Below are positions 1 through 64,000 of a DNA stretch of 64,000 nt, piece by piece. Source of the stretch: Chloroflexota bacterium (GTDB lineage Bacteria; Chloroflexota; Anaerolineae; UBA1429). The stretch spans positions 25,175 through 89,174 of the forward strand of contig DUUT01000013.1 in assembly GCA_012841405.1 (NCBI GenBank), written 5' to 3'. The position numbers and the translations under genes are program-made. The notes beneath the pieces were generated by a model. The model saw nothing but the letters and a program-made list of their open reading frames with translations, did no database searches and was not told where the DNA came from. Position 1 is the first letter of the stretch. Each line of letters begins with the position of its first letter.

Positions 1-1
1 A

Positions 2-268
2 ACGGGTGCCGCAGGCGCGCTGCTGGGCTTCGTCACCCTCTTCCTGGGCGTGGGCGGCTGGCCCGTGTCGCGGTTGTGGCTCTACCAGCTGGGCAGCGCT
101 CTCCTCCTCCTGGTGGGCCTCCAGCTCACCACCTCGTGGCTACTGATGCGCGTATTGGAGGAGCTCAGCCATCGAGAGGAGATGGCAATTCGCGACCGCG
201 CAGGGCAACAAGCTCAAGAGGCGCCACTTCGCCCGAATGTCGTCCGTGGCGCCCGCCATGGGGGTTGA
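2..268 (+). CDS. C-terminal fragment of a membrane glycosyltransferase (GT2/DPM1-like), 5' truncated by the window edge
   Basis: Open frame from base 2 reads TGAAGALLGFVTLFLGVGGWPVSRLWLYQLGSALLLLVGLQLTTSWLLMRVLEELSHREE, typical of the TM tail of GT2 proteins. Confidence 0.6.
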   Translation, partial: TGAAGALLGFVTLFLGVGGWPVSRLWLYQLGSALLLLVGLQLTTSWLLMRVLEELSHREEMAIRDRAGQQAQEAPLRPNVVRGARHGG

Positions 269-276
269 GAGCGACG

Positions 277-1833
277 ATGAACGCTCAGCGATCCGTACAG
301 CCGATGACCGCCAGCAATGAGCCAGGCCACGCACTGGACGTGCTCCTGGTGAACCCGCCTGCGCCCGACGGCGGCATTTGGATCCGCTCGCAGCACCGCG
401 TGGGCCGGCGCTCGCGTGAGGGCATGCTCTGGGCCCAGGTAGAGCTCGCGCAGCTGGCGGCGCTTTTACACCCCTACTACTCGGTCGAGATCATTGACGC
501 CATCGCCGACCACGTCGACTGGCCCACCTTTGCCGCCACGCTCCGCCGCCTGCGCCCGCGATACTATGTCACGCAGGCCACAGCGCCCACACTGACGAAT
601 GACATGTATGGCGTGTTCCTCGCCCGGTCGCTCGGAGCGCGCACCATCGCCTTTGGCACCCACGTGACGCCCATGGCCCAGGAGACGATGGAGGCCTTTC
701 CCGCCCTCGACTTTGTTCTGCAAGGGGAGCCCGAGCTGACACTCCGTGAGCTGGTCGACGTGCTGGAGGAGCGTGAAACACCGCGTTGGGTGCAGACGCT
801 CCTGCGCACGACCGATCCCGAGTGGTCCGCGGCAGACGGCCCCGTGCCCTTGGCCCACGTCAAGGGCCTCGTCTGGCGCCGCGACGGTGAGATCACGACG
901 AACGCGCCGCGCCCGCTTATCGCCAACCTCGACGCCCTTCCTCTCCCCCTGCACCGCTTGCTTCCCCTCGAGCGCTACCGCATGCCCTTGCTGGGTGGCC
1001 CGTACTCCTTTGTCGTCACCAGCCGTGGCTGCCCGGCGGGGTGTCGCTTCTGTATCAAGCACGTCACCTACGGGCAGTGTGTTCGCGTGCGCTCGGCCGA
1101 CAATATCGTGCAAGAGCTCCGCGAGCTCGACCGGCTCGGCGTGCAGACCGTGCACATGTACGCGGACCTCTTTACGGTGAACCGCGAACAGGTGATGGCG
1201 CTGTGCCAGCGTATGCGCGAGGCGAACCTGCGCATGCGCTGGACATGTAACAGCCGTGTCGACTTTGTGGACCCCGAGTTGCTGGCGACCATGGCACAGG
1301 CGGGCTGCTGGCTCATCTCCTGGGGGATCGAGTCGGCCAACGAGGGGATCCTCCGTCGCATTCACAAGGGATACCGACCGGAGCAGGCCGAGCAGGCCCT
1401 CCGTTGGGCGCGTGAGGCGGGGATCAAGAACTGGGGCTACTTTATCATCGGCCTGCCCGGCGAGACGGAAGAGACCATCGACCAGACCATCGCGCTGGCC
1501 AAGCGCCTACCTCTCGACCTTGCCCTGTTCCACATCGCCGCGCCGCACCCCGGCACCCCGTTCTACCGCGAAGTGATCGAGCAGGGCTGGATTCGGCCGG
1601 GAGCCGCGTGGGAGGACGTGGACATGGACCGCTCCACCGTCCTGGCGTATCCGCACCTCTCGGCCGAGCAGTTGGAGAGCCATGCGCAACGTGCCTTCCG
1701 AGAATGGGCGTTGCGCCCGGGGCCGATCTGGACCTTTATCAAGAGCATCAACAGCCTGAGCGTCGTGCGCTCGGCACTCGATATCGGCTTGCAGCAACTC
1801 GCATGGATTACCACTCGCCACCCGGGCCAGTAG
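277..1833 (+). CDS. B12-binding domain radical SAM protein
   Basis: LLVNPPAP N-term, radical SAM motif SRGCPAGCRFC, WGIESANEGILRRIHKGY; start placed at MNAQRS rather than the longer ORF start at 76. Confidence 0.85.
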   Translation: MNAQRSVQPMTASNEPGHALDVLLVNPPAPDGGIWIRSQHRVGRRSREGMLWAQVELAQLAALLHPYYSVEIIDAIADHVDWPTFAATLRRLRPRYYVTQATAPTLTNDMYGVFLARSLGARTIAFGTHVTPMAQETMEAFPALDFVLQGEPELTLRELVDVLEERETPRWVQTLLRTTDPEWSAADGPVPLAHVKGLVWRRDGEITTNAPRPLIANLDALPLPLHRLLPLERYRMPLLGGPYSFVVTSRGCPAGCRFCIKHVTYGQCVRVRSADNIVQELRELDRLGVQTVHMYADLFTVNREQVMALCQRMREANLRMRWTCNSRVDFVDPELLATMAQAGCWLISWGIESANEGILRRIHKGYRPEQAEQALRWAREAGIKNWGYFIIGLPGETEETIDQTIALAKRLPLDLALFHIAAPHPGTPFYREVIEQGWIRPGAAWEDVDMDRSTVLAYPHLSAEQLESHAQRAFREWALRPGPIWTFIKSINSLSVVRSALDIGLQQLAWITTRHPGQ

Positions 1834-1891
1834 CACTACGAGGCGTCGCGCGCTAGATACCTGTTGCGAACGGTGTTCGCCTGGAGGAGAG

Positions 1892-3379
1892 ATGGATCGT
1901 ATTGCTGGTCGTAGACCCTCGATGCCCGCGGCCCGGGCGTCGCAGTCGTTGAGCCCCTCTCAGGAGGGCATCTCGCTGACATTGGTGCTCCTCGGCGCAG
2001 ATACCCTGGCGATAACGGTGGGGTTCATCCTGGCATACGTGGTGCGCTTTTCGACCGGCTGGGAGATCTTTTACGAGGACGCCGCCATGGCCGTCGACAT
2101 CTATCGCAACCTGGCCCTGTGGATGTTGCCATGCTGGTTGGCCATCTTTGCCCTCTTTCGCCTCTACGATCGCCAGAGCACCCTTCGGGGCACACAGGAG
2201 TATGCGGGCGTGGTCAATGCCTCGACGATGGGCATGATGGTCGTCGTGTTCACCAGCTTTGTCGAGCCGGGCCTCGTCGTAGCCCGAGGATGGCTGCTGC
2301 TCTCTTGGTTCTTTGTCATCGTGCTCGATATTCTGGCGCGCTTTGGCGTGCGCCGCGTCATCGCGCTCTTGCGAGCGCGCGGCCACCTGATGCGCCCGAC
2401 GGTGATTGTGGGCGCGGGGCCCGAGGGACGCGCCATCGCCGAGCAGCTCGCCTGCGCCCCCAGCAGCGGCCTGGCCATCATCGGGTTCCTCGACGACGCC
2501 CTGCCCCCGCACGCTGAGGTGGTGGCAGGACTCCGCGTCCTTGGGCCCATCGATGCCTTGAGCACGCTGGTTTCCGACCAGGAGGTGAGCGAGGTCATCC
2601 TGGTGCCCGACGCCATCCCGCGAGACCGTCTGGTGGCGATCTTTCAGACGTATGGCACCTCGCCAAGCATCAGCATGCGCCTGGCGTCGGGTATCTATGA
2701 GATCATGACGACAGGGATGCGCGTTCGCGAGTTCGGCAACGTCCCGCTGTTGAGCCTCGATCGCGTACGCCTGACCGGCTTGAGCGCCTTCCTCAAAGGG
2801 GCGCTGGACTATGCCCTCGCCCTGACGGCGCTCACCATCCTGGCACCGCTGCTGCTACTCACGGCACTCCTGGTCAAGCTCGACTCCCCGGGGCCGGTGA
2901 TCTACCGACGGCGGGTGATCGGCCTGGGCGGCAAGGCCTTTGACGCCTACAAGTTCCGGACGATGGTGACCGACGCCGATGCCGTCCTCACCAACGATGC
3001 CGAGCTGCGACAGCGCTTTGATGAGCAGTTCAAGCTCAAGGATGACCCGCGCGTCACGCGCATCGGTCGCTTCTTGCGACGATCGAGCCTCGACGAGTTG
3101 CCACAGCTCGTGAACGTGCTTCGCGGCGAGATGGGCATCGTCGGCCCCCGAATGATCACCCAGGAAGAGCTCGCGCGCTACGGCAAGTGGGGCATGAACC
3201 TTCTCACCGTCAAGCCGGGCATTACCGGCCTGTGGCAGGTCAGCGGGCGATGCGATCTATCGTATGATGAAAGGGTAAGCCTTGATATGTACTATATCCG
3301 CAACTACTCCATCTGGCTCGACCTCCAGCTCTTGTTCCGCACCATTCCAGCGGTGATACGCGGCCATGGCGCTTACTAG
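1892..3379 (+). CDS. Exopolysaccharide biosynthesis polyprenyl glycosylphosphotransferase (WbaP/WcaJ-like)
   Basis: N-terminal TM segments and CoA-binding-like domain; C-term YRRRVIGLGGKAFDAYKFRTMV...RRSSLDELPQLVNVLRGEMGIVGPRM...KPGITGLWQVSGR. Confidence 0.93.
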   Translation: MDRIAGRRPSMPAARASQSLSPSQEGISLTLVLLGADTLAITVGFILAYVVRFSTGWEIFYEDAAMAVDIYRNLALWMLPCWLAIFALFRLYDRQSTLRGTQEYAGVVNASTMGMMVVVFTSFVEPGLVVARGWLLLSWFFVIVLDILARFGVRRVIALLRARGHLMRPTVIVGAGPEGRAIAEQLACAPSSGLAIIGFLDDALPPHAEVVAGLRVLGPIDALSTLVSDQEVSEVILVPDAIPRDRLVAIFQTYGTSPSISMRLASGIYEIMTTGMRVREFGNVPLLSLDRVRLTGLSAFLKGALDYALALTALTILAPLLLLTALLVKLDSPGPVIYRRRVIGLGGKAFDAYKFRTMVTDADAVLTNDAELRQRFDEQFKLKDDPRVTRIGRFLRRSSLDELPQLVNVLRGEMGIVGPRMITQEELARYGKWGMNLLTVKPGITGLWQVSGRCDLSYDERVSLDMYYIRNYSIWLDLQLLFRTIPAVIRGHGAY

Positions 3380-3404
3380 AGTGCGCAGGCAATGGGAGCG
3401 GACC

Positions 3405-4982
3405 ATGCCCACGAGGCGCCCCGCGGAGCAGGTGGCGACGCCGGAGGCCAATCCCATCGGCCAGTACCTCGGCGTCGCCAAAAAGTGGTGGTGGCTGCTG
3501 GTCTTGGGCGTCATCGTGCCGAGCCTGCTGAGCTACCGACTGGCCTCACAACAGCCCACGCTCTACCAGGCACAAGCCACGCTGATGGTCGGCGGCAGCA
3601 TCTGGACGGCGAACCCGAACCCCAATGCGGTGGCCATCAGTACCATGCTGGCCCAGTCCTACGCCCAGCTGGTCAAGCGGCAACCCGTCACCCGCGCCGT
3701 CATCGACAAGCTCGGCCTGTCGACAACGCCAGAGGCTCTAGCAGAGCAGATCACCGCACGGGTTCAGCCGCAGTCGCAGCTGCTCGAGATCGAGGTCACC
3801 GATCTCCACCCCGAGTGGGCGTCGGCCATCGCCAACGCCTTGGCGAATGAGCTCATCATCCAGAGTCCTGGCGCCCGGCAGGATGCGGAGGAGCGCAGCT
3901 TTAACGAGAAGCAGCTCATCGACCTGCGGGCGCGTATCGAGACGGTAACCCGAGATCTCGAGGCCGAGCGTGCCCGTCTGGCCGAGCTGACGTCGGCCGC
4001 CGAGATCGCAGAGGGTGAGGAGCGGATCGCCGCCCTCGAGCGCGTGTGGATCCTGTACCAGTCGGCCTACTCCACCCTCTACCAGTCCATCGTGAGCGAG
4101 CAGAGCCCCAACACCCTGACCATCGTCGAGGAGGCACCGTTGGGCACTCCGGTGCCCAGCCGCTTGCCCCTGGTGGTTGGCGTGGCCGGGCTCGCGGGCC
4201 TGGGCCTCGCCTTTGGCGGCGTCCTACTGATCGAGCTGACGGACGACCGGCTCAAGTGGGAGGGACCGGGGCACTCGCGCGCCCTTGGGGTGCCGGTGCT
4301 GGGTGCCGTCAGCCGGATGCGGCCATCCGACGGGCCCCTCATTCTCCAATCGCGCCCCGGCTCCCGAGAGGCCGAATGCTTTCGGGGGTTGCGCACGTCG
4401 ATCCTACTCTCCGGCGGTCGCAACGCTCCCCAGGTGCTCCTGTGCACCAGCGCCGCCCCACAGGAGGGCAAGAGCCTCGTGGTGGCCAACTTGGGCGTGG
4501 CCATGGCCGCATTGGGGCGGCGGACCCTGATTATCGATGGCGACCTGCGCAAGCGGCAGCTGCACCGCATGTTCAACCTGGCGAACGGCCAAGGGTTGTC
4601 CGAGCTCTTGTGCAGCGGCGAGAGCGCCAAGGGCTACATCCAGCCCACATCCATACCGAACCTCAGCGTGCTACGTGCCGGTGGACCGGCCAGCGACCCC
4701 ACGTCTCTGCTCGCGTCGACGCACTTTCGCGTCGTGCTTGAAGACCTCCGGCGTGATTATGACGTGCTCCTGCTCGACAGCCCGGCCGCGCTCGTCGTGC
4801 CCGATGCCGCCATTCTCGCATCCCATGCGGATGGCGTTCTGCTCCTCGTGGATGCACAGACCACCAGCCGACGGGCGGCACTGCGCGTGCGCCGGACGAT
4901 GGAGGAGCAGGCCGGAGCGCATATTCTGGGAACGGTCTTTAACCGTGTGCGGCTCAAGCGGCACCAGTACTACTACCACTGA
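3405..4982 (+). CDS. Wzz-type chain-length determinant fused to CpsD/CapB-like BY-kinase
   Basis: Wzz N-term; Walker-like CTSAAPQEGKSLVVANLGVAMAALGRRTLIIDGDLRK; DVLLLDSPAALVVPDA; short terminal Tyr cluster QYYYH. Confidence 0.88.
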   Translation: MPTRRPAEQVATPEANPIGQYLGVAKKWWWLLVLGVIVPSLLSYRLASQQPTLYQAQATLMVGGSIWTANPNPNAVAISTMLAQSYAQLVKRQPVTRAVIDKLGLSTTPEALAEQITARVQPQSQLLEIEVTDLHPEWASAIANALANELIIQSPGARQDAEERSFNEKQLIDLRARIETVTRDLEAERARLAELTSAAEIAEGEERIAALERVWILYQSAYSTLYQSIVSEQSPNTLTIVEEAPLGTPVPSRLPLVVGVAGLAGLGLAFGGVLLIELTDDRLKWEGPGHSRALGVPVLGAVSRMRPSDGPLILQSRPGSREAECFRGLRTSILLSGGRNAPQVLLCTSAAPQEGKSLVVANLGVAMAALGRRTLIIDGDLRKRQLHRMFNLANGQGLSELLCSGESAKGYIQPTSIPNLSVLRAGGPASDPTSLLASTHFRVVLEDLRRDYDVLLLDSPAALVVPDAAILASHADGVLLLVDAQTTSRRAALRVRRTMEEQAGAHILGTVFNRVRLKRHQYYYH

Positions 4983-5028
4983 CACGTTCCCGGCTGCGGA
5001 AAAACCCTCTGAGGAGGCTGGATTGAGG

Positions 5029-6825
5029 ATGTCCGAGTTGATCGCACCGTACGGACAGATGCTGGTGGATCTCATGGTGCCGCACGAAGAGCGCAGCACC
5101 CTCCACAGCTATGCCTCCCAGTTGCCTTCCATCCAAGTCTCGACACGCACCGAGTGTGACCTGGAGTTGCTCGCGACGGGGGCGTTTTCGCCACTGGACG
5201 GGTTCATGGGGAGCGCCGACTATGCGTGTGTTCTGGAAACGATGCGCCTCACCAACGGCTTTCTATTTCCCATCCCCATCACGCTGCCCGTCCCCTCGCT
5301 CCACGGCATCACCCTCGATGCGGATGTGGCTCTGCGCGATGCGAGGAACGACATCCTCGCCGTTCTCACCGTCCAAGAGGTCTATTGCTGGAGCCTCGAT
5401 GAGGAGGCGTGCGCCGTATACGGGACGTTGGACACCCGCCACCCGCTGGTGGCCGAGATGCACGGCTGGGGGCGGTACAACATCGCCGGACGCCTGCGTG
5501 TGCTGCGGCTCCCGCGACACTATGACTTTATCGAGCTCCGGCTGACCCCCACGCAGACACGCCAGCGTTTGGCGCGCCTCGGTCGATCCAACGTGGTGGC
5601 CTTTCAGACGCGGAACCCGATGCACCGCGTCCATGAAGAGCTGACCAAACGCGCCTGCGAGGCCGTCGACGGCTCCCTCCTACTGCATCCCGCCGTCGGC
5701 ATGACGAAACCTGGAGACGTGGACCACTTTACCCGCGTGCGCAGCTACCGCGCCTTGGTGCGCCACTACTATGACCGGCGACGCGTCCTGCTGGCGTTGC
5801 TGCCCCTGGCAATGCGCATGGCTGGCCCGCGCGAGGCGTTGTGGCACGCCCTGATCCGCCGCAGCTATGGCGCCAATCACCTCATCATGGGGCGCGATCA
5901 CGCCGGCCCGGGCCTCGATTCGCAGGGCGTCCCCTTCTATGGCCCCTACGATGCCCAGGAGCTCGTTTGTCGCCACGCGGAAGAGCTGGGTGTCGCCGTG
6001 ATCCCGTTTGGCTCCCTCGTCTACCTACCCGATGAGGATCGCTATGAAGAGGCCGACAAGGTGCCCGACGGCACGCGCACGGCCGAGATCTCGGGCACCC
6101 AGGTGCGCGAGCAGTATCTCGATACGGGGCGCCTGCTGCCTGAATGGTTCACACGCCCCGAGGTCGCTGATATCCTCGCGGAAGCATACCCGCCACGCCA
6201 CCGTCAGGGCGTGTGCATCTGGTTCACCGGCCTCAGCGGCTCGGGCAAGTCCACCACCGCCGCCGTACTGACGGTACGCTTGCAGGAGCGCGGTCGGCAG
6301 GTAACGGTCCTCGACGGTGATGTGGTGCGCACGCACCTGTCACGCGGCCTCGGCTTTAGCCGCGAGGATCGCGACATCAACATCCGTCGCATCGGGTATG
6401 TGGCATCCGAGATCGTACGCCACGGCGGTGTCGCCGTGTGCGCCGCCATCAGCCCGTACCGGTCTACCCGCAACGATGTGCGCAACATGGTCGGCCCGGA
6501 GCATTTCGTGGAGGTCTATGCCGACACTCCCCTCGAGGTGTGTGAACGCCGCGATGCCAAGGGCTTGTACGCTCGCGCCCGTCGGGGCGAAATTCGGGGA
6601 TTCACCGGGATCGACGATCCGTACGAGCCTCCCACCGAGCCCGATATCGTCCTGAATACCGTCGCACACAGCCCCTATGAGAACGCCGCGCGCATCATCG
6701 ACCTCTTGGCGCAACGTGGCTTTGTCGAGGGTGAGGCCATCGCCGTTCCCCTCCCCGATATGGTTGCCTCACACATGACGGATGAAGGAGAGAGTCGTGC
6801 GGACTCGGATGCGATCGGCATTTGA
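5029..6825 (+). CDS. Bifunctional sulfate adenylyltransferase / adenylylsulfate kinase
   Basis: QTRNPMHRVHEELTKRA and GRDHAGPG (ATP sulfurylase) followed by WFTGLSGSGKSTTAAVL...DGDVVRTHLSRGLGFSREDRDINIRRIGYVA (APS kinase); start at MSELIAPYG. Confidence 0.93.
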   Translation: MSELIAPYGQMLVDLMVPHEERSTLHSYASQLPSIQVSTRTECDLELLATGAFSPLDGFMGSADYACVLETMRLTNGFLFPIPITLPVPSLHGITLDADVALRDARNDILAVLTVQEVYCWSLDEEACAVYGTLDTRHPLVAEMHGWGRYNIAGRLRVLRLPRHYDFIELRLTPTQTRQRLARLGRSNVVAFQTRNPMHRVHEELTKRACEAVDGSLLLHPAVGMTKPGDVDHFTRVRSYRALVRHYYDRRRVLLALLPLAMRMAGPREALWHALIRRSYGANHLIMGRDHAGPGLDSQGVPFYGPYDAQELVCRHAEELGVAVIPFGSLVYLPDEDRYEEADKVPDGTRTAEISGTQVREQYLDTGRLLPEWFTRPEVADILAEAYPPRHRQGVCIWFTGLSGSGKSTTAAVLTVRLQERGRQVTVLDGDVVRTHLSRGLGFSREDRDINIRRIGYVASEIVRHGGVAVCAAISPYRSTRNDVRNMVGPEHFVEVYADTPLEVCERRDAKGLYARARRGEIRGFTGIDDPYEPPTEPDIVLNTVAHSPYENAARIIDLLAQRGFVEGEAIAVPLPDMVASHMTDEGESRADSDAIGI

Positions 6826-7693
6826 GGGTTTGCCCACCACGAGGGTGTTTGACGTCCCCATGCGGCGGCAGCACATCATCAAGCCAAGCCGTGGTCTGCC
6901 ATCTCTGGATCTCGGCACCTTGTGGGAGTACCGCGAACTGCTCTATTTCCTCGTGTGGCGTGACGTCAAGGTGCGCTACAAGCAAACGGCACTCGGGATC
7001 ATGTGGATCGTGCTCCAACCCGTCGTCAGCATGATGATCTTTACCGTGCTGTTCGGCATCCTCCTGCAGGTACCCTCTGAGGAGGCTCCCTATCCTGTGT
7101 TCGTGCTATCCGCCCTCATCCCCTGGAACTATTTCGCCTCGTCGCTGAACCGCAGCTCAACGAGCCTGGTTTACAGCTCGAATCTCGTCACCAAGGTGTA
7201 CTTTCCGCGCATGCTGATCCCGCTGTCGGGTGTGCTCTCGGGACTGATCGACCTGGTGATCGCCTCCGTGTTGCTGCTCATCCTGATGGTAGCCTATCGC
7301 ATCTCGCCCACACCCGCGGCCATCTTTCTGCCCGGGCTCGTCCTGCTAGCCTCGGCGACGGCGCTGGGGTTTGGGCTGTGGCTCTCGGCACTGAACGTCC
7401 GCTACCGCGACATCAACTACATCGTTCCCTTCCTGCTACAGATCTGGATGTACGCAACACCCGTCGTGTACGGCAGCACCCTGGTAGGGGACCGCTTTCA
7501 CTTGCTGTTGGGCCTGAACCCGATGACGGGCGTCGTGGAGGGATTCCGGAAGGCGCTGCTGGGCAACGTGATGGCGAGCACGCATCTGAGCCTCCCGCTC
7601 GTCGCCGTGTCCGCCTCCATCACGGCGGTCGTGCTCATCAGCGGGGCGTACTTTTTCCGCTACACCGAGCGTAGCTTTGCAGACATTATCTAG
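6782..7693 (+). CDS. Polysaccharide ABC transporter permease (Wzm/TagG family)
   Basis: LVWRDVKVRYKQTALGIMWIVLQPV...; multiple TM helices; adjacent to Wzt-like ATPase. Confidence 0.9.
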   Translation: MKERVVRTRMRSAFEGLPTTRVFDVPMRRQHIIKPSRGLPSLDLGTLWEYRELLYFLVWRDVKVRYKQTALGIMWIVLQPVVSMMIFTVLFGILLQVPSEEAPYPVFVLSALIPWNYFASSLNRSSTSLVYSSNLVTKVYFPRMLIPLSGVLSGLIDLVIASVLLLILMVAYRISPTPAAIFLPGLVLLASATALGFGLWLSALNVRYRDINYIVPFLLQIWMYATPVVYGSTLVGDRFHLLLGLNPMTGVVEGFRKALLGNVMASTHLSLPLVAVSASITAVVLISGAYFFRYTERSFADII

Positions 7694-7709
7694 GGATGGG
7701 TGAAATCAC

Positions 7710-9038
7710 GTGAGTCGCGTGGCTGTATCCGTTGAGGGTCTCGGCAAGCGGTATCACATCGGGCATACGCGGGAGCGCAAGGACACCCTACGCGAAGCGC
7801 TCACGGCGGCGTTGCGCGCACCCCATGCGTGGCTGCGAACCCGGCGGCGAGGCCGAGAGGCCCGGGACGAGACCCTGTGGGCCCTGCGCAACCTGACGTT
7901 CCAGGTAGAACAGGGTGAGGTTATCGGCATCATCGGCAGCAACGGATCGGGCAAGAGCACGCTCCTCAAGATACTTTCGCGGATCACCGAGCCCACAGAG
8001 GGGCGCGCCATCATTGAGGGGCGCGTGGGGTCGCTCCTAGAGGTGGGTACCGGCTTTCACCCGGAGCTTACCGGCAGGGAGAACATCTATCTCAACGGCG
8101 CCATCCTCGGCATGCGCCGCCACGAGATCGACCTGCGCTTTGACGAGATTGTCGCCTTTGCCGAGATCGAACGCTTCCTCGACATGCCCGTCAAGCGCTA
8201 CTCCAGCGGCATGTACGTCCGCCTGGCGTTCGCCGTGGCGGCACACCTCGAGCCCGAGATCCTGCTGGTCGACGAGGTGCTCGCCGTGGGTGATGCCGCC
8301 TTTCAGAAAAAGTGCCTCGGCAAGATGGGCAGCGTGGCCCGGGAGGGGCGAACCGTTCTCTTTATCAGCCATGACATGGACGCCATCCTGAACCTCTGTC
8401 CCAAGGCGCTCTTCCTCTCCAACGGCACCTGTGCCTATATGGGGCCCGCAAGCGAGGCGATCCACCACTATCTGCAGTCGGTACGGCCGGCAGAGTCGGG
8501 GGTGGTCGATCTGCGAAATGCCCCCGGGCGCGATTCCGAGGAGTACCCGATTCTGACGTCCATCTCGACGCACCGTCCCGACGGGTCGGTGTCCTCCGAG
8601 TTTCGCACCGGCGATACGCTCATCCTGCGCGTGGGGTATGCCGTCAGGGAGCCCATCAAGGCCCCCTACTGCATGATCCACTTTTTGAACGACGTGGGGC
8701 ACCGCATCATGTCGGTGAGCAGCACCCATGATCACTGTGACCTCAGCCTGGAGCGCGAAGGGACGCTGGAGTGTCGCATCCGCGACATCCGCCTGCGTGA
8801 GGGAACCTACTCCATCGACCTGGCCATCGGCCGCTCTTCACCGGTGTCGGAATGCATGGATTATGTCGAAAGCGCCACGACGATCAACGTGCAGCTCGGC
8901 GACTACTTGGGGGGAGGCCGGCTCCTCGACCACCAGGGCGTCGTGGCGCAAAAGTCCGAGTGGTCATCGCTGAACAACGCGATGGCCGTCGTGGGTGACT
9001 CGATTGTTGGGCCCAGTCGATACGTGGGCCTACGCTAG
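7710..9038 (+). CDS. Polysaccharide ABC transporter ATP-binding protein with C-terminal Wzt-like domain
   Basis: Walker A GIIGSNGSGKSTLLKIL, signature YSSGMYVRLAFAVA, Walker B ILLVDEVLAVGD; about 180-aa C-terminal extension. Confidence 0.92.
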   Translation: MSRVAVSVEGLGKRYHIGHTRERKDTLREALTAALRAPHAWLRTRRRGREARDETLWALRNLTFQVEQGEVIGIIGSNGSGKSTLLKILSRITEPTEGRAIIEGRVGSLLEVGTGFHPELTGRENIYLNGAILGMRRHEIDLRFDEIVAFAEIERFLDMPVKRYSSGMYVRLAFAVAAHLEPEILLVDEVLAVGDAAFQKKCLGKMGSVAREGRTVLFISHDMDAILNLCPKALFLSNGTCAYMGPASEAIHHYLQSVRPAESGVVDLRNAPGRDSEEYPILTSISTHRPDGSVSSEFRTGDTLILRVGYAVREPIKAPYCMIHFLNDVGHRIMSVSSTHDHCDLSLEREGTLECRIRDIRLREGTYSIDLAIGRSSPVSECMDYVESATTINVQLGDYLGGGRLLDHQGVVAQKSEWSSLNNAMAVVGDSIVGPSRYVGLR

Positions 9039-9046
9039 CCAAAGGA

Positions 9047-10048
9047 GTGGAACGCGTGAGGCAACCGAAGGACAAGGCTGCAACACGCACGACACTTTCT
9101 TCCCTCGTCAACCGAGCGGTAGAGCGCATCGGGCCGCCTCCTTCCCGTGGTGGCGAACGCGCTGCGGCGACCAGAGCGCGCCTACGGCGCCTGCTCGCTC
9201 GCAACACGGTCGTGTGGCCGCACCGTGACGCCTACGTCGTCGGCTATCCAAAGGTGGGCAACACGTGGTTTCAGGTGATGCTGCGCATGGCGCTGGTGCG
9301 CTACTACAACCTTGACGAGGCGTGGCTCTCCCAGGTACTCCACCCTCAGAGAGAGGGGGACGAGCCGCCGCCGGCGCACGTCCCGCATATCGAGGTGACC
9401 TACGACATGACGTCCTTCCCGGAAGGGGACTATCCCCGGGTACAGCGCGATCACCGGCGCTATGCGGGCAAGCGCGTCGTGCTCCTGATCCGTGACCCCA
9501 AAGACACGTTGGTCTCGCTCTACATGCACTATGCGTACCGGGATGAGGCGACGCCGTACTGGGGAACGGTGGACGAGCTGGTCTATGACCGCGAGTTCGG
9601 GCTGACCAAGTACCTGCAGTTCTACCGCGCCTGGCACCGGGACAGGCGCCGGCCCAGCGGCATCCATCTCGTTCGTTACGAGGACATGCAGGCAGACACG
9701 GCCGGCGTGTTCCGCAGAGCCGCCGAGTTTCTGGGGATGCGGGGCATCAGCGACGCCATCATCGACGAATGCATCGCCTTTGGTAGCTTTGACAACATGC
9801 GGCGCATGGAGAGGGAGAACACGCTAGGGATCGTAGCATTGGCGCCATCGCCTCGCGGAATCGAAAAAGCCTACAAGGTGCGCCGGGGCGTGGTCGGCGG
9901 CTACAGAGATCACCTCTCAGAGGCAACCATCGCCTACATCGACCGTCGCGTGCGCCGCGAGTTGCCACCGGTGTACGGCTATCCGCGCGCCGCAGCGGTT
10001 GCCCCCGTGGCCCCGACCCAGGCGCGTCGAGGGTTGGGGGGCTCATGA
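9047..10048 (+). CDS. PAPS-dependent sulfotransferase family protein
   Basis: 5'-PSB motif YVVGYPKVGNTWFQ; 3'-PB motif RDPKDTLVSLYMHY; HLVRYEDMQADT. Confidence 0.9.
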   Translation: MERVRQPKDKAATRTTLSSLVNRAVERIGPPPSRGGERAAATRARLRRLLARNTVVWPHRDAYVVGYPKVGNTWFQVMLRMALVRYYNLDEAWLSQVLHPQREGDEPPPAHVPHIEVTYDMTSFPEGDYPRVQRDHRRYAGKRVVLLIRDPKDTLVSLYMHYAYRDEATPYWGTVDELVYDREFGLTKYLQFYRAWHRDRRRPSGIHLVRYEDMQADTAGVFRRAAEFLGMRGISDAIIDECIAFGSFDNMRRMERENTLGIVALAPSPRGIEKAYKVRRGVVGGYRDHLSEATIAYIDRRVRRELPPVYGYPRAAAVAPVAPTQARRGLGGS

Positions 10049-11235
10049 TTGAGGAGAGCGGCTTTGCCTCCATCACGCCGGAGGGCTTGCGCCTGGTGGT
10101 GGTACCGACGGACCCCATCAGCGACTATGAGCGTGACGGCCTCGATTGGATCGAGCAGTACTTTAACCCAGGGGGCATGTTTGCCGAGGTGTTCGCCGCG
10201 AGTCCGCGAGAGACGGGCCAGCGCCGCGCCCACGGGATGACGATCATGGGCGTGACGGAGCGAGGCTTCCGCGCCACCCTGCGGGAGCTACGTCCGCACA
10301 TAGTGCGCGCCTACGGCGGCTTTTGGCCGGCCGATCTCGTCGTCGGGAATCGCGTTCCCGGCGTGCCCGTGGTGGTCAGTGTCCACGACACCAATCCCAA
10401 GCTCCTGCACAGATCCGTAGCACACGCCGACCTCGTCGTATGCGTCTCTCAGGCAGTGGCCACATGCGTGCAAGGCATCGGCACCGCGCCGCGGCGCATC
10501 CGCATCCTGCCGAATCGGGTCGATCTCGACGTGTTCCGCCCCATTCGCGAGCCCGATCGCTTGTGCACTGTAGCGGAACGCTTTCCGCCCGGGCGGCACA
10601 TCCTGTTGGTGGGGCGCGTCGACGCGCAAAAGAACCAGGATACCCTCATCCGCGCCCTCGCACTGCTCCCGGAGGACTATGCGGCCGTGCTCGTCGGGCG
10701 TGGTGACTGGGGACCATACCTAGAGCTGGCTGAGGAGGTGGGCGTTTCCCAGCGCTGTTTCTGGGTAGAGAGCGTGCCCAACTCGGAGCTGCCACTCTGG
10801 TATTCGTGGTGCGACTGCATGTGTACGCCCAGCCGTTGGGAGGGGTTTGGGATCGTCTTCCTCGAGGCGGCCGCCTGCGGCGCCCCCATCGTCACCTCTG
10901 ACATCGCCCCGATGAACGAGTTTCTCACCCATGGTGTCAGCGCATACCTCGTGCGGGATTATGAGGACCCACGCGCCATCGCGCGGGCCATCCGCAGGGT
11001 ATGCGAGGACGAGGCCTATCGACGCGCGCTGTCGCAGGGAGCCATCCAAGCCGCTCAGCCCTTTGACCGACGCGCCGTCGACCGCCTCGAGATGGCCATC
11101 TACGCGGAGGCGCTGCGCCTCCGCCGGTGGCCCATGTCCTGGATCCGGTTATCGTCAGCGGCGCACCTGGCGCGCCGCGCCAAGTCCGTACCGTCGCGTG
11201 TGGCGCGACGGGTGAAACGTATCGTGTCCGCGTAG
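10045..11235 (+). CDS. Glycosyltransferase family 4 (GT-B)
   Basis: LLVGRVDAQKNQDTLIRAL, CTPSRWEGFGIVFLEAAACGAPIVTSDIAPMNE; ATGA overlap with upstream gene. Confidence 0.88.
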   Translation: MIEESGFASITPEGLRLVVVPTDPISDYERDGLDWIEQYFNPGGMFAEVFAASPRETGQRRAHGMTIMGVTERGFRATLRELRPHIVRAYGGFWPADLVVGNRVPGVPVVVSVHDTNPKLLHRSVAHADLVVCVSQAVATCVQGIGTAPRRIRILPNRVDLDVFRPIREPDRLCTVAERFPPGRHILLVGRVDAQKNQDTLIRALALLPEDYAAVLVGRGDWGPYLELAEEVGVSQRCFWVESVPNSELPLWYSWCDCMCTPSRWEGFGIVFLEAAACGAPIVTSDIAPMNEFLTHGVSAYLVRDYEDPRAIARAIRRVCEDEAYRRALSQGAIQAAQPFDRRAVDRLEMAIYAEALRLRRWPMSWIRLSSAAHLARRAKSVPSRVARRVKRIVSA

Positions 11236-11500
11236 GGCGCCGTTGCCATCAGCGGCTCCACCATCCCACCTCGCAGCAACAGCTCGCTCGCATTCCGGCC
11301 ACACATCAGCCACATCCAGGCCCACCGCTCATCAGACCATGCCTCGGACATAGCATCGCGAGTATCCGCAACGATCTCTTCACGGCGCTAGACGAGTGAT
11401 GCCGGTCTGTACACGCCACTACGGCTCAGGTCGGCAGTGCCCGAAACAGCCTCCCGTGGCCTGGGATCGTCGGGTGCCCCGCCACATGGAGGCTCGAACG

Positions 11501-12652
11501 ATGGGAAGGATGAAGCGCTTTGTGTCCAGAACACTCTCTGACAGCATTACCACCGCCACCCAATGGCTAGGCGGTGCGGGGCCGAACACGCCCCCAGACA
11601 TCGCACCACACCCACGTGTTCGGTTCGTCTATCCGACGCAGACCGTCGAATGTGCGGCGTTTACTTCCGATGGCATCGGCTTTGGGGGTAAAGGCTCGGT
11701 ATTGTACCGCACACGCGACTTTTTCAGGACCATGGAGCCCGTCGACCGCCTACCTTCCGGTGAGACGTGCTATCTGGTCTTTGTGGATTCCCGCGACTAT
11801 GTCTACTGGAACGCCATGGGCAGCGGCAGGCTGCGGCGCAGCACTGACGGCGGGAACACCTGGACCACCGTCCTGCACCTGGGCGCCAATCCCGATCGTG
11901 GCTTCTGGCGCATGTGTGAGCAGCCCACGACGGGGTATCTGTTTGCTGGCGAGTACACGAGCAAGCACGCCATCTCGTGTCGCGTGCACCGCAGCCGTGA
12001 CTGGGGCGAGACGTGGGAGGAGGTGCTGTACGTCCCGGGCGAGCGGCACGTCCATGCCGTTCACAGCACCGACGAGGGCACCGTCTATGCCGCCACCGGA
12101 GATTCGCTAAGCATTCTGTACCGCTCCACGGACAACGGAGACAGCTGGCGCATCGTCCGTGCGGGCCGCAACCTCACGGCCATCGCCTCCTACGGGTCCA
12201 CACTGCTCCTCGGTTCGGATGCCGGATGGTCCAGCGATGTGTGGAAGTCACGCGACGGCGGAGTGACCTGGGAGTCGCGCCTTCACCTCAAGCCCCGCCG
12301 CAACATCGTCTGGATTCGTCACTTTGGGTACGGCGTGTTCCTTGCCAGCCATAGCCTCGATGTCAACCCGCCACAGGGCCTGCTGCCCGAGTTGTTGCTC
12401 AGTGAGGACTATGGAGATACGTGGACGCCGGTGTACCGCTGGAACACCACCGCCGATTGGGCGGGGAGCTGGCGTGAGTCGAACGTGTACCAGGGGTGGC
12501 TGCACCTGAGCGATGAGTATGGGTTCAACATGATGGTGACCGCGGTGGGTGCTCCCTCCTCGCATCTGAATCCCTTGCCCGACGGTGCCATGCCGGGGGT
12601 GCGGCATCCCGAGTCGATCACCGTCCGAAACAAGGTACGAGAGGAGGCGTGA
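11501..12652 (+). CDS. BNR/sialidase-fold repeat protein without obvious signal peptide
   Basis: Repeated S-x-D-x-G-x-T-W Asp-box motifs: RSTDGGNTWTTV, RDWGETWEEV, SEDYGDTWTPV; start uncertain (11396/11501/11510). Confidence 0.75.
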   Translation: MGRMKRFVSRTLSDSITTATQWLGGAGPNTPPDIAPHPRVRFVYPTQTVECAAFTSDGIGFGGKGSVLYRTRDFFRTMEPVDRLPSGETCYLVFVDSRDYVYWNAMGSGRLRRSTDGGNTWTTVLHLGANPDRGFWRMCEQPTTGYLFAGEYTSKHAISCRVHRSRDWGETWEEVLYVPGERHVHAVHSTDEGTVYAATGDSLSILYRSTDNGDSWRIVRAGRNLTAIASYGSTLLLGSDAGWSSDVWKSRDGGVTWESRLHLKPRRNIVWIRHFGYGVFLASHSLDVNPPQGLLPELLLSEDYGDTWTPVYRWNTTADWAGSWRESNVYQGWLHLSDEYGFNMMVTAVGAPSSHLNPLPDGAMPGVRHPESITVRNKVREEA

Positions 12653-15141
12653 CTGTGAGTGCGACGATTGGTCCCCTCGCTCTGCGAGGCCTCGCTCGCC
12701 GAGGCGCAGTCCGTGCTACGTCGGTGGCGCGCCGCGTACCACGGTTGGTCCAGCGTGCCGTGCACCCTCCCCTCAAAGCCGTAGTGATCGGGTGCGGCGC
12801 CATCGCGCCCACGCACATCAACGGCTATCGCGACTCGGGCGTCGTAGAGGTGGTCGCCGTGAGTGACGCGCGCGTGTCCCCCCTGGCCGACGCCCTCGAT
12901 CGTTGGCCGGGCATCAAGGCATACCGTAGCTACCGGCAAATGCTCGCCGACATGCACCCCGACCTCGTCAGTGTCTGCATCTGGCCGGATGACCATGCCG
13001 AGGCGGTGGTGGCGGCCGCCGAAGCGGGCGCGCGAGGCATCCTGTGCGAAAAGCCGCTCGCGCTGCAGCTCGATGATATCGAGCGTATGCTCGCCGCCTG
13101 CCGCCCTCGCGGCATCAAGCTGGCGGGTGGCCATCAGTACCGCTTTCACCCCTGCTTTGTGGCCGCCGCGCGCGCCATTCAAGCGGGAGAGATCGGCACT
13201 GTGCAGCGCGTGCGGGGGCACGTGGTAGGCGCATTGGCCGACAATGGCCCGCATCTCGTCGACGCCGCGCGCATGCTCATCGGCGACCCGGTGCCCGTGA
13301 GCGCCGAGTGTCGCTGCACGCGCGGCCGCGGCGGCGTGTACCAGGGGCTCCCCGTGGAAGACAGCGCCGCGGGCAAGATTACCTTCTCGGGAGGCGTCGA
13401 GTTCTGGTTCCGCACGGGCGATCTCGCGCCGGCATTCTTTGGCCTGACCGTGGACGGCGACCAGGGCGCCATCGAGGTCACACCAACCCACTGGACACTC
13501 AACGGAGAGGTGCAGCGCGAGGGCCAGGACGTGCCGGAGGCTCACTACCGCGCGCGGCAGTTCCACCAGTTCGCCGACTGGGTGTGTGGGCACCAGCTGC
13601 GGTACGCCAGCAATACCGACCAGGCGGTCCAAGCGGTCGAGATGATCCTTGCCCTGTACGAGTCGGCGCGCACCGGCGAGCCGGTCGCGTTCCCCGTGGA
13701 GAACCGTGGGGACGTGATCCGACAGCTCTACAGCGACGCACCGCGACGCGACGCCCCGCGTCAGGGCGTGCCGCGTCGGGATGCGTTCATCCAGCCGGCC
13801 TTATCGGTGGGAGAAGCGTCGTCTCAGGCGGCGCGGCTCGCCGTAGACGGTGGCGAGCGCGCCGCCATCCGCTGGTTCTCGTCCGATCCGTGCGTCGGCC
13901 TGCCCGAGCTCGCCCGCCTGACGCGCGTGATCGCCAGCAAGAACATAAGTCGCACCTATGGTTACCAGGTCGAGGCCCTGGAGGCCGAGTTCGCCCGCGC
14001 GTACGGCAGCCTCGGCGCCGTCGCATCGACGTCGGGGACGGCGGCCATTCACGTGGCCCTGGGCGCCATCAATCCTGAGCCACTGGATGAGATCATCACC
14101 ACCCCCATCACCGATCTCGGCACGATCATCCCCATCCTGGCGTGCCACTGCATCCCCGTGTACGCCGATGTGGACCCCACCACGGGGAATATGACCGCGG
14201 AGACCATCGCCGCGCGCATCACACCGCGCACGCGCGCGGTCATCCTGGTGCACCTCTTTGGGCGCCCGGCAGAGATGGATCCCATTGTCGAGCTGCTGCG
14301 ACAGCACGACATCGCGCTGATCGAGGATTGCTCGCAGGCCCACATGGCCGAGTACCACGGTCGCAAGGTTGGCACCTTTGGCGATCTCGGGTGCTTCAGC
14401 CTGCAGCAATCGAAGCAGATCACCTGCGGGGACGGTGGCGTGACCATCGTGAACCGAGACGACCTCCTGCGGCGGGCGGCGCTGTTCGCCGACAAGGGGT
14501 GGAGCCGCGACCTGGGGCGCGAGCACCTCTTCCTGGGGATGAACTATCGCATGACCGAGCTCCAGGCGGCGGTGGCGCGCTCCCAGCTGCGACGCATGCC
14601 CAAGCTGTTGGCCAGGCGCCGCGCCAGCGCCGAGGCGCTGTCCACCGCACTCAAGCAGATCGATGGCATCGTCCCGCCGCCCGATCTCGTCGACGGCAAC
14701 CACTCCTGGTGGGTCTATGCCTTTGGGATCGACCCCACCGTCCTTGGCCTGAGCCTTGATGACATGGCAGAAGCACTACGTGCCGAAGGGGTGCGCCTCA
14801 TGCGGCGCTACCTCCCGTGTGCCGTCTTTGAGTACGAGGTTTTCCGCCATCTGCGCACCTATGGGAGCAGTGGCTATCCCTTTACGGCGGTGGATTACGT
14901 GGCGCCCAAGCGCGAGGACTATCCCGGGTTCATGGCGTTCCAGGATGAGCACCTGTTCATCCCCTGGAGCAACCGCGCCGAAGCTGAGCACGCCAAGGCG
15001 ATCGCCCACGCCATCGCCAAGGTTGCGCGCGGGTTCCAGCCGTGGGTGCTGGATCTCGGTGCCTTGCGGCCCGCCGCTGTGGCAGCAGAGCCGGAAGCAA
15101 CCGCCCGGAGCACCGATGCGGGCAGTGCCGACGTCGGGTAA
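12649..15141 (+). CDS. Fusion: Gfo/Idh/MocA oxidoreductase + DegT/DnrJ/EryC1/StrS aminotransferase
   Basis: N-half AVVIGCGAIAPTHINGY...CEKPLAL; C-half STSGTAAIHVALGAI...EDCSQAHMAEYHGRKVGTFGDLGCFSLQQSKQITCGDGGV; single 830-aa frame. Confidence 0.9.
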   Translation: MTVSATIGPLALRGLARRGAVRATSVARRVPRLVQRAVHPPLKAVVIGCGAIAPTHINGYRDSGVVEVVAVSDARVSPLADALDRWPGIKAYRSYRQMLADMHPDLVSVCIWPDDHAEAVVAAAEAGARGILCEKPLALQLDDIERMLAACRPRGIKLAGGHQYRFHPCFVAAARAIQAGEIGTVQRVRGHVVGALADNGPHLVDAARMLIGDPVPVSAECRCTRGRGGVYQGLPVEDSAAGKITFSGGVEFWFRTGDLAPAFFGLTVDGDQGAIEVTPTHWTLNGEVQREGQDVPEAHYRARQFHQFADWVCGHQLRYASNTDQAVQAVEMILALYESARTGEPVAFPVENRGDVIRQLYSDAPRRDAPRQGVPRRDAFIQPALSVGEASSQAARLAVDGGERAAIRWFSSDPCVGLPELARLTRVIASKNISRTYGYQVEALEAEFARAYGSLGAVASTSGTAAIHVALGAINPEPLDEIITTPITDLGTIIPILACHCIPVYADVDPTTGNMTAETIAARITPRTRAVILVHLFGRPAEMDPIVELLRQHDIALIEDCSQAHMAEYHGRKVGTFGDLGCFSLQQSKQITCGDGGVTIVNRDDLLRRAALFADKGWSRDLGREHLFLGMNYRMTELQAAVARSQLRRMPKLLARRRASAEALSTALKQIDGIVPPPDLVDGNHSWWVYAFGIDPTVLGLSLDDMAEALRAEGVRLMRRYLPCAVFEYEVFRHLRTYGSSGYPFTAVDYVAPKREDYPGFMAFQDEHLFIPWSNRAEAEHAKAIAHAIAKVARGFQPWVLDLGALRPAAVAAEPEATARSTDAGSADVG

Positions 15142-15172
15142 TCCGACTCGTTCTCATGAGCAAGGAGTGATA

Positions 15173-16714
15173 GTGGCGACACGAATGCGCAGCGTTGTGA
15201 GGCAGGCCCTGGACAGGGTCAGGGAGATCGGCCCGACAACCAGGGAGCACCCCGTCGAGGGGGCAATCCGCTGGATTCGCACGAACCGCCTTCCTGGGCA
15301 GGGCATCGTCCCGTACCCGGGAGCATCTGTAGCGACGCAGGAGGTTACCGGATACACCATACCGAGTCTCTATCGCATGGGTGAAAAGGCCTTGGCCCGC
15401 GAGTTCGCGCGGTGGGAGGCAGCGGTACAGCGTAGCGATGGCGCCGTGGCCGCTATTGATGGCGTGGCCTACACCTTTGATACCGCCCAGGCCGCCCGCG
15501 GGTTCTTGGCGGTGCTCGACGACTTGCCCGAAATGGAGGACAACCTCCGCCGCGCCTGTGATTTCGTCGCCGGGCAGATCGACGCCCAGGGCGTGGTGCA
15601 CACCCCCTCCTACGATACGTGGAAGTTCGAGGACGGCACCATGCTCTCCGAGTACGGCAACCTGTACGTGCTGCCACCCCTCGTGGAGGCGGGGGAGCGG
15701 TTGGGCGAGAAGCGGTGGATCGACGCCGCGCGCCGGGCGATGGACCGCTACCGCCGCCTGCCCGACCTCGTCGAGTTCAAGCCAGATATCAGCACCCTGT
15801 CCCACTACTTTGGGTACATGATGGAAGCCCTGGTGGATCTCGGCGAGCTCGATCTCGCCGCACGAGGGCTCGAGCAGGCGGAGGCGATTCAGCGGCCAGA
15901 TGGCGCCATCCCCGCGTACCCCGGCGTCGACTGGGTCTGTTCGACGGGTCTGGCTCAGCTCGCGATCGCCTGGTACAAGCTGGGCAGGCCGGATCCGGCG
16001 GACCGCGCTATGGACTATCTCGAAGGGCTGCAGAACCGCAGCGGCGGCTTCTATGGGAGCTATGGCGCCGGGGCACGCTACTTCCCCACGCAAGAGATCA
16101 GTTGGGCGGCCAAGTTCTTTATCGATGCCTATGCGCTGCGCGTCGCCGCCGACTTTGACCGCGAAAGGGCCCTGTACGCGAAGCAGATCGCAGAGACGGA
16201 TGGGCGCGTGCGAGCCCTCCTCGAGCATCTGAGCAACCTCGACGGCAAGCGCGTGCTGGACGTCGGCTGTGGGAAGGGGCGTTACCTGCTGGTATTGCAG
16301 CGGCGCTGGCCCACCGCGCACCTCTATGGCGTCGACGTCTCGCGCGAGCTGCTGGCCTCGTGCCCCCAGGGAGTGGAGACGCGCCGGGGAACGATGCTGG
16401 ACCTGCGCTACCCCGATGGCAGCTTTGACGCCGTCTACACGGTGGAGGCGCTCGAGCACGCCATCCTCATCGAGAACGCCGTACGCGAGCTCGTCCGCGT
16501 GCTGAGGCCCGGTGGTGCCCTGGTGATCATTGACAAGAACGCCGCCCAGCTCGGGCGCCTCTCCATCAAGCGCTGGGAGCGCTGGTTCCGCGTGCGCGAG
16601 ATGAGCCGGCTACTCGAGCGGTACGGGGTGAGCGTGACCCACGAGATGGTCGCCCATGACGAGGACACCACGCCGGACGGCCTGTTCGTGGCCTGGAAGG
16701 GGATCAAGCAGTGA
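15173..16714 (+). CDS. Alpha/alpha-toroid-like N-terminal domain fused to SAM-dependent methyltransferase
   Basis: C-term GKRVLDVGCGKGRYLLVLQRRWPTAHLYGVDVS...YTVEALEHAI...RVLRPGGALVIIDKN; N-term helical repeats (GAIPAYPGVDWVCSTGLAQLAIAWYKLG, NRSGGFYGSYG); GTG start after TAATCC. Confidence 0.75.
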   Translation: MATRMRSVVRQALDRVREIGPTTREHPVEGAIRWIRTNRLPGQGIVPYPGASVATQEVTGYTIPSLYRMGEKALAREFARWEAAVQRSDGAVAAIDGVAYTFDTAQAARGFLAVLDDLPEMEDNLRRACDFVAGQIDAQGVVHTPSYDTWKFEDGTMLSEYGNLYVLPPLVEAGERLGEKRWIDAARRAMDRYRRLPDLVEFKPDISTLSHYFGYMMEALVDLGELDLAARGLEQAEAIQRPDGAIPAYPGVDWVCSTGLAQLAIAWYKLGRPDPADRAMDYLEGLQNRSGGFYGSYGAGARYFPTQEISWAAKFFIDAYALRVAADFDRERALYAKQIAETDGRVRALLEHLSNLDGKRVLDVGCGKGRYLLVLQRRWPTAHLYGVDVSRELLASCPQGVETRRGTMLDLRYPDGSFDAVYTVEALEHAILIENAVRELVRVLRPGGALVIIDKNAAQLGRLSIKRWERWFRVREMSRLLERYGVSVTHEMVAHDEDTTPDGLFVAWKGIKQ

Positions 16715-16853
16715 GCCTCTGTACCTCGCCCCCAGCGCATCGTCCAGGAGCGCAGCAGCGCGCCGGGTTTGGGCATCCCGAGCATCCCGTGGGATCTCGG
16801 CGTGCGCAGCCTCCATCCATCGCCCCGTTTCGGGCAGGAGGGAGCATGGCGCC

Positions 16854-17972
16854 ATGCTGACCGTGCTGAGCGTCATCGGGACGCGGCCCGAGGCCATCAA
16901 GATGGCGCCCGTCATCCGTGCCTTGGAGACTCACGCTGACAAGGTGCGCTCGGTGGTCTGCGTCACCGCCCAGCACCGTGAGATGCTCGACCAGGTACTG
17001 CGCCTCTTTGCCATCCGCCCCGACATTGATCTCGACCTGATGACGCCGGATCAGTCGCTGGCGTCGCTCACATCGACCCTGTTCAGCGCCTTGGATCCGG
17101 TGGTCGCCGGCATCCAGCCCGATTGGGTGCTGGCGCAGGGCGACACCACCACCGTACTGGTGGCATCGCTAGTGTCCTTCTACCGACGCGTGGCGTTTGG
17201 CCACGTGGAGGCGGGCTTGCGCACCGGCGACTGCCTGCAGCCGTTCCCTGAGGAGGTGAATCGGCGCATCGCCGACATGGTGGCCACCCGGTACTTTGCG
17301 CCCACGGCACGGTGTCGCGAGACGTTGCTCGCCGAGGGAGTGCCCGACGCTCGCATTCACGTCACAGGAAATACGGTGATCGATGCCCTGCTGGCCACAG
17401 TGGCGCAGCCCTACGACGAGACCGAGGGGCCACTGGCGGGGTTGCCTCCCGCCGAGAGGTTGGTGCTGGTAACGGCACACCGACGCGAGAACCTGGGCGC
17501 CCCGCTGCGCGAGATCTGCTATGCGCTCCGCGAGCTGGCCGACGGATTCGCTGACGGGGAGCTGCAGCTGGTCTACCCCGTCCATCTCAACCCCAACGTA
17601 CGCCAGCCCGTGTTCGAGCTGCTGGGAGCTGTGCCCAACGTGAGCCTCATCGAGCCCTTGGGCTATCGCGACATGGCGCACCTCATGCGCCGCGCCACCC
17701 TCATTCTGACCGATTCGGGCGGAATCCAGGAGGAGGCGCCCACCTTTGGTGTGCCCGTACTCGTACTGCGCGATACCACCGAGCGCCCCGAGGGGGTCGA
17801 TGCCGGCGTGGTGCGCCTTGTAGGGACGAATCGCAAGCGGATCGTTGCCGAGGCCCTGCGCCTGCTGCGCGATCCACAGGCGTATGCCGCCATGGCGGCA
17901 CGCATCAACCCGTACGGTGACGGACGAGCGGCGGAACGCATCACCAGCATACTATTGGAGGCAACAGAATGA
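16854..17972 (+). CDS. wecB: UDP-N-acetylglucosamine 2-epimerase (non-hydrolysing)
   Basis: TVLSVIGTRPEAIKMAPVIRAL, VQGDTTTVLVAS-like AQGDTTTVL, GHVEAGLRTGD, DSGGIQEEAPTFGVPVLVLRDTTERPEGVDAG. Confidence 0.95.
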   Translation: MLTVLSVIGTRPEAIKMAPVIRALETHADKVRSVVCVTAQHREMLDQVLRLFAIRPDIDLDLMTPDQSLASLTSTLFSALDPVVAGIQPDWVLAQGDTTTVLVASLVSFYRRVAFGHVEAGLRTGDCLQPFPEEVNRRIADMVATRYFAPTARCRETLLAEGVPDARIHVTGNTVIDALLATVAQPYDETEGPLAGLPPAERLVLVTAHRRENLGAPLREICYALRELADGFADGELQLVYPVHLNPNVRQPVFELLGAVPNVSLIEPLGYRDMAHLMRRATLILTDSGGIQEEAPTFGVPVLVLRDTTERPEGVDAGVVRLVGTNRKRIVAEALRLLRDPQAYAAMAARINPYGDGRAAERITSILLEATE

Positions 17973-19081
17973 CGCACACCCCACTCGTGTCGATCGTGCT
18001 CCCTACGCACAACGGAGGCGCCTATCTCGATCAAGCCGTGCAGAGTTGCCTGGATCAAACGTGGACCAACTGGGAACTCGTCATCGTCGACGATGCCTCG
18101 ACGGACGATACGCCCGAACGAATCGCACGCTGGATCAAGGCCGACCGGCGCATCCGTTGCGCTCGCCATTTCCGCAACCGACGCCTCCCCGCGGCGCTCA
18201 ACACGGGCTTTACCCGCGTCAGCGGCGACCTGCTCACCTGGACATCCGACGACAACCTCTTTCGTCCCCATGCGCTCGCCGAGATGGTGGCCTTTCTCCA
18301 GGCGCATCCCGACGTTGACGTCGTCTATACCGACTATTCCGAGATCAACGACGCGGGGCAGGTGGTGCGCCATTGCCGGGTGTCGCCGGTGGAGGAGTTG
18401 GCCGTGCAGAACTGCATCGGCCCCTCCTTCCTCTACCGCCGGGCGGTCCACGAGCGCGTGGGGGGCTATGCGGAGGACCTCTTCCTGGCGGAGGACTATG
18501 ACTTTTGGCTCCGGGCCTCCGAGCACCACCAGTTGGAGCGCTTGGCCGTGGATTGCTACCTGTATCGCGTGCACGCGGGCAGCTTGACAGCGCGTCGGGC
18601 GCGCGACATCGAGGCCGCGCGGGCGCAGGCCCAGTTCCGCAACCTGGCTCGCCTCCACTGGATGGGCACCACCACCAAGGCCCATGCCTACCTGTCGCTG
18701 GGTCTCCGTCTCTGCCGCACGGATCAGGTGTACCTGGGGCGATTCTACCTGCGCCGTGCCTTTGGCGAGTTTCGCATCCTCGAGCACGACCCCGAGTTCG
18801 CCATGCGCGAGCTGCTCTACGAGCGCCCCGGCGTGCTGCGCAACTCCCGAGAGCTCGCCGAGATGGTCGAGGCCCTCCCCCAGGACTTGCCGCGCGTCAA
18901 GGGGCTCATCAAGCGCGTGTGGGGCCGCTACCACCAGGTCTGCTGCTTCGAGGGGTACCGGGACAAGCGTCCGGAGGTTGTCCGTCGCCACCTGCCGCGG
19001 GCCGTCTGGCTCGTTCCCCAGGGGTTGGGTAATCGGGGCCTGTTGCGCATCGGGTTGTGGGGCTACACGCATCGGGATTAA
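17969..19081 (+). CDS. Glycosyltransferase family 2
   Basis: VSIVLPTHNGGAYLDQAVQSCLDQTWTNWELVIVDDASTDDT; ATGA overlap. Confidence 0.92.
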   Translation: MTHTPLVSIVLPTHNGGAYLDQAVQSCLDQTWTNWELVIVDDASTDDTPERIARWIKADRRIRCARHFRNRRLPAALNTGFTRVSGDLLTWTSDDNLFRPHALAEMVAFLQAHPDVDVVYTDYSEINDAGQVVRHCRVSPVEELAVQNCIGPSFLYRRAVHERVGGYAEDLFLAEDYDFWLRASEHHQLERLAVDCYLYRVHAGSLTARRARDIEAARAQAQFRNLARLHWMGTTTKAHAYLSLGLRLCRTDQVYLGRFYLRRAFGEFRILEHDPEFAMRELLYERPGVLRNSRELAEMVEALPQDLPRVKGLIKRVWGRYHQVCCFEGYRDKRPEVVRRHLPRAVWLVPQGLGNRGLLRIGLWGYTHRD

Positions 19082-19111
19082 CGGCCAACACATCGGCATG
19101 GGGGAGCTTTT

Positions 19112-20497
19112 GTGAGCAACCACATCGAACGGGTGTATCTACTCGTAGAAAAGCTCGAGCCCGTGGGCGGCGTGGCTGAACAGGTAACGCTGCTGGCCAC
19201 GGAGCTGAAACGCCGCGACGTCGACGTCTGGGTGTTCGCGCGGCGCCTCTTGGGCCGCGACAACCAGTATGCCCTGCGCCTCCGGGGGGCGGGCGTGCAC
19301 CTGTTCACCTGCCCGGCCAGGCTGTACGCCCTCGATCCGCGCCCAACGTGGGCCGCGCGCAGCGTCCTCATCCGGGTTCTGAGCTGGTTCACCTATCCGC
19401 TGCTTGCTCCTATCTCCCTACTCGATGCCGTGCGGCGCCGCCGGACGCTCTCAGCCTCTTGGGCGGGGGCCGTGGGCCGCGTGCGCGGTCGCCTTGCAGC
19501 CCACATCCTGCGAGATGGGTTGGAGGACGCCTTCGCCGCGCTGCTGAACCGTCACGCCGCCGAGGCGCCGCCGGATGTGGTAGATGTCTCGGGCGTCGAC
19601 TGTCTGCAAGGCGTCGCCTGGGCCCACCGTCGTGGCTACCCCGTCGTATTTCGGCAGACCAGCCTGCCCAACGTCGAGGAGCCCCTGACGACGCGACAGA
19701 TCGCCGATCTCCACCGCGCCACGTGCCTCATGGCCGTCTCCCGTGCCGTGGCGAGTCGCATGCGCCCCCTCCTTCGCGATGATCGGCCGATATGGGTCGT
19801 GCCGAACGCCGTGCCCGATCCCGGTCACGAGGGAGATCGCAGCAACGGGTTCCACGGCCACGGCAGGGATGGCGCCCTGGTGGTGTGTCTGAGCCGTCTG
19901 AGCAGCGAAAAGGGGGTGCAGTACATCCCCGAGGTCGCACGCCGGGTGCTGCACGTCGCTCCCCGTACGCAGTTCGTCGTCGCCGGGGACGGGCCACTCC
20001 GCCGACACCTGGAGGAGCGCTGTATCGCGCTAGGGCTCGGCGATGCCGTACGCTTTCTCGGCGACCTGCCCCACGACCGGGCCCTCGACCTCTTGCGCCG
20101 CGCCGATATCATGTTCCTCCCGTCACGACGCGAAGGAATGCCTGTCGCAGCAATCGAGGCGATGGCCCTGGCCCGCGCGATGGTCGTCACCTCGGTGGGG
20201 GGCACTCCCGAGCTCGTGCAGGATGGCGTCTCGGCGCTCCTGATCCCCCCCGACCACGTAGGCACCATGGTGCAGGCCATCCTGCGGCTGATCGCCGATG
20301 CGGCCCTGCGCCAGCGTCTCGGGCACCACGCGCGGCTGGCATACGAGCGCGGCCCCTATCGCCCCCATGCCATGGCGGAGCTCACGCTAGCCGTGTACCG
20401 CCAAAGCCTGGAGGCCGTCGCTGCGACGGCCACCTCGTCGGTGGCAGCTATCGCCGTATCGGACGCCACCCAGCCCGCTGAGGGAAGGAGGACGTGA
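19112..20497 (+). CDS. Glycosyltransferase family 4
   Basis: VEKLEPVGGVAEQVTLLA; CLSRLSSEKGVQYIPEVA; FLPSRREGMPVAAIEAMALARAMVVTSVGGTPE. Confidence 0.9.
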   Translation: MSNHIERVYLLVEKLEPVGGVAEQVTLLATELKRRDVDVWVFARRLLGRDNQYALRLRGAGVHLFTCPARLYALDPRPTWAARSVLIRVLSWFTYPLLAPISLLDAVRRRRTLSASWAGAVGRVRGRLAAHILRDGLEDAFAALLNRHAAEAPPDVVDVSGVDCLQGVAWAHRRGYPVVFRQTSLPNVEEPLTTRQIADLHRATCLMAVSRAVASRMRPLLRDDRPIWVVPNAVPDPGHEGDRSNGFHGHGRDGALVVCLSRLSSEKGVQYIPEVARRVLHVAPRTQFVVAGDGPLRRHLEERCIALGLGDAVRFLGDLPHDRALDLLRRADIMFLPSRREGMPVAAIEAMALARAMVVTSVGGTPELVQDGVSALLIPPDHVGTMVQAILRLIADAALRQRLGHHARLAYERGPYRPHAMAELTLAVYRQSLEAVAATATSSVAAIAVSDATQPAEGRRT

Positions 20498-21687
20498 CTG
20501 TGCTTCGCGAGGGGACATTGCGCAAGGCCCGCGCTGCTGCCAGCGCGGCCAACGATCCCCCCACCGTCTGTGTCGTTTCGCCGCGACGCGGCGCATACTC
20601 GGAGACGTTCGTGCGCGCCCACATCGAGCGCCTCCCCACGCGCGTCGAGGTGCTGTACGGAGGCGGGTATCCCTTTCGTATGGCCAACGGTGCCCCGCTG
20701 TTGCCGCCTCCTCCGCTGCCCCTGCGGCTCACGCGCGGCGCGCTGCGCCATGCTGCAGGATGGCCCTGGTATTGCTACGAGCAACGCGCGCTGGCGCGCT
20801 TTCTGCGCTCCCGGCAGGTCGGCGTCGTGCTGGCCGAGTTCGGCCCCACTGGCGTCAACCTCATGGACGTGTGTCAACAGGTGGGCGTCCCGCTGGTGGT
20901 GTATTTCCACGGCTTTGACGCCTACAAACGCGAGACGCTGGAGGAGGTCGCGGGGCGCTACGCGCGCATGTTTCGCATCGCCGCGGGCGTCATTGCCGTC
21001 TCACGCGAAATGGTCGACCAACTGCAGAGACTCGGTGCGCCCCTGGCCAAGGTGCACTATAACCCGTGTGGCGCTGACACGGACCTCTTTCAGCAGACTG
21101 ATCCGGGAGCGGCTCCCCCACATTTCGTCGCCATTGGTCGGTTCGTGGATATGAAGGCGCCACAGCTCACGCTGCTCGCCTTTCGCCAGGTCCTCGAGCA
21201 CGTTCCCGATGCCGAGCTGACCATGGTGGGCGATGGCCCCCTCTGGGAGTGCTGCCTGCGCCTCGCCAAGGCGCTGGGCATCGCCCACTCGGTGCACCTC
21301 CCCGGCGTCCTGCCGCACAGCGAGGTCGCCGAAACCTTGAGCGGCGCCCGGGCCTTTGTCCAGCACTCGGTGCGCACCTTCCAGGACGAGGTCGAGGGCA
21401 CGCCGGTAGCGGTGCTCGAGGCCGGCGCGATGGGCATTCCGGTGGTGGCCACGCGGCACGCTGGCATCCGTGACGTGGTGATCGATGGCGAGACGGGCGC
21501 CCTGGTCGACGAGGGCGACGTGGCCGGCATGGCCGCCGCGATGGTGCGCCTGGCAACAGACCCCGACCTGGCGCGCCGCTGGGGCTGTGCCGGCCGGCAG
21601 CTCATCGTGTCCGAGTTCTCGATGGAGAGGAGTATCGGTCATCTGTGGGAAATTCTGGTTGCGATAGCAAGGGATGCAAGAACGTGA
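20494..21687 (+). CDS. Glycosyltransferase family 4 (colanic-acid type)
   Basis: PRRGAYSETFVRAHIERLP, YFHGFDAYKRE, VEGTPVAVLEAGAMGIPVVATRHAGIRDVV. Confidence 0.9.
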   Translation: MTVLREGTLRKARAAASAANDPPTVCVVSPRRGAYSETFVRAHIERLPTRVEVLYGGGYPFRMANGAPLLPPPPLPLRLTRGALRHAAGWPWYCYEQRALARFLRSRQVGVVLAEFGPTGVNLMDVCQQVGVPLVVYFHGFDAYKRETLEEVAGRYARMFRIAAGVIAVSREMVDQLQRLGAPLAKVHYNPCGADTDLFQQTDPGAAPPHFVAIGRFVDMKAPQLTLLAFRQVLEHVPDAELTMVGDGPLWECCLRLAKALGIAHSVHLPGVLPHSEVAETLSGARAFVQHSVRTFQDEVEGTPVAVLEAGAMGIPVVATRHAGIRDVVIDGETGALVDEGDVAGMAAAMVRLATDPDLARRWGCAGRQLIVSEFSMERSIGHLWEILVAIARDART

Positions 21688-22700
21688 GCGCCTTGAGCGA
21701 TAGTTGCAGTCTCCCGACGATCTCGGTCGTCGTACCTGTGTACAACGGGGAGCAGACGGTAGCGACCTGTATCGAAAGCCTCCTGGAGCAGACCTACCCA
21801 ACAGAGCGCTATGAAGTGATTGTCGTCGAGAACGGCTCCACGGATGCGACGAGCGACGTCATCAGCCGCTACCCCGTCTCGCTGCTGCACAGCCCCGTCC
21901 GGGGCCCTGCGGCCGCGCGGAATCTGGGGCTCTCCCAGAGCCAGGCTGATATCGTTGCCTTTACCGATGCCGACTGTGTCGCCCATCCGCGTTGGTTGGC
22001 GGAACTCGCGCGCCTCTACGTCGACGATCCGGACGTAGCCGGCGTCGGCGGGGCGATCCTCGCCTATACCCACAGCGAGCGCACCGCCGTGGAGCGCTTT
22101 TTGGACGAGCATCCCCCGCTCATCAACTGGGTGAGCAGCGCAGACCAGTACCTGCCCCACCTGCTCACCGCCAACGCCTCGTACCGGCGCCCGTTCCTCT
22201 ACCGCGCCGGCGGCTTTAACCCGCACCACCTGGCCGCCGACGACGTGGACCTCTCGTGGCGTCTCCAGGTCGAGTTTGGGGCCAAGCTCGCCTACGCGCC
22301 CAAGGCCGTCGTGTACCACCACCACCGGGCAACGCAGGGTGGGCTGGCGCGCATGTACCGGCGCACCGGCTTTGTAGAGATCCTGCTCGACACCATGTTC
22401 TGGGACGCTCCGGGCTTTCGCCGACGGCGGGGCTACCACCTGCGGCGGCTGTTCGAGCAGAGCGCGCGGCTGCCCCTCTACCTCATGGCAGCGGTGATCC
22501 GGCGCGTGCGCCTGGCTCGTGGCGCCATCACCCCGTACGAGGCGATGGTGCCGCTCCTGGCGCTGCTGCGAGAGAGCAGCAACATCTATGGCAAACTCGA
22601 GGGCCTGTGGGCCACCCGCTTTATGTCGGACGCGGAGCAAGCCTTGGCTCTGGAACCAGGCCGCATGATCGGGCGCCTGTTCTCATCACACAAGGAGTGA
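21645..22700 (+). CDS. Glycosyltransferase family 2
   Basis: ISVVVPVYNGEQTVATCIESLLEQTYPTERYEVIVVENGSTD; start may be an internal GTG. Confidence 0.9.
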   Translation: MGNSGCDSKGCKNVSALSDSCSLPTISVVVPVYNGEQTVATCIESLLEQTYPTERYEVIVVENGSTDATSDVISRYPVSLLHSPVRGPAAARNLGLSQSQADIVAFTDADCVAHPRWLAELARLYVDDPDVAGVGGAILAYTHSERTAVERFLDEHPPLINWVSSADQYLPHLLTANASYRRPFLYRAGGFNPHHLAADDVDLSWRLQVEFGAKLAYAPKAVVYHHHRATQGGLARMYRRTGFVEILLDTMFWDAPGFRRRRGYHLRRLFEQSARLPLYLMAAVIRRVRLARGAITPYEAMVPLLALLRESSNIYGKLEGLWATRFMSDAEQALALEPGRMIGRLFSSHKE

Positions 22701-22766
22701 GCGATCCATGCCACCGACCCGTAAGGGCCACACGCGCTGCCCGAATAGCGATATCGAGAACCGCAC

Positions 22767-24194
22767 ATGAAGGTGATTCTGGTCAGCCACCACTTTCCGC
22801 CGGGGCGGCTCGGCGGCGTCGAGCTCGTGACGCTGCGGACGGCGCACTGGCTCCAGCGCTGCGGCCACGCCGTCCAGGTGGTGGCCGTCGAGCGGGCCAC
22901 CGAGGGCGCGCCCGATCGCGTAGAGGCGCGGATGGACGTCTACCAGGGTGTTCCGGTCGTGCGTCTGACCATTGACCTCTTTGCGCCGGGGACGCCATGG
23001 GAGTGGCGCTACCGCCACCCCGTCCTCGAAGCGTGGTTTCGCAACCACCTGGAGAAGGAGCGTCCGGATGTGGCCCACATCCAGAGTTGCTATCTCCTCA
23101 CGGTGGGAGCCATCCACGCCGCCTGCGATGTCGGCTGCACGACGGTGGCAAGCCTGCACGACTACTGGTTCCTCTGCCCACGCCTCACCATGCTACGGCC
23201 CGACGATACCTGCTGTGACGGTCCCGACGATCCCCAGGCCTGTGCGTGGTGCCTGATGATGGAGCGCCGCCGCTACCGCTACCTAGAGGCGGCCACCCAT
23301 GGTCTGAGTGGCGCCGTCATGACCCGTGCCCTGCGCTGGATCGGCCCGGCTCGGCGGCTCGCCGCGCCCACGGATCCCGCTACCCTCCAGCGACGCCGCG
23401 TGGTGGTACGGGAGGCGCTGGCGCGCGCTGACGCCCTGGTGACGCCATCGCCGTATGTGCGCTACCTACTCCAGGATCAAGGACTGGCGCCCGAACGCGT
23501 GCGCCTTGTGCAGCACGGTTTGGTCCTGCCCGCCGAGGCGGCGGCCGCGCGGAGCGACCCGCCTCCCCCCTACGCGAGACGCTTTGCCTACCTAGGCCAG
23601 GTGATCGCGCCCAAGGGGTTGCACCTGCTCCTCCGAGCCTTTCGCCGCCTCCACGCCGAACAGGGCGAGGTGACGCTCGACGTATACGGCGACGGGCTCG
23701 GCCTACCCTACGAGCAGCGCGTGCGCGCACTGGCGGGCGCGCGTGAGGGGGTCACCTGGCATGGACGGTACGCCCCCGAGGACGTGTGGCGCATCCTCCG
23801 GGGGGTCGATGTGGTCGTGGTGCCGTCCCTGTGGCGCGAGATCGGCCCGCTGGTCATGTTCGAGGCGCTAGCGGCAGGCCGCCCCGTGGTGGCCTCCGAC
23901 CTGCCGAACATGCACTTTGCCGTGCATCACGACGAGAACGGGCTCCTCTTCGCCCCCGGCGACGTCGGCGGCTTGGAGCGACAGCTCCGCCGGTTGACCA
24001 GAGAGGAGGGCCTCATGGCGCGCCTCCATGACGGCATCCGGCCGCCACGCACCGAGGAGCGCGCCATGGCCGAGCTGATGACCGTGTATCGGCAGGCGAT
24101 GGCGCGCGGGGGACGCCCGGCGCGCACCGGCACCGCCCCGCGTGCCGAGCTCGGCACGGGGAGCATCGCTACGCGCCGTAATGGAAACGTGTAA
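22767..24194 (+). CDS. Glycosyltransferase family 4
   Basis: VSHHFPPGRLGGVELVT; GLHLLLRAFRRLH; PSLWREIGPLVMFEALAAGRPVVASDLPNM. Confidence 0.9.
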   Translation: MKVILVSHHFPPGRLGGVELVTLRTAHWLQRCGHAVQVVAVERATEGAPDRVEARMDVYQGVPVVRLTIDLFAPGTPWEWRYRHPVLEAWFRNHLEKERPDVAHIQSCYLLTVGAIHAACDVGCTTVASLHDYWFLCPRLTMLRPDDTCCDGPDDPQACAWCLMMERRRYRYLEAATHGLSGAVMTRALRWIGPARRLAAPTDPATLQRRRVVVREALARADALVTPSPYVRYLLQDQGLAPERVRLVQHGLVLPAEAAAARSDPPPPYARRFAYLGQVIAPKGLHLLLRAFRRLHAEQGEVTLDVYGDGLGLPYEQRVRALAGAREGVTWHGRYAPEDVWRILRGVDVVVVPSLWREIGPLVMFEALAAGRPVVASDLPNMHFAVHHDENGLLFAPGDVGGLERQLRRLTREEGLMARLHDGIRPPRTEERAMAELMTVYRQAMARGGRPARTGTAPRAELGTGSIATRRNGNV

Positions 24195-24213
24195 CGGGAG
24201 GGGAGAGATATCC

Positions 24214-24411
24214 ATGTGCGATGCGGGCGGCGTTGCCGCCATCATTGCGGCATCAGCGGAGGCGCCCAGTGCGCGCAACCGCGTATTTAACGTGGGCGCC
24301 GAGACACCTTCTAGCGTGGACTATCTCTCGACGGCGGCAGCGATGGGCATGGGGATCGCGATCGCCCCGATGGCTGGTGGCAAGGCGGCCACTGGGAGGC
24401 GGGCCGCATGA
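24214..24411 (+). pseudogene. Probable relic of the C-terminal part of an NAD-dependent sugar epimerase
   Basis: MCDAGGVAAIIAASAEAPSARNRVFNVGAETPSSVDYLSTAAAMGMG resembles the extended-SDR tail (a..AaeAp.a.nrvFNVG..tp.sv..L...), with no Rossmann domain upstream; purine-rich RBS-like gggagggga. Confidence 0.5.
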
Positions 24412-25328
24412 TGCCCTTGGTGTGCATCGTGGTGCTGAACTGGAACAACGCCCCCGAGACGCTGAGCTGCCTCGCGTCGCTCCAATGGGTGGACTATCCC
24501 CGCTTTGACGTCGTCATCGTCGATAATGGGTCCACCGACGCGTCGGTCACGACCATACGGCAGCACCATCCCGAGGTGACCGTCCTCGAGGCGGGTGCAA
24601 ATCTCGGCTTTACTGGCGGCAACAACCTGGGGCTGCGGTGGGCCCTGGACCGGGGCGCTGCCTATGCGCTGCTGCTGAACAACGACACTGCCCTCGAGCC
24701 CTCGTTCCTACGTCGCACCGTCGAAGCGGCCGAGGCGGACCCCCGCGTGGGCATCGCCAGCCCTCTGATCCTGTATCACTCCCAGCCAGATACCATCTGG
24801 TCTGCGGGGGGCACCATCGACTGGCGCCGCGGCACCGCGACGATGATCGGGCTCGATGCACGGCATGCGGGGCAGTTCGGCCACACACCGTACCAGGTGG
24901 ATTTTGTCACCGGTTGCGCCCTCCTCATCAAGGCGGGCGTCATGCGGCGCGTGGGGCTCCTCGACGATCGCTTCTTCCTCTACTACGAGGACACCGAGTG
25001 GTGCGTTCGCGCGCGGCGCGCCGGCTACCGCATCATCGTCGTGCCGCAGGCGCGCATCTGGCACAAGATATCGCCCGCGGCGCGCGAAGCCTCCGCTCAG
25101 GTGCACTATTTCATGACGCGCAACCGCCTGCTCTTTCTGCGGGCGGCGCGCGCTGGGGCCAGTGCCTGGCTGTATACGTTACTAGCCGACTATGCCCGCA
25201 CGCTGCTGAGCTGGTCGGTACGCCCGCGCTGGCGCTCCAAGCGGCGGCAGCGGCGGGCGATGATGCGGGCCATCGTGGACGCTGGGCGCGGCAGGTGGGG
25301 CACCTACGCCGGCCTCGCCGGCCTCTGA
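24408..25328 (+). CDS. Glycosyltransferase family 2 (rhamnosyltransferase-like)
   Basis: VCIVVLNWNNAPETLSCLASL...VIVDNGSTDASV...LGFTGGNNLGLRWAL...LLNNDT; ATGA overlap. Confidence 0.92.
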   Translation: MMPLVCIVVLNWNNAPETLSCLASLQWVDYPRFDVVIVDNGSTDASVTTIRQHHPEVTVLEAGANLGFTGGNNLGLRWALDRGAAYALLLNNDTALEPSFLRRTVEAAEADPRVGIASPLILYHSQPDTIWSAGGTIDWRRGTATMIGLDARHAGQFGHTPYQVDFVTGCALLIKAGVMRRVGLLDDRFFLYYEDTEWCVRARRAGYRIIVVPQARIWHKISPAAREASAQVHYFMTRNRLLFLRAARAGASAWLYTLLADYARTLLSWSVRPRWRSKRRQRRAMMRAIVDAGRGRWGTYAGLAGL

Positions 25329-25349
25329 GCGCCCAGCGTATGGACATCG

Positions 25350-25652
25350 ATGGACAACGGGACGGGAAACGGAGCAGAAATGGACGAAAGAACCTGCATT
25401 CGCGAGTTCCTGCGTGATTGCTTCATCCTCGATGGCGGATTCGACGCGCTGGGGGACGACGCCTCCTTCCTTGAGAACGGTATCGTCGACTCGACCGGCG
25501 TCCTCGAGCTCGTCGTGTTCGTCGAGGAAACCTTTGGCATTGAGGTAGCCGATCACGAGGTAGTCCCCGAGAACTTTGACTCAGTAAACCGTATTGTGGC
25601 CTATATCACCGCCAAGGAGAACGAGGGCGGTACCATCTCTGGTGGGAGCTAG
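25350..25652 (+). CDS. Acyl carrier protein
   Basis: Small acidic protein with phosphopantetheine-site-like LENGIVDSTGVLELVVFVEETFGIEV. Confidence 0.85.
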   Translation: MDNGTGNGAEMDERTCIREFLRDCFILDGGFDALGDDASFLENGIVDSTGVLELVVFVEETFGIEVADHEVVPENFDSVNRIVAYITAKENEGGTISGGS

Positions 25653-25656
25653 CCGG

Positions 25657-27201
25657 ATGCTGGTGCACGACTATCTGGAGCGTAGCGCCGACCGCCTTCC
25701 CGACAAGACCGCCCTAGTGTGCGGTACACGGCGGCTGAGCTATGCTGAGATCGACACCATGGCCGATCGATTGGCGACCACGCTGCGCCGGGCGGGCGTC
25801 TGCCGGGGAGACCGCGTCGTCATCACCCTGCCCAACACACCCGAGGCCGTGGTCAGTCTCTTTGCTACGCTCAAGGCGGATGCGGCCTTTGTGATGGTCA
25901 ACCCCACCACCAAGGCCGACAAGCTGGCGTACATCGTCCAGAACTGCCGCCCCTCCGCCCTCATCACCGAGGCGGGGCAGGCCGTGGCGGTGGAGGAGGC
26001 CAAGGCCGCCTGCCCCTCGGTGCGCTGTCACCTCGTGGTCGGCGACGGCTACGCAGAGCAGGCCGCCATGTCCTGGGAGGATGGCGTCGCGGCCGGCGAC
26101 CCCAAGCGACCTGCACGGCACGCCATCGACCTCGACCTCGCTGCCCTGATCTATACCTCGGGCAGTACCGGCCGACCCAAGGGAGTGATGGCGACACACC
26201 TCAACATGGTGACCGCCGCCATCTCGATTACGACGTACCTCGAGAGCAGGCCGGACGACGTGGTTCTCAATGTGCTCCCCCTTTCCTTCGACTATGGCCT
26301 CTACCAGGTCCTCATGGCCGCCCGCGTGGGTGCCACCCTGGTGCTGGAACGCAACGTCGCCTACCCGCAGATGCTGGTAGACCGCATGGCGAGCGAGGCC
26401 GTTACCGGCCTCCCCGGCGTGCCCACGCTGTTTGCCCTCCTCCTGCAACTCAGCGGCTTTGAACGGCACCCTCTGCCACATCTGCGCTACATGACCAACA
26501 CCGGCGCCGCCCTGCCCGTGGAGCACATCCGCCGGTTGCGCGCGGCCTTTCCCCATGCCAGGCTCTACTCCATGTACGGCCTCACCGAGTGCAAGCGGGT
26601 GAGCTACTTGCCACCCGAGGAGGTGGACCGCCGTCCGCGCTCCGTGGGCATCGCCATACCGAACACCGAGGTATGGATCGAGGACGCGCAGGGGAACCGC
26701 CTCGGTCCGGGGCAGGTGGGCGAGCTGGTCGTGCGGGGCGCCCACGTGACGCGCGGCTACTGGGAGGATCCCGAAGCCACGATGCGCACCTTTGGGCCCG
26801 GCCCCCTCCCCGGGGAGACGGTGCTGTATACGGGTGACCTCTTTACCATGGATGCCGAGGGCTACCTGTACTTTGTGGGCCGCCAGGATGACATCATCAA
26901 GACGCGCGGCGAAAAGGTAAGCCCCCGCGAGGTGGAGAACGTGCTCTATGCCCTCCCCGAGACCGTCGAGGCCGCCGTGATCGGCGTCCCCGACCCCATC
27001 CTGGGACAGGCGATCAAAGCGTACATCGTGCCACGGGATGGCAGCCGCCTGACGCCGCAGGACGTCATCCGCCACTGTCGCCGCCATCTGGAGGATCACA
27101 TGATCCCCAGCCAGATCACGTTCTGCGCGACGCTGCCCAAGACCGAGTCGGGCAAGATTCACATGGCAAGGCTGCGAGAGGAGGCGCAGCAGAACGACTG
27201 A
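25657..27201 (+). CDS. AMP-forming acyl-CoA/acyl-ACP ligase
   Basis: LIYTSGSTGRPKGVMATH, YGLTECKRVSYL, YTGDLFTMDAEGYLYFVGRQDDIIKTRGEKVSPREVENVL. Confidence 0.93.
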   Translation: MLVHDYLERSADRLPDKTALVCGTRRLSYAEIDTMADRLATTLRRAGVCRGDRVVITLPNTPEAVVSLFATLKADAAFVMVNPTTKADKLAYIVQNCRPSALITEAGQAVAVEEAKAACPSVRCHLVVGDGYAEQAAMSWEDGVAAGDPKRPARHAIDLDLAALIYTSGSTGRPKGVMATHLNMVTAAISITTYLESRPDDVVLNVLPLSFDYGLYQVLMAARVGATLVLERNVAYPQMLVDRMASEAVTGLPGVPTLFALLLQLSGFERHPLPHLRYMTNTGAALPVEHIRRLRAAFPHARLYSMYGLTECKRVSYLPPEEVDRRPRSVGIAIPNTEVWIEDAQGNRLGPGQVGELVVRGAHVTRGYWEDPEATMRTFGPGPLPGETVLYTGDLFTMDAEGYLYFVGRQDDIIKTRGEKVSPREVENVLYALPETVEAAVIGVPDPILGQAIKAYIVPRDGSRLTPQDVIRHCRRHLEDHMIPSQITFCATLPKTESGKIHMARLREEAQQND

Positions 27202-29237
27202 TGTGCGGCATTGTGGGCTGGGTGAATACAGGGAGAGATACCCCCGTGTGCGTCGAGACGCTGCGGCGGATGCTGGCCATGATCCGCCACCGTGGGCCCG
27301 ACGCCTTTGGCGTCTACATCGGCGCCGGCGTGGGGCTGGGCAGCGCCCGGCTGAGTATCATCGACCTGGAGGGCGGACAGCAACCCATCCACAACGAGGA
27401 TCACACGGCCTGGGTCATCAGCAATGGCGAGATCTATAACTATGTCGAGCTGCGCGCCGCGCTCGAGGCCGCCGGCCACGCCTTTGCCACGCAGTCGGAC
27501 ACGGAGGTGATCGTGCACCTGTACGAGGAGTACGGCCCCTCGTTCATCGATCACCTCAATGGGCCCTTTGCCCTCGCGCTGTGGGATGAGCGCTCGCGTG
27601 CGCTCCTCTTGGCCCGCGATCGTCTCGGCATCCGGCCGCTGTACTACACCACGCTGGGCGATAGGTTCCTGTTCGCCTCCGAGATCAAGGCCCTGTTCGC
27701 CGCACCCGGCGTGACCGCCGAGATCGACCCGCGGGCGCTGGTGCAGGTCCTCACGTTCTGGACGACGCTATCGCCGTATACGGCATTCCGAGGGGTGCGC
27801 TCCGTCCCTCCGGGGCACACGTTGCGCCTCGCCGATGGGCGCGCGACGCTGCGCCGCTACTGGGCGCTCGACCTCGCCGAGGAGGAGCGGCCCGAGCGTT
27901 CGCTGGACGATGCCGCCTATGAGCTGCTCGCCCTGTTGGTGGATGCGATCCGCCTTCGCCTGCGCGCCGACGTTCCCGTGGGCGCCTATCTCAGTGGTGG
28001 GTTGGACTCATCCACCACCGCTGCCCTGGCACAGATGCTCACCACCCGACGCCTACGCACCTTTGGCATCGGCTTTAGTGATCCTGCCTTTGACGAGACG
28101 CCGCACCAAGAACGCATGAGCGCCTTTCTCGGCACCGAGCACCGGGCGTACCGCTGTACGCCGGATGATCTCGCCGCCACCCTCGCGGAAGTCGTATGGC
28201 ACAGCGAGATGCCGCTCGTGCGCACGGCTCCGGCCCCCATGTTCCTCCTCTCGCGTCTGGTCCGTGGGGAGGGCTATCGCGTGGTGCTCACCGGAGAGGG
28301 CGCCGACGAGATTCTGGGCGGGTACGACATCTACAAGGAGGCCAAGGTGCGCCGCTTCTGGGCGCAATGCCCCGGTTCAGCCTGGCGATCGCTCCCACTC
28401 CGTCGCCTCTACCCCTACGTGGCCCCCCTGGCGAGCGAGACCGACGCCTACCTGCGGGGCGTGTTTGGTCGCCATCTGGAGGACACCGATGACGCGCTGT
28501 ATTCGCACCGCCTCCGCTGGGCGAACACGGCGCGTTGCCGTCGCTTCCTGGCCGCCGATCTGCGCCAGCACCTGGAGGACTATGATCCGCTGGAGGAGCT
28601 GCGCGATGCGCTCCCCGCGGCGTTCACCGCGTGGCCACCGCTGGGGCGCGCCCAGTACCTCGAGATGACGATCTTTATGTCCGAGTACCTCCTCTCCTCT
28701 CAGGGGGATCGCATGATGATGGCGCACTCGGTTGAGGGGCGCTACCCCTTCCTCGACCACCGGGTGGTCGAGTTCTGCTCGCGCCTGCCGAGTCGCTACC
28801 GGCTGGCGGGCCTGAAGGAAAAGTGGGTGCTCCGGCGGGCGGTGGCGCCACTCCTGCCGCCCGAGGTCATCAAACGGCGCAAGCAACCCTACCGAGCGCC
28901 CATCGCCGGCGCGCTCGCCGGCGCCAGTCGTCCCGAAGCGCTGTCGGCAGCGCTGGCGCCAGACGCCCTTGCCGACGGCGGCTTGTTCCACAGCGACATG
29001 GTCCAGCGCCTCGTGGCCAAGTGCGATCGCGTCGGTTCGCTCGGCGAGGTAGACGAGATGGCCCTCGTGGCGGTGCTGTCCACCCAGTTGCTCCACCAGC
29101 AGTTCATCGCCGCGTTCCCGGCAGTTCAGCCGGTCGACCTCGACACGCTGATCGACCGCAGCGCACTCCCTGCGAGAGCCGCAACGCCGCGGCAGGGGCC
29201 GACACCTGCACGGTCGCCTCAGATGGTGGGAGGATGA
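27201..29237 (+). CDS. asnB: Asparagine synthetase B-type amidotransferase (glutamine-hydrolysing)
   Basis: MCGIVGWVNT N-terminal glutaminase nucleophile, RHRGPDAFG, VGAYLSGGLDSSTTAAL, GEGADEILGGYDIYK. Confidence 0.92.
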   Translation: MCGIVGWVNTGRDTPVCVETLRRMLAMIRHRGPDAFGVYIGAGVGLGSARLSIIDLEGGQQPIHNEDHTAWVISNGEIYNYVELRAALEAAGHAFATQSDTEVIVHLYEEYGPSFIDHLNGPFALALWDERSRALLLARDRLGIRPLYYTTLGDRFLFASEIKALFAAPGVTAEIDPRALVQVLTFWTTLSPYTAFRGVRSVPPGHTLRLADGRATLRRYWALDLAEEERPERSLDDAAYELLALLVDAIRLRLRADVPVGAYLSGGLDSSTTAALAQMLTTRRLRTFGIGFSDPAFDETPHQERMSAFLGTEHRAYRCTPDDLAATLAEVVWHSEMPLVRTAPAPMFLLSRLVRGEGYRVVLTGEGADEILGGYDIYKEAKVRRFWAQCPGSAWRSLPLRRLYPYVAPLASETDAYLRGVFGRHLEDTDDALYSHRLRWANTARCRRFLAADLRQHLEDYDPLEELRDALPAAFTAWPPLGRAQYLEMTIFMSEYLLSSQGDRMMMAHSVEGRYPFLDHRVVEFCSRLPSRYRLAGLKEKWVLRRAVAPLLPPEVIKRRKQPYRAPIAGALAGASRPEALSAALAPDALADGGLFHSDMVQRLVAKCDRVGSLGEVDEMALVAVLSTQLLHQQFIAAFPAVQPVDLDTLIDRSALPARAATPRQGPTPARSPQMVGG

Positions 29238-30331
29238 TGATGGCGCAATCACAGCACGATGTGTACTGCCGACAGTGCGTGCTTCCCAGGGCGTTCCCCG
29301 GGGCCGATGTCGACGCTAGCGGCCTGTGTACCTTCTGCCGTCGCCCAGGGGCCTCTGGGGCCGATCACGAACGCCAGCAGGCCCGCATGCGCGCACGCTT
29401 CACAGCGTTCTGCGACACGCACCGCGGCCGCCAGCCATACGATTGCCTGCTCGCGTGGAGCGGCGGCAAGGATAGCACCTACACCCTCGCCCTCCTCCGC
29501 CAACGCTACGACCTGCGCGTGCTGGCCTACACCTTTGACAACGGCTTTGTCTCCCCGCGCGCCCTGGACAACATGCGGCAGGTGGCCGACGCCCTCGACG
29601 TCGATCACATCATCGTCCGGCCGCGGTTCGATGTGCTGCGCACCATCTTTCGCCAGGCAGCGGAGCGACCCGATGTCTACCCGGTGAAGGCACTGACGCG
29701 AACGAGCAGTGTGTGCAACGCCTGCATGGGGCTGGCCAAGGGAATCGGCGCCCAGTTGGCGCTCCGCCATGGCGTGCCCATGGTGGCGTACGGCTGGTCG
29801 CCGGGCCAGGCGCCCCTGGCGTCCGCACTCTTTGCGCGCCCGATCCGATTGTACCGCCCGATGGTCGAGGCCTTGGCCTCGCCACTGCGCCGCCTCACCT
29901 CTGTCGACATCGCCCCCTACTTCCCAACGGCGGAAGACTGGGCGCGCGTCGAGACGCCACCGTGTGATGTGGCGCCGCTCCTTTTGCATCCTTATGACGA
30001 GCCGAGCGTCGTCGCAGCGATCGAAGCGCTCGGGTGGCGTCGGCCGACGGATACGGATCCGAACTCGTCCAATTGCCTGCTGAACGCGTACGGCAACGCC
30101 ACACACCGGGCGCGCTATGGGTTCCACCCCTACGCCCTCGAGATGGCCAACCTGGTACGGCAGGGCATCATGGAGCGTTCGGAGGCTCTGGCGCGGCTCG
30201 AGGCCCCTGAGGACCCGGCGGTGTTGACCATGGTGCAGGATCGCCTAGGGGTCGAACGCTTCGCATCCTGCCAGATCGGCGCCGTGGGAGCGCCGCACAC
30301 GTCGGTAGGAACAGGGGGGCATCGCCAATGA
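29234..30331 (+). CDS. PP-loop ATPase, N-acetyl sugar amidotransferase (WbpG/PseA-like)
   Basis: CRQCVLPRAFPGADVDASGLCTFC zinc-binding-like N-term; PP-loop LLAWSGGKDSTYTLALL; TFDNGFVSPRALDN; NACMGL. Confidence 0.8.
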   Translation: MMMAQSQHDVYCRQCVLPRAFPGADVDASGLCTFCRRPGASGADHERQQARMRARFTAFCDTHRGRQPYDCLLAWSGGKDSTYTLALLRQRYDLRVLAYTFDNGFVSPRALDNMRQVADALDVDHIIVRPRFDVLRTIFRQAAERPDVYPVKALTRTSSVCNACMGLAKGIGAQLALRHGVPMVAYGWSPGQAPLASALFARPIRLYRPMVEALASPLRRLTSVDIAPYFPTAEDWARVETPPCDVAPLLLHPYDEPSVVAAIEALGWRRPTDTDPNSSNCLLNAYGNATHRARYGFHPYALEMANLVRQGIMERSEALARLEAPEDPAVLTMVQDRLGVERFASCQIGAVGAPHTSVGTGGHRQ

Positions 30332-31614
30332 ACCGGCTATCGCGTCGTACGCTGCTCACAGCATCCGCGGCGAGCGCGGGTCTGGTGTTGGCACGGACCT
30401 TCCGCCGCCTCACCCCCCTCGCCCAGACGGTATCCTCGCCGCTCCACCTCCCCCTCATCGTCGCACAACGCACGCCGAGCGCAACGCCGATCCCCGAGCC
30501 GAGCCCCGGCCCATCACCGACGGCTGCGCCGCATCCACCGTCGGGGCCAGTATCAAACCACGGACACGTGGTGCACCTGCACGCCCGGGAGGCCACCCAC
30601 TGGGACTATGGCAGCAACTACTACGGCGACTATGTCGACCAAGAGGTGGTCACGGCAATGATGGACGCCGGCGTCATGGCGCTCACGGGCCTCGGTACCG
30701 TGGCCGAGGCATGGCGCACCATCGTGCCCGGCTATGCGCCGGGCCGAGCCATCGCCATCAAGATCAACATGAACAACTGCTACCACTGCGAGCTGCCGCG
30801 CCTGGGCTGTGAGGATTGGCAACTCGCCCTGAATGCCGTGATTCACCCGGTGAACGCCCTGGTCGATGGGCTGCGCCGCGCGTACCCCGAGTTCGACGCG
30901 CGCGACGTGTGGGTGTACGAGGGTACCGTCGGCGCCTCTCCACCGGTGAGCCAGCGCCGCATCCCCTCGCGGTTCGTGGCCGGCTGCCGCTTTCCAGGGG
31001 TGCGCTTTTTCGATACGGGCTGTGCCGAGCCCGCCACCTATGACAGCACCGCTGCGAGCGCCATCGTCCGCTGGCAGCCGCCCGCCGGCATCCCGGCGCC
31101 GCCCTCCACTCAGGTGACCGATCTGCTCGTCCATGCCACCTACGTCATCAACATGCCCATCATGCGGCGTCACGGGGCGGCGGGGGTCACCCTCGGCTTT
31201 AAGAACCATTTCGGCTCGGTGGCGGACTGCAGTGGCCTGCACGAGTGGCTCTACCGCGAGGTGGACGGCGCGGCGTACAGCGCCCTCGCCGACCTGTACA
31301 CGAACCCCAACATCGCCGCCAAGACGGTGCTGACCATAGGCGACGGCCTGTTCGGTAACTGGGAGAGCAACACCACCAAGGCCAAGCCATGGCGCACCTT
31401 CGGTGGGCAAGCGGCCAACAGCCTGCTCCTATCCACCGACCCCGTCGCCATCGATTGCGTGATGACTGACCTGCTGCACGCGGAGGAGCCCGTGGGTCCC
31501 ACGGCCGACGCCTACCTTCAGCTCGCCACCCAAGCCAACCTGGGCGTCTATGAGCGCGGCGACCCCTGGGGCGGAGGCTATCGCCAGATCCACTACGAAC
31601 GGAAGGAGTGGTAA
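30328..31614 (+). CDS. DUF362-like protein with twin-arginine-like signal and Pro-rich linker
   Basis: N-term MNRLSRRTLLTASAASAGLVLA; linker TPSATPIPEPSPGPSPTAAPHPPSG; AIKINMNNCYHCELPR, TYVINMPIMRRHGAAGVTLGFKNHFGSV. Confidence 0.72.
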   Translation: MNRLSRRTLLTASAASAGLVLARTFRRLTPLAQTVSSPLHLPLIVAQRTPSATPIPEPSPGPSPTAAPHPPSGPVSNHGHVVHLHAREATHWDYGSNYYGDYVDQEVVTAMMDAGVMALTGLGTVAEAWRTIVPGYAPGRAIAIKINMNNCYHCELPRLGCEDWQLALNAVIHPVNALVDGLRRAYPEFDARDVWVYEGTVGASPPVSQRRIPSRFVAGCRFPGVRFFDTGCAEPATYDSTAASAIVRWQPPAGIPAPPSTQVTDLLVHATYVINMPIMRRHGAAGVTLGFKNHFGSVADCSGLHEWLYREVDGAAYSALADLYTNPNIAAKTVLTIGDGLFGNWESNTTKAKPWRTFGGQAANSLLLSTDPVAIDCVMTDLLHAEEPVGPTADAYLQLATQANLGVYERGDPWGGGYRQIHYERKEW

Positions 31615-31647
31615 CGAGTTGGTGCGCGGCATGACCCGAACGTTGCG

Positions 31648-32769
31648 GTGCGAACCATGAGGCGTCAGCTCTTGCTGCTGCGCGGCTTGGCGATCCTCGC
31701 GGTCGTGGCCAATCACGCCACGGCGTGGGGCTTTATCGCCATGTTCTGGTGGACGCACCGCTATGCGCCAGGATCAGTGGTGCCCGACTACTCTGCGATG
31801 GGCGGCGCGGCGTATTGGCTGCTGATGGCGCTCAATCAGGCCGCCCTCTTTTCGGTGCCTGCCTTTTTGTTCATCTCGGGAATGTCGGCGGCCTACGGCG
31901 TGGGGTCCGGCTCGCTGGAGAGTGATTGGCGTGTGATGCGCGCACGCCTCGGCGCACTCATTGGCCCCTACCTCCTCTGGTCGCTCGTCGTGTTTGGCAT
32001 TGACGCCACCCTCGGGGTCGTGCTAACGCCTGTCGAGTATGCCCTACGGCTGCTGGAGGGGCGGGCCACCGATGCGTACTATTTCGTGCCGCTGCTCGTC
32101 CAGTTCTACGTGCTCTCTCCCCTCATCGTACGCGGAGTCCGCGCGAGGCCGCGGCTGCTGCTCGGACTGGCGGCGGCGATCCAAGTCCTGACGAGCGCCC
32201 TGCCCTACATCCTGACCGCCCTCGACCTCCCCCTGGAGACGCGCCAGGCACTCCAACTCCCGGCAGCAAGCTTTGTCCAGTGGTCGCTGTACTATGTGCT
32301 GGGCGTCCTCCTTGGCACCCACTCGCGGCGTATGGTGCGATCGCTGTCCCGCTATCGCAGCACGCTGCTCGCTTGTTCGGTAGCGCTGGCCTTCCTGATG
32401 CTCGTCGAATCGCAGGTTCTGTGGCAGTGGAGCGCTGACTGGGACTGGGCGCATGGCCCGGGCCGTATCCCGGCCACCTTGTTCTCTCTCGCCTTTTTGC
32501 TCTATGCCATGACGTGGCGCGTGCCCACGAGCAATCTGGCGCGCACCATTGAGCGGGGGGGCACCCTCTCGTACGGCATCTACCTGATACACCCGAAAGC
32601 GCTCGAGATCGGTGCGCGCGCCATCTATCACCTCGCGCCCGGCTTGCTGGCGCGTCAGGTACCGCTGGCGCTATTGCTCTTTGCCATGACGCTGACGGGC
32701 TGCTGGCTCGTCATGGCGCTCGTCGCCCGATCGCCGGCGCGACGCGTGTATCACCTTGTGTTCGGTTGA
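31648..32769 (+). CDS. Acyltransferase 3 family membrane protein
   Basis: LLLLRGLAILAVVANHATAWG, FLFISGMSAAYGVG, many TM helices, SYGIYLIHPKALE. Confidence 0.85.
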   Translation: MRTMRRQLLLLRGLAILAVVANHATAWGFIAMFWWTHRYAPGSVVPDYSAMGGAAYWLLMALNQAALFSVPAFLFISGMSAAYGVGSGSLESDWRVMRARLGALIGPYLLWSLVVFGIDATLGVVLTPVEYALRLLEGRATDAYYFVPLLVQFYVLSPLIVRGVRARPRLLLGLAAAIQVLTSALPYILTALDLPLETRQALQLPAASFVQWSLYYVLGVLLGTHSRRMVRSLSRYRSTLLACSVALAFLMLVESQVLWQWSADWDWAHGPGRIPATLFSLAFLLYAMTWRVPTSNLARTIERGGTLSYGIYLIHPKALEIGARAIYHLAPGLLARQVPLALLLFAMTLTGCWLVMALVARSPARRVYHLVFG

Positions 32770-32857
32770 GCACTACACCAGGCCGGCCGCCATCGCTCAC
32801 CCACCGGACGTGTCGCCCCACCATCCACCCCAGCGCCGGCCCCATCAGGGGGTTTGC

Positions 32858-34054
32858 GTGCGTGTTCTCTTTTTGTCAGCATGGTATCCATATCCGGCGG
32901 ACAATGGTGTTCGCATTCGCATCCTGAATGTCCTCCGGCAGCTGGCCGCCGATAACCACGAGATCACCCTGCTGAGCTTTGCCCGACGCCCACTCACGGG
33001 GGATGCGCTCGCCGCCGTGCGGTGTCTGTGCAGCGATGTCCGGGTTGTGCCCTATGTCGCCTTTCAGCCGGGTCGGCTGCGGGCGGTGGTCGGGCTGTTT
33101 TCGGCACAACCCCGCTCCTTCATCGACACCTATAGCCCGTCCATGGCCGATCTCGTACGTGCGGAGTGTGCCGCCAAACGCTACGACCTGATCATCGCCT
33201 CCACCATCGAGATGGCGCCCTATGCGCTGCTCGCGAAAGGCGTTCCCCGCATCCTCGAAGAGGTCGAGCTGGCCACCATTCGTGAGCAAGCGCTGCAGGG
33301 GCCCTTTGTACGCCGCGCGCGGTATGGCCTCACTTGGTACAAGACCGCCCGTTTCGTCCGGCAGTTGGTCGAGCGGTTCGATGCCTGCACCGTCGTATCG
33401 CCCCAGGAGCACCGCCTGCTGGCCGGTGTCGCGCCCGAGTACCGTCACATCGCTGTCGTTCCCAATGGCGTCGATCTGGAGGGCTATCCCGCCAATCTCG
33501 GCATCCCCGAGCCGGATACCCTCATCCACAGTGGGGCACTGAGCTATCGCCCGAACTATGACGCCGTGGACCATTTCCTCCGCGAGGTGTTTCCCCTCAT
33601 CCGTCGTCAACGCCCCACGGTCACCGTGCGCATCACCGGCTCCACCGACGGCCTCGACCTACGCGCGCTACCCGACGCGCCCGGCACGATCTTTACCGGG
33701 TACCTCCCCGATATCCGCCCCGCCGTGGCACAAAGCTGGGTGTCGGTGGTCCCCCTGCGCATTGGCGGCGGCACGCGTCTCAAGATCCTCGAGGCGATGG
33801 CCCTGGGTACGCCGGTGGTGTCGACGCCCAAGGGGGCGGAGGGGCTCGACGTGCGTCACGGCGAGCACCTCCTCATCGCCGATACGCCCGAGGCATTCGC
33901 CGCTGCCGTTCTGCAGGTGTTGGCCGATCCCTCCCTGCGGGCGCAACTGGCGGCTGGGGGGCGGCGCCTCGTCGAGGAGCGGTACGGCTGGCAGCGCATC
34001 GGGCAGGGGCTCCGCGCTCTGGTGCGCAAGACCGCTGGGGAGGCCGCCCAATGA
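32858..34054 (+). CDS. Glycosyltransferase family 4
   Basis: RVLFLSAWYPYPADNGVRIRILNVLRQLA; VVPNGVDLEGYP; VPLRIGGGTRLKILEAMALGTPVVSTPKGAEGLDV; GTG start. Confidence 0.9.
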   Translation: MRVLFLSAWYPYPADNGVRIRILNVLRQLAADNHEITLLSFARRPLTGDALAAVRCLCSDVRVVPYVAFQPGRLRAVVGLFSAQPRSFIDTYSPSMADLVRAECAAKRYDLIIASTIEMAPYALLAKGVPRILEEVELATIREQALQGPFVRRARYGLTWYKTARFVRQLVERFDACTVVSPQEHRLLAGVAPEYRHIAVVPNGVDLEGYPANLGIPEPDTLIHSGALSYRPNYDAVDHFLREVFPLIRRQRPTVTVRITGSTDGLDLRALPDAPGTIFTGYLPDIRPAVAQSWVSVVPLRIGGGTRLKILEAMALGTPVVSTPKGAEGLDVRHGEHLLIADTPEAFAAAVLQVLADPSLRAQLAAGGRRLVEERYGWQRIGQGLRALVRKTAGEAAQ

Positions 34055-35442
34055 TGACCACGGTCCGACGCACTGCCCTGCGCACGCGTCGTAATGCGGG
34101 GCGCTGGCTCCTCACCCTCGGCGTGCTGGTCGCCGCAGCCGGTCTTGGATATGTGGCGCTACGCCTCGATGCCACGTACGTCCTGGCGGCCGCCGTCGGG
34201 ATACCGGCGGTGATCATGTTGGCCACCACCACGGCCCTCGGTGTGCCCGCCATGGTGCTCGCCGCTCTGGTGGTGCGCTTCTCGCTGCCCACCGGTACCG
34301 AGAGCCGCATCGTGGCCAGCCTCCTGTTCACGGCGGTGATGGTGGTGCTCTGGATAATGCGAATGGTGCTCGTGGAGCGGCGGCTGTCACTGCGCCCCTC
34401 CCGCGCTAACGCCCCTCTGGCCGCCTTTGTCGGTGTGACCATCGTATCCTACGTGTGGAGCAACGCCTTTCGCGACCCCATGGTGGTGGCCTGGCGTACC
34501 TGGCCACTGGTGCAGCTTGCTGCCCTCGCGGTGATCGTCCTGCTGCCGGGCGCCTTCTGGCTTACGGCGAACCTCCTACCCAACCGGCGCTGGATCGAGG
34601 CGCTGGTCGTCCTGTTCATCGTGGCGGGCATCGTGACCATCATCAAGGACTATGCCGCGCTGCCCCTCGGCTTTCTTCAGGTGCGACCACTCTTCCCGAC
34701 GTGGTTCGCGGCGTTGGCGGCCGGCCAGGGGCTGTACAATCGCCGGCTGCCCATCGCCGTGCGCGGGCTGCTGCTCTTTGCCGTCGCCGCCCACCTTTAC
34801 TACCTGGTGTTTGGCATCATGAGCTGGGTCTCGGCGTGGCTGCCCACCGCGCTGGCGCTCATGGTGGTCGTCGCACTGCGCTCGCGCCCCCTCCTCATCC
34901 TCACCATCATCATCGCGCTGCTCTTTGTCGCCACGAACATTGACTACTTACAGATCGCCCTGGCCGAGGAGCAGGAGACTAGTCTCTTTACTCGTCTGGA
35001 CGCCTATGGCACGAACTGGCGCGTTACCGGCAAGCATCTCCTGTTCGGCACGGGGCCGGCCGGTTACGCCGTGTACTACATGTCGTATTTTCCCGAGATG
35101 GCCATGGCCACCCACAGCAACTACCTCGACATCATCTCGCAAACCGGCATTCTCGGCCTGCTCGCGTTCCTCGCCTTCCTCGTCGCCATGGGCAGGCTCG
35201 CCGTCGACCTCGGTCGCGATACCCATCACCGACGCGACTTTGCCGAGGGGTTCACCGCCGCGTTCGCTGGAGGGCTCGCCGGGACGGTGGTGGCCGCCGC
35301 CTTGGGGGACTGGGTGCTGCCCTTTGTCTACACGCAGACCATCGCCGGATTCGACTATGCCCTGTACACATGGGTCATGCTCGGGGCCGCCCAGGCGTTG
35401 CGCTACTTTGTTCCCACACGGAACCACGAGAGGTCATCATGA
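34051..35442 (+). CDS. O-antigen ligase/polymerase-like membrane protein
   Basis: 10+ TM helices; late motif GTGPAGYAVYYMSYFPEMAMATHSNYLDIISQTGILGLLAFLAFL. Confidence 0.85.
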   Translation: MMTTVRRTALRTRRNAGRWLLTLGVLVAAAGLGYVALRLDATYVLAAAVGIPAVIMLATTTALGVPAMVLAALVVRFSLPTGTESRIVASLLFTAVMVVLWIMRMVLVERRLSLRPSRANAPLAAFVGVTIVSYVWSNAFRDPMVVAWRTWPLVQLAALAVIVLLPGAFWLTANLLPNRRWIEALVVLFIVAGIVTIIKDYAALPLGFLQVRPLFPTWFAALAAGQGLYNRRLPIAVRGLLLFAVAAHLYYLVFGIMSWVSAWLPTALALMVVVALRSRPLLILTIIIALLFVATNIDYLQIALAEEQETSLFTRLDAYGTNWRVTGKHLLFGTGPAGYAVYYMSYFPEMAMATHSNYLDIISQTGILGLLAFLAFLVAMGRLAVDLGRDTHHRRDFAEGFTAAFAGGLAGTVVAAALGDWVLPFVYTQTIAGFDYALYTWVMLGAAQALRYFVPTRNHERSS

Positions 35443-36353
35443 CAGCAGGCATATCGGTCGTCATCGTGAACTGGAACACGCGGAACCTGCTCGAGTGCTG
35501 CCTACGGTCCATCATGGCGGTGGGCGAGGGGCTCATACGGGAGTTCATTGTGGTGGACAACGGTTCCACCGATGACAGCGTCGCCATGGTGCGGCAGCGC
35601 TTTCCGCGGGTACGCCTCGTGGAGAACGCTACGAACGAGGGGTTTGCCCGGGCGAACAACCGCGGCGTCGACCTAGCGCAGGCCGACTGGGTCCTGTTGC
35701 TGAACACCGACGCCTATCTCGCTCCGGGCGCGTTGCGCGCCATGGTCGAGCTGGCGGCATCCAAGCCCAACGCCGGCCTCGTGGGCGCCCACTTGCGTAA
35801 TCCCGACGGCACGTTTCAGGCGTCACACACGGCCTTTCCCACCCTCCGCCAAGAGCTCCTCATCCTCACCGGTCTGGGGCGTGCCCTCTACGGGCGCTGG
35901 TACCCAAGCCACGGTCCCAATGACATCGCCGGCCCGCGCATCGCCGATTATGTCGAGGGGGCGTGCATGCTCGTGCGGCGCGTCGCCTACCGCGCCGTGG
36001 GGGGCTTTGATGAGGGCTATTTCATGTACGCGGAGGATGTGGATCTGTGCCGCGCCCTCCGTGATGCCGGCTGGAGCGTGTGGTACCAGCCCGCCGCTGT
36101 CGTCACCCACCTCGGAGGGGGCAGCAGTCAGCGGCGCCGCCCGGAGCGCGAGAGGGATCTGTACCGCAGCCGGGTGCGCTACTTTCGCAAGCACCATGGT
36201 GATGCCGCCGCGCGCACCCTGAAGGTGATGATCCTGGCAACAACCGTGGTAAAGGGCGTCGTGCACGGCGTGCTACGACGCGCCACCGGAGGGCAGCGCG
36301 GCCGGCTGGTCCCCTCGTGGCATGACCTCGCACTACACCTGAGGGAGGTGTGA
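35439..36353 (+). CDS. Glycosyltransferase family 2 (rhamnosyltransferase-like)
   Basis: ISVVIVNWNTRNLLECCLRSI...VVDNGSTDDSV...NEGFARANNRGVDLA...LLNTDAYL. Confidence 0.92.
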   Translation: MTAGISVVIVNWNTRNLLECCLRSIMAVGEGLIREFIVVDNGSTDDSVAMVRQRFPRVRLVENATNEGFARANNRGVDLAQADWVLLLNTDAYLAPGALRAMVELAASKPNAGLVGAHLRNPDGTFQASHTAFPTLRQELLILTGLGRALYGRWYPSHGPNDIAGPRIADYVEGACMLVRRVAYRAVGGFDEGYFMYAEDVDLCRALRDAGWSVWYQPAAVVTHLGGGSSQRRRPERERDLYRSRVRYFRKHHGDAAARTLKVMILATTVVKGVVHGVLRRATGGQRGRLVPSWHDLALHLREV

Positions 36354-37586
36354 ATGCGCACCCTGTTCCTTACCCAGGTCCTGCCCTACCCGCCCGACAG
36401 CGGGCCCAAGGTCAAGACGTGGAACGTCATCAAATATCTGGCGCGCGACCATGCCATCACCCTCGTTTCCTTCACCCGGGGCGATCAGAGCGCCGATGTG
36501 GCCCAGCTCTTGCGCTACTGTGAGGCCGTGCATACGGTGCCCATGGAGCGCGGCTTGATGCCCGATGGCCTCGCGATGGCGCGCAGCCTGGCCAGCGGGC
36601 AACCGTGGATGATGCTTCGCGACCATCGCTCGGCCATGGCGCAGCTCGTGGATCGCCTCGCGCGTGCGAGCCACTTTGACATCGCCCACGCCGATCAGCT
36701 GAACATGGCCCAGTACGCCCTGCGCGTGTCCGCGCGACGGGTGCTCGATGCCCACAACGCCCTGTGGACCCTCTACCGACGCCTGGCCGACACCATGCCC
36801 CACGGCCCCAAGCGCTGGATGCTGGAGCGCGATTGGCGATTGCTGCGCGCCTATGAGGGACGCATGGTGCGCCTCTTTGATGCCGTCCTGGCGGTGAGCG
36901 ACGAGGATCGTGCCGCCCTCCTCGACGCCGCCGACGCGCGCCGCGAGATCTCGGTCATCCCCATCGCGGTGGATACGGACGAGGTCGTGCCCATCGCTCG
37001 CCGTGCCGACGCCGATCACATCCTCCATGTGGGCACCATGTACTGGCCGCCCAACATCGACGGTATCCGCTGGTTCATCGACGAGGTGTTGCCCCTCATC
37101 CGCACGCAACGCCCCGGCGTCGTCGTGGACCTCGTCGGAGCGCGCCCTCCGGAGTGGCTCGTACAGCTCGCCACCCGCGACCCGAGCATTCGCGTCCATG
37201 GCTATGTGCCGGACCTCACCCCCTACTTGGAGACGGCCGGCGCCTTTGTCGTGCCGTTGCGCGCGGGGGGCGGAATGCGCGTCAAGATCCTCAATGCCAT
37301 GGCGCAGGGCATCCCCATGGTGTCCACCCGCCTTGGCGCGGAGGGGATTCGCGTCGAGCACGAGAAGCACATCCTCCTGGCGGACGCGCCAGAGGCCTTT
37401 GCCCAGGCCACCCTGCGACTGCTCAGCAGCCCCCAGTATGGTGCCACCCTGGCCGCCGCGGCGCGTCGGCTCGTCGAGGAGTGCTACGACGCCACCGCGG
37501 TGGGCCGACACATCAGCGACGTCTATGCGCGCCTGGTGATGGCCAACGCGGTGCCCCTGCGCACCGCCACCGGAGGAGTCCACTGA
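36354..37586 (+). CDS. Glycosyltransferase family 4
   Basis: RTLFLTQVLPYPPDSGPKVKTWNVIKYLA; VVPLRAGGGMRVKILNAMAQGIPMVSTRLGAEGI. Confidence 0.9.
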   Translation: MRTLFLTQVLPYPPDSGPKVKTWNVIKYLARDHAITLVSFTRGDQSADVAQLLRYCEAVHTVPMERGLMPDGLAMARSLASGQPWMMLRDHRSAMAQLVDRLARASHFDIAHADQLNMAQYALRVSARRVLDAHNALWTLYRRLADTMPHGPKRWMLERDWRLLRAYEGRMVRLFDAVLAVSDEDRAALLDAADARREISVIPIAVDTDEVVPIARRADADHILHVGTMYWPPNIDGIRWFIDEVLPLIRTQRPGVVVDLVGARPPEWLVQLATRDPSIRVHGYVPDLTPYLETAGAFVVPLRAGGGMRVKILNAMAQGIPMVSTRLGAEGIRVEHEKHILLADAPEAFAQATLRLLSSPQYGATLAAAARRLVEECYDATAVGRHISDVYARLVMANAVPLRTATGGVH

Positions 37587-37587
37587 A

Positions 37588-39177
37588 ATGCGTCACGATG
37601 CGTTGCATCGTCGTCGGGGCGCTGCGCCCACGATCTCCGTGCCGCTGGCGCTGTCGCGGCGCGAAACGGCGATCGGTGTGCTCCTGTTCCTCATCCTACT
37701 CGTCTGCTACACCTACACCTTTCCGCGGTGGGCCGACTGGAACCAGAACTCGCGCCTCAATCTGACGATGGCCATCGTCGATCGCGGGGTGCTGTACATC
37801 GACGATTATTACCAGGGGCACACGCAAACCGGCGACTATGCCGAGTACGATGGGCACGTCTACAGCGACAAGGCGCCCGGAGCAGCGCTCCTTGGTGTGC
37901 CGTTCTACTGGGTGTTCCGCACCGTCACCGGCACCGAAGCCTTTCGCTGGCTTGTGGGGCACCTCCAGGGGAATGCGGCTATCAGTGCCACCCTCACGGC
38001 GGGTGGCACCGGAGTGCTACCTGCCAAGGTGCACGCCGCCGCGGCGCTGGCCACGGTAACCCTCGGAGTGGTAGCCATCCCCTCGGCGCTCCTCGGGGTT
38101 CTGCTCTACCGCTACACCCGAGACCTCACAACGGCCATCGCCCCACGGGTGGCCGCCGTGCTACTCTATGGCCTGGCGACAAGCGCCTACCCCTACTCTG
38201 GATCGTTCTATGGCCATCAGATGGTGGCAGCGACGCTCTTTGCCGCCTTTTTCCTCGCCTACCGCTTGCGCCGTGGCCCGGGGGGACCGCCCTCCGTGTT
38301 CGGAGTCGGCTTGCTCCTCGCCTGGGCCGTGATCAGTGAGTACCCGGCCGCGCTCATCGCTGCCGTAATCGGCGTCTATCTGGCAGTGCACCTGCGCAAC
38401 AGGGCGCGTCTCGCCTGGGCCCTGGCCGGCGCAGCCCTGCCCATTGCCCTGTGGATGGCCCACAATATGGCCATCTTTGGACGGCCGATGATGCTTGGGT
38501 ACAGCTACTCCACGCTCTACCTGGACAAGCACAACGTCGGCTTTATGAGCCTCACCTACCCATCGCTCGCCTCCCTCTGGGGCATCACCTTTGGCTCCTT
38601 CCGCGGCCTCTTTTACCTCTCGCCCATCCTACTGATCGCGTTACCGGGGTTCGTGCTCATGGCCCGGCAAGCGCACGTCCGCGCGGAGGCGCTCGTATGC
38701 CTCGCGGCGTTCATCGCTTTCATGGCCTTTAACGCCTCCTCGGTGATGTGGGAGGGCGGGTTTGCCGTCGGACCGCGCTACCTCGTGCCGATGCTGCCCT
38801 TCATGGTACCGCCACTGCTCGTGGCCCTCGAGTCCCTCGGACGATCCCACGCCGGGCGCGCTGTGACGGCGCTCCTCGCCGCCTGGTCGTTCGTGGCTGT
38901 GTGGGCAGAGACCTTGGGCGGACAGTCATTCCCGGATTGGACACCCGATCCCCTGTTCCAGTACTCGCTGGAGCGCCTGGCGCAGGGCGATGTCGCCCGC
39001 AACGTCGGCACCGTTCTGGGGCTGCGCGGGCTCACCAGCCTGCTGCCCCTCGGCGTGATCGTGGGCGCACTCCTCATCGCCCTGGCCTGGGTCGCTGGCC
39101 GCCCAACGGAGGCAGGAGCGATCACCTCCGTGAAACACCACGTACGCGTAGCGGGAGCGTTGCATGAGCCGGACTGA
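37588..39177 (+). CDS. Polytopic membrane protein, GT39/ArnT-like
   Basis: About 12 TM segments; DYAEYDGHVYSDKAPGAALLGVPFYW. Confidence 0.7.
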   Translation: MRHDALHRRRGAAPTISVPLALSRRETAIGVLLFLILLVCYTYTFPRWADWNQNSRLNLTMAIVDRGVLYIDDYYQGHTQTGDYAEYDGHVYSDKAPGAALLGVPFYWVFRTVTGTEAFRWLVGHLQGNAAISATLTAGGTGVLPAKVHAAAALATVTLGVVAIPSALLGVLLYRYTRDLTTAIAPRVAAVLLYGLATSAYPYSGSFYGHQMVAATLFAAFFLAYRLRRGPGGPPSVFGVGLLLAWAVISEYPAALIAAVIGVYLAVHLRNRARLAWALAGAALPIALWMAHNMAIFGRPMMLGYSYSTLYLDKHNVGFMSLTYPSLASLWGITFGSFRGLFYLSPILLIALPGFVLMARQAHVRAEALVCLAAFIAFMAFNASSVMWEGGFAVGPRYLVPMLPFMVPPLLVALESLGRSHAGRAVTALLAAWSFVAVWAETLGGQSFPDWTPDPLFQYSLERLAQGDVARNVGTVLGLRGLTSLLPLGVIVGALLIALAWVAGRPTEAGAITSVKHHVRVAGALHEPD

Positions 39178-40876
39178 TTCCCTCGAGAGCATACGCACCG
39201 GGCCACAGCAGCGCCGCCGCGCCACGGCCTGGATGACCTATCTGGCGGCGGAGGCCCCCTTTCTCCTCGCCGTGACGCTGGGCATCGCCGTCATCTCGTC
39301 GGTCCCGCTCGCCGTGGGCTATGCCTCGGCGCCAGCCGATCGGTGGTTTTCGGGCCTGGTCTACAATGTGCACGACGCTGCCCAGTACCTCTCGTGGATG
39401 CGCGAGGCAGGACGGTCGCTATTCACCGAGAACATGCTGACGTCCGAGCCGAACCCGCCGATCTACCTCAACCTCCATTGGTGGATCCCGGGGAGGCTCG
39501 GCGCCCTTGCTGGGCTCTCACTCCCCACGATCATGCACCTCTACCGACTGCTGGCCATCCCCCTGGCGGTGGTGGCGCTCGCCCTCTTGTGTCGGCTCGT
39601 GTTCGCTGACGCCGCGCGACGCCGCTTCGCACTCGTACTTACCGTCGCTAGCTCAGGGCTGGGATGGATCTGGGTCGTCGACAAGTACGTCGCCGGCCGC
39701 AGCGACATCGCCTTCCCCCTCGATGTGCATGGGATTTCGGGCAACGTGTTCTGGACGATGGTCACGTCACCGCACCTCGTCCTTGCACTCGCGCTGCTGT
39801 TCCTCACGTTGGCCATGTCCTACGTAGGGAGCCGCGCAGCGTCGCTGTGGCCGTCACTGGCGGCGGGTGGGGTGGCGCTGCTCCTGGGGATCGGCCACAT
39901 CTATGACCTCGTGACCGTATGGGCGGTTCTGGCTGTCTTTGGCATCGTGTCCGTGTTGCGCTCCGGCTGGTCCACCCCGCTCTTCTTGCGGCTCTTTATG
40001 GTCGTGGTCGTCTCCAGCCCCAGCGTCGCCTACTGGGGGTGGGTGTCCTCCGCTGCCAATCCGACGTGGCAGCAGGCCCTCCGCCAGTACGACAATCTGA
40101 TGTCGTTCACGCCGTCGCCGCCTCACCTGCTGATCTTTTTGGGCATCACGTTTATCGTGGCGCTACCGGCGCTCTTGCAGCGCCAGGCATCACACGTCGA
40201 GGGAGGAATCTGGACACTGCTGCGCTGCTGGTTCGTCACCACGCTGGTGTTGGTCTATTTGCCGCTACCCTTCCAAATCACCCTCCTGGCGGGATACCCC
40301 CTGCCCATGGCCGCCCTGGCCACGGTCACCCTGTACGATCGTGTCCTGCCCTGGCTCCAGCGGCGCCACAGCGAACGATCCCTGGTGCGGGCGCGAGCGC
40401 GCCTCCGCTGGGAGCGCTGGTTGCCCGTTGCCTTGCTCCTCGTTGTCATGCCGACGAACCTCTACCTCCTCGCCTGGCGCGTCATCGACCTGGGCCGACA
40501 CGAGTACCCGTACTACCTCCACATCGATGACGTCGACGCCATGCGCTGGCTGGCGGCCAACACGGCCCCGCAGGACGTGATGCTCACCTCCTTTGCTGTC
40601 GGCCACTATCTCCCCGGCCTCGCCGGGAACAAGGCCTACCTGGCGAACGCCGTCATGACCATCGACTTTGGCCGCAAACAGGAGAACGTCGCCACCTTTT
40701 TCGGCGAACGGACCGATGACGCCTGGCGACGCCGCTTCCTGGCGGACAGCGGCGTGCGCTACGTGCTCCATGGACCGAGTGAACGGGCCCTCGGGGGGTT
40801 CGACCCGCGTCAGTCGGGTCTCCTCGAGCCCTGTTTCATTCGGCCACATACCACCGTCTATCGGGTGCAGCCATGA
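39164..40876 (+). CDS. Polytopic membrane protein, possibly a GT-C glycosyltransferase
   Basis: Multiple TM segments; N-terminal loop NVHDAAQYLSWMREAGRS and a C-terminal extracytoplasmic domain. Confidence 0.65.
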   Translation: MSRTDSLESIRTGPQQRRRATAWMTYLAAEAPFLLAVTLGIAVISSVPLAVGYASAPADRWFSGLVYNVHDAAQYLSWMREAGRSLFTENMLTSEPNPPIYLNLHWWIPGRLGALAGLSLPTIMHLYRLLAIPLAVVALALLCRLVFADAARRRFALVLTVASSGLGWIWVVDKYVAGRSDIAFPLDVHGISGNVFWTMVTSPHLVLALALLFLTLAMSYVGSRAASLWPSLAAGGVALLLGIGHIYDLVTVWAVLAVFGIVSVLRSGWSTPLFLRLFMVVVVSSPSVAYWGWVSSAANPTWQQALRQYDNLMSFTPSPPHLLIFLGITFIVALPALLQRQASHVEGGIWTLLRCWFVTTLVLVYLPLPFQITLLAGYPLPMAALATVTLYDRVLPWLQRRHSERSLVRARARLRWERWLPVALLLVVMPTNLYLLAWRVIDLGRHEYPYYLHIDDVDAMRWLAANTAPQDVMLTSFAVGHYLPGLAGNKAYLANAVMTIDFGRKQENVATFFGERTDDAWRRRFLADSGVRYVLHGPSERALGGFDPRQSGLLEPCFIRPHTTVYRVQP

Positions 40877-42495
40877 AGCGAACCACCGTCCGCGGCATCG
40901 TCCGCCTGGCCGTACGGAGCGGCGGCACCAGCCTCAAGGCCCCGCGCCCGGGCGCCGACGACGCGAGCGCCGTCCATGGGGTGGCCCCGTCACCGACGAC
41001 GGCCATCGCGACGGAGGCGCTGCTCGTCGTGGGCCTGGCGCTCGCCGGCCTGCTCACGCGGTGGGCCACGCGCAGCCAGGTGCTGTACCATTGGGACTCG
41101 GTGAACTTTGCCCTTGCCCTGGAGCACTATGACATCGCCGCCCACCAGCCCCATCCACCGGGCTACATCCTGTACGTGCTGCTGGGCCGCCTCGTACACA
41201 CCGTAGTGGGCGACGCCAACGGCAGCCTCGTGCTGATCAGCGTCCTGTCCTCGGCGCTGCTCGTCCCTATGGCCTATGGCCTGGGCAGGGACCTGTTTGA
41301 TCGCGGCACCGGCGTCTACGCGGCGCTGCTGACCCTCACGGCGCCGCTGGTGTGGTTCTACGGCAGCGTCGCCCTCTCGTATATCGCCGAGCTGTTGCTC
41401 ACCAGCCTCATCGCCTGGCTCTGCTTCCACAGCCTGCTGGGCAGGCGCGGCGCCCTCCTCATGGCCTCACTGACACTGGCCATCGCCGGAGGGATCCGGC
41501 AAAACACGCTGCCGCTGCTCCTACCGCTGTGGCTGTTCTGTGTCGTCCGTGCCGAGGGGCAGCAGCGGCTGTGGGCGCTGCTGGCCCTCGCCGTCCCCAC
41601 CGTGGGGTGGGGACTGGCCATGCTGCACCTCAGCGGTGGCCTGGGCGCGTACCTCAGTGCCGTCCTACGGCAGGCCAGCGACACGGCGGTGACGACAGGT
41701 TTGGGTTCCGGGATGCGCATCCTGAGCAACTGGGCACGGCTGTCGCTTTATGCGCTGTACACGCTCACCCTGGGTGTGGCCGTCGTGCCTCTGCTCCTGC
41801 CCGCCGTGGCTCGTGCACCACGGTGCCACCTGGCGCAGCCCCACTGGCAGGTGCTCGGGCTGTGGCTGGCGCCGAGCATCGCTTTCTACTCGCTGTTCGT
41901 GCAACAGGCGGGTTACGCGTTCACGTTCATGATGGCGCTCATTGTCATTGTGGCGTTTGGCCTGCGTCGCGCATCGGGCGGCGCGGCGCGGCGGATGCGT
42001 CGTCGGAACCTCGTGCACTATGCCCTGGGAGTGGTGCTCGCCTGCAACGTGACGTTCTTTGTCGCCGCCCCGCCCTTTCTGTTTGGCGCGCGCAGACAGC
42101 TCTTTAGCGCACCCTCATTGCCAGCGATTCGGCACCGAGACGCCTCGGTACAGGAGAGGATCACCTTCATCCGCCACCGCTTTGACCCGCAAACGACGAT
42201 CATTCTCGCCAGCACGTTCGATCTCCGCCTGCCGGACTATTACCTGCGCGACTATCAGCGCCTCCGGGTGATGGCGGAGGACAGCGCCGACCCGACGGCC
42301 GTCCCCCTTGCCGACGCGATCAGCGCCGTGATCCTCTTCGACGAGGACCTGAGCGCCGCGCCCACGGGACCGTCTCCCCACGCCGAGACGCTGCCAGGGG
42401 GAGTGACCCTGCGATGGTTCGAACGCGACGCCGATCAGACGCTGGTGTGCACCGGCACCACTGTAGGACTCGAACCCATGGGAGGAAACCCGTGA
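40873..42495 (+). CDS. Polytopic membrane protein, PMT_2/GT39-like
   Basis: YHWDSVNFALALEHYDIAAHQPHPPGYILYVLLGRLVH plus multiple TM helices; ATGA overlap. Confidence 0.72.
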   Translation: MKRTTVRGIVRLAVRSGGTSLKAPRPGADDASAVHGVAPSPTTAIATEALLVVGLALAGLLTRWATRSQVLYHWDSVNFALALEHYDIAAHQPHPPGYILYVLLGRLVHTVVGDANGSLVLISVLSSALLVPMAYGLGRDLFDRGTGVYAALLTLTAPLVWFYGSVALSYIAELLLTSLIAWLCFHSLLGRRGALLMASLTLAIAGGIRQNTLPLLLPLWLFCVVRAEGQQRLWALLALAVPTVGWGLAMLHLSGGLGAYLSAVLRQASDTAVTTGLGSGMRILSNWARLSLYALYTLTLGVAVVPLLLPAVARAPRCHLAQPHWQVLGLWLAPSIAFYSLFVQQAGYAFTFMMALIVIVAFGLRRASGGAARRMRRRNLVHYALGVVLACNVTFFVAAPPFLFGARRQLFSAPSLPAIRHRDASVQERITFIRHRFDPQTTIILASTFDLRLPDYYLRDYQRLRVMAEDSADPTAVPLADAISAVILFDEDLSAAPTGPSPHAETLPGGVTLRWFERDADQTLVCTGTTVGLEPMGGNP

Positions 42496-44021
42496 TGCCT
42501 CGCACGCGATGGCCCCACGTCCTGGCCGTGCTCGCCTGCCTGGCGATGCCGCTCCTGGCGGCGCCCACCCTCGGCACCGCCCAAAGCCCCGAGTCGGGCT
42601 GGAGTACGCCCTACAACGTTTCGCGGTCTAGCCTGCGTTCCTGGTTCCCCGACATCAAGGTCGATGACACCGGCAAGGTACACGTCGTCTGGTGCGAGAC
42701 CGAGCGCCGCCGCGACGGCCGCGAGTACGAGTCGATCCACTATGCCCGCTGGGACGGCTACTACTGGTCGGACCCACGCAGCATCGTGGCGGCCCAACCC
42801 GACATTCGCCGCAACGCCATCACCGTCGGCCCCGGCGGCAACCTGATCATGGTGCACAATCAGACCTCCATGGTGCGCATGGGCTTGGTGTATACCGCCG
42901 CGCCACTGGAGCAGGCCTGGTTAGCGCCGGCGTGGTCACCGGCACGGACGGTGAGCGCCTTTGGCGGTACCTACATGTCCGACCTTGACGTGGACGCCAC
43001 GGGCACCATCCACCTGCTCTTTGACGACTGGGGTTACGATCGGCAGGAGGATCGTATCGGGGGCCTGGCCGACATGTACTACCGGCGCTCCACCGATCAG
43101 GGACGCACCTGGTCGGTGCCCATCAATCTGGCTCAGAGCGACGAGGGATCGAGCCGTGGCCAAATAAAGGTCGATCCCGCCGGCGGCCTCCACGCCACCT
43201 GGGACGAGGGCTGGGATCGCCTCACGGGCCTCGGGGAGGCGCACTATTCCACGTACCGCTACTCCGGCGACGGCGGCCTGACGTGGTCCCCCCCGATCAC
43301 GGTCGCGGCGCCCATCACCGGCACGGAGCAGCTCGTCTCGGGCGCAGATGGGGCCGGTGGGGTGCTCCTCGTCTGGCGGCTAGTGGACGCTGCCGAGATC
43401 TATTACCAGTGGACGTCCGACGGCGGCAAGACCTGGACGGAACCCGCTCCCATTCCCGGAATCTACTCGCGTCCGTGGGGTGTCCCCTTTGACCTGTACG
43501 AGACGGCCACCGACAGCGCCGGCAATATCCACGTGTTGGCCGTAGGCCGCGCCGAACCCACCCTCGAAGCGCCGCTCGAGCTCTACCATCTCGTGTGGGA
43601 TGGAGAGACCTGGTCCGAGCCCGCCATCGTCTGGCAGGGCGAGGGGTACCCCGAGTACCCACGGCTGGCGGTCAGCGAGGGCAATCGCCTGCATGCCGTC
43701 TGGTTCGTACGTGATGATCTTTGGTTCGGCAAAACGTACGATGTGTGGTATAGTGAGATCAAGGTGGCTGCGCCGCGCCGTACCCCCGCTCCCACCTTGA
43801 CACCGTGGCCTTCACCGACACCTACCGCTACCTCCACGCCTCAACCCACAGCTACGCCCTATCCAACGCTCTTGGCAGCCGAGTATACGGGTGCTCCGCC
43901 GAAGCACTTGACGAGGGATGCCGAAATCGCCGGCGTCCTTCGCTTGGGCATCGCCCTGGCTCCGATTGGCGCCGCGGTGCTCACCATGCTTATCGCGGCA
44001 CAGTTGCGTCGCCGTCGCTGA
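42495..44021 (+). CDS. Secreted, C-terminally membrane-anchored BNR/sialidase-like protein
   Basis: N-terminal signal; RRSTDQGRTWSVPI, YSGDGGLTWSPPI, WTSDGGKTWTEPA; Thr/Pro linker; C-terminal LRLGIALAPIGAAVLTMLIAAQLRRRR. Confidence 0.8.
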   Translation: MPRTRWPHVLAVLACLAMPLLAAPTLGTAQSPESGWSTPYNVSRSSLRSWFPDIKVDDTGKVHVVWCETERRRDGREYESIHYARWDGYYWSDPRSIVAAQPDIRRNAITVGPGGNLIMVHNQTSMVRMGLVYTAAPLEQAWLAPAWSPARTVSAFGGTYMSDLDVDATGTIHLLFDDWGYDRQEDRIGGLADMYYRRSTDQGRTWSVPINLAQSDEGSSRGQIKVDPAGGLHATWDEGWDRLTGLGEAHYSTYRYSGDGGLTWSPPITVAAPITGTEQLVSGADGAGGVLLVWRLVDAAEIYYQWTSDGGKTWTEPAPIPGIYSRPWGVPFDLYETATDSAGNIHVLAVGRAEPTLEAPLELYHLVWDGETWSEPAIVWQGEGYPEYPRLAVSEGNRLHAVWFVRDDLWFGKTYDVWYSEIKVAAPRRTPAPTLTPWPSPTPTATSTPQPTATPYPTLLAAEYTGAPPKHLTRDAEIAGVLRLGIALAPIGAAVLTMLIAAQLRRRR

Positions 44022-44082
44022 GGGTATGGCGCCCGCGCCACGCCGGGTACGACTGTGACCCAGCATTAACGTAGCGTACACC

Positions 44083-44108
44083 TTGCCGTAACCAAAGCGT
44101 GGCATAAT
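44083..44108 (+). promoter_or_regulatory. Candidate extended -10 promoter for the RiPP-like operon
   Basis: ttgccgtaaccaaagcgTGGcataat: TGn-CATAAT extended -10 (44100-44108); the -35 is weakly spaced. Confidence 0.45.
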
Positions 44109-44348
44109 AGTGCTGTCAGTGGAATCGTGGGTACCGTCGCCGCGTGACGGTGAGGGTGTCCCGCGACAAGTGAACGGCCCAGATCAAGACCGCCCGCCCA
44201 ACCCCATCGCATCGCTCCCCTTCATCCACGACTCGGCCACATCGCTCTCCACGCGCTCTGCACAATGCCATATTCCATGTGCCCGGTCTTGCGCTGGCGG
44301 CTCAGCCAACGTCTGGTTCGGTGTATCAATAAGGCAAGTGGGGAGCAC

Positions 44349-45245
44349 ATGGACTCCAACCTGGTTCCAGCACAGAGCGCACACGTAGCGTTCGAGATGC
44401 GTATGGCGATCGGCCCGGCCGTCATCGGCGTTCGCAGCAGCGATACCGCCTTTGCCGAGATGGTAGAAACCTGGTGCCGGCCATTCTGCACCGATCGCGA
44501 GCCCGAATACATCCTGGACGTCGCCTTGCGCGATGGGCGCACCGCCGCCGAGATCCAGCAGGTGATGCCCGAGGTGCGCGTGCAGGCTCGCGATGGGTGG
44601 TTCACATCGGACCCTCCGCTCTGGGAGGCGGAGTATCGCCCTGCCGAGCGCTATCTGCGCTTCCAAGCCGAGCGCGAGCTCTTCCATCCCGCCATCCAAC
44701 CCCGCTACCTGAACATCCTCCTCTCTTCGCTCTACAACTCGTACTGTGAGGACCGGCAGTGCTCCCCGCGCGAGGCGTACCTCGTCCACGGCTGTGGAGT
44801 AGCCCTCGGCGGCGACGGCTATCTCTTTACGGGGCCATCCGGCGCGGGCAAGACGACTGTGGCCAGCCTGTCACCCCACCACACCGTGCTGAACGATGAG
44901 GTGGTCCTCATGCGGCTGGCGGATGACGGCGTCTCGATGGCGGGCACGCCCCTGCTGGGGGGCATCAACCGCCGGTGCAACGTCACCGTACCGCTCAAGG
45001 CCATCCTGCTGCTGCGCCACAGCCGCGAACCGGCCCTCGGCGAGGTTGAGTCGAAAGAAGCCTACACGCGATTCCTCGCCCAGATCTTTGATCTGGCGCC
45101 AGTGCTGTCCTCCGGCGCCGAGCGCATTCGCTGGCTGTCGGAGCGCATGGATTTTGCGCGCGGAGTGCTCGAGCGGCTGCCGTGCTACGAGCTCGCCTTC
45201 CGGCCGGACGATTCGTTCTGGCCGCTTATCAAAGATCTGGCGTAG
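44349..45245 (+). CDS. HPr kinase/phosphatase-like P-loop kinase (HprK-related)
   Basis: YLVHGCGVALGGDGYLFTGPSGAGKTTVASLSPHHTVLNDEVVLMRL; adjacent to radical SAM and PqqD genes. Confidence 0.85.
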   Translation: MDSNLVPAQSAHVAFEMRMAIGPAVIGVRSSDTAFAEMVETWCRPFCTDREPEYILDVALRDGRTAAEIQQVMPEVRVQARDGWFTSDPPLWEAEYRPAERYLRFQAERELFHPAIQPRYLNILLSSLYNSYCEDRQCSPREAYLVHGCGVALGGDGYLFTGPSGAGKTTVASLSPHHTVLNDEVVLMRLADDGVSMAGTPLLGGINRRCNVTVPLKAILLLRHSREPALGEVESKEAYTRFLAQIFDLAPVLSSGAERIRWLSERMDFARGVLERLPCYELAFRPDDSFWPLIKDLA

Positions 45246-45248
45246 GGA

Positions 45249-46337
45249 ATGATGGACGATCGCACGCACCATACGGTGATCCAAGAGTGGGATGGCGAAG
45301 CGCCCCTCCTCCACGAGGTGATGCGCAGGGCAGGGGAGCGCCATATCCCCTGGCAGGCTGCCATCGAGGTGACCTATCGCTGCAATCTCGCCTGCCGTCA
45401 CTGCTACGTCGATGATGGGCTCAAGGGCACAGAACGGCCCGAGCTGTCCGTCGCCGAGTGGCAGCGGATTCTCGACGCGTTGGCTGCCAGTGGGACGCTC
45501 CACCTCCTCATCACCGGGGGCGAGCCGCTGGTGCGCGCGGACCTGTTGGACATCCTGGAGGCGGCCACCGAGCGCGGGTTCTTTGTCGCGCTGCTGACGA
45601 ACGGCACCCTGGTGTCACCCGAGTGGGTAGCTCAGCTACGCGCCCTGCGCCCGCACTTTGTGGGCACCAGCGTCTATGGCGCCTCCGCCGAAAGCCACGA
45701 CAGGATCACCCAGCGGCCGGGATCCTTCCGGCGCACCGTGGACGCCATTCGGTCGCTGGTGAACGCTGGGCTGACGGTCGTCGTGCAGGCGACGCTGATG
45801 GCCGACAACGTCGGCGAGATCGCCGCCATGCGCGCACTCGTCGCGGACCTGGGCGCGACATTCTCCCTCGGCTTTAGTCTGGTGCCGACCAAGGGATGCG
45901 GTCTGGGGCCGCAGGCACTGGAGGCACCTGTTGGAGAGATGCTGGAGCACCTCTGGGCAGAGCCGGCGGTGCTCGTCGAGCCGCATCAGGCCGAGCCGCG
46001 CGTCTGCCAGGCGGGCCGGGGCATCTGCTCCGTCTCGCCCAATGGCGACCTCTATCCCTGCCTCCTCATGCCACTCCGACTCGGCAGTCTACGGGAACGG
46101 TCGTTTGACGAGATCTGGTGGCAGCAGCCGCCCAAGGCGTTGGTGCACCTCCGCAGCCTCACCCCAGCCGATTGGGTCGCGTGCGAGGGGTGCCCCGATG
46201 CCGCGTTCTGTTTTCGCTGTCCGGGAGCCGCCCTCGGTGAGACGGGCTCTTTGACGGAGAGGCCACCCAGCTCGTGTCGCGCTGCCGCGATTCGGGCGCG
46301 GCTCTATCACACGAGGAAAGGAGGGAGCCGACTATGA
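45249..46337 (+). CDS. Radical SAM/SPASM peptide maturase-like protein
   Basis: EVTYRCNLACRHCYVDDG (CxxxCxxC); C-term VCQAGRGICSVSPNGDLYPC...CEGCPDAAFCFRCPGA...C SPASM-type cysteines. Confidence 0.93.
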   Translation: MMDDRTHHTVIQEWDGEAPLLHEVMRRAGERHIPWQAAIEVTYRCNLACRHCYVDDGLKGTERPELSVAEWQRILDALAASGTLHLLITGGEPLVRADLLDILEAATERGFFVALLTNGTLVSPEWVAQLRALRPHFVGTSVYGASAESHDRITQRPGSFRRTVDAIRSLVNAGLTVVVQATLMADNVGEIAAMRALVADLGATFSLGFSLVPTKGCGLGPQALEAPVGEMLEHLWAEPAVLVEPHQAEPRVCQAGRGICSVSPNGDLYPCLLMPLRLGSLRERSFDEIWWQQPPKALVHLRSLTPADWVACEGCPDAAFCFRCPGAALGETGSLTERPPSSCRAAAIRARLYHTRKGGSRL

Positions 46338-46462
46338 AAAAGAGATACCTCAAGCCCACCATCATCATTCAAAAGATCGAACTCGCCACGTTGGCCGGCC
46401 GCTACCAGAGTTTCTCACCGCTGCCCATCCTCAACCCACTGTTTAGGTTGTGCTGTAGCTAG
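46334..46462 (+). CDS. Candidate RiPP precursor peptide (42 aa)
   Basis: MKKRYLKPTIIIQKIELATLAGRYQSFSPLPILNPLFRLCCS; ATG overlaps the TGA of the radical SAM gene (ATGA); YxxP-type leader motif; no acidic residue after E16. Confidence 0.75.
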   Translation: MKKRYLKPTIIIQKIELATLAGRYQSFSPLPILNPLFRLCCS

Positions 46463-46618
46463 CTCGGTAACTGAGGGCGTCCGGTTGGTGCCCTAGGGAA
46501 CCAATCGGCGCCCTGCGGCACCCACCGCCCGATTGGGGGGCCGTCCGTTGGCCCGTCTCACCGAGGGCGGCTCCGGGATCTCATGGCGGCCGCACCGTCC
46601 ATCTCGAGAGGTGACACG

Positions 46619-47215
46619 ATGGCCCACGGCGCGAGTGAACCCACGAGAACGCCGCGAACCCCGGGTGAATCGCCCGTGGGCCCGGTGCCCGATGCCGTGC
46701 TCGAAGAGCTCTCCGAAGAGCTGCTCGCCCGCGGCGGCCGTGTGTGGCGCAGTGTGACATCCGACAGCATGGCGCCCCTCCTGCGGGCGGGCGACCGCAT
46801 CCTCGTCGAGCCATGCGCCGATCGCATCCGCTGGGGTGACGTGATTGTCTTTCGCTCCCCCGCCGGACCGACCGTGCACCGCGTGCTCGGCATCCGCCGC
46901 GATACTGTGCCGCCCCAGATAATCGAAAAGGGGGACGCCAACCCCTTTGCGGGAAGTATCGCCCTGACAGCGGTGAGTGGTCGCGTGTGTCGGCGCGATC
47001 GTGAGGGCCGCTCGTTGGATCTGAACCATGGCAGGGGGCGCGTCATCCAGCTCATTCTGGCGACGCTGTCATTGCTGGCGTTGGGCGGGCTGCTCGCTGG
47101 TCAGGCAGTGCGACGTCTGTTGCACATCGAGCGCCCCACGGGCATCGCCACGCGCATTGCCGGGCTTCTCCGCGCCCTGTCTGAAGGTGTAGCCCGTGTG
47201 CTCGGAACGGATTAG
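46619..47215 (+). CDS. S26 (signal peptidase I/SipW-like) peptidase
   Basis: SVTSDSMAPLLRAGDRILVEP, WGDVIVFRSPAGPTVHRVLGIRRD, C-terminal TM; RBS gagagg 7 nt upstream. Confidence 0.85.
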   Translation: MAHGASEPTRTPRTPGESPVGPVPDAVLEELSEELLARGGRVWRSVTSDSMAPLLRAGDRILVEPCADRIRWGDVIVFRSPAGPTVHRVLGIRRDTVPPQIIEKGDANPFAGSIALTAVSGRVCRRDREGRSLDLNHGRGRVIQLILATLSLLALGGLLAGQAVRRLLHIERPTGIATRIAGLLRALSEGVARVLGTD

Positions 47216-47255
47216 CCGGCGCTGGTGCCGGGCAACGCCTGGCTCTCAGGGCCGC

Positions 47256-47274
47256 GCCTTGCGCAGGGCAAGGC
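47256..47274 (+). terminator. GC hairpin between peptidase and PqqD genes
   Basis: gccttgc-gcagg-gcaaggc perfect 7-bp stem; no U-tract. Confidence 0.35.
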
Positions 47275-47321
47275 CGCCTGCGCGGGCTGCCGGGAGCTGG
47301 ACCTAGGCCGCCCCATCGGAC

Positions 47322-47382
47322 GCCCCCCGCGCATCATACCTGTCCCGTTGCTGGCATGATGCGTCAACCATCATCAGCGCGG
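47322..47382 (+). promoter_or_regulatory. Copy 1 of a conserved intergenic element with CGCATCAT/ATGATGCG inverted repeat
   Basis: cgcatcat(18 nt)atgatgcg-tcaac-catcat; TGG-CATGAT extended -10-like; similar to 62723-62785. Confidence 0.5.
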
Positions 47383-47421
47383 GGCGCGTCTTGAGGCGCC
47401 AACAGGAGGATGAAGGGAAAC

Positions 47422-47706
47422 ATGGAAAAGCGCTACCTGAAGCGCAGTGAGGACTATGTGTGGCGCGACATCGGCGGAGAGATCGTGATCCTCAACGCGG
47501 AGGGCACCCAGGTCTGCCTACTGAATGAGACGGCCGCGACCATCTGGGCTCTCTGCGACGGCGAGCGCGACGTGTGCGCCATTGCCCAGGCCATCGCGAC
47601 GCAGTACGACGTATCGCACGACGAGGCGACGACCGACGTGCACGAGTTCGCCGGACAGCTCGTAGCCTCGGGCTTCGCCGAATGGGTGGGCGCCACCGAG
47701 GTGTAG
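47422..47706 (+). CDS. PqqD-family protein (RRE-like peptide-binding domain)
   Basis: YVWRDIGGEIVILNAEGTQVCLLNETAATIWALCDGERDVCAIAQAIATQYDV; start at MEKRYLK. Confidence 0.9.
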   Translation: MEKRYLKRSEDYVWRDIGGEIVILNAEGTQVCLLNETAATIWALCDGERDVCAIAQAIATQYDVSHDEATTDVHEFAGQLVASGFAEWVGATEV

Positions 47707-47737
47707 CGTTGGTTCCGGGTGACGAAAGGATGCGGGA

Positions 47738-48754
47738 GTGGGCGTCATCGAGACCCAGGCCCTCACCAAGGCCTTTTCGAGACGAACCGATTACCGCGCA
47801 CTGTGGCGCCTCGGCAGGCGCCACGACCTCGTGGCCGTCGACGCCGTCGACTTGGTGGTGGAAGAGGGAGAGCTGTTCGGCCTGCTGGGGCCGAATGGCG
47901 CGGGCAAGACCACCCTCACCAAGCTGCTGTGTACCCTCATCCTGCCGACGTCGGGGAGGGCCACCGTTTGCGGCCACGACGTGGTGGCCGATGCCGCTGA
48001 TGTGCGGCGCGAGGTGGGGCTGGTCGATTGCCAGGATCGCAGTTTCTTTTGGCGGCTGTCGGGTTGGCAGAACCTCCTCTTCTTTGCCGCGCTGGTGGGC
48101 CTGCATGGGGCCCAGGCGCGGCGTCGCATCGCGGAACTCGTGGACCTCGTCGGCCTGGAGGGCGACATCGACCGCCGGTTCATGACCTACTCCAGCGGCA
48201 TGCGGCAACGGCTGGCCATCGCCCGCGGGCTGCTGTCCATGCCCCTCGTCGTGTTCATGGACGAGCCGACGCGCAGCCTTGATCCGGTCACCGCGCGTGA
48301 CCTGCGCCGCTTTATCCGCGAGATACTGGTCGATGCCCTGGGGCGTACGGTGGTGCTCGTGACCCATCGCCTGGAAGAGGCCGAGGAGCTCTGTGATCGC
48401 GTGGCCATCATGAACCACGGGCGCGTGCTGGCCTGTTCGCCGGCCGAGGACATCAAGCGGCGCATCTCGGCGCGCCTGCGCTACACCCTGCGCGTGCGGC
48501 GCCTCGCGCCAGAGGTCCTCGCGCCCCTGCGAGGCGCGCCGGGGGTGGCCGATCTGTGCATGGCCGATGCCAACTCGCACGGCGTCGAGTTGCAGCTCCT
48601 CCTGGCCGATGAGGATACCTGCCTGCCGGGCCTCATCCGCGAGATCGTGACACTGGGCGGCGATATCGTGCATTGCCAGTCGCAGGGGCTGTCCTTGGAG
48701 GAGGCATTCGTGCAAATGGTGCAGGGGTCGGATGATGGTATTGGCACTACATAG
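47738..48754 (+). CDS. ABC transporter ATP-binding protein
   Basis: GLLGPNGAGKTTLTKLLCTLI; YSSGMRQRLAIARGLLSMPLVVFMDEPTRSLDP. Confidence 0.93.
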   Translation: MGVIETQALTKAFSRRTDYRALWRLGRRHDLVAVDAVDLVVEEGELFGLLGPNGAGKTTLTKLLCTLILPTSGRATVCGHDVVADAADVRREVGLVDCQDRSFFWRLSGWQNLLFFAALVGLHGAQARRRIAELVDLVGLEGDIDRRFMTYSSGMRQRLAIARGLLSMPLVVFMDEPTRSLDPVTARDLRRFIREILVDALGRTVVLVTHRLEEAEELCDRVAIMNHGRVLACSPAEDIKRRISARLRYTLRVRRLAPEVLAPLRGAPGVADLCMADANSHGVELQLLLADEDTCLPGLIREIVTLGGDIVHCQSQGLSLEEAFVQMVQGSDDGIGTT

Positions 48755-49550
48755 GGCGTGGGCATTCGTTCGGCGCGACGCGCAGATCCAGGCGAGCTAC
48801 CGCCTCGATTTCGTCATGCGCATCGGTGGCATTGTGCTGTCCGTCGCGGTGTTCTACTTTATCTCTGACATGCTCGGCACGGTGGTGAACCCCTACCTGC
48901 AGGACTATCGCGCCGACTATTTCCACTTTGCCCTGATGGGCGTGGCCTTTTACCCCCTGATCGACGCCAGCATCGCCAGTCTGTCGCGCATCATCCAGGA
49001 GTACCAGTCGGACGGCACGCTGGAGGTGCTGTTCCTCAGCCCGATGCCAATCCTCCTGTCGCTGCTCCTATCCAACCTGTGGACCTACCTCTGGACGCTG
49101 GCCCAATCGCTCCTGTACCTCCTGTCAGGTGTGCTGCTCTTTGGGGCGACGCTGAACTGGAGCAACCTACTGAATGCCCTGCTCGTCATCGCCATGGCCG
49201 TCCTCGCCAACGCGGGGTTGGGGCTCATCAATGCCAGCTTTGTGCTCGTGACCAAGCGCTCCAGCCCCATAGCGGCCCTCCTCAGCCTGGTGACAGGACT
49301 GCTCGCGGGGGTCTACTACCCGGTCGAGGTGCTTCCCGGCTGGCTGCGGTCGCTGAGCCTCCTCCTGCCGGCCACCCACGCGCTCAACGCCCTCCGCACG
49401 AGCCTGCTCGGGGGCGCCACGTGGCAGGCCATCCTCCCTGAGCTCATCGTCATGGCCCTCTTTGCCATCCTGCTCCTGCCGCTGGGCCTGTTTTCATTCC
49501 GCCTAGCAGTGCGCTGGGCCAAGATCGATGGCAGCCTGACCCAGTACTGA
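48732..49550 (+). CDS. ABC-2 type transporter permease
   Basis: Six-TM pattern; ALHRAWAFVRRDAQIQASYRLDFVMRIGG...; overlaps ATPase gene. Confidence 0.88.
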   Translation: MMVLALHRAWAFVRRDAQIQASYRLDFVMRIGGIVLSVAVFYFISDMLGTVVNPYLQDYRADYFHFALMGVAFYPLIDASIASLSRIIQEYQSDGTLEVLFLSPMPILLSLLLSNLWTYLWTLAQSLLYLLSGVLLFGATLNWSNLLNALLVIAMAVLANAGLGLINASFVLVTKRSSPIAALLSLVTGLLAGVYYPVEVLPGWLRSLSLLLPATHALNALRTSLLGGATWQAILPELIVMALFAILLLPLGLFSFRLAVRWAKIDGSLTQY

Positions 49551-49562
49551 GAAAGGTACACC

Positions 49563-50927
49563 GTGCGACCGAACCCCACAGCGACTCCCATACGAGCATC
49601 GAGCGACAACGATCCCACCGATCGCCACGATCGTCTCGATCGCGTGCCGGTCTCGGACGCCCTCCGCGGAGTGCTCGTCGCCCTGGCCACGGGCGACATC
49701 GACCGCCCCGTGCCCTGGGGGCAAATCACGGCAGACGAGCTCGTCGCCGCCCTGGACCGCGAGCGCCTCATCGGCCTGGCCCACCGCTACGTGCAAGAAT
49801 CACCCCACCGTGACGACGTGCCCGCCCTCGAGGCCGAGCGTGTGCGCGAGGCGCATCTGGTGACGGCGATTCGCCTCGCGGTGACCTACCAGATGATGGG
49901 GCATGTCCTGCGGCACCTGGCCAAGGCGGCCCCGCCCTATCTCGTTGCCAAGGGCCCAGCCGTGGCACAGCTCCTCTACCCCAACCCCTGGCTCCGCACG
50001 TTCAGCGACGTGGATGTGATCGTCCACCAAAGCGATTGGCGAGCCATGGACGAGGTAGTGATCGGCATGGGCTTTGTTCCCGAGCGCGACGCCCGCGTAC
50101 CGCTACCGCCCCTGACCGGCGCCGACGCCCTCTATGAACGCACCTACCGCCACCCGTCGGGATTTACGCTGGACGTCCACTACGATGACCTGCTGAATTG
50201 TGGGCTGGCCGCGCGTGACGCCAACGGGTTCTGGCGTCGCGCGCAGCAGATCGACATCGAGGGGGTTCGCGTCCGCACATTGGCCCCGGCGGATCAGTTC
50301 GTGCACCTCTGCGCCCACGCCCATTACCACGGCTATACGCGCCTCGTGTGGCTCTCTGACCTCGCCTTCCTGCTGCGCGACCATGGGGATACGGTGGATT
50401 GGGATCAGGTAGTTCGCACCGTCCAGCTCGAGGAGGCGCAGGTCCCCGTCTACTATACCGCTCGGCTCCTCGAGGCGCTGCTTGGCGTCACCGTCCCCCC
50501 GCGCGTCCTTGCGCAGGTGCGCCCGGATCGCATCCGCCGCGCCATCCACGAGCTGCTCCTGCCCGAGCGCGATCTCGTGGCGCTACGACCCATGTGGCGC
50601 CCCGATCTGAGCTTTTACTTTCTGCCGCTGCTCAAGCGACTGGTACCGGATATGCTGGTCATGGGCCGCCGTCGCGACAAGCTCGCCTATTTGGCGCGAC
50701 TACTCGTTCCGCCACCACACTGGCTGAGACGCTACTACAGCCTGTCTCCATCCTCTCCCATCTGGCCCCATTATGTCCTCCATCCCCTCAAACTGCTGTA
50801 CCACTATGCGACGGAGCTGATAACCGCGGCGCGCCTGCGACGCCTGCGACTCGACGAGGACGACCTCCCCTACCTCCGGCGAACCTCGGTGGACAACGGC
50901 GCTCTCTTTCCCCAGTCGAGCCGCTAA
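49563..50927 (+). CDS. Nucleotidyltransferase-like protein (NTP_transf_5-type)
   Basis: YLVAKGPAVAQLLYPNPWLRTFSDVDVIVHQSDW; HLCAHAHYHGYTRLVWLSDLAFLLRDH. Confidence 0.82.
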   Translation: MRPNPTATPIRASSDNDPTDRHDRLDRVPVSDALRGVLVALATGDIDRPVPWGQITADELVAALDRERLIGLAHRYVQESPHRDDVPALEAERVREAHLVTAIRLAVTYQMMGHVLRHLAKAAPPYLVAKGPAVAQLLYPNPWLRTFSDVDVIVHQSDWRAMDEVVIGMGFVPERDARVPLPPLTGADALYERTYRHPSGFTLDVHYDDLLNCGLAARDANGFWRRAQQIDIEGVRVRTLAPADQFVHLCAHAHYHGYTRLVWLSDLAFLLRDHGDTVDWDQVVRTVQLEEAQVPVYYTARLLEALLGVTVPPRVLAQVRPDRIRRAIHELLLPERDLVALRPMWRPDLSFYFLPLLKRLVPDMLVMGRRRDKLAYLARLLVPPPHWLRRYYSLSPSSPIWPHYVLHPLKLLYHYATELITAARLRRLRLDEDDLPYLRRTSVDNGALFPQSSR

Positions 50928-51085
50928 CGCCATGCAGGGCACAACACGTCGCCGGCGCGTCGTGGCCCTGTACGCCGCCATCGGACGGAGCGCCCGCCGG
51001 CGACCGCTGTCACGCCGCGGCGGGATGGCCTGCCCTCGGATCCTGACGACGTGGGCCCTGACCTAGGGAACAGGGTGATTGCGCC

Positions 51086-52291
51086 ATGCATGTGCTGTTT
51101 GTGACGCCGTATATCCCTTCACTCATCCGCGTACGGCCCTACAACCTCATCCGCAGTCTCGCGGAGCTCGGCCACCGCGTCTCGTTGGTGGCGCTCGCAG
51201 TGGGAGACGAGACAGCCCAGGCCGATGGCATCCGCCCCTACTGCCATCGGTTCCACCTCGTCCTGCTGCGTTCACGGCAGGTCGCCAGCAACCTCGTATC
51301 AGCGCTCACGCGGCGCGTGCCACTCCAGGCCGCCTACGGCCACTCACGGCAGATGATGCGCAGCATCCGGGCGCTGCTGCAGGAAGAGCCGGTGGACGTG
51401 GCGCACGTGGAGCACCTCCGTGCCAGCATGCTGGGCGACGCGGTAACGGGCATCCCCCGCGTCTTTGACTCGGTCGATTGTATTAGCCTGTTAATGGAAC
51501 GGGCGTCCCAGGGCAGCCCACAGATCGGCAATCGCCTGATGGCGCGCCTCGAGTTGGGGCGCACGCGTAGCTATGAGGGGCGCCTCCTCGACACGTACGA
51601 GCGTGTCCTCGTGACCTCGGCCGAGGATCGGCAGGCCCTCCTGGAGCTCATGGATCGCTCCGGGGTAGCGGATGCTCCGCGCCGCCTCGTGGTGCTGCCC
51701 AATGGCGTGGACCTCGAGTACTTTTGCCCGCTGCCCGTCGAGCGCGAACCCGACGCCCTCGTCTATACGGGCAAGATGAGCTACCACGCCAACGTCGCCA
51801 GCGCGCTGTACCTCGCCCGAGAGGTGATGCCGCGCATCTGGTGGCGCCGGCCGAATACCTCCCTGTGGATCGTGGGCAAGGACCCCCCACCGGTGATTCG
51901 CGCGCTGGCCGCAGACGCGCGCATTACCGTCACGGGGTTCGTGCCCGACATGCGCCCCTATCTCGCGCGAGCCACCGTGGCGGCTTGCCCCATCGCCTAC
52001 GGTGTGGGCATCCAGAACAAGGTGCTGGAAGCCATGGCGATGGCCACACCCGTGGTGACGAGCTCCCGAGTCCGCGTGGCGCTCGGGGCGACGCCAGGCG
52101 CGCATCTCATGGTGGCCGACCGCCCCGAGGACTTTGCCGACAAGGTGCTCCAGCTGCTGTCCGATGCGACGCTGCGCACCCGGCTAGGCGCCGCCGGGCG
52201 CCAGTACGTCATGGGCAATCACCACTGGCCGACGATTGCCTCCCGTCTGACCGAGGTCTATGCCGAGGTCGCCGGCGAACCGGCGGAATGA
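51086..52291 (+). CDS. Glycosyltransferase family 4
   Basis: HVLFVTPYIPSLIRVRPYNLIRSLAELGHRVSLVAL; VLPNGVDLEYF; YGVGIQNKVLEAMAMATPVVTS. Confidence 0.9.
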   Translation: MHVLFVTPYIPSLIRVRPYNLIRSLAELGHRVSLVALAVGDETAQADGIRPYCHRFHLVLLRSRQVASNLVSALTRRVPLQAAYGHSRQMMRSIRALLQEEPVDVAHVEHLRASMLGDAVTGIPRVFDSVDCISLLMERASQGSPQIGNRLMARLELGRTRSYEGRLLDTYERVLVTSAEDRQALLELMDRSGVADAPRRLVVLPNGVDLEYFCPLPVEREPDALVYTGKMSYHANVASALYLAREVMPRIWWRRPNTSLWIVGKDPPPVIRALAADARITVTGFVPDMRPYLARATVAACPIAYGVGIQNKVLEAMAMATPVVTSSRVRVALGATPGAHLMVADRPEDFADKVLQLLSDATLRTRLGAAGRQYVMGNHHWPTIASRLTEVYAEVAGEPAE

Positions 52292-52389
52292 GGGCCTGAG
52301 GTATCAATTTGTCGCTTTACAGAACGGGGCAACACCCCATGGAAGTCAAGAATACCCAGTATACTGAGCTTAAAGAGCGGTCCATCGAT

Positions 52390-52417
52390 TTGCCGCCTCC
52401 GCGGAGATTGTTATACT
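52390..52417 (+). promoter_or_regulatory. Candidate sigma-70-like promoter for the secreted glycosidase gene
   Basis: TTGCCG-16 nt-TATACT with TGT extended -10; spacer contains perfect palindrome CTCCGCGGAG. Confidence 0.6.
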
Positions 52418-52504
52418 GTCTGCCCTACCATGACATCGGACCATCAGTGTCATAGCATCACCACACCTCGCGGGCCACGAGCCTGCGGGAAACGAGGCAA
52501 GAGG

Positions 52505-55500
52505 ATGACACCCAAGCTCCGAGCCATCGGACTCACATTTCTGCTCTTCGCACTGATCGCCCCCTCTCTGGTATTCCTTCCCCCCTTCCGAGCCCCCATC
52601 GAAGCGAGCGATACTCCCGCTCCTGCCGGCGACGCCTTCCGCGCCCTCCCCGAGCGCCCCGCGGGTGACAGCGAGATCCTCTTCCCGTTCGTTGCCAGCT
52701 CTCCCGAGCCGGGCCCCATCGGGGGGCAGCCGCCCGCGGGAGATGAGCTCAAGCCTCCCAGCACCACGGTGGACGACCTCACCGCGGTGAGCGCCCATCG
52801 GGCCGTGTGCCTCACCTGGACCGCACCCTTGGGCGACGGGCCGCTCGGCGGGCCAACGGCGTACGAGATCCGCTACGCCACGAGCCCCATCGCCGAGGAG
52901 ACGTGGGAGCACGCCCAACGCGTAGAGGATCCTCCCCATCCCACGGCAGCACGCGGTCAGGAAGCCTACACCATCGAGGGCTTGGAGCCTGGGCAGACCT
53001 ACCACTTTGCCCTGCGCTCCGTCGATGCCTCCGGCAATCTCGGGCCCATGTCCAACGTGGCCAGCACCACCGTGGTGGATCACCCCGGCAATCTCTTGAG
53101 CAACGGCAGCTTTGAGGGGGGCCTCGGTAGCTGGAGCGCTTCGGGCGATGCCGCCACCAGCGGCGATGCCCGCGACGGTGGCAGCTCTGCTCGCCTGGCG
53201 AACGCCAACGTGGAGCAATCGTTCGCCACGCAGTACGGCACCGAGTACAAGGTCACCGCTTGGGTCAAGATCACCCAGCAATCCGGCGGCACGTGGGGCG
53301 GTTTCCGCGCCGAGGTGTTCTCCGACAGCGGTGACTCCCTGGCCCACTCGGGCTATCTGACGGCCTCATCCCACGGCAACGACTGGTTCCAGATCGCCCT
53401 GCGGTTCCGGGCCTCTGGAGGCAGCAGTCGGCTCGTGATTGGCTTTTTCGGCGACGGCTCACTGGTTGCGCAGGTCGACGACGTACGGGCCTACGAGAAG
53501 GGCCCCAACGTGGCGCCGGTGCTCTCCTATCGTCTGGAACCGGCCGAGCTGGGCAGCCTGCCCGGCGAGCAGCGCTATGTCGTCGAAGCACATGACCCGG
53601 GAGGCGCGGTGGCCAACGTCTACTGGGACTTTGGCGATGGCGTGCGCTCGCTCGACGCGAGCGGCTCGCGCCGCGTGGCGAATGCCGGCACCTACGTCGC
53701 CACCGTCCGCGTGGTCGACGATGAGGGATTGGCCGTGACCCAGTCCATCCCGTGGCGCGCCGAGGATGGCGCGTATCCCACGCTGAGCGTTGCCTCCCCC
53801 GCCGCTCTGTCGACTCTGTCGGAGAACGGCCGCTATACCCTGCGCGGCGCGGCCGGTGGATCCGTGCGGCAGGTGCGCGTCAGCAGCGATCGCGGCTACT
53901 CGGGCACGGCCAGCGGAACGTCAGACTGGAACGCCACGGTGCCGCTACAGCCCGGTGTGAACCGCATCATCGTGCAGGCGCACGGCGATAACGGCCGCAT
54001 CACCAGCTGTGAGCGCATCGTGCGCTATGTGCCATCGGGCGAGCTGGCGATCACGGGCCTCGCCGAGACCGCCCCCACCGTGGGACGCTGGGAGATGCTC
54101 GAGGCGACCTTTGGCGTCGCCAACAGCGCCGCCACCCATACCGACTTTCCCTACGATCCCTCGCCCCCAGCGGGCCTCGAGTGGATCGATGGGATCACCG
54201 TCGAGGGCGTGTTCACCCCGGATGATTGGCAGACGGTGTACCGCCGCCCGGCCTTTCTCAACCAGCGCTACGAGCGCGCCTTCAAAGACGGCCAGGAGTG
54301 GCTCTACCCGGTTGGCGATCCAGTCTGGACCGTACGCTTCTCACCGCCCACAGAGGGTACCTGGCGCTATCGCATCGAAGCGTTCGAGGCCAAGGGATCG
54401 GCGCAGTCCGAAGAGCGCTCCTTCACCGTGACCGGCCCGACCCAGGCCCACAACCACGGCCCCATCGGCGTGTCGCCCACCGACAGCCGCTACTTTGAGT
54501 GCGCCGACGGTACGCCCTTCTTGGGGGCCGGGCATAACGTGGGGTTTGACGCCGACAGGTACTCGTACGATGCCGTGGAGCAGTTCGAGGCCATGGGCAC
54601 CGGCAACCAAGAGCTGCTCCGCTGGTGGATCGGCGGCCATCTGTGGTCATCGGCGTGGCAGCCGTGGAACTCGACCAACCTGGACTATGACGGCTACATC
54701 CCAGCGACGGGCCTGACGCTCCATCGCGGCTACGGCCATGGCCTCGCCTCGCTGCGGCTGAACGCCGCCAACCCCATCATGTTCCAAGGGTGGGAGTCGG
54801 GCCACGCCAGCCTGATCCCTGGGCGCACGTATCGCTTACGCGTCCAGTGGATGACAGAGGACATCACCGGTCCCGCCGACGGCGGTCAGCCCTATGGCGC
54901 CACCGTCAAGGTGCTCGGCTGGCCAGAGCCGGGCAACACCGGCTCGGCGCCGGCGATCATCTCCCACGTCCATGGGGATACCCCGTGGCACGTGGCCGAG
55001 GGCGAGTTCGTCGCCGACAGCAACACCCTGGGCAACCTCGCGTTGATCCTAGAGAACACCACCGGCGGCGCGGCCTATATCAACGAGGTCAACCTGCACG
55101 AGGTGCTGGACGATGGCAGCCTTGGGCCGCAGATCCTCCGTGGGCCGCGGTTCAACTCGCACCTCACCTTTGACCCGCGCCGTGCGGCCGGCATGGACGT
55201 CATCCTCGCCGAGGCCGAGGCACGCGGCAAGTACCTCAAGCTCGTGATCAGCGAAAAGAACGAGTACTTGCTTAACCGCATCGCCCCGGGTGGCGTGCCC
55301 GATAGCAGGGGTGGGCACTTTGCCCGCGGCGAGGGCACGCCGAGCTGTCGCCTCCACGAGTACTACTGGCGATACCTCATGGCCCGCTACGGCGCCTACC
55401 GCTCGGTGCACTCGTGGGAGTTGGCCAACGAGCACGATCCTAACAACATGGAGTACTACCGGCTCGCGGCGCACCTGGCGTCCAAGGCCGCAGCCGATGG

Positions 55501-56272
55501 CAACCCGCACATGGCATCGACCTCCTCGTGGGCGACGCTGCCCACGGGCCCGTGGAAGAGCCGGTCCTGTGCGTCCATCTCTTACGTCGATTTCCACGCC
55601 TACGTCCACGGCACGGGTTGGCTCGAGCCCAAGGAAGAGCTCTCCAATGACTCGGCGCGTCTCTTTGCTGCCTATGACCAGGACGTAGCCTCCAAGGACT
55701 TTGGCAAGCCGGTCATCTGGGGCGAGATGGGCATCGACGGCACGGAGGGAACCGACCATCAGGATCCCCTCCTGGCCCGCGATGAGCAGGGCGTGTGGCT
55801 CCACAAGATCATGTGGGCACGCACCGGCCCCGGTGGCGTCTATCCCATCTATTGGTACACCGACCACATCTTTGGCAAGTCATTGCACGGCATCTATGGC
55901 GCCTGGAACCGCTTTATGGCGGATATCCCCCTCAGCAACGGCCACTACCGCGACGCGGAGGCCAGCGCTTCGACCGGTGACCTGCGCGTGCTGGGCCAGA
56001 AGGATACCCACGAGGGGCGCGCCCACCTCTGGATCGACAACCGCCACCACACCTGGAGGGCGGTCGTCGATGGCGCCTCCATCCCATCGGTGAGCGGCTC
56101 CGTCACCATCGCCATGGAGCAACCCAATCAGCAGTATACTGTGACCTGGTACGATACCCGTACGGGCGAGCAAAGCGGGTCACAGAGCGTCACCGCAGAC
56201 GGCTCTGGGAACGTGGTGCTGAGCGTCTCGAACCTGCGCACCGACACCGCCGTCACCTTGCGGCGATCCTAG
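52505..56272 (+). CDS. Secreted multidomain glycoside hydrolase-like protein (FN3, CBM-like, PKD, DUF5060, catalytic TIM-barrel-like domain)
   Basis: Signal MTPKLRAIGLTFLLFALIAPSLVF; FN3 ...AVSAHRAVCLTWTAP; VYWDFGDGVRSLDASGSRRVANAGTYVATVRVVD (PKD); WEMLEATFGVANSAATHTDFPYDPSPPAGLEWIDGITVEGVF (DUF5060-like); WELANEHDPNN, VIWGEMGIDG acid/base and nucleophile-like motifs. Confidence 0.8.
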   Translation: MTPKLRAIGLTFLLFALIAPSLVFLPPFRAPIEASDTPAPAGDAFRALPERPAGDSEILFPFVASSPEPGPIGGQPPAGDELKPPSTTVDDLTAVSAHRAVCLTWTAPLGDGPLGGPTAYEIRYATSPIAEETWEHAQRVEDPPHPTAARGQEAYTIEGLEPGQTYHFALRSVDASGNLGPMSNVASTTVVDHPGNLLSNGSFEGGLGSWSASGDAATSGDARDGGSSARLANANVEQSFATQYGTEYKVTAWVKITQQSGGTWGGFRAEVFSDSGDSLAHSGYLTASSHGNDWFQIALRFRASGGSSRLVIGFFGDGSLVAQVDDVRAYEKGPNVAPVLSYRLEPAELGSLPGEQRYVVEAHDPGGAVANVYWDFGDGVRSLDASGSRRVANAGTYVATVRVVDDEGLAVTQSIPWRAEDGAYPTLSVASPAALSTLSENGRYTLRGAAGGSVRQVRVSSDRGYSGTASGTSDWNATVPLQPGVNRIIVQAHGDNGRITSCERIVRYVPSGELAITGLAETAPTVGRWEMLEATFGVANSAATHTDFPYDPSPPAGLEWIDGITVEGVFTPDDWQTVYRRPAFLNQRYERAFKDGQEWLYPVGDPVWTVRFSPPTEGTWRYRIEAFEAKGSAQSEERSFTVTGPTQAHNHGPIGVSPTDSRYFECADGTPFLGAGHNVGFDADRYSYDAVEQFEAMGTGNQELLRWWIGGHLWSSAWQPWNSTNLDYDGYIPATGLTLHRGYGHGLASLRLNAANPIMFQGWESGHASLIPGRTYRLRVQWMTEDITGPADGGQPYGATVKVLGWPEPGNTGSAPAIISHVHGDTPWHVAEGEFVADSNTLGNLALILENTTGGAAYINEVNLHEVLDDGSLGPQILRGPRFNSHLTFDPRRAAGMDVILAEAEARGKYLKLVISEKNEYLLNRIAPGGVPDSRGGHFARGEGTPSCRLHEYYWRYLMARYGAYRSVHSWELANEHDPNNMEYYRLAAHLASKAAADGNPHMASTSSWATLPTGPWKSRSCASISYVDFHAYVHGTGWLEPKEELSNDSARLFAAYDQDVASKDFGKPVIWGEMGIDGTEGTDHQDPLLARDEQGVWLHKIMWARTGPGGVYPIYWYTDHIFGKSLHGIYGAWNRFMADIPLSNGHYRDAEASASTGDLRVLGQKDTHEGRAHLWIDNRHHTWRAVVDGASIPSVSGSVTIAMEQPNQQYTVTWYDTRTGEQSGSQSVTADGSGNVVLSVSNLRTDTAVTLRRS

Positions 56273-56280
56273 CCAACACG

Positions 56281-56301
56281 GGGGCGGACCGGTTCCGCCC
56301 C
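56281..56301 (+). terminator. Hairpin downstream of the multidomain glycosidase
   Basis: ggggcgga-ccggt-tccgcccc (8-bp perfect stem); second GC hairpin gggcggccg...cggccgccc at 56321-56362. Confidence 0.6.
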
Positions 56302-56957
56302 TAGACACTCATCCAGCGGCGGGCGGCCGCCGTCCCAGCCTTCGCTGCGCCGACGGCCGCCCCCACCCAACATGTGGCACATCACGCCCGGCCCGAGAAG
56401 CAGTACGCCTTGCCGTAGCACTTTTCGGCCATGCCTCCCTCAGAGCACTCTGACGGAGGTCCAGGGCAGCGCAGTCGCCCACCTGGCTGCCGGCCACGCC
56501 AAGCACATCGCACCTTTCGCCAGCGCGTATGGCGCTGCCTCTGAGCGACGCCTGCGTGCTGCCAGCGGTGACAGGGCCCCCGCACGGGCGATCGTGCGTC
56601 TGCGGGGAGCAGTTGCCCAGCTAGGAGTATGATGTCTTTCGGTGTCCCCCTTCCATCCATCACCCCAGTACGAGCGTGCGACACGGCGACGCCTGTTGCA
56701 CCCCGCGCACCGCTTGCACCCGGGTCCGTCCCGGCCCCCGGTGTACTCCTCCTCGATCGGTCTCGGCAGGGTTCCGAGCAGTCCCTGCGCCGGCCTGCCC
56801 GCCGAGCCACAGAGCGACCACTGGGTAACCCCGCATTGCGCGCCCGCGCCCCCTACCAGACCGGGGGACACCCTTCCGCGCCCGAGCGCTCTCGGCGTTC
56901 CCGTCCACTGACGGGGGCCTGGCTCGCGACGCGCTATCAACGCACAACACACTCGCA

Positions 56958-58769
56958 ATGGAGAACACCATGACCACGCTACGAGAACGCCTGATCATCC
57001 GCCTGCTATTGCTCGCGGTGGCCGTGCTCGTCGTCAACGGGGGGATCAGCGCCGACCCCACGCCCTATGGTTGGCACCAAGAAGCCGGTGACGCACAGCA
57101 CACCGGATACGCCCCTTACGATCTGTCCGGGCCATGGCACTACCGCTGGCAGTGGAACGGCTCCTGTAACTCGCCCCTGGGCAGCGACTGTCGCCCGGGC
57201 AACCCCGAACAGGGATGGTCGTTCGAGATCCCTCCGCGCTCGCACCCGGTTGCCGGCGACGGTTGCCTCTACCTTCCGGCCGGCGAGCACGGCGTCTATG
57301 CGATTCGCGAGGCGGATGGCAAGACGGCCTGGCACAACAGTGGCATTACCAGCAATGTCACCGGTGCCTTTGACCCCGAAACGCGCTCCTTCTTTGTGGC
57401 TGGTATGGACGACCGCCTATACAAGCTGAGTCCCTCGGACGGCTCTATCCAGGGCACCTTCCAGGCCGACGCCGCCCTGGACCTGGCTCCCATCATCGTC
57501 GGGGGGCGTGTGTACGTCGTCTCCGATCGCGGCACACTGTACGCCGTCGACAAGCACTCGATGGCGCAGGTCTGGGCCTACGCCGGCAATTCGCGCGGTC
57601 AGACGCCTGCGGCCTACTCAGCGCGACGCGATGTGCTCGTCTTTGCCACGGAGGATCTCTACGTCCACTGCGTGAGCAACGCCGACGGGCACCAGGTGTG
57701 GCGGCGCAAGCCGACGCCCAACGAGCCCGGCGAGCCCAGCTATGACGGCGGAGACGGCCGACGCTATCGCAAGTACAACTATGAGCACGGGTGGCCGGTC
57801 ATCGCCGAGGAGCACGGGATCGTGTTCGTCCGGCTCCATCAGCCGAACCAGGACATCCTCAGTGCCTCGATCTGGCCGCGGACGAACGACGACATCCGCC
57901 GGCATCTCGAGGCCAATCCGCATCTGCAGACCCTCTTTGCGCTGCGCCTCGATGACGGCGGCACCGCCTTTATCCCTGCCGTGGGGCCCGGCGGTATCGA
58001 CACGCCCGAGCTGCACAACGGCAGCACCCTTGGGCCCCTGCCCGTCGTACGCCGCGTCGGCAGCGCGGAGGTGGCCTACATGATCTGGCGCAACGGCCAA
58101 AAGTGCGACGCCGGCGACTGCTCAGACTCGCGCTGGGACGCCGTGATGGGCGAGATGGTGCTCGATGACAACACCTTCCCCGGGTACCGCGCCGGTGATC
58201 TGCGGTTCATCGACTTTCAGAGCGACCGCGACTTTTTGATCAGTGACGAGATGGGGCACCTTACCGTGTCCGGCGATACCATCATGCACGCGCACTGGCT
58301 GGCGCTCTACAGCTATCACATGACGGATCGCTCCGCATCGCGCGGAGGCTCGTACACCGATCCGATCCGTACCGAGCAACGCCCCTCGATCGTCAACCGC
58401 GGGAGTAGCGAACCGGAATGGGTAACCTACAGTCCCACCGAAGATCATTACGCCAGGGGTACCTTTATCCAGGCGCACCGCGAGGGACGCACCTTCCAGG
58501 ATGCCTTCTGGGTGTTCTTTAACGCCCTCGACCCGCCCTACGCCGGCGGCACGACCTATGGTGACGGCTACAAGGGGCGGTATGCCATCGTCCACGATGG
58601 CACCATCTACTATCAGACCAACGGCGGCAGTATCTTTGCCGTCGGTACGGGCAGCTCGGGCTCGGTGCATATCCCACCGGAGGACGATCAGCCGGGCACA
58701 CACCCCGCACCCACGAACCCGCCGGTTGGGCACCTCTTGCTCCATCTGCCCACCCTTCGGCGCGGCTAG
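56958..58769 (+). CDS. Secreted PQQ-binding-like beta-propeller protein
   Basis: N-terminal hydrophobic signal; repeats GVYAIREADGKTAWHNS, RLYKLSPSDGSIQGTF, TLYAVDKHSMAQVWAY, HCVSNADGHQVWRR. Confidence 0.75.
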   Translation: MENTMTTLRERLIIRLLLLAVAVLVVNGGISADPTPYGWHQEAGDAQHTGYAPYDLSGPWHYRWQWNGSCNSPLGSDCRPGNPEQGWSFEIPPRSHPVAGDGCLYLPAGEHGVYAIREADGKTAWHNSGITSNVTGAFDPETRSFFVAGMDDRLYKLSPSDGSIQGTFQADAALDLAPIIVGGRVYVVSDRGTLYAVDKHSMAQVWAYAGNSRGQTPAAYSARRDVLVFATEDLYVHCVSNADGHQVWRRKPTPNEPGEPSYDGGDGRRYRKYNYEHGWPVIAEEHGIVFVRLHQPNQDILSASIWPRTNDDIRRHLEANPHLQTLFALRLDDGGTAFIPAVGPGGIDTPELHNGSTLGPLPVVRRVGSAEVAYMIWRNGQKCDAGDCSDSRWDAVMGEMVLDDNTFPGYRAGDLRFIDFQSDRDFLISDEMGHLTVSGDTIMHAHWLALYSYHMTDRSASRGGSYTDPIRTEQRPSIVNRGSSEPEWVTYSPTEDHYARGTFIQAHREGRTFQDAFWVFFNALDPPYAGGTTYGDGYKGRYAIVHDGTIYYQTNGGSIFAVGTGSSGSVHIPPEDDQPGTHPAPTNPPVGHLLLHLPTLRRG

Positions 58770-58786
58770 ATCCCCTCAGGTGTCAT

Positions 58787-58834
58787 GCGAGCAGCCATGG
58801 AGGGCGTGGTACCACGCCCTCCATGGCTGCTCGC
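58787..58834. terminator. Perfect 48-bp palindrome, probable bidirectional terminator
   Basis: gcgagcagccatggagggcgtggt|accacgccctccatggctgctcgc, 24-bp perfect arms. Confidence 0.65.
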
Positions 58835-58963
58835 TCCTTCTGGCGCCGCCCTACGCCCCCCCGTCGCGCACCCTTTGCCCGTCGCCCTCCCCTGTGGTAC
58901 AAGAAGCGCACCAGCGGCACGATGCCACCCATGCGGTGGCGGGCTGTGGGAGAGGGGTGACGC

Positions 58964-61117
58964 GTGAGCACACGAGCGACCGAATCCAGGCCGGCCTATC
59001 TCGACACATCCCTGCCCGTCGACCAGCGCGTGCGCGACCTCGTGAGGCGCATGACGCTGGAGGAAAAGGTCTCACAGATGGTGCACGGCGCCGCAGCGAT
59101 CGAGCGCCTGGGCGTCCCCGAGTACAACTGGTGGAACGAGTGCCTCCACGGTGTGGCGCGCGCCGGCATCGCCACCGTCTTCCCCCAGGCCATCGGCATG
59201 GCCGCCACCTGGAATCCCGACCTGATCCGTGCCATGGCCATGGCCACGTCGGACGAGGCCCGCGCCAAGCACCATGCCTTTGTCCGTCAGGGGGATAGGG
59301 GCATCTACAAGGGGCTCACCTTCTGGTCGCCGAACGTCAACATCTTTCGCGATCCGCGGTGGGGGCGCGGCCAAGAGACCTATGGCGAGGATCCCTACCT
59401 CACGGCGCGGCTGGGAGTCGCCTTTGTTCAGGGGCTCCAGGGCGATGACCCCACCTATCTCAAAGTGGTCGCCACCCCCAAGCACTTGGCCGCGCACAGC
59501 GGCCCCGAGGCCGAACGCCATTCCTTCAACGCGACGGTTAGCCAACGCGATCTGCTCGAGACGTATCTCCCCGCCTTTCAGGCCTGTGTGCAAGAGGGAG
59601 GGGCCGCCTCGATCATGGGTGCCTATAACCGCATCAACGGTGAGCCCTGCTGTGCCAGCCCCACGCTGCTCGGCGCCTTCCTGCGCCACGCCTGGGGCTT
59701 CGATGGCTATGTGGTGTCGGATTGCGGCGCCATCGATGACATCTACCAGCACCACGGCGTGGTCGCGACAGCCGAAGAGGCGGCGGCGCTGGCGGTGCGC
59801 AGCGGATGCGACCTGAACTGCGGCACGACGTACCCCGCCCTGGTGCGGGCCGTGCGGCAGGGGCTATTGGACGAGGCGGTGATCGACCGGGCCGTCGAGC
59901 GCCTGTTCACGGCGCGGTTTCGTCTGGGGATGTTCGATCCGCCCGAGCAGGTGCCTTATACCCACATCCCCTCCGAGGTGATCGACTCGCCCCAGCATCG
60001 CCAGTTGGCGCTGCAGGTGGCGCGCGAGTCCATCGTCCTGCTCAAGAACGCCAACGGCATCCTGCCGCTGAGCCGAGACGCCTCGCCCATCGCCGTCATT
60101 GGCCCGAACGCCCACGACGTCGAGGTGCTGCTGGGCAACTATCACGGGACGCCGTCGACCGCGGTGACCCCGCTGGACGGCATCCGCGCCAAGCTGGGGG
60201 CCGGCGCCCAGGTACGCTATGCCCAGGGATGCGCGATTTTGGGGCCGGCGGGCGGTGGCATCGTCGAGGCGGTGGAGGCAGCCCGTGGTGCGCGGGTGGC
60301 CATCGTGTGCGTGGGCCTGTCGCAACAGGTAGAGGGAGAAGAGGGGGAGGCCGACCTCTCGGACCGCATCGGGCTCGGTCTCCCCGGAATGCAGCAACAG
60401 CTCCTCGAGGCGGTCGACGCCACCGGCGTTCCGCTCGTCGTGGTGCTGCTCAACGGCAGCCCGGTGGACCTGCGCTGGGCGGAGGAACACGCCGCCGCCA
60501 TCATCGAGTCGTGGTACCCCGGCGAGGAGGGCGGCACGGCGCTGGCCGACGTGCTCTTTGGTGACTATGACCCGGCGGGGCGCCTGCCGATCACCTTTTA
60601 CCGCTCCCTCGATCAGGTACCCCCCTTTGAGGACTATGCCATGGAGGGGCGCACCTACCGCTTTCTGCGCGACGAGCCCCTCTACCCCTTTGGCTACGGC
60701 CTGAGCTACACGCGCTTTCGCTACACCGACCTGACGATCACCCCTGCCGTGGTGCGGCCGGGGGAGAGCGTCCGCGTGAGCGCGCGCGTTGAGAACGTCG
60801 GCGAGCGCGCCGGCGATGAGGTGGTGCAGCTGTACCTCAGCGACCTGGAGGCGAGCGTTCCCGTGCCGCTCCGCCACCTGGAAGGGTTTGCGCGCATCCA
60901 CCTCGCGCCGGGCGAGAGCCGCGTGGTATCGTTCACGCTGCAGCCGCGCCAGATGGCGCTGGTGGACGATGCGGGCCGTTGGGCCATCGAGCCGGGCGCG
61001 TTCGGGGTCTATGTCGGCGGTGGACAGCCCGTGGAGCGCACCGGTGGCGCAGGGGTGGCGGGCCAATTCCACATCGTGGGAGAGACAACGCCCATCTCGA
61101 ACACGTACGGTGTATAG
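58964..61117 (+). CDS. Glycoside hydrolase family 3 (beta-glucosidase/beta-xylosidase-like)
   Basis: LTFWSPNVNIFRDPRWGRGQETYGEDPYLTARLG, YVVSDCGAIDDI nucleophile region, C-terminal FN3-like domain; GTG start. Confidence 0.93.
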   Translation: MSTRATESRPAYLDTSLPVDQRVRDLVRRMTLEEKVSQMVHGAAAIERLGVPEYNWWNECLHGVARAGIATVFPQAIGMAATWNPDLIRAMAMATSDEARAKHHAFVRQGDRGIYKGLTFWSPNVNIFRDPRWGRGQETYGEDPYLTARLGVAFVQGLQGDDPTYLKVVATPKHLAAHSGPEAERHSFNATVSQRDLLETYLPAFQACVQEGGAASIMGAYNRINGEPCCASPTLLGAFLRHAWGFDGYVVSDCGAIDDIYQHHGVVATAEEAAALAVRSGCDLNCGTTYPALVRAVRQGLLDEAVIDRAVERLFTARFRLGMFDPPEQVPYTHIPSEVIDSPQHRQLALQVARESIVLLKNANGILPLSRDASPIAVIGPNAHDVEVLLGNYHGTPSTAVTPLDGIRAKLGAGAQVRYAQGCAILGPAGGGIVEAVEAARGARVAIVCVGLSQQVEGEEGEADLSDRIGLGLPGMQQQLLEAVDATGVPLVVVLLNGSPVDLRWAEEHAAAIIESWYPGEEGGTALADVLFGDYDPAGRLPITFYRSLDQVPPFEDYAMEGRTYRFLRDEPLYPFGYGLSYTRFRYTDLTITPAVVRPGESVRVSARVENVGERAGDEVVQLYLSDLEASVPVPLRHLEGFARIHLAPGESRVVSFTLQPRQMALVDDAGRWAIEPGAFGVYVGGGQPVERTGGAGVAGQFHIVGETTPISNTYGV

Positions 61118-61202
61118 AGTGCGGGGCAGCATCGATCGTCGTGCACCTGGCTGACGCATCTGCCCCTCGACCGACGATACCCGTAAGAAAGGCCACCGCG
61201 GC

Positions 61203-61829
61203 ATGCACAGCCCATTCGTCTATGTCTTTGTCGCCGGCATCCTCATCGAGGAGATCATCCGCGCGCCACGCCGCTACCGCAACTGGTTGAACCAGCGCAC
61301 AGGGATGATCGCCGAGCACCGCGTCGGTGCCCTCGAGCAGGTGCTCATGAGGCTGAATCTGTTCGGCACGACGCTGGCCCCCATCCTGTACGCCTTTACC
61401 AACTGGTTTGGCTTTGGTGCCTACGCTCTGCCAGCGTGGACGGGCGTCATTGGCGTCCTGTGCCTGGCGGTGGCCATCTGGCTGCTGGTGCGCGCCCATG
61501 CCGACCTCGGCCGCAACTGGTCGCCCACCCTCGAGATCGTCAAGGAGCACCGCTTGGTAACCGAGGGGATCTATGGCACAATACGGCATCCGATTTATGC
61601 CGCGGTGTGGCTGACCGTCATCGCCCAGGCGCTGATGATCGACAACTGGTTCGTGGGGTTCGCGGGCATCGCCGTGTTCCTGCCCGTCTACCTGACGCGC
61701 ATCCCCGCCGAGGAGCGCATGATGATTGACCGCTTTGGTGATGCCTACCGCGCCTACATGGAGCGCACCGGCGGGATCGTGCCACGTTGGAGGCGTCGCG
61801 GCGCCGCCCGCAAGGCATCTGACCACTAG
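61203..61829 (+). CDS. Isoprenylcysteine carboxyl methyltransferase family membrane protein
   Basis: HRLVTEGIYGTIRHPIYAAVWL; RIPAEERMMIDRFGDAYRAYMERTGGIVPR. Confidence 0.85.
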   Translation: MHSPFVYVFVAGILIEEIIRAPRRYRNWLNQRTGMIAEHRVGALEQVLMRLNLFGTTLAPILYAFTNWFGFGAYALPAWTGVIGVLCLAVAIWLLVRAHADLGRNWSPTLEIVKEHRLVTEGIYGTIRHPIYAAVWLTVIAQALMIDNWFVGFAGIAVFLPVYLTRIPAEERMMIDRFGDAYRAYMERTGGIVPRWRRRGAARKASDH

Positions 61830-61838
61830 GGGAGAACC

Positions 61839-62519
61839 GTGGAGCCGACCGTACTCGACAGCATTCCCTTTCATGCCGACCGCGAGGCCCTCGCCAAGCG
61901 CCTGCGCCTCTCACCGGACAGCGACGCGTGGCCGGAGGTGCTGGCCATGGTCGAGCACGCCGAGGCCATCGGCCGCCCCAAGGCGCTCTATGGGGTCGGC
62001 TACATCGAAGAGCGCGGCGACGACTATATCGTGGTCGACGGAGAGCGTTTCACCAGCCGGGTGCTGCGCGTGAACGTCGGCGACGCGCACCGCGTCTTTC
62101 CCTTCCTCGCCACCTGTGGCCAAGAGCTCGAGACCTGGGGCGAGGGGCTGGATGATGTGCTCCAGTCGTACTGGTCAGAGGCCATCCGAGAGGCAGCGCT
62201 GCGAGCGGCAAGCGCCGCGCTGGTCGAGCACCTGAATGCTACCTTTGCGCCGGGCAAGACCTCGGCGATGAACCCCGGCTCGTTGGCCGACTGGCCCCTC
62301 CAGCAGCAGCGTCCCCTGTTCCGCGTCCTGGGCGACACTGAGGCCCTGGTGGGGGTGCGACTCCTGCCGAGCAACCTCATGGTACCCAGCAAGACGGTGT
62401 CGGGCATGCGCTTCGCCACTGAGGAGACGTTCGAGAGCTGCATGCTCTGCCCGCGACCCGACTGCCCCGGTCGCCGCTCGCCGTATGATGCGCAATTGCA
62501 CCGGGAGCGTTACCGCTAG
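61839..62519 (+). CDS. Stand-alone protein related to the methionine synthase (MetH) activation domain
   Basis: MNPGSLADWPLQQQRPLFRVLGD...VGVRLLPSNLMVPSKTVSGMRFATEETFESCMLCPRPDCPGRRSPYD. Confidence 0.75.
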   Translation: MEPTVLDSIPFHADREALAKRLRLSPDSDAWPEVLAMVEHAEAIGRPKALYGVGYIEERGDDYIVVDGERFTSRVLRVNVGDAHRVFPFLATCGQELETWGEGLDDVLQSYWSEAIREAALRAASAALVEHLNATFAPGKTSAMNPGSLADWPLQQQRPLFRVLGDTEALVGVRLLPSNLMVPSKTVSGMRFATEETFESCMLCPRPDCPGRRSPYDAQLHRERYR

Positions 62520-62722
62520 TAGTTCCCGACGGCCCACTCCACAGTCGTCACAGCGCCCCCTCTCCCCCCTGTATCTTGTGTGCAAGGACCCGGGAGGGGA
62601 GCCCTCGCACGCGGGGGAGAGCTTGCCTTGGTCGTGACGACGTGCGATCTTTGAGTTCCTCTGGCAACAGGCCGCGAGAGCGTAGCCGGGCGGGACATGG
62701 CACCCCTCCACCGGTGCCCTCG

Positions 62723-62785
62723 GACGCCACCCCGAGCATCACACTCTCCCGTTGCGGGGATAATGCGTCAAGCATCATGAGTCGT
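62723..62785 (+). promoter_or_regulatory. Copy 2 of the conserved intergenic element
   Basis: cggacgccaccccgagcatcacactctcccgttgcggggataatgcgtcaagcatcatgagtcg aligns with copy 1 at 47322-47382. Confidence 0.5.
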
Positions 62786-62897
62786 TCCCATCCCCTTCGC
62801 TTTGCGTGCTGGGGAAGGCGACCCTCGTGCGCGCGTAGGTGCGGGCCAAATGAGATCACTCCCCCACAATTACCCCCATCCTTGGGCGCTCAAGCCG

Positions 62898-62926
62898 TTG
62901 ACGGCCGTTTCCACAGCTTCTATACT
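62898..62926 (+). promoter_or_regulatory. Strong sigma-70-like promoter
   Basis: TTGACG-17 nt-TATACT, 41 nt upstream of the 62967 ATG. Confidence 0.75.
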
Positions 62927-62966
62927 AGACCCAATCCGATACCACAAGACGAAAGGCGGCATAGCG

Positions 62967-63638
62967 ATGTCGTCAGGCTCATATCCCTTGACCGCCAGCG
63001 AGCTCGTCCTCCTCAAGGGCGAACACTTTGCCAAGCGTGCACCAAGGGGCAACGTCGACCTCCTGCACACCGGTGCCAAGGTCTCAGCCGCCGAGCTCGG
63101 GCAACGCATGGTGGCGGTGGCCTTTCTCGCGTGTGAGCGCGTGGGCACCGTGCGCCTCGAGGTGCGGCCCAAGCGCGCGTTCTTTGGACTGCGCACCGTT
63201 GATACGCTCTACGCTGAACCCGGGGATGGCAGCTACGCCTGGCCCACACCCAGTATCGAAGGATCGCTGCGCTCCCTAGCTGTCGAGTGGGCCGAAGACA
63301 AGGCCCAGAACGAGATCGCCAACATCGTGCACACGCTGCTCCGTGAGGACAGCCCCGATCCCTGGCACGCGCTCATCGAACGGGTCAAGAGCGATCTAGC
63401 GGCCCGGGGCCTGCTCCGGACGGCAGAGCAGCGCACCCTCCGGGTGTTCGATCCGATCCGCTACCATCTTCCCGAGACGACTGCCAGTCTGGCCGCCCGT
63501 CAGTCTGAGACTTCGCTGCAAGAGATCCTCGATGAGTGTCAGCGCACACGGCCACCGGTTTGGAAGTTGCTTCTCACCGGACTCGACAAAGCCGCCAGCC
63601 AACGCACCGAACGCTTGACCAACACTGACACCGACTGA
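62967..63638 (+). CDS. Hypothetical protein
   Basis: Continuous coding frame MSSGSYPLTASELVLLKGEHF... downstream of a good promoter; family not recognised with confidence. Confidence 0.7.
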   Translation: MSSGSYPLTASELVLLKGEHFAKRAPRGNVDLLHTGAKVSAAELGQRMVAVAFLACERVGTVRLEVRPKRAFFGLRTVDTLYAEPGDGSYAWPTPSIEGSLRSLAVEWAEDKAQNEIANIVHTLLREDSPDPWHALIERVKSDLAARGLLRTAEQRTLRVFDPIRYHLPETTASLAARQSETSLQEILDECQRTRPPVWKLLLTGLDKAASQRTERLTNTDTD

Positions 63639-63705
63639 GCCCGGATGATCTGTATGGCGTGGCCGATCGTGCGCCACGTCGGTTGCTCAGGGCAAGGAGG
63701 TTGCC

Positions 63706-63953
63706 ATGGGTTTGTTGGCCTGGATCATCTTTGGTGCGCTGGCTGGGTGGCGAGCATCATTACCGGACGGAATGAGCGTCAAGGCTGCATCCTCAATATC
63801 GTCGTGGGCATCGTGGGAGCCCTGTTGGGCGGGTTCATCCTCCAGCTCCTCACGGGGATGGGCTTTGACTTTGGCTTTAACCTGCGCAGCTTTATCGTGG
63901 CAGTACTCGGATCGGTGGTGCTCCTCCTCCTCGTAGGGTTGGTGCGGCGCTAG
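63706..63953 (+). pseudogene. GlsB/YeaQ/YmgE (transglycosylase-associated) small membrane protein, apparently frameshifted
   Basis: Frame 1 gives MGLLAWIIFGALAGW, a different frame gives VASIITGRNERQGCILNIVVGIVGALLGGFILQLLTGMGF...; together they make a full-length family member. Confidence 0.75.
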
Positions 63954-64000
63954 ACGACGCCGCGTGTCCGTCGTAGCCCGGACGTGGGGCTGCCTCGCGC

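Follow-up and report, generated by a model that had tools for sequence, protein, structure and literature searches.

Two intergenic sites in the window, the 64,000-nucleotide stretch of DNA analysed here (C73:25175-89174, from a 4.0-Mb assembly of 238 contigs rated 96% complete), carry a similar short sequence, and we asked whether it marks a regulatory site common to both loci or is a small repeat dispersed in the genome. A sequence-only reading had put forward a shared regulator, with a dispersed repeat as the alternative, and had described an element of approximately 62 bp common to 47.3 kb and 62.7 kb. Comparison of the whole window with itself confirmed that the match is real: positions 47313-47377 (copy 1) aligned with 62717-62781 (copy 2) at 83% identity over 66 columns with two 1-nt gaps, giving a bit score of 63.5 and an E value of 5.9e-10. 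Because only one off-diagonal DNA match in the window ranks above this pair, the similarity goes beyond chance. The strongest such self-match is a perfect 48-bp palindrome at 58787-58834, between two predicted genes. The extent of the element was another matter, as homology continues to the left into palindromic modules and, with these included, covers 47269-47377 and about 62640-62781, that is, more than 62 bp at each site. A match to the module consensus at 47269-47374 reached an E value of 1e-25 in the window, with a query consensus derived from these same copies. The parts of the two sites are as follows.

47269-47312, plus strand: modules B-C to the left of copy 1, the palindrome GCCGCCTGCGCGGGC followed by CCGGGAGCTGG... 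(within the consensus match 47269-47374)
47313-47377, plus strand: shared block (module D), copy 1, forming the right end of the repeat (aligned to 62717-62781; model R1)
62653-62694, plus strand: fragment of the left-end module U beside copy 2 (GTTCCTCTGGCAACAGGCCGC...; matched by contig C73:87827-87868, 88%, E 3e-8)
62691-62716, plus strand: module C beside copy 2, hairpin GGCACCCCTCCACCGGTGCC (consensus match 62691-62778, 92%)
62717-62781, plus strand: shared block (module D), copy 2 (self-comparison, model R1)

We then determined how widely the block is distributed. Searches of the genome by sequence, by pattern and with a 63-position model returned four full copies (two in C73, one each in C192 and C91), together with partial copies in C121, C32 and, weakly, C75, a result that supports the dispersed-repeat alternative. 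The full copies are 78-88% identical in pairwise comparisons (12-22% apart). All four are intergenic and without coding capacity, and each points towards a downstream gene. On the 3' side they end abruptly at CATCAT, and the adjoining flanks are barely more similar to one another than random stretches. In 40 relatives, 14 of them from the same family, the shared block was found at background level only. When 85,000 species genomes were scanned with the pattern, the one exact match was in Qipengyuania and by our estimate is within chance expectation; the pattern had no match in viral contigs.

To the left of the reported block, which we call module D, the repeat is a mosaic, in which we distinguish modules A (CGCCGCAGGCTCAAGCCTGGCGC), B (CCAAGCCCGCCTGCGCGGGCTG) and C (GGGAGCTGGCNCCCCTCCACCGGTGCGCTCGGACGCC). 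The A-B-C-D consensus has at least 42 matches in its own genome and 0 in the 14 family relatives; module B occurs in dozens of genome copies, and the flanks of the C91 copy, used as a query in the same genome, hit 41 places, mostly with the left flank alone. Combinations of modules vary (A-B alone, A-B-C, C-D and B-C-D), and C121, C232 and C79 each carry just the left third of the block, joined to palindromic modules. Since module use varies and the left third recurs alone, the 62-bp element is not the unit of homology. Modules A and B behave as high-copy extragenic palindromes of the REP/BIME kind (20-40 bp), whereas block D does not. Further to the left lies module U, of 194 bp, with 24 matches in its own genome and just four marginal matches, of 27-49 bp, in relatives. 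The left edges of U (loci L010, L137, L119, L114 and L116) tend to start within GGGTTGA, the loop of a further abundant palindrome (CCGCGGGTTGAA...CCCGGCGC), which suggests that one repeat was inserted in another.

Under the regulatory hypothesis, a shared regulator would act on the CATCAT dyads, and an in-block promoter with the -10 box GATAAT or CATGAT would co-regulate the downstream genes. Three features are relevant here.

47330-47363, no strand assigned: perfect 8-bp inverted repeat CGCATCAT (47330-47337) / ATGATGCG (47356-47363), with an 18-nt spacer, limited to copy 1
47422-47706, plus strand: PqqD-domain gene downstream of copy 1, a neighbour outside the element (PF05402, E 2e-17, scanned from 47410)
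62898-62926, plus strand: canonical sigma-70-like promoter TTGACG-17-TATACT from the promoter scan, in the interval from copy 2 to the following gene, outside the element

The individual motifs were found as they had been described: the dyad with its 18-nt spacing, a third CATCAT in copy 1 (at 47369), and the -10-like boxes CATGAT (47355) and GATAAT (62759), which occupy the same alignment columns. The box reads GATAAT in three full copies and CATGAT in the fourth, and each of the four full copies points at a gene that begins 33 to about 185 bp further downstream (in the case of copy 2 probably with the ATG at 62967); both observations favour a regulatory role. However, a common orientation would arise by chance with a probability of about 1/8, because one full copy sits between divergent genes. 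Only copy 1 has a perfect dyad (8/8 complementary positions), the other full copies scoring 5/8, 5/8 and 3/8; perfect 8-bp inverted repeats with 3-30 nt spacers are in any case common in this DNA, numbering 83 in 64 kb. No -35 partner was found for the -10-like box and no sigma-70-like promoter around copy 1, while the better promoter of copy 2 lies outside the block. Conservation among the four full copies is spread evenly along the block, and the homology continues into palindromes that also stand alone, which again speaks against an operator. Finally, the downstream genes are unrelated: they encode the PqqD protein, a weak GPP34-like protein, an unknown and an aldo/keto reductase, with no evident common function. 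With the dyad perfect in one copy, no promoter near copy 1 and unrelated genes downstream, the proposed shared regulator is not upheld, and we regard it as very unlikely. A variant strikes us as similarly improbable, namely that block D, as a MITE terminus with a promoter or binding site, serves as a mobile regulatory end and has brought several unrelated genes, the PqqD-ABC-nucleotidyltransferase operon among them, into a common response.

The genes around copy 1 form a run from 44265 to 50927 that comprises an unassigned 326-aa protein, a radical-SAM-like protein (read by eye), an S24/S26 peptidase, PqqD, an ABC ATPase, a permease-like protein and NTP_transf_5, and that looks like a peptide-modification cluster. 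An in-frame ATG is also present at 47410, upstream of the PqqD-gene start at 47422. The run contains a 28-bp inverted repeat, 96% identical, whose arms lie within the end of the radical-SAM-like gene (46220-46247) and before the signal-peptidase-like gene (46551-46578).

We also considered whether the shared block could be a conserved RNA element such as a leader, an attenuator or an sRNA. Hairpins are possible in the copies, and RNAalifold gave a consensus of 10 pairs. Against this, the fold differs from copy to copy and is not clearly better than that of shuffled sequences (z -0.3 to -1.6), no covarying pair was seen, and no Rfam family matched at the gathering score, so that we give an RNA element hardly any credence. 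The Rfam search, run at gathering thresholds over the whole window and permissively over 47216-47450, yielded nothing convincing; for the block, the nearest candidate was the Pseudomonas sRNA P37, with 21 bits against a cut-off of 50.

More informative were the two ends of the repeat. The pattern GAT..TTGACG.ATT......GCAAC.GG occurs at equal spacing in the left edge of U and in the reverse complement of D. When individual copies of U were compared without gaps with inverted copies of D, the best pairs agreed at 23/34 positions and the mean over all pairs was 19.4; neither value was reached in any of 300 column shuffles. An earlier gapped test of a single D consensus against a single U consensus had given no signal (143/1000 shuffles), and the support for inverted ends therefore depends on the copy-by-copy comparison. 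Scanning the genome with the end pattern gave 11 places, against 1 for a reversed control. These were mostly the known U and D ends, plus one more in C85, and because these very copies had served to write the pattern, the scan supports the ends rather than proving them independently. Copy 2 (about 62640-62781, ~145 bp) is a compact element with both ends and an internal deletion; its own ends agree less well, at 16/34 positions. GTCGT stands on both sides of copy 2, a match to be read against the 32% of random pairs that share a 5-mer. Both ends were found together in copy 2 alone, no intact copy of full length came to light, and joining U, A-C and D gives an estimate of near 340 bp for the full-length element.

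Taken together, these data point to a small MITE-type repeat that is dispersed and non-coding and of which the block is the right-hand terminus; among the searched genomes it was found in this one only. We assign this reading a probability of roughly 0.65. The two element ends are the imperfect inverted repeats described above, and the interior is a string of GC-rich palindromes that are also dispersed in the genome as REP-like mosaics. Copies probably spread in the past, most likely by means of a transposase acting in trans that recognised both ends; we infer both the mobility and the helper enzyme. They would then have settled in intergenic spacers and later decayed by substitution and internal deletion, any effects on neighbouring genes being incidental. 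The copies are old and diverged, and present mobility is unproven. Reading of the predicted proteins revealed no transposase in the surroundings (about 1.5 kb) of the end copies that were examined.

The main competitor, which we consider possible and clearly less probable, places the block in a REP/BIME-type mosaic upheld by recombination or by a RAYT-like enzyme, with the inverted similarity of U and D reflecting oppositely oriented REP doublets. The many short intergenic palindromic modules in variable combinations fit such a mosaic, and inverted REP pairs (REPINs) are known (PMC3116915). Nevertheless, Y1_Tnp/RAYT (PF01797) had no match in this genome, rated 96% complete, whereas it was present in 5/14 control genomes, and neither the U end nor the D end is a compact palindrome with a GTAG or CGTC tag, as is usual in REP families (PMC3733652).

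The MITE-type interpretation accounts for a striking match between spacers without recourse to a regulon, and it defines a MITE-like family that is restricted to a lineage and nested with REP-like palindromes in a genome in which the usual REP transposase was not found. Its value lies in annotation and in avoiding false operator calls; it holds no surprise, this kind of element being already known. Another repeat, about 124 bp long (GTGTGGAAAAAGGGCC...GCGTTTTCAAAACACGG) and with TIR-like ends, is dispersed in the same genome, at L143:1598-1721, L136:1312-1435, L135:279-402, L142:448-559 and others. About a dozen copies, 80-97% identical, were present among the loci fetched, and this repeat is another MITE-like family.

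Both of the known classes invoked here have been described in some detail. REPs are palindromes of 20-40 bp, which in many cases carry a GTAG or CGTC tag and have links to RAYTs (PMC3733652), and REPINs are inverted REP doublets (PMC3116915). The interior modules of the present element resemble REP, BIME and REPIN sequences in being short GC-rich palindromes that are extragenic, occur in many copies and enter variable combinations. Unlike in those systems, no IS200/RAYT gene (PF01797) was found in the genome, and the reported block, present in just four full copies, does not have the form of a compact palindrome. MITEs are non-coding sequences of 70-300 bp with terminal inverted repeats of 15-30 bp, and the bacterial examples listed include NEMIS, RUP, ERIC/YPAL and Nezha (PMC3733652). 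The present element differs from these in its interior, which is a palindrome mosaic, and in being without a demonstrated target-site duplication, parent insertion sequence or intact full-length copy. It resembles bacterial MITEs in being short, non-coding and intergenic, with several diverged copies per genome, in its inverted ends of about 30 bp, and in a size of the order of 70-300 bp.
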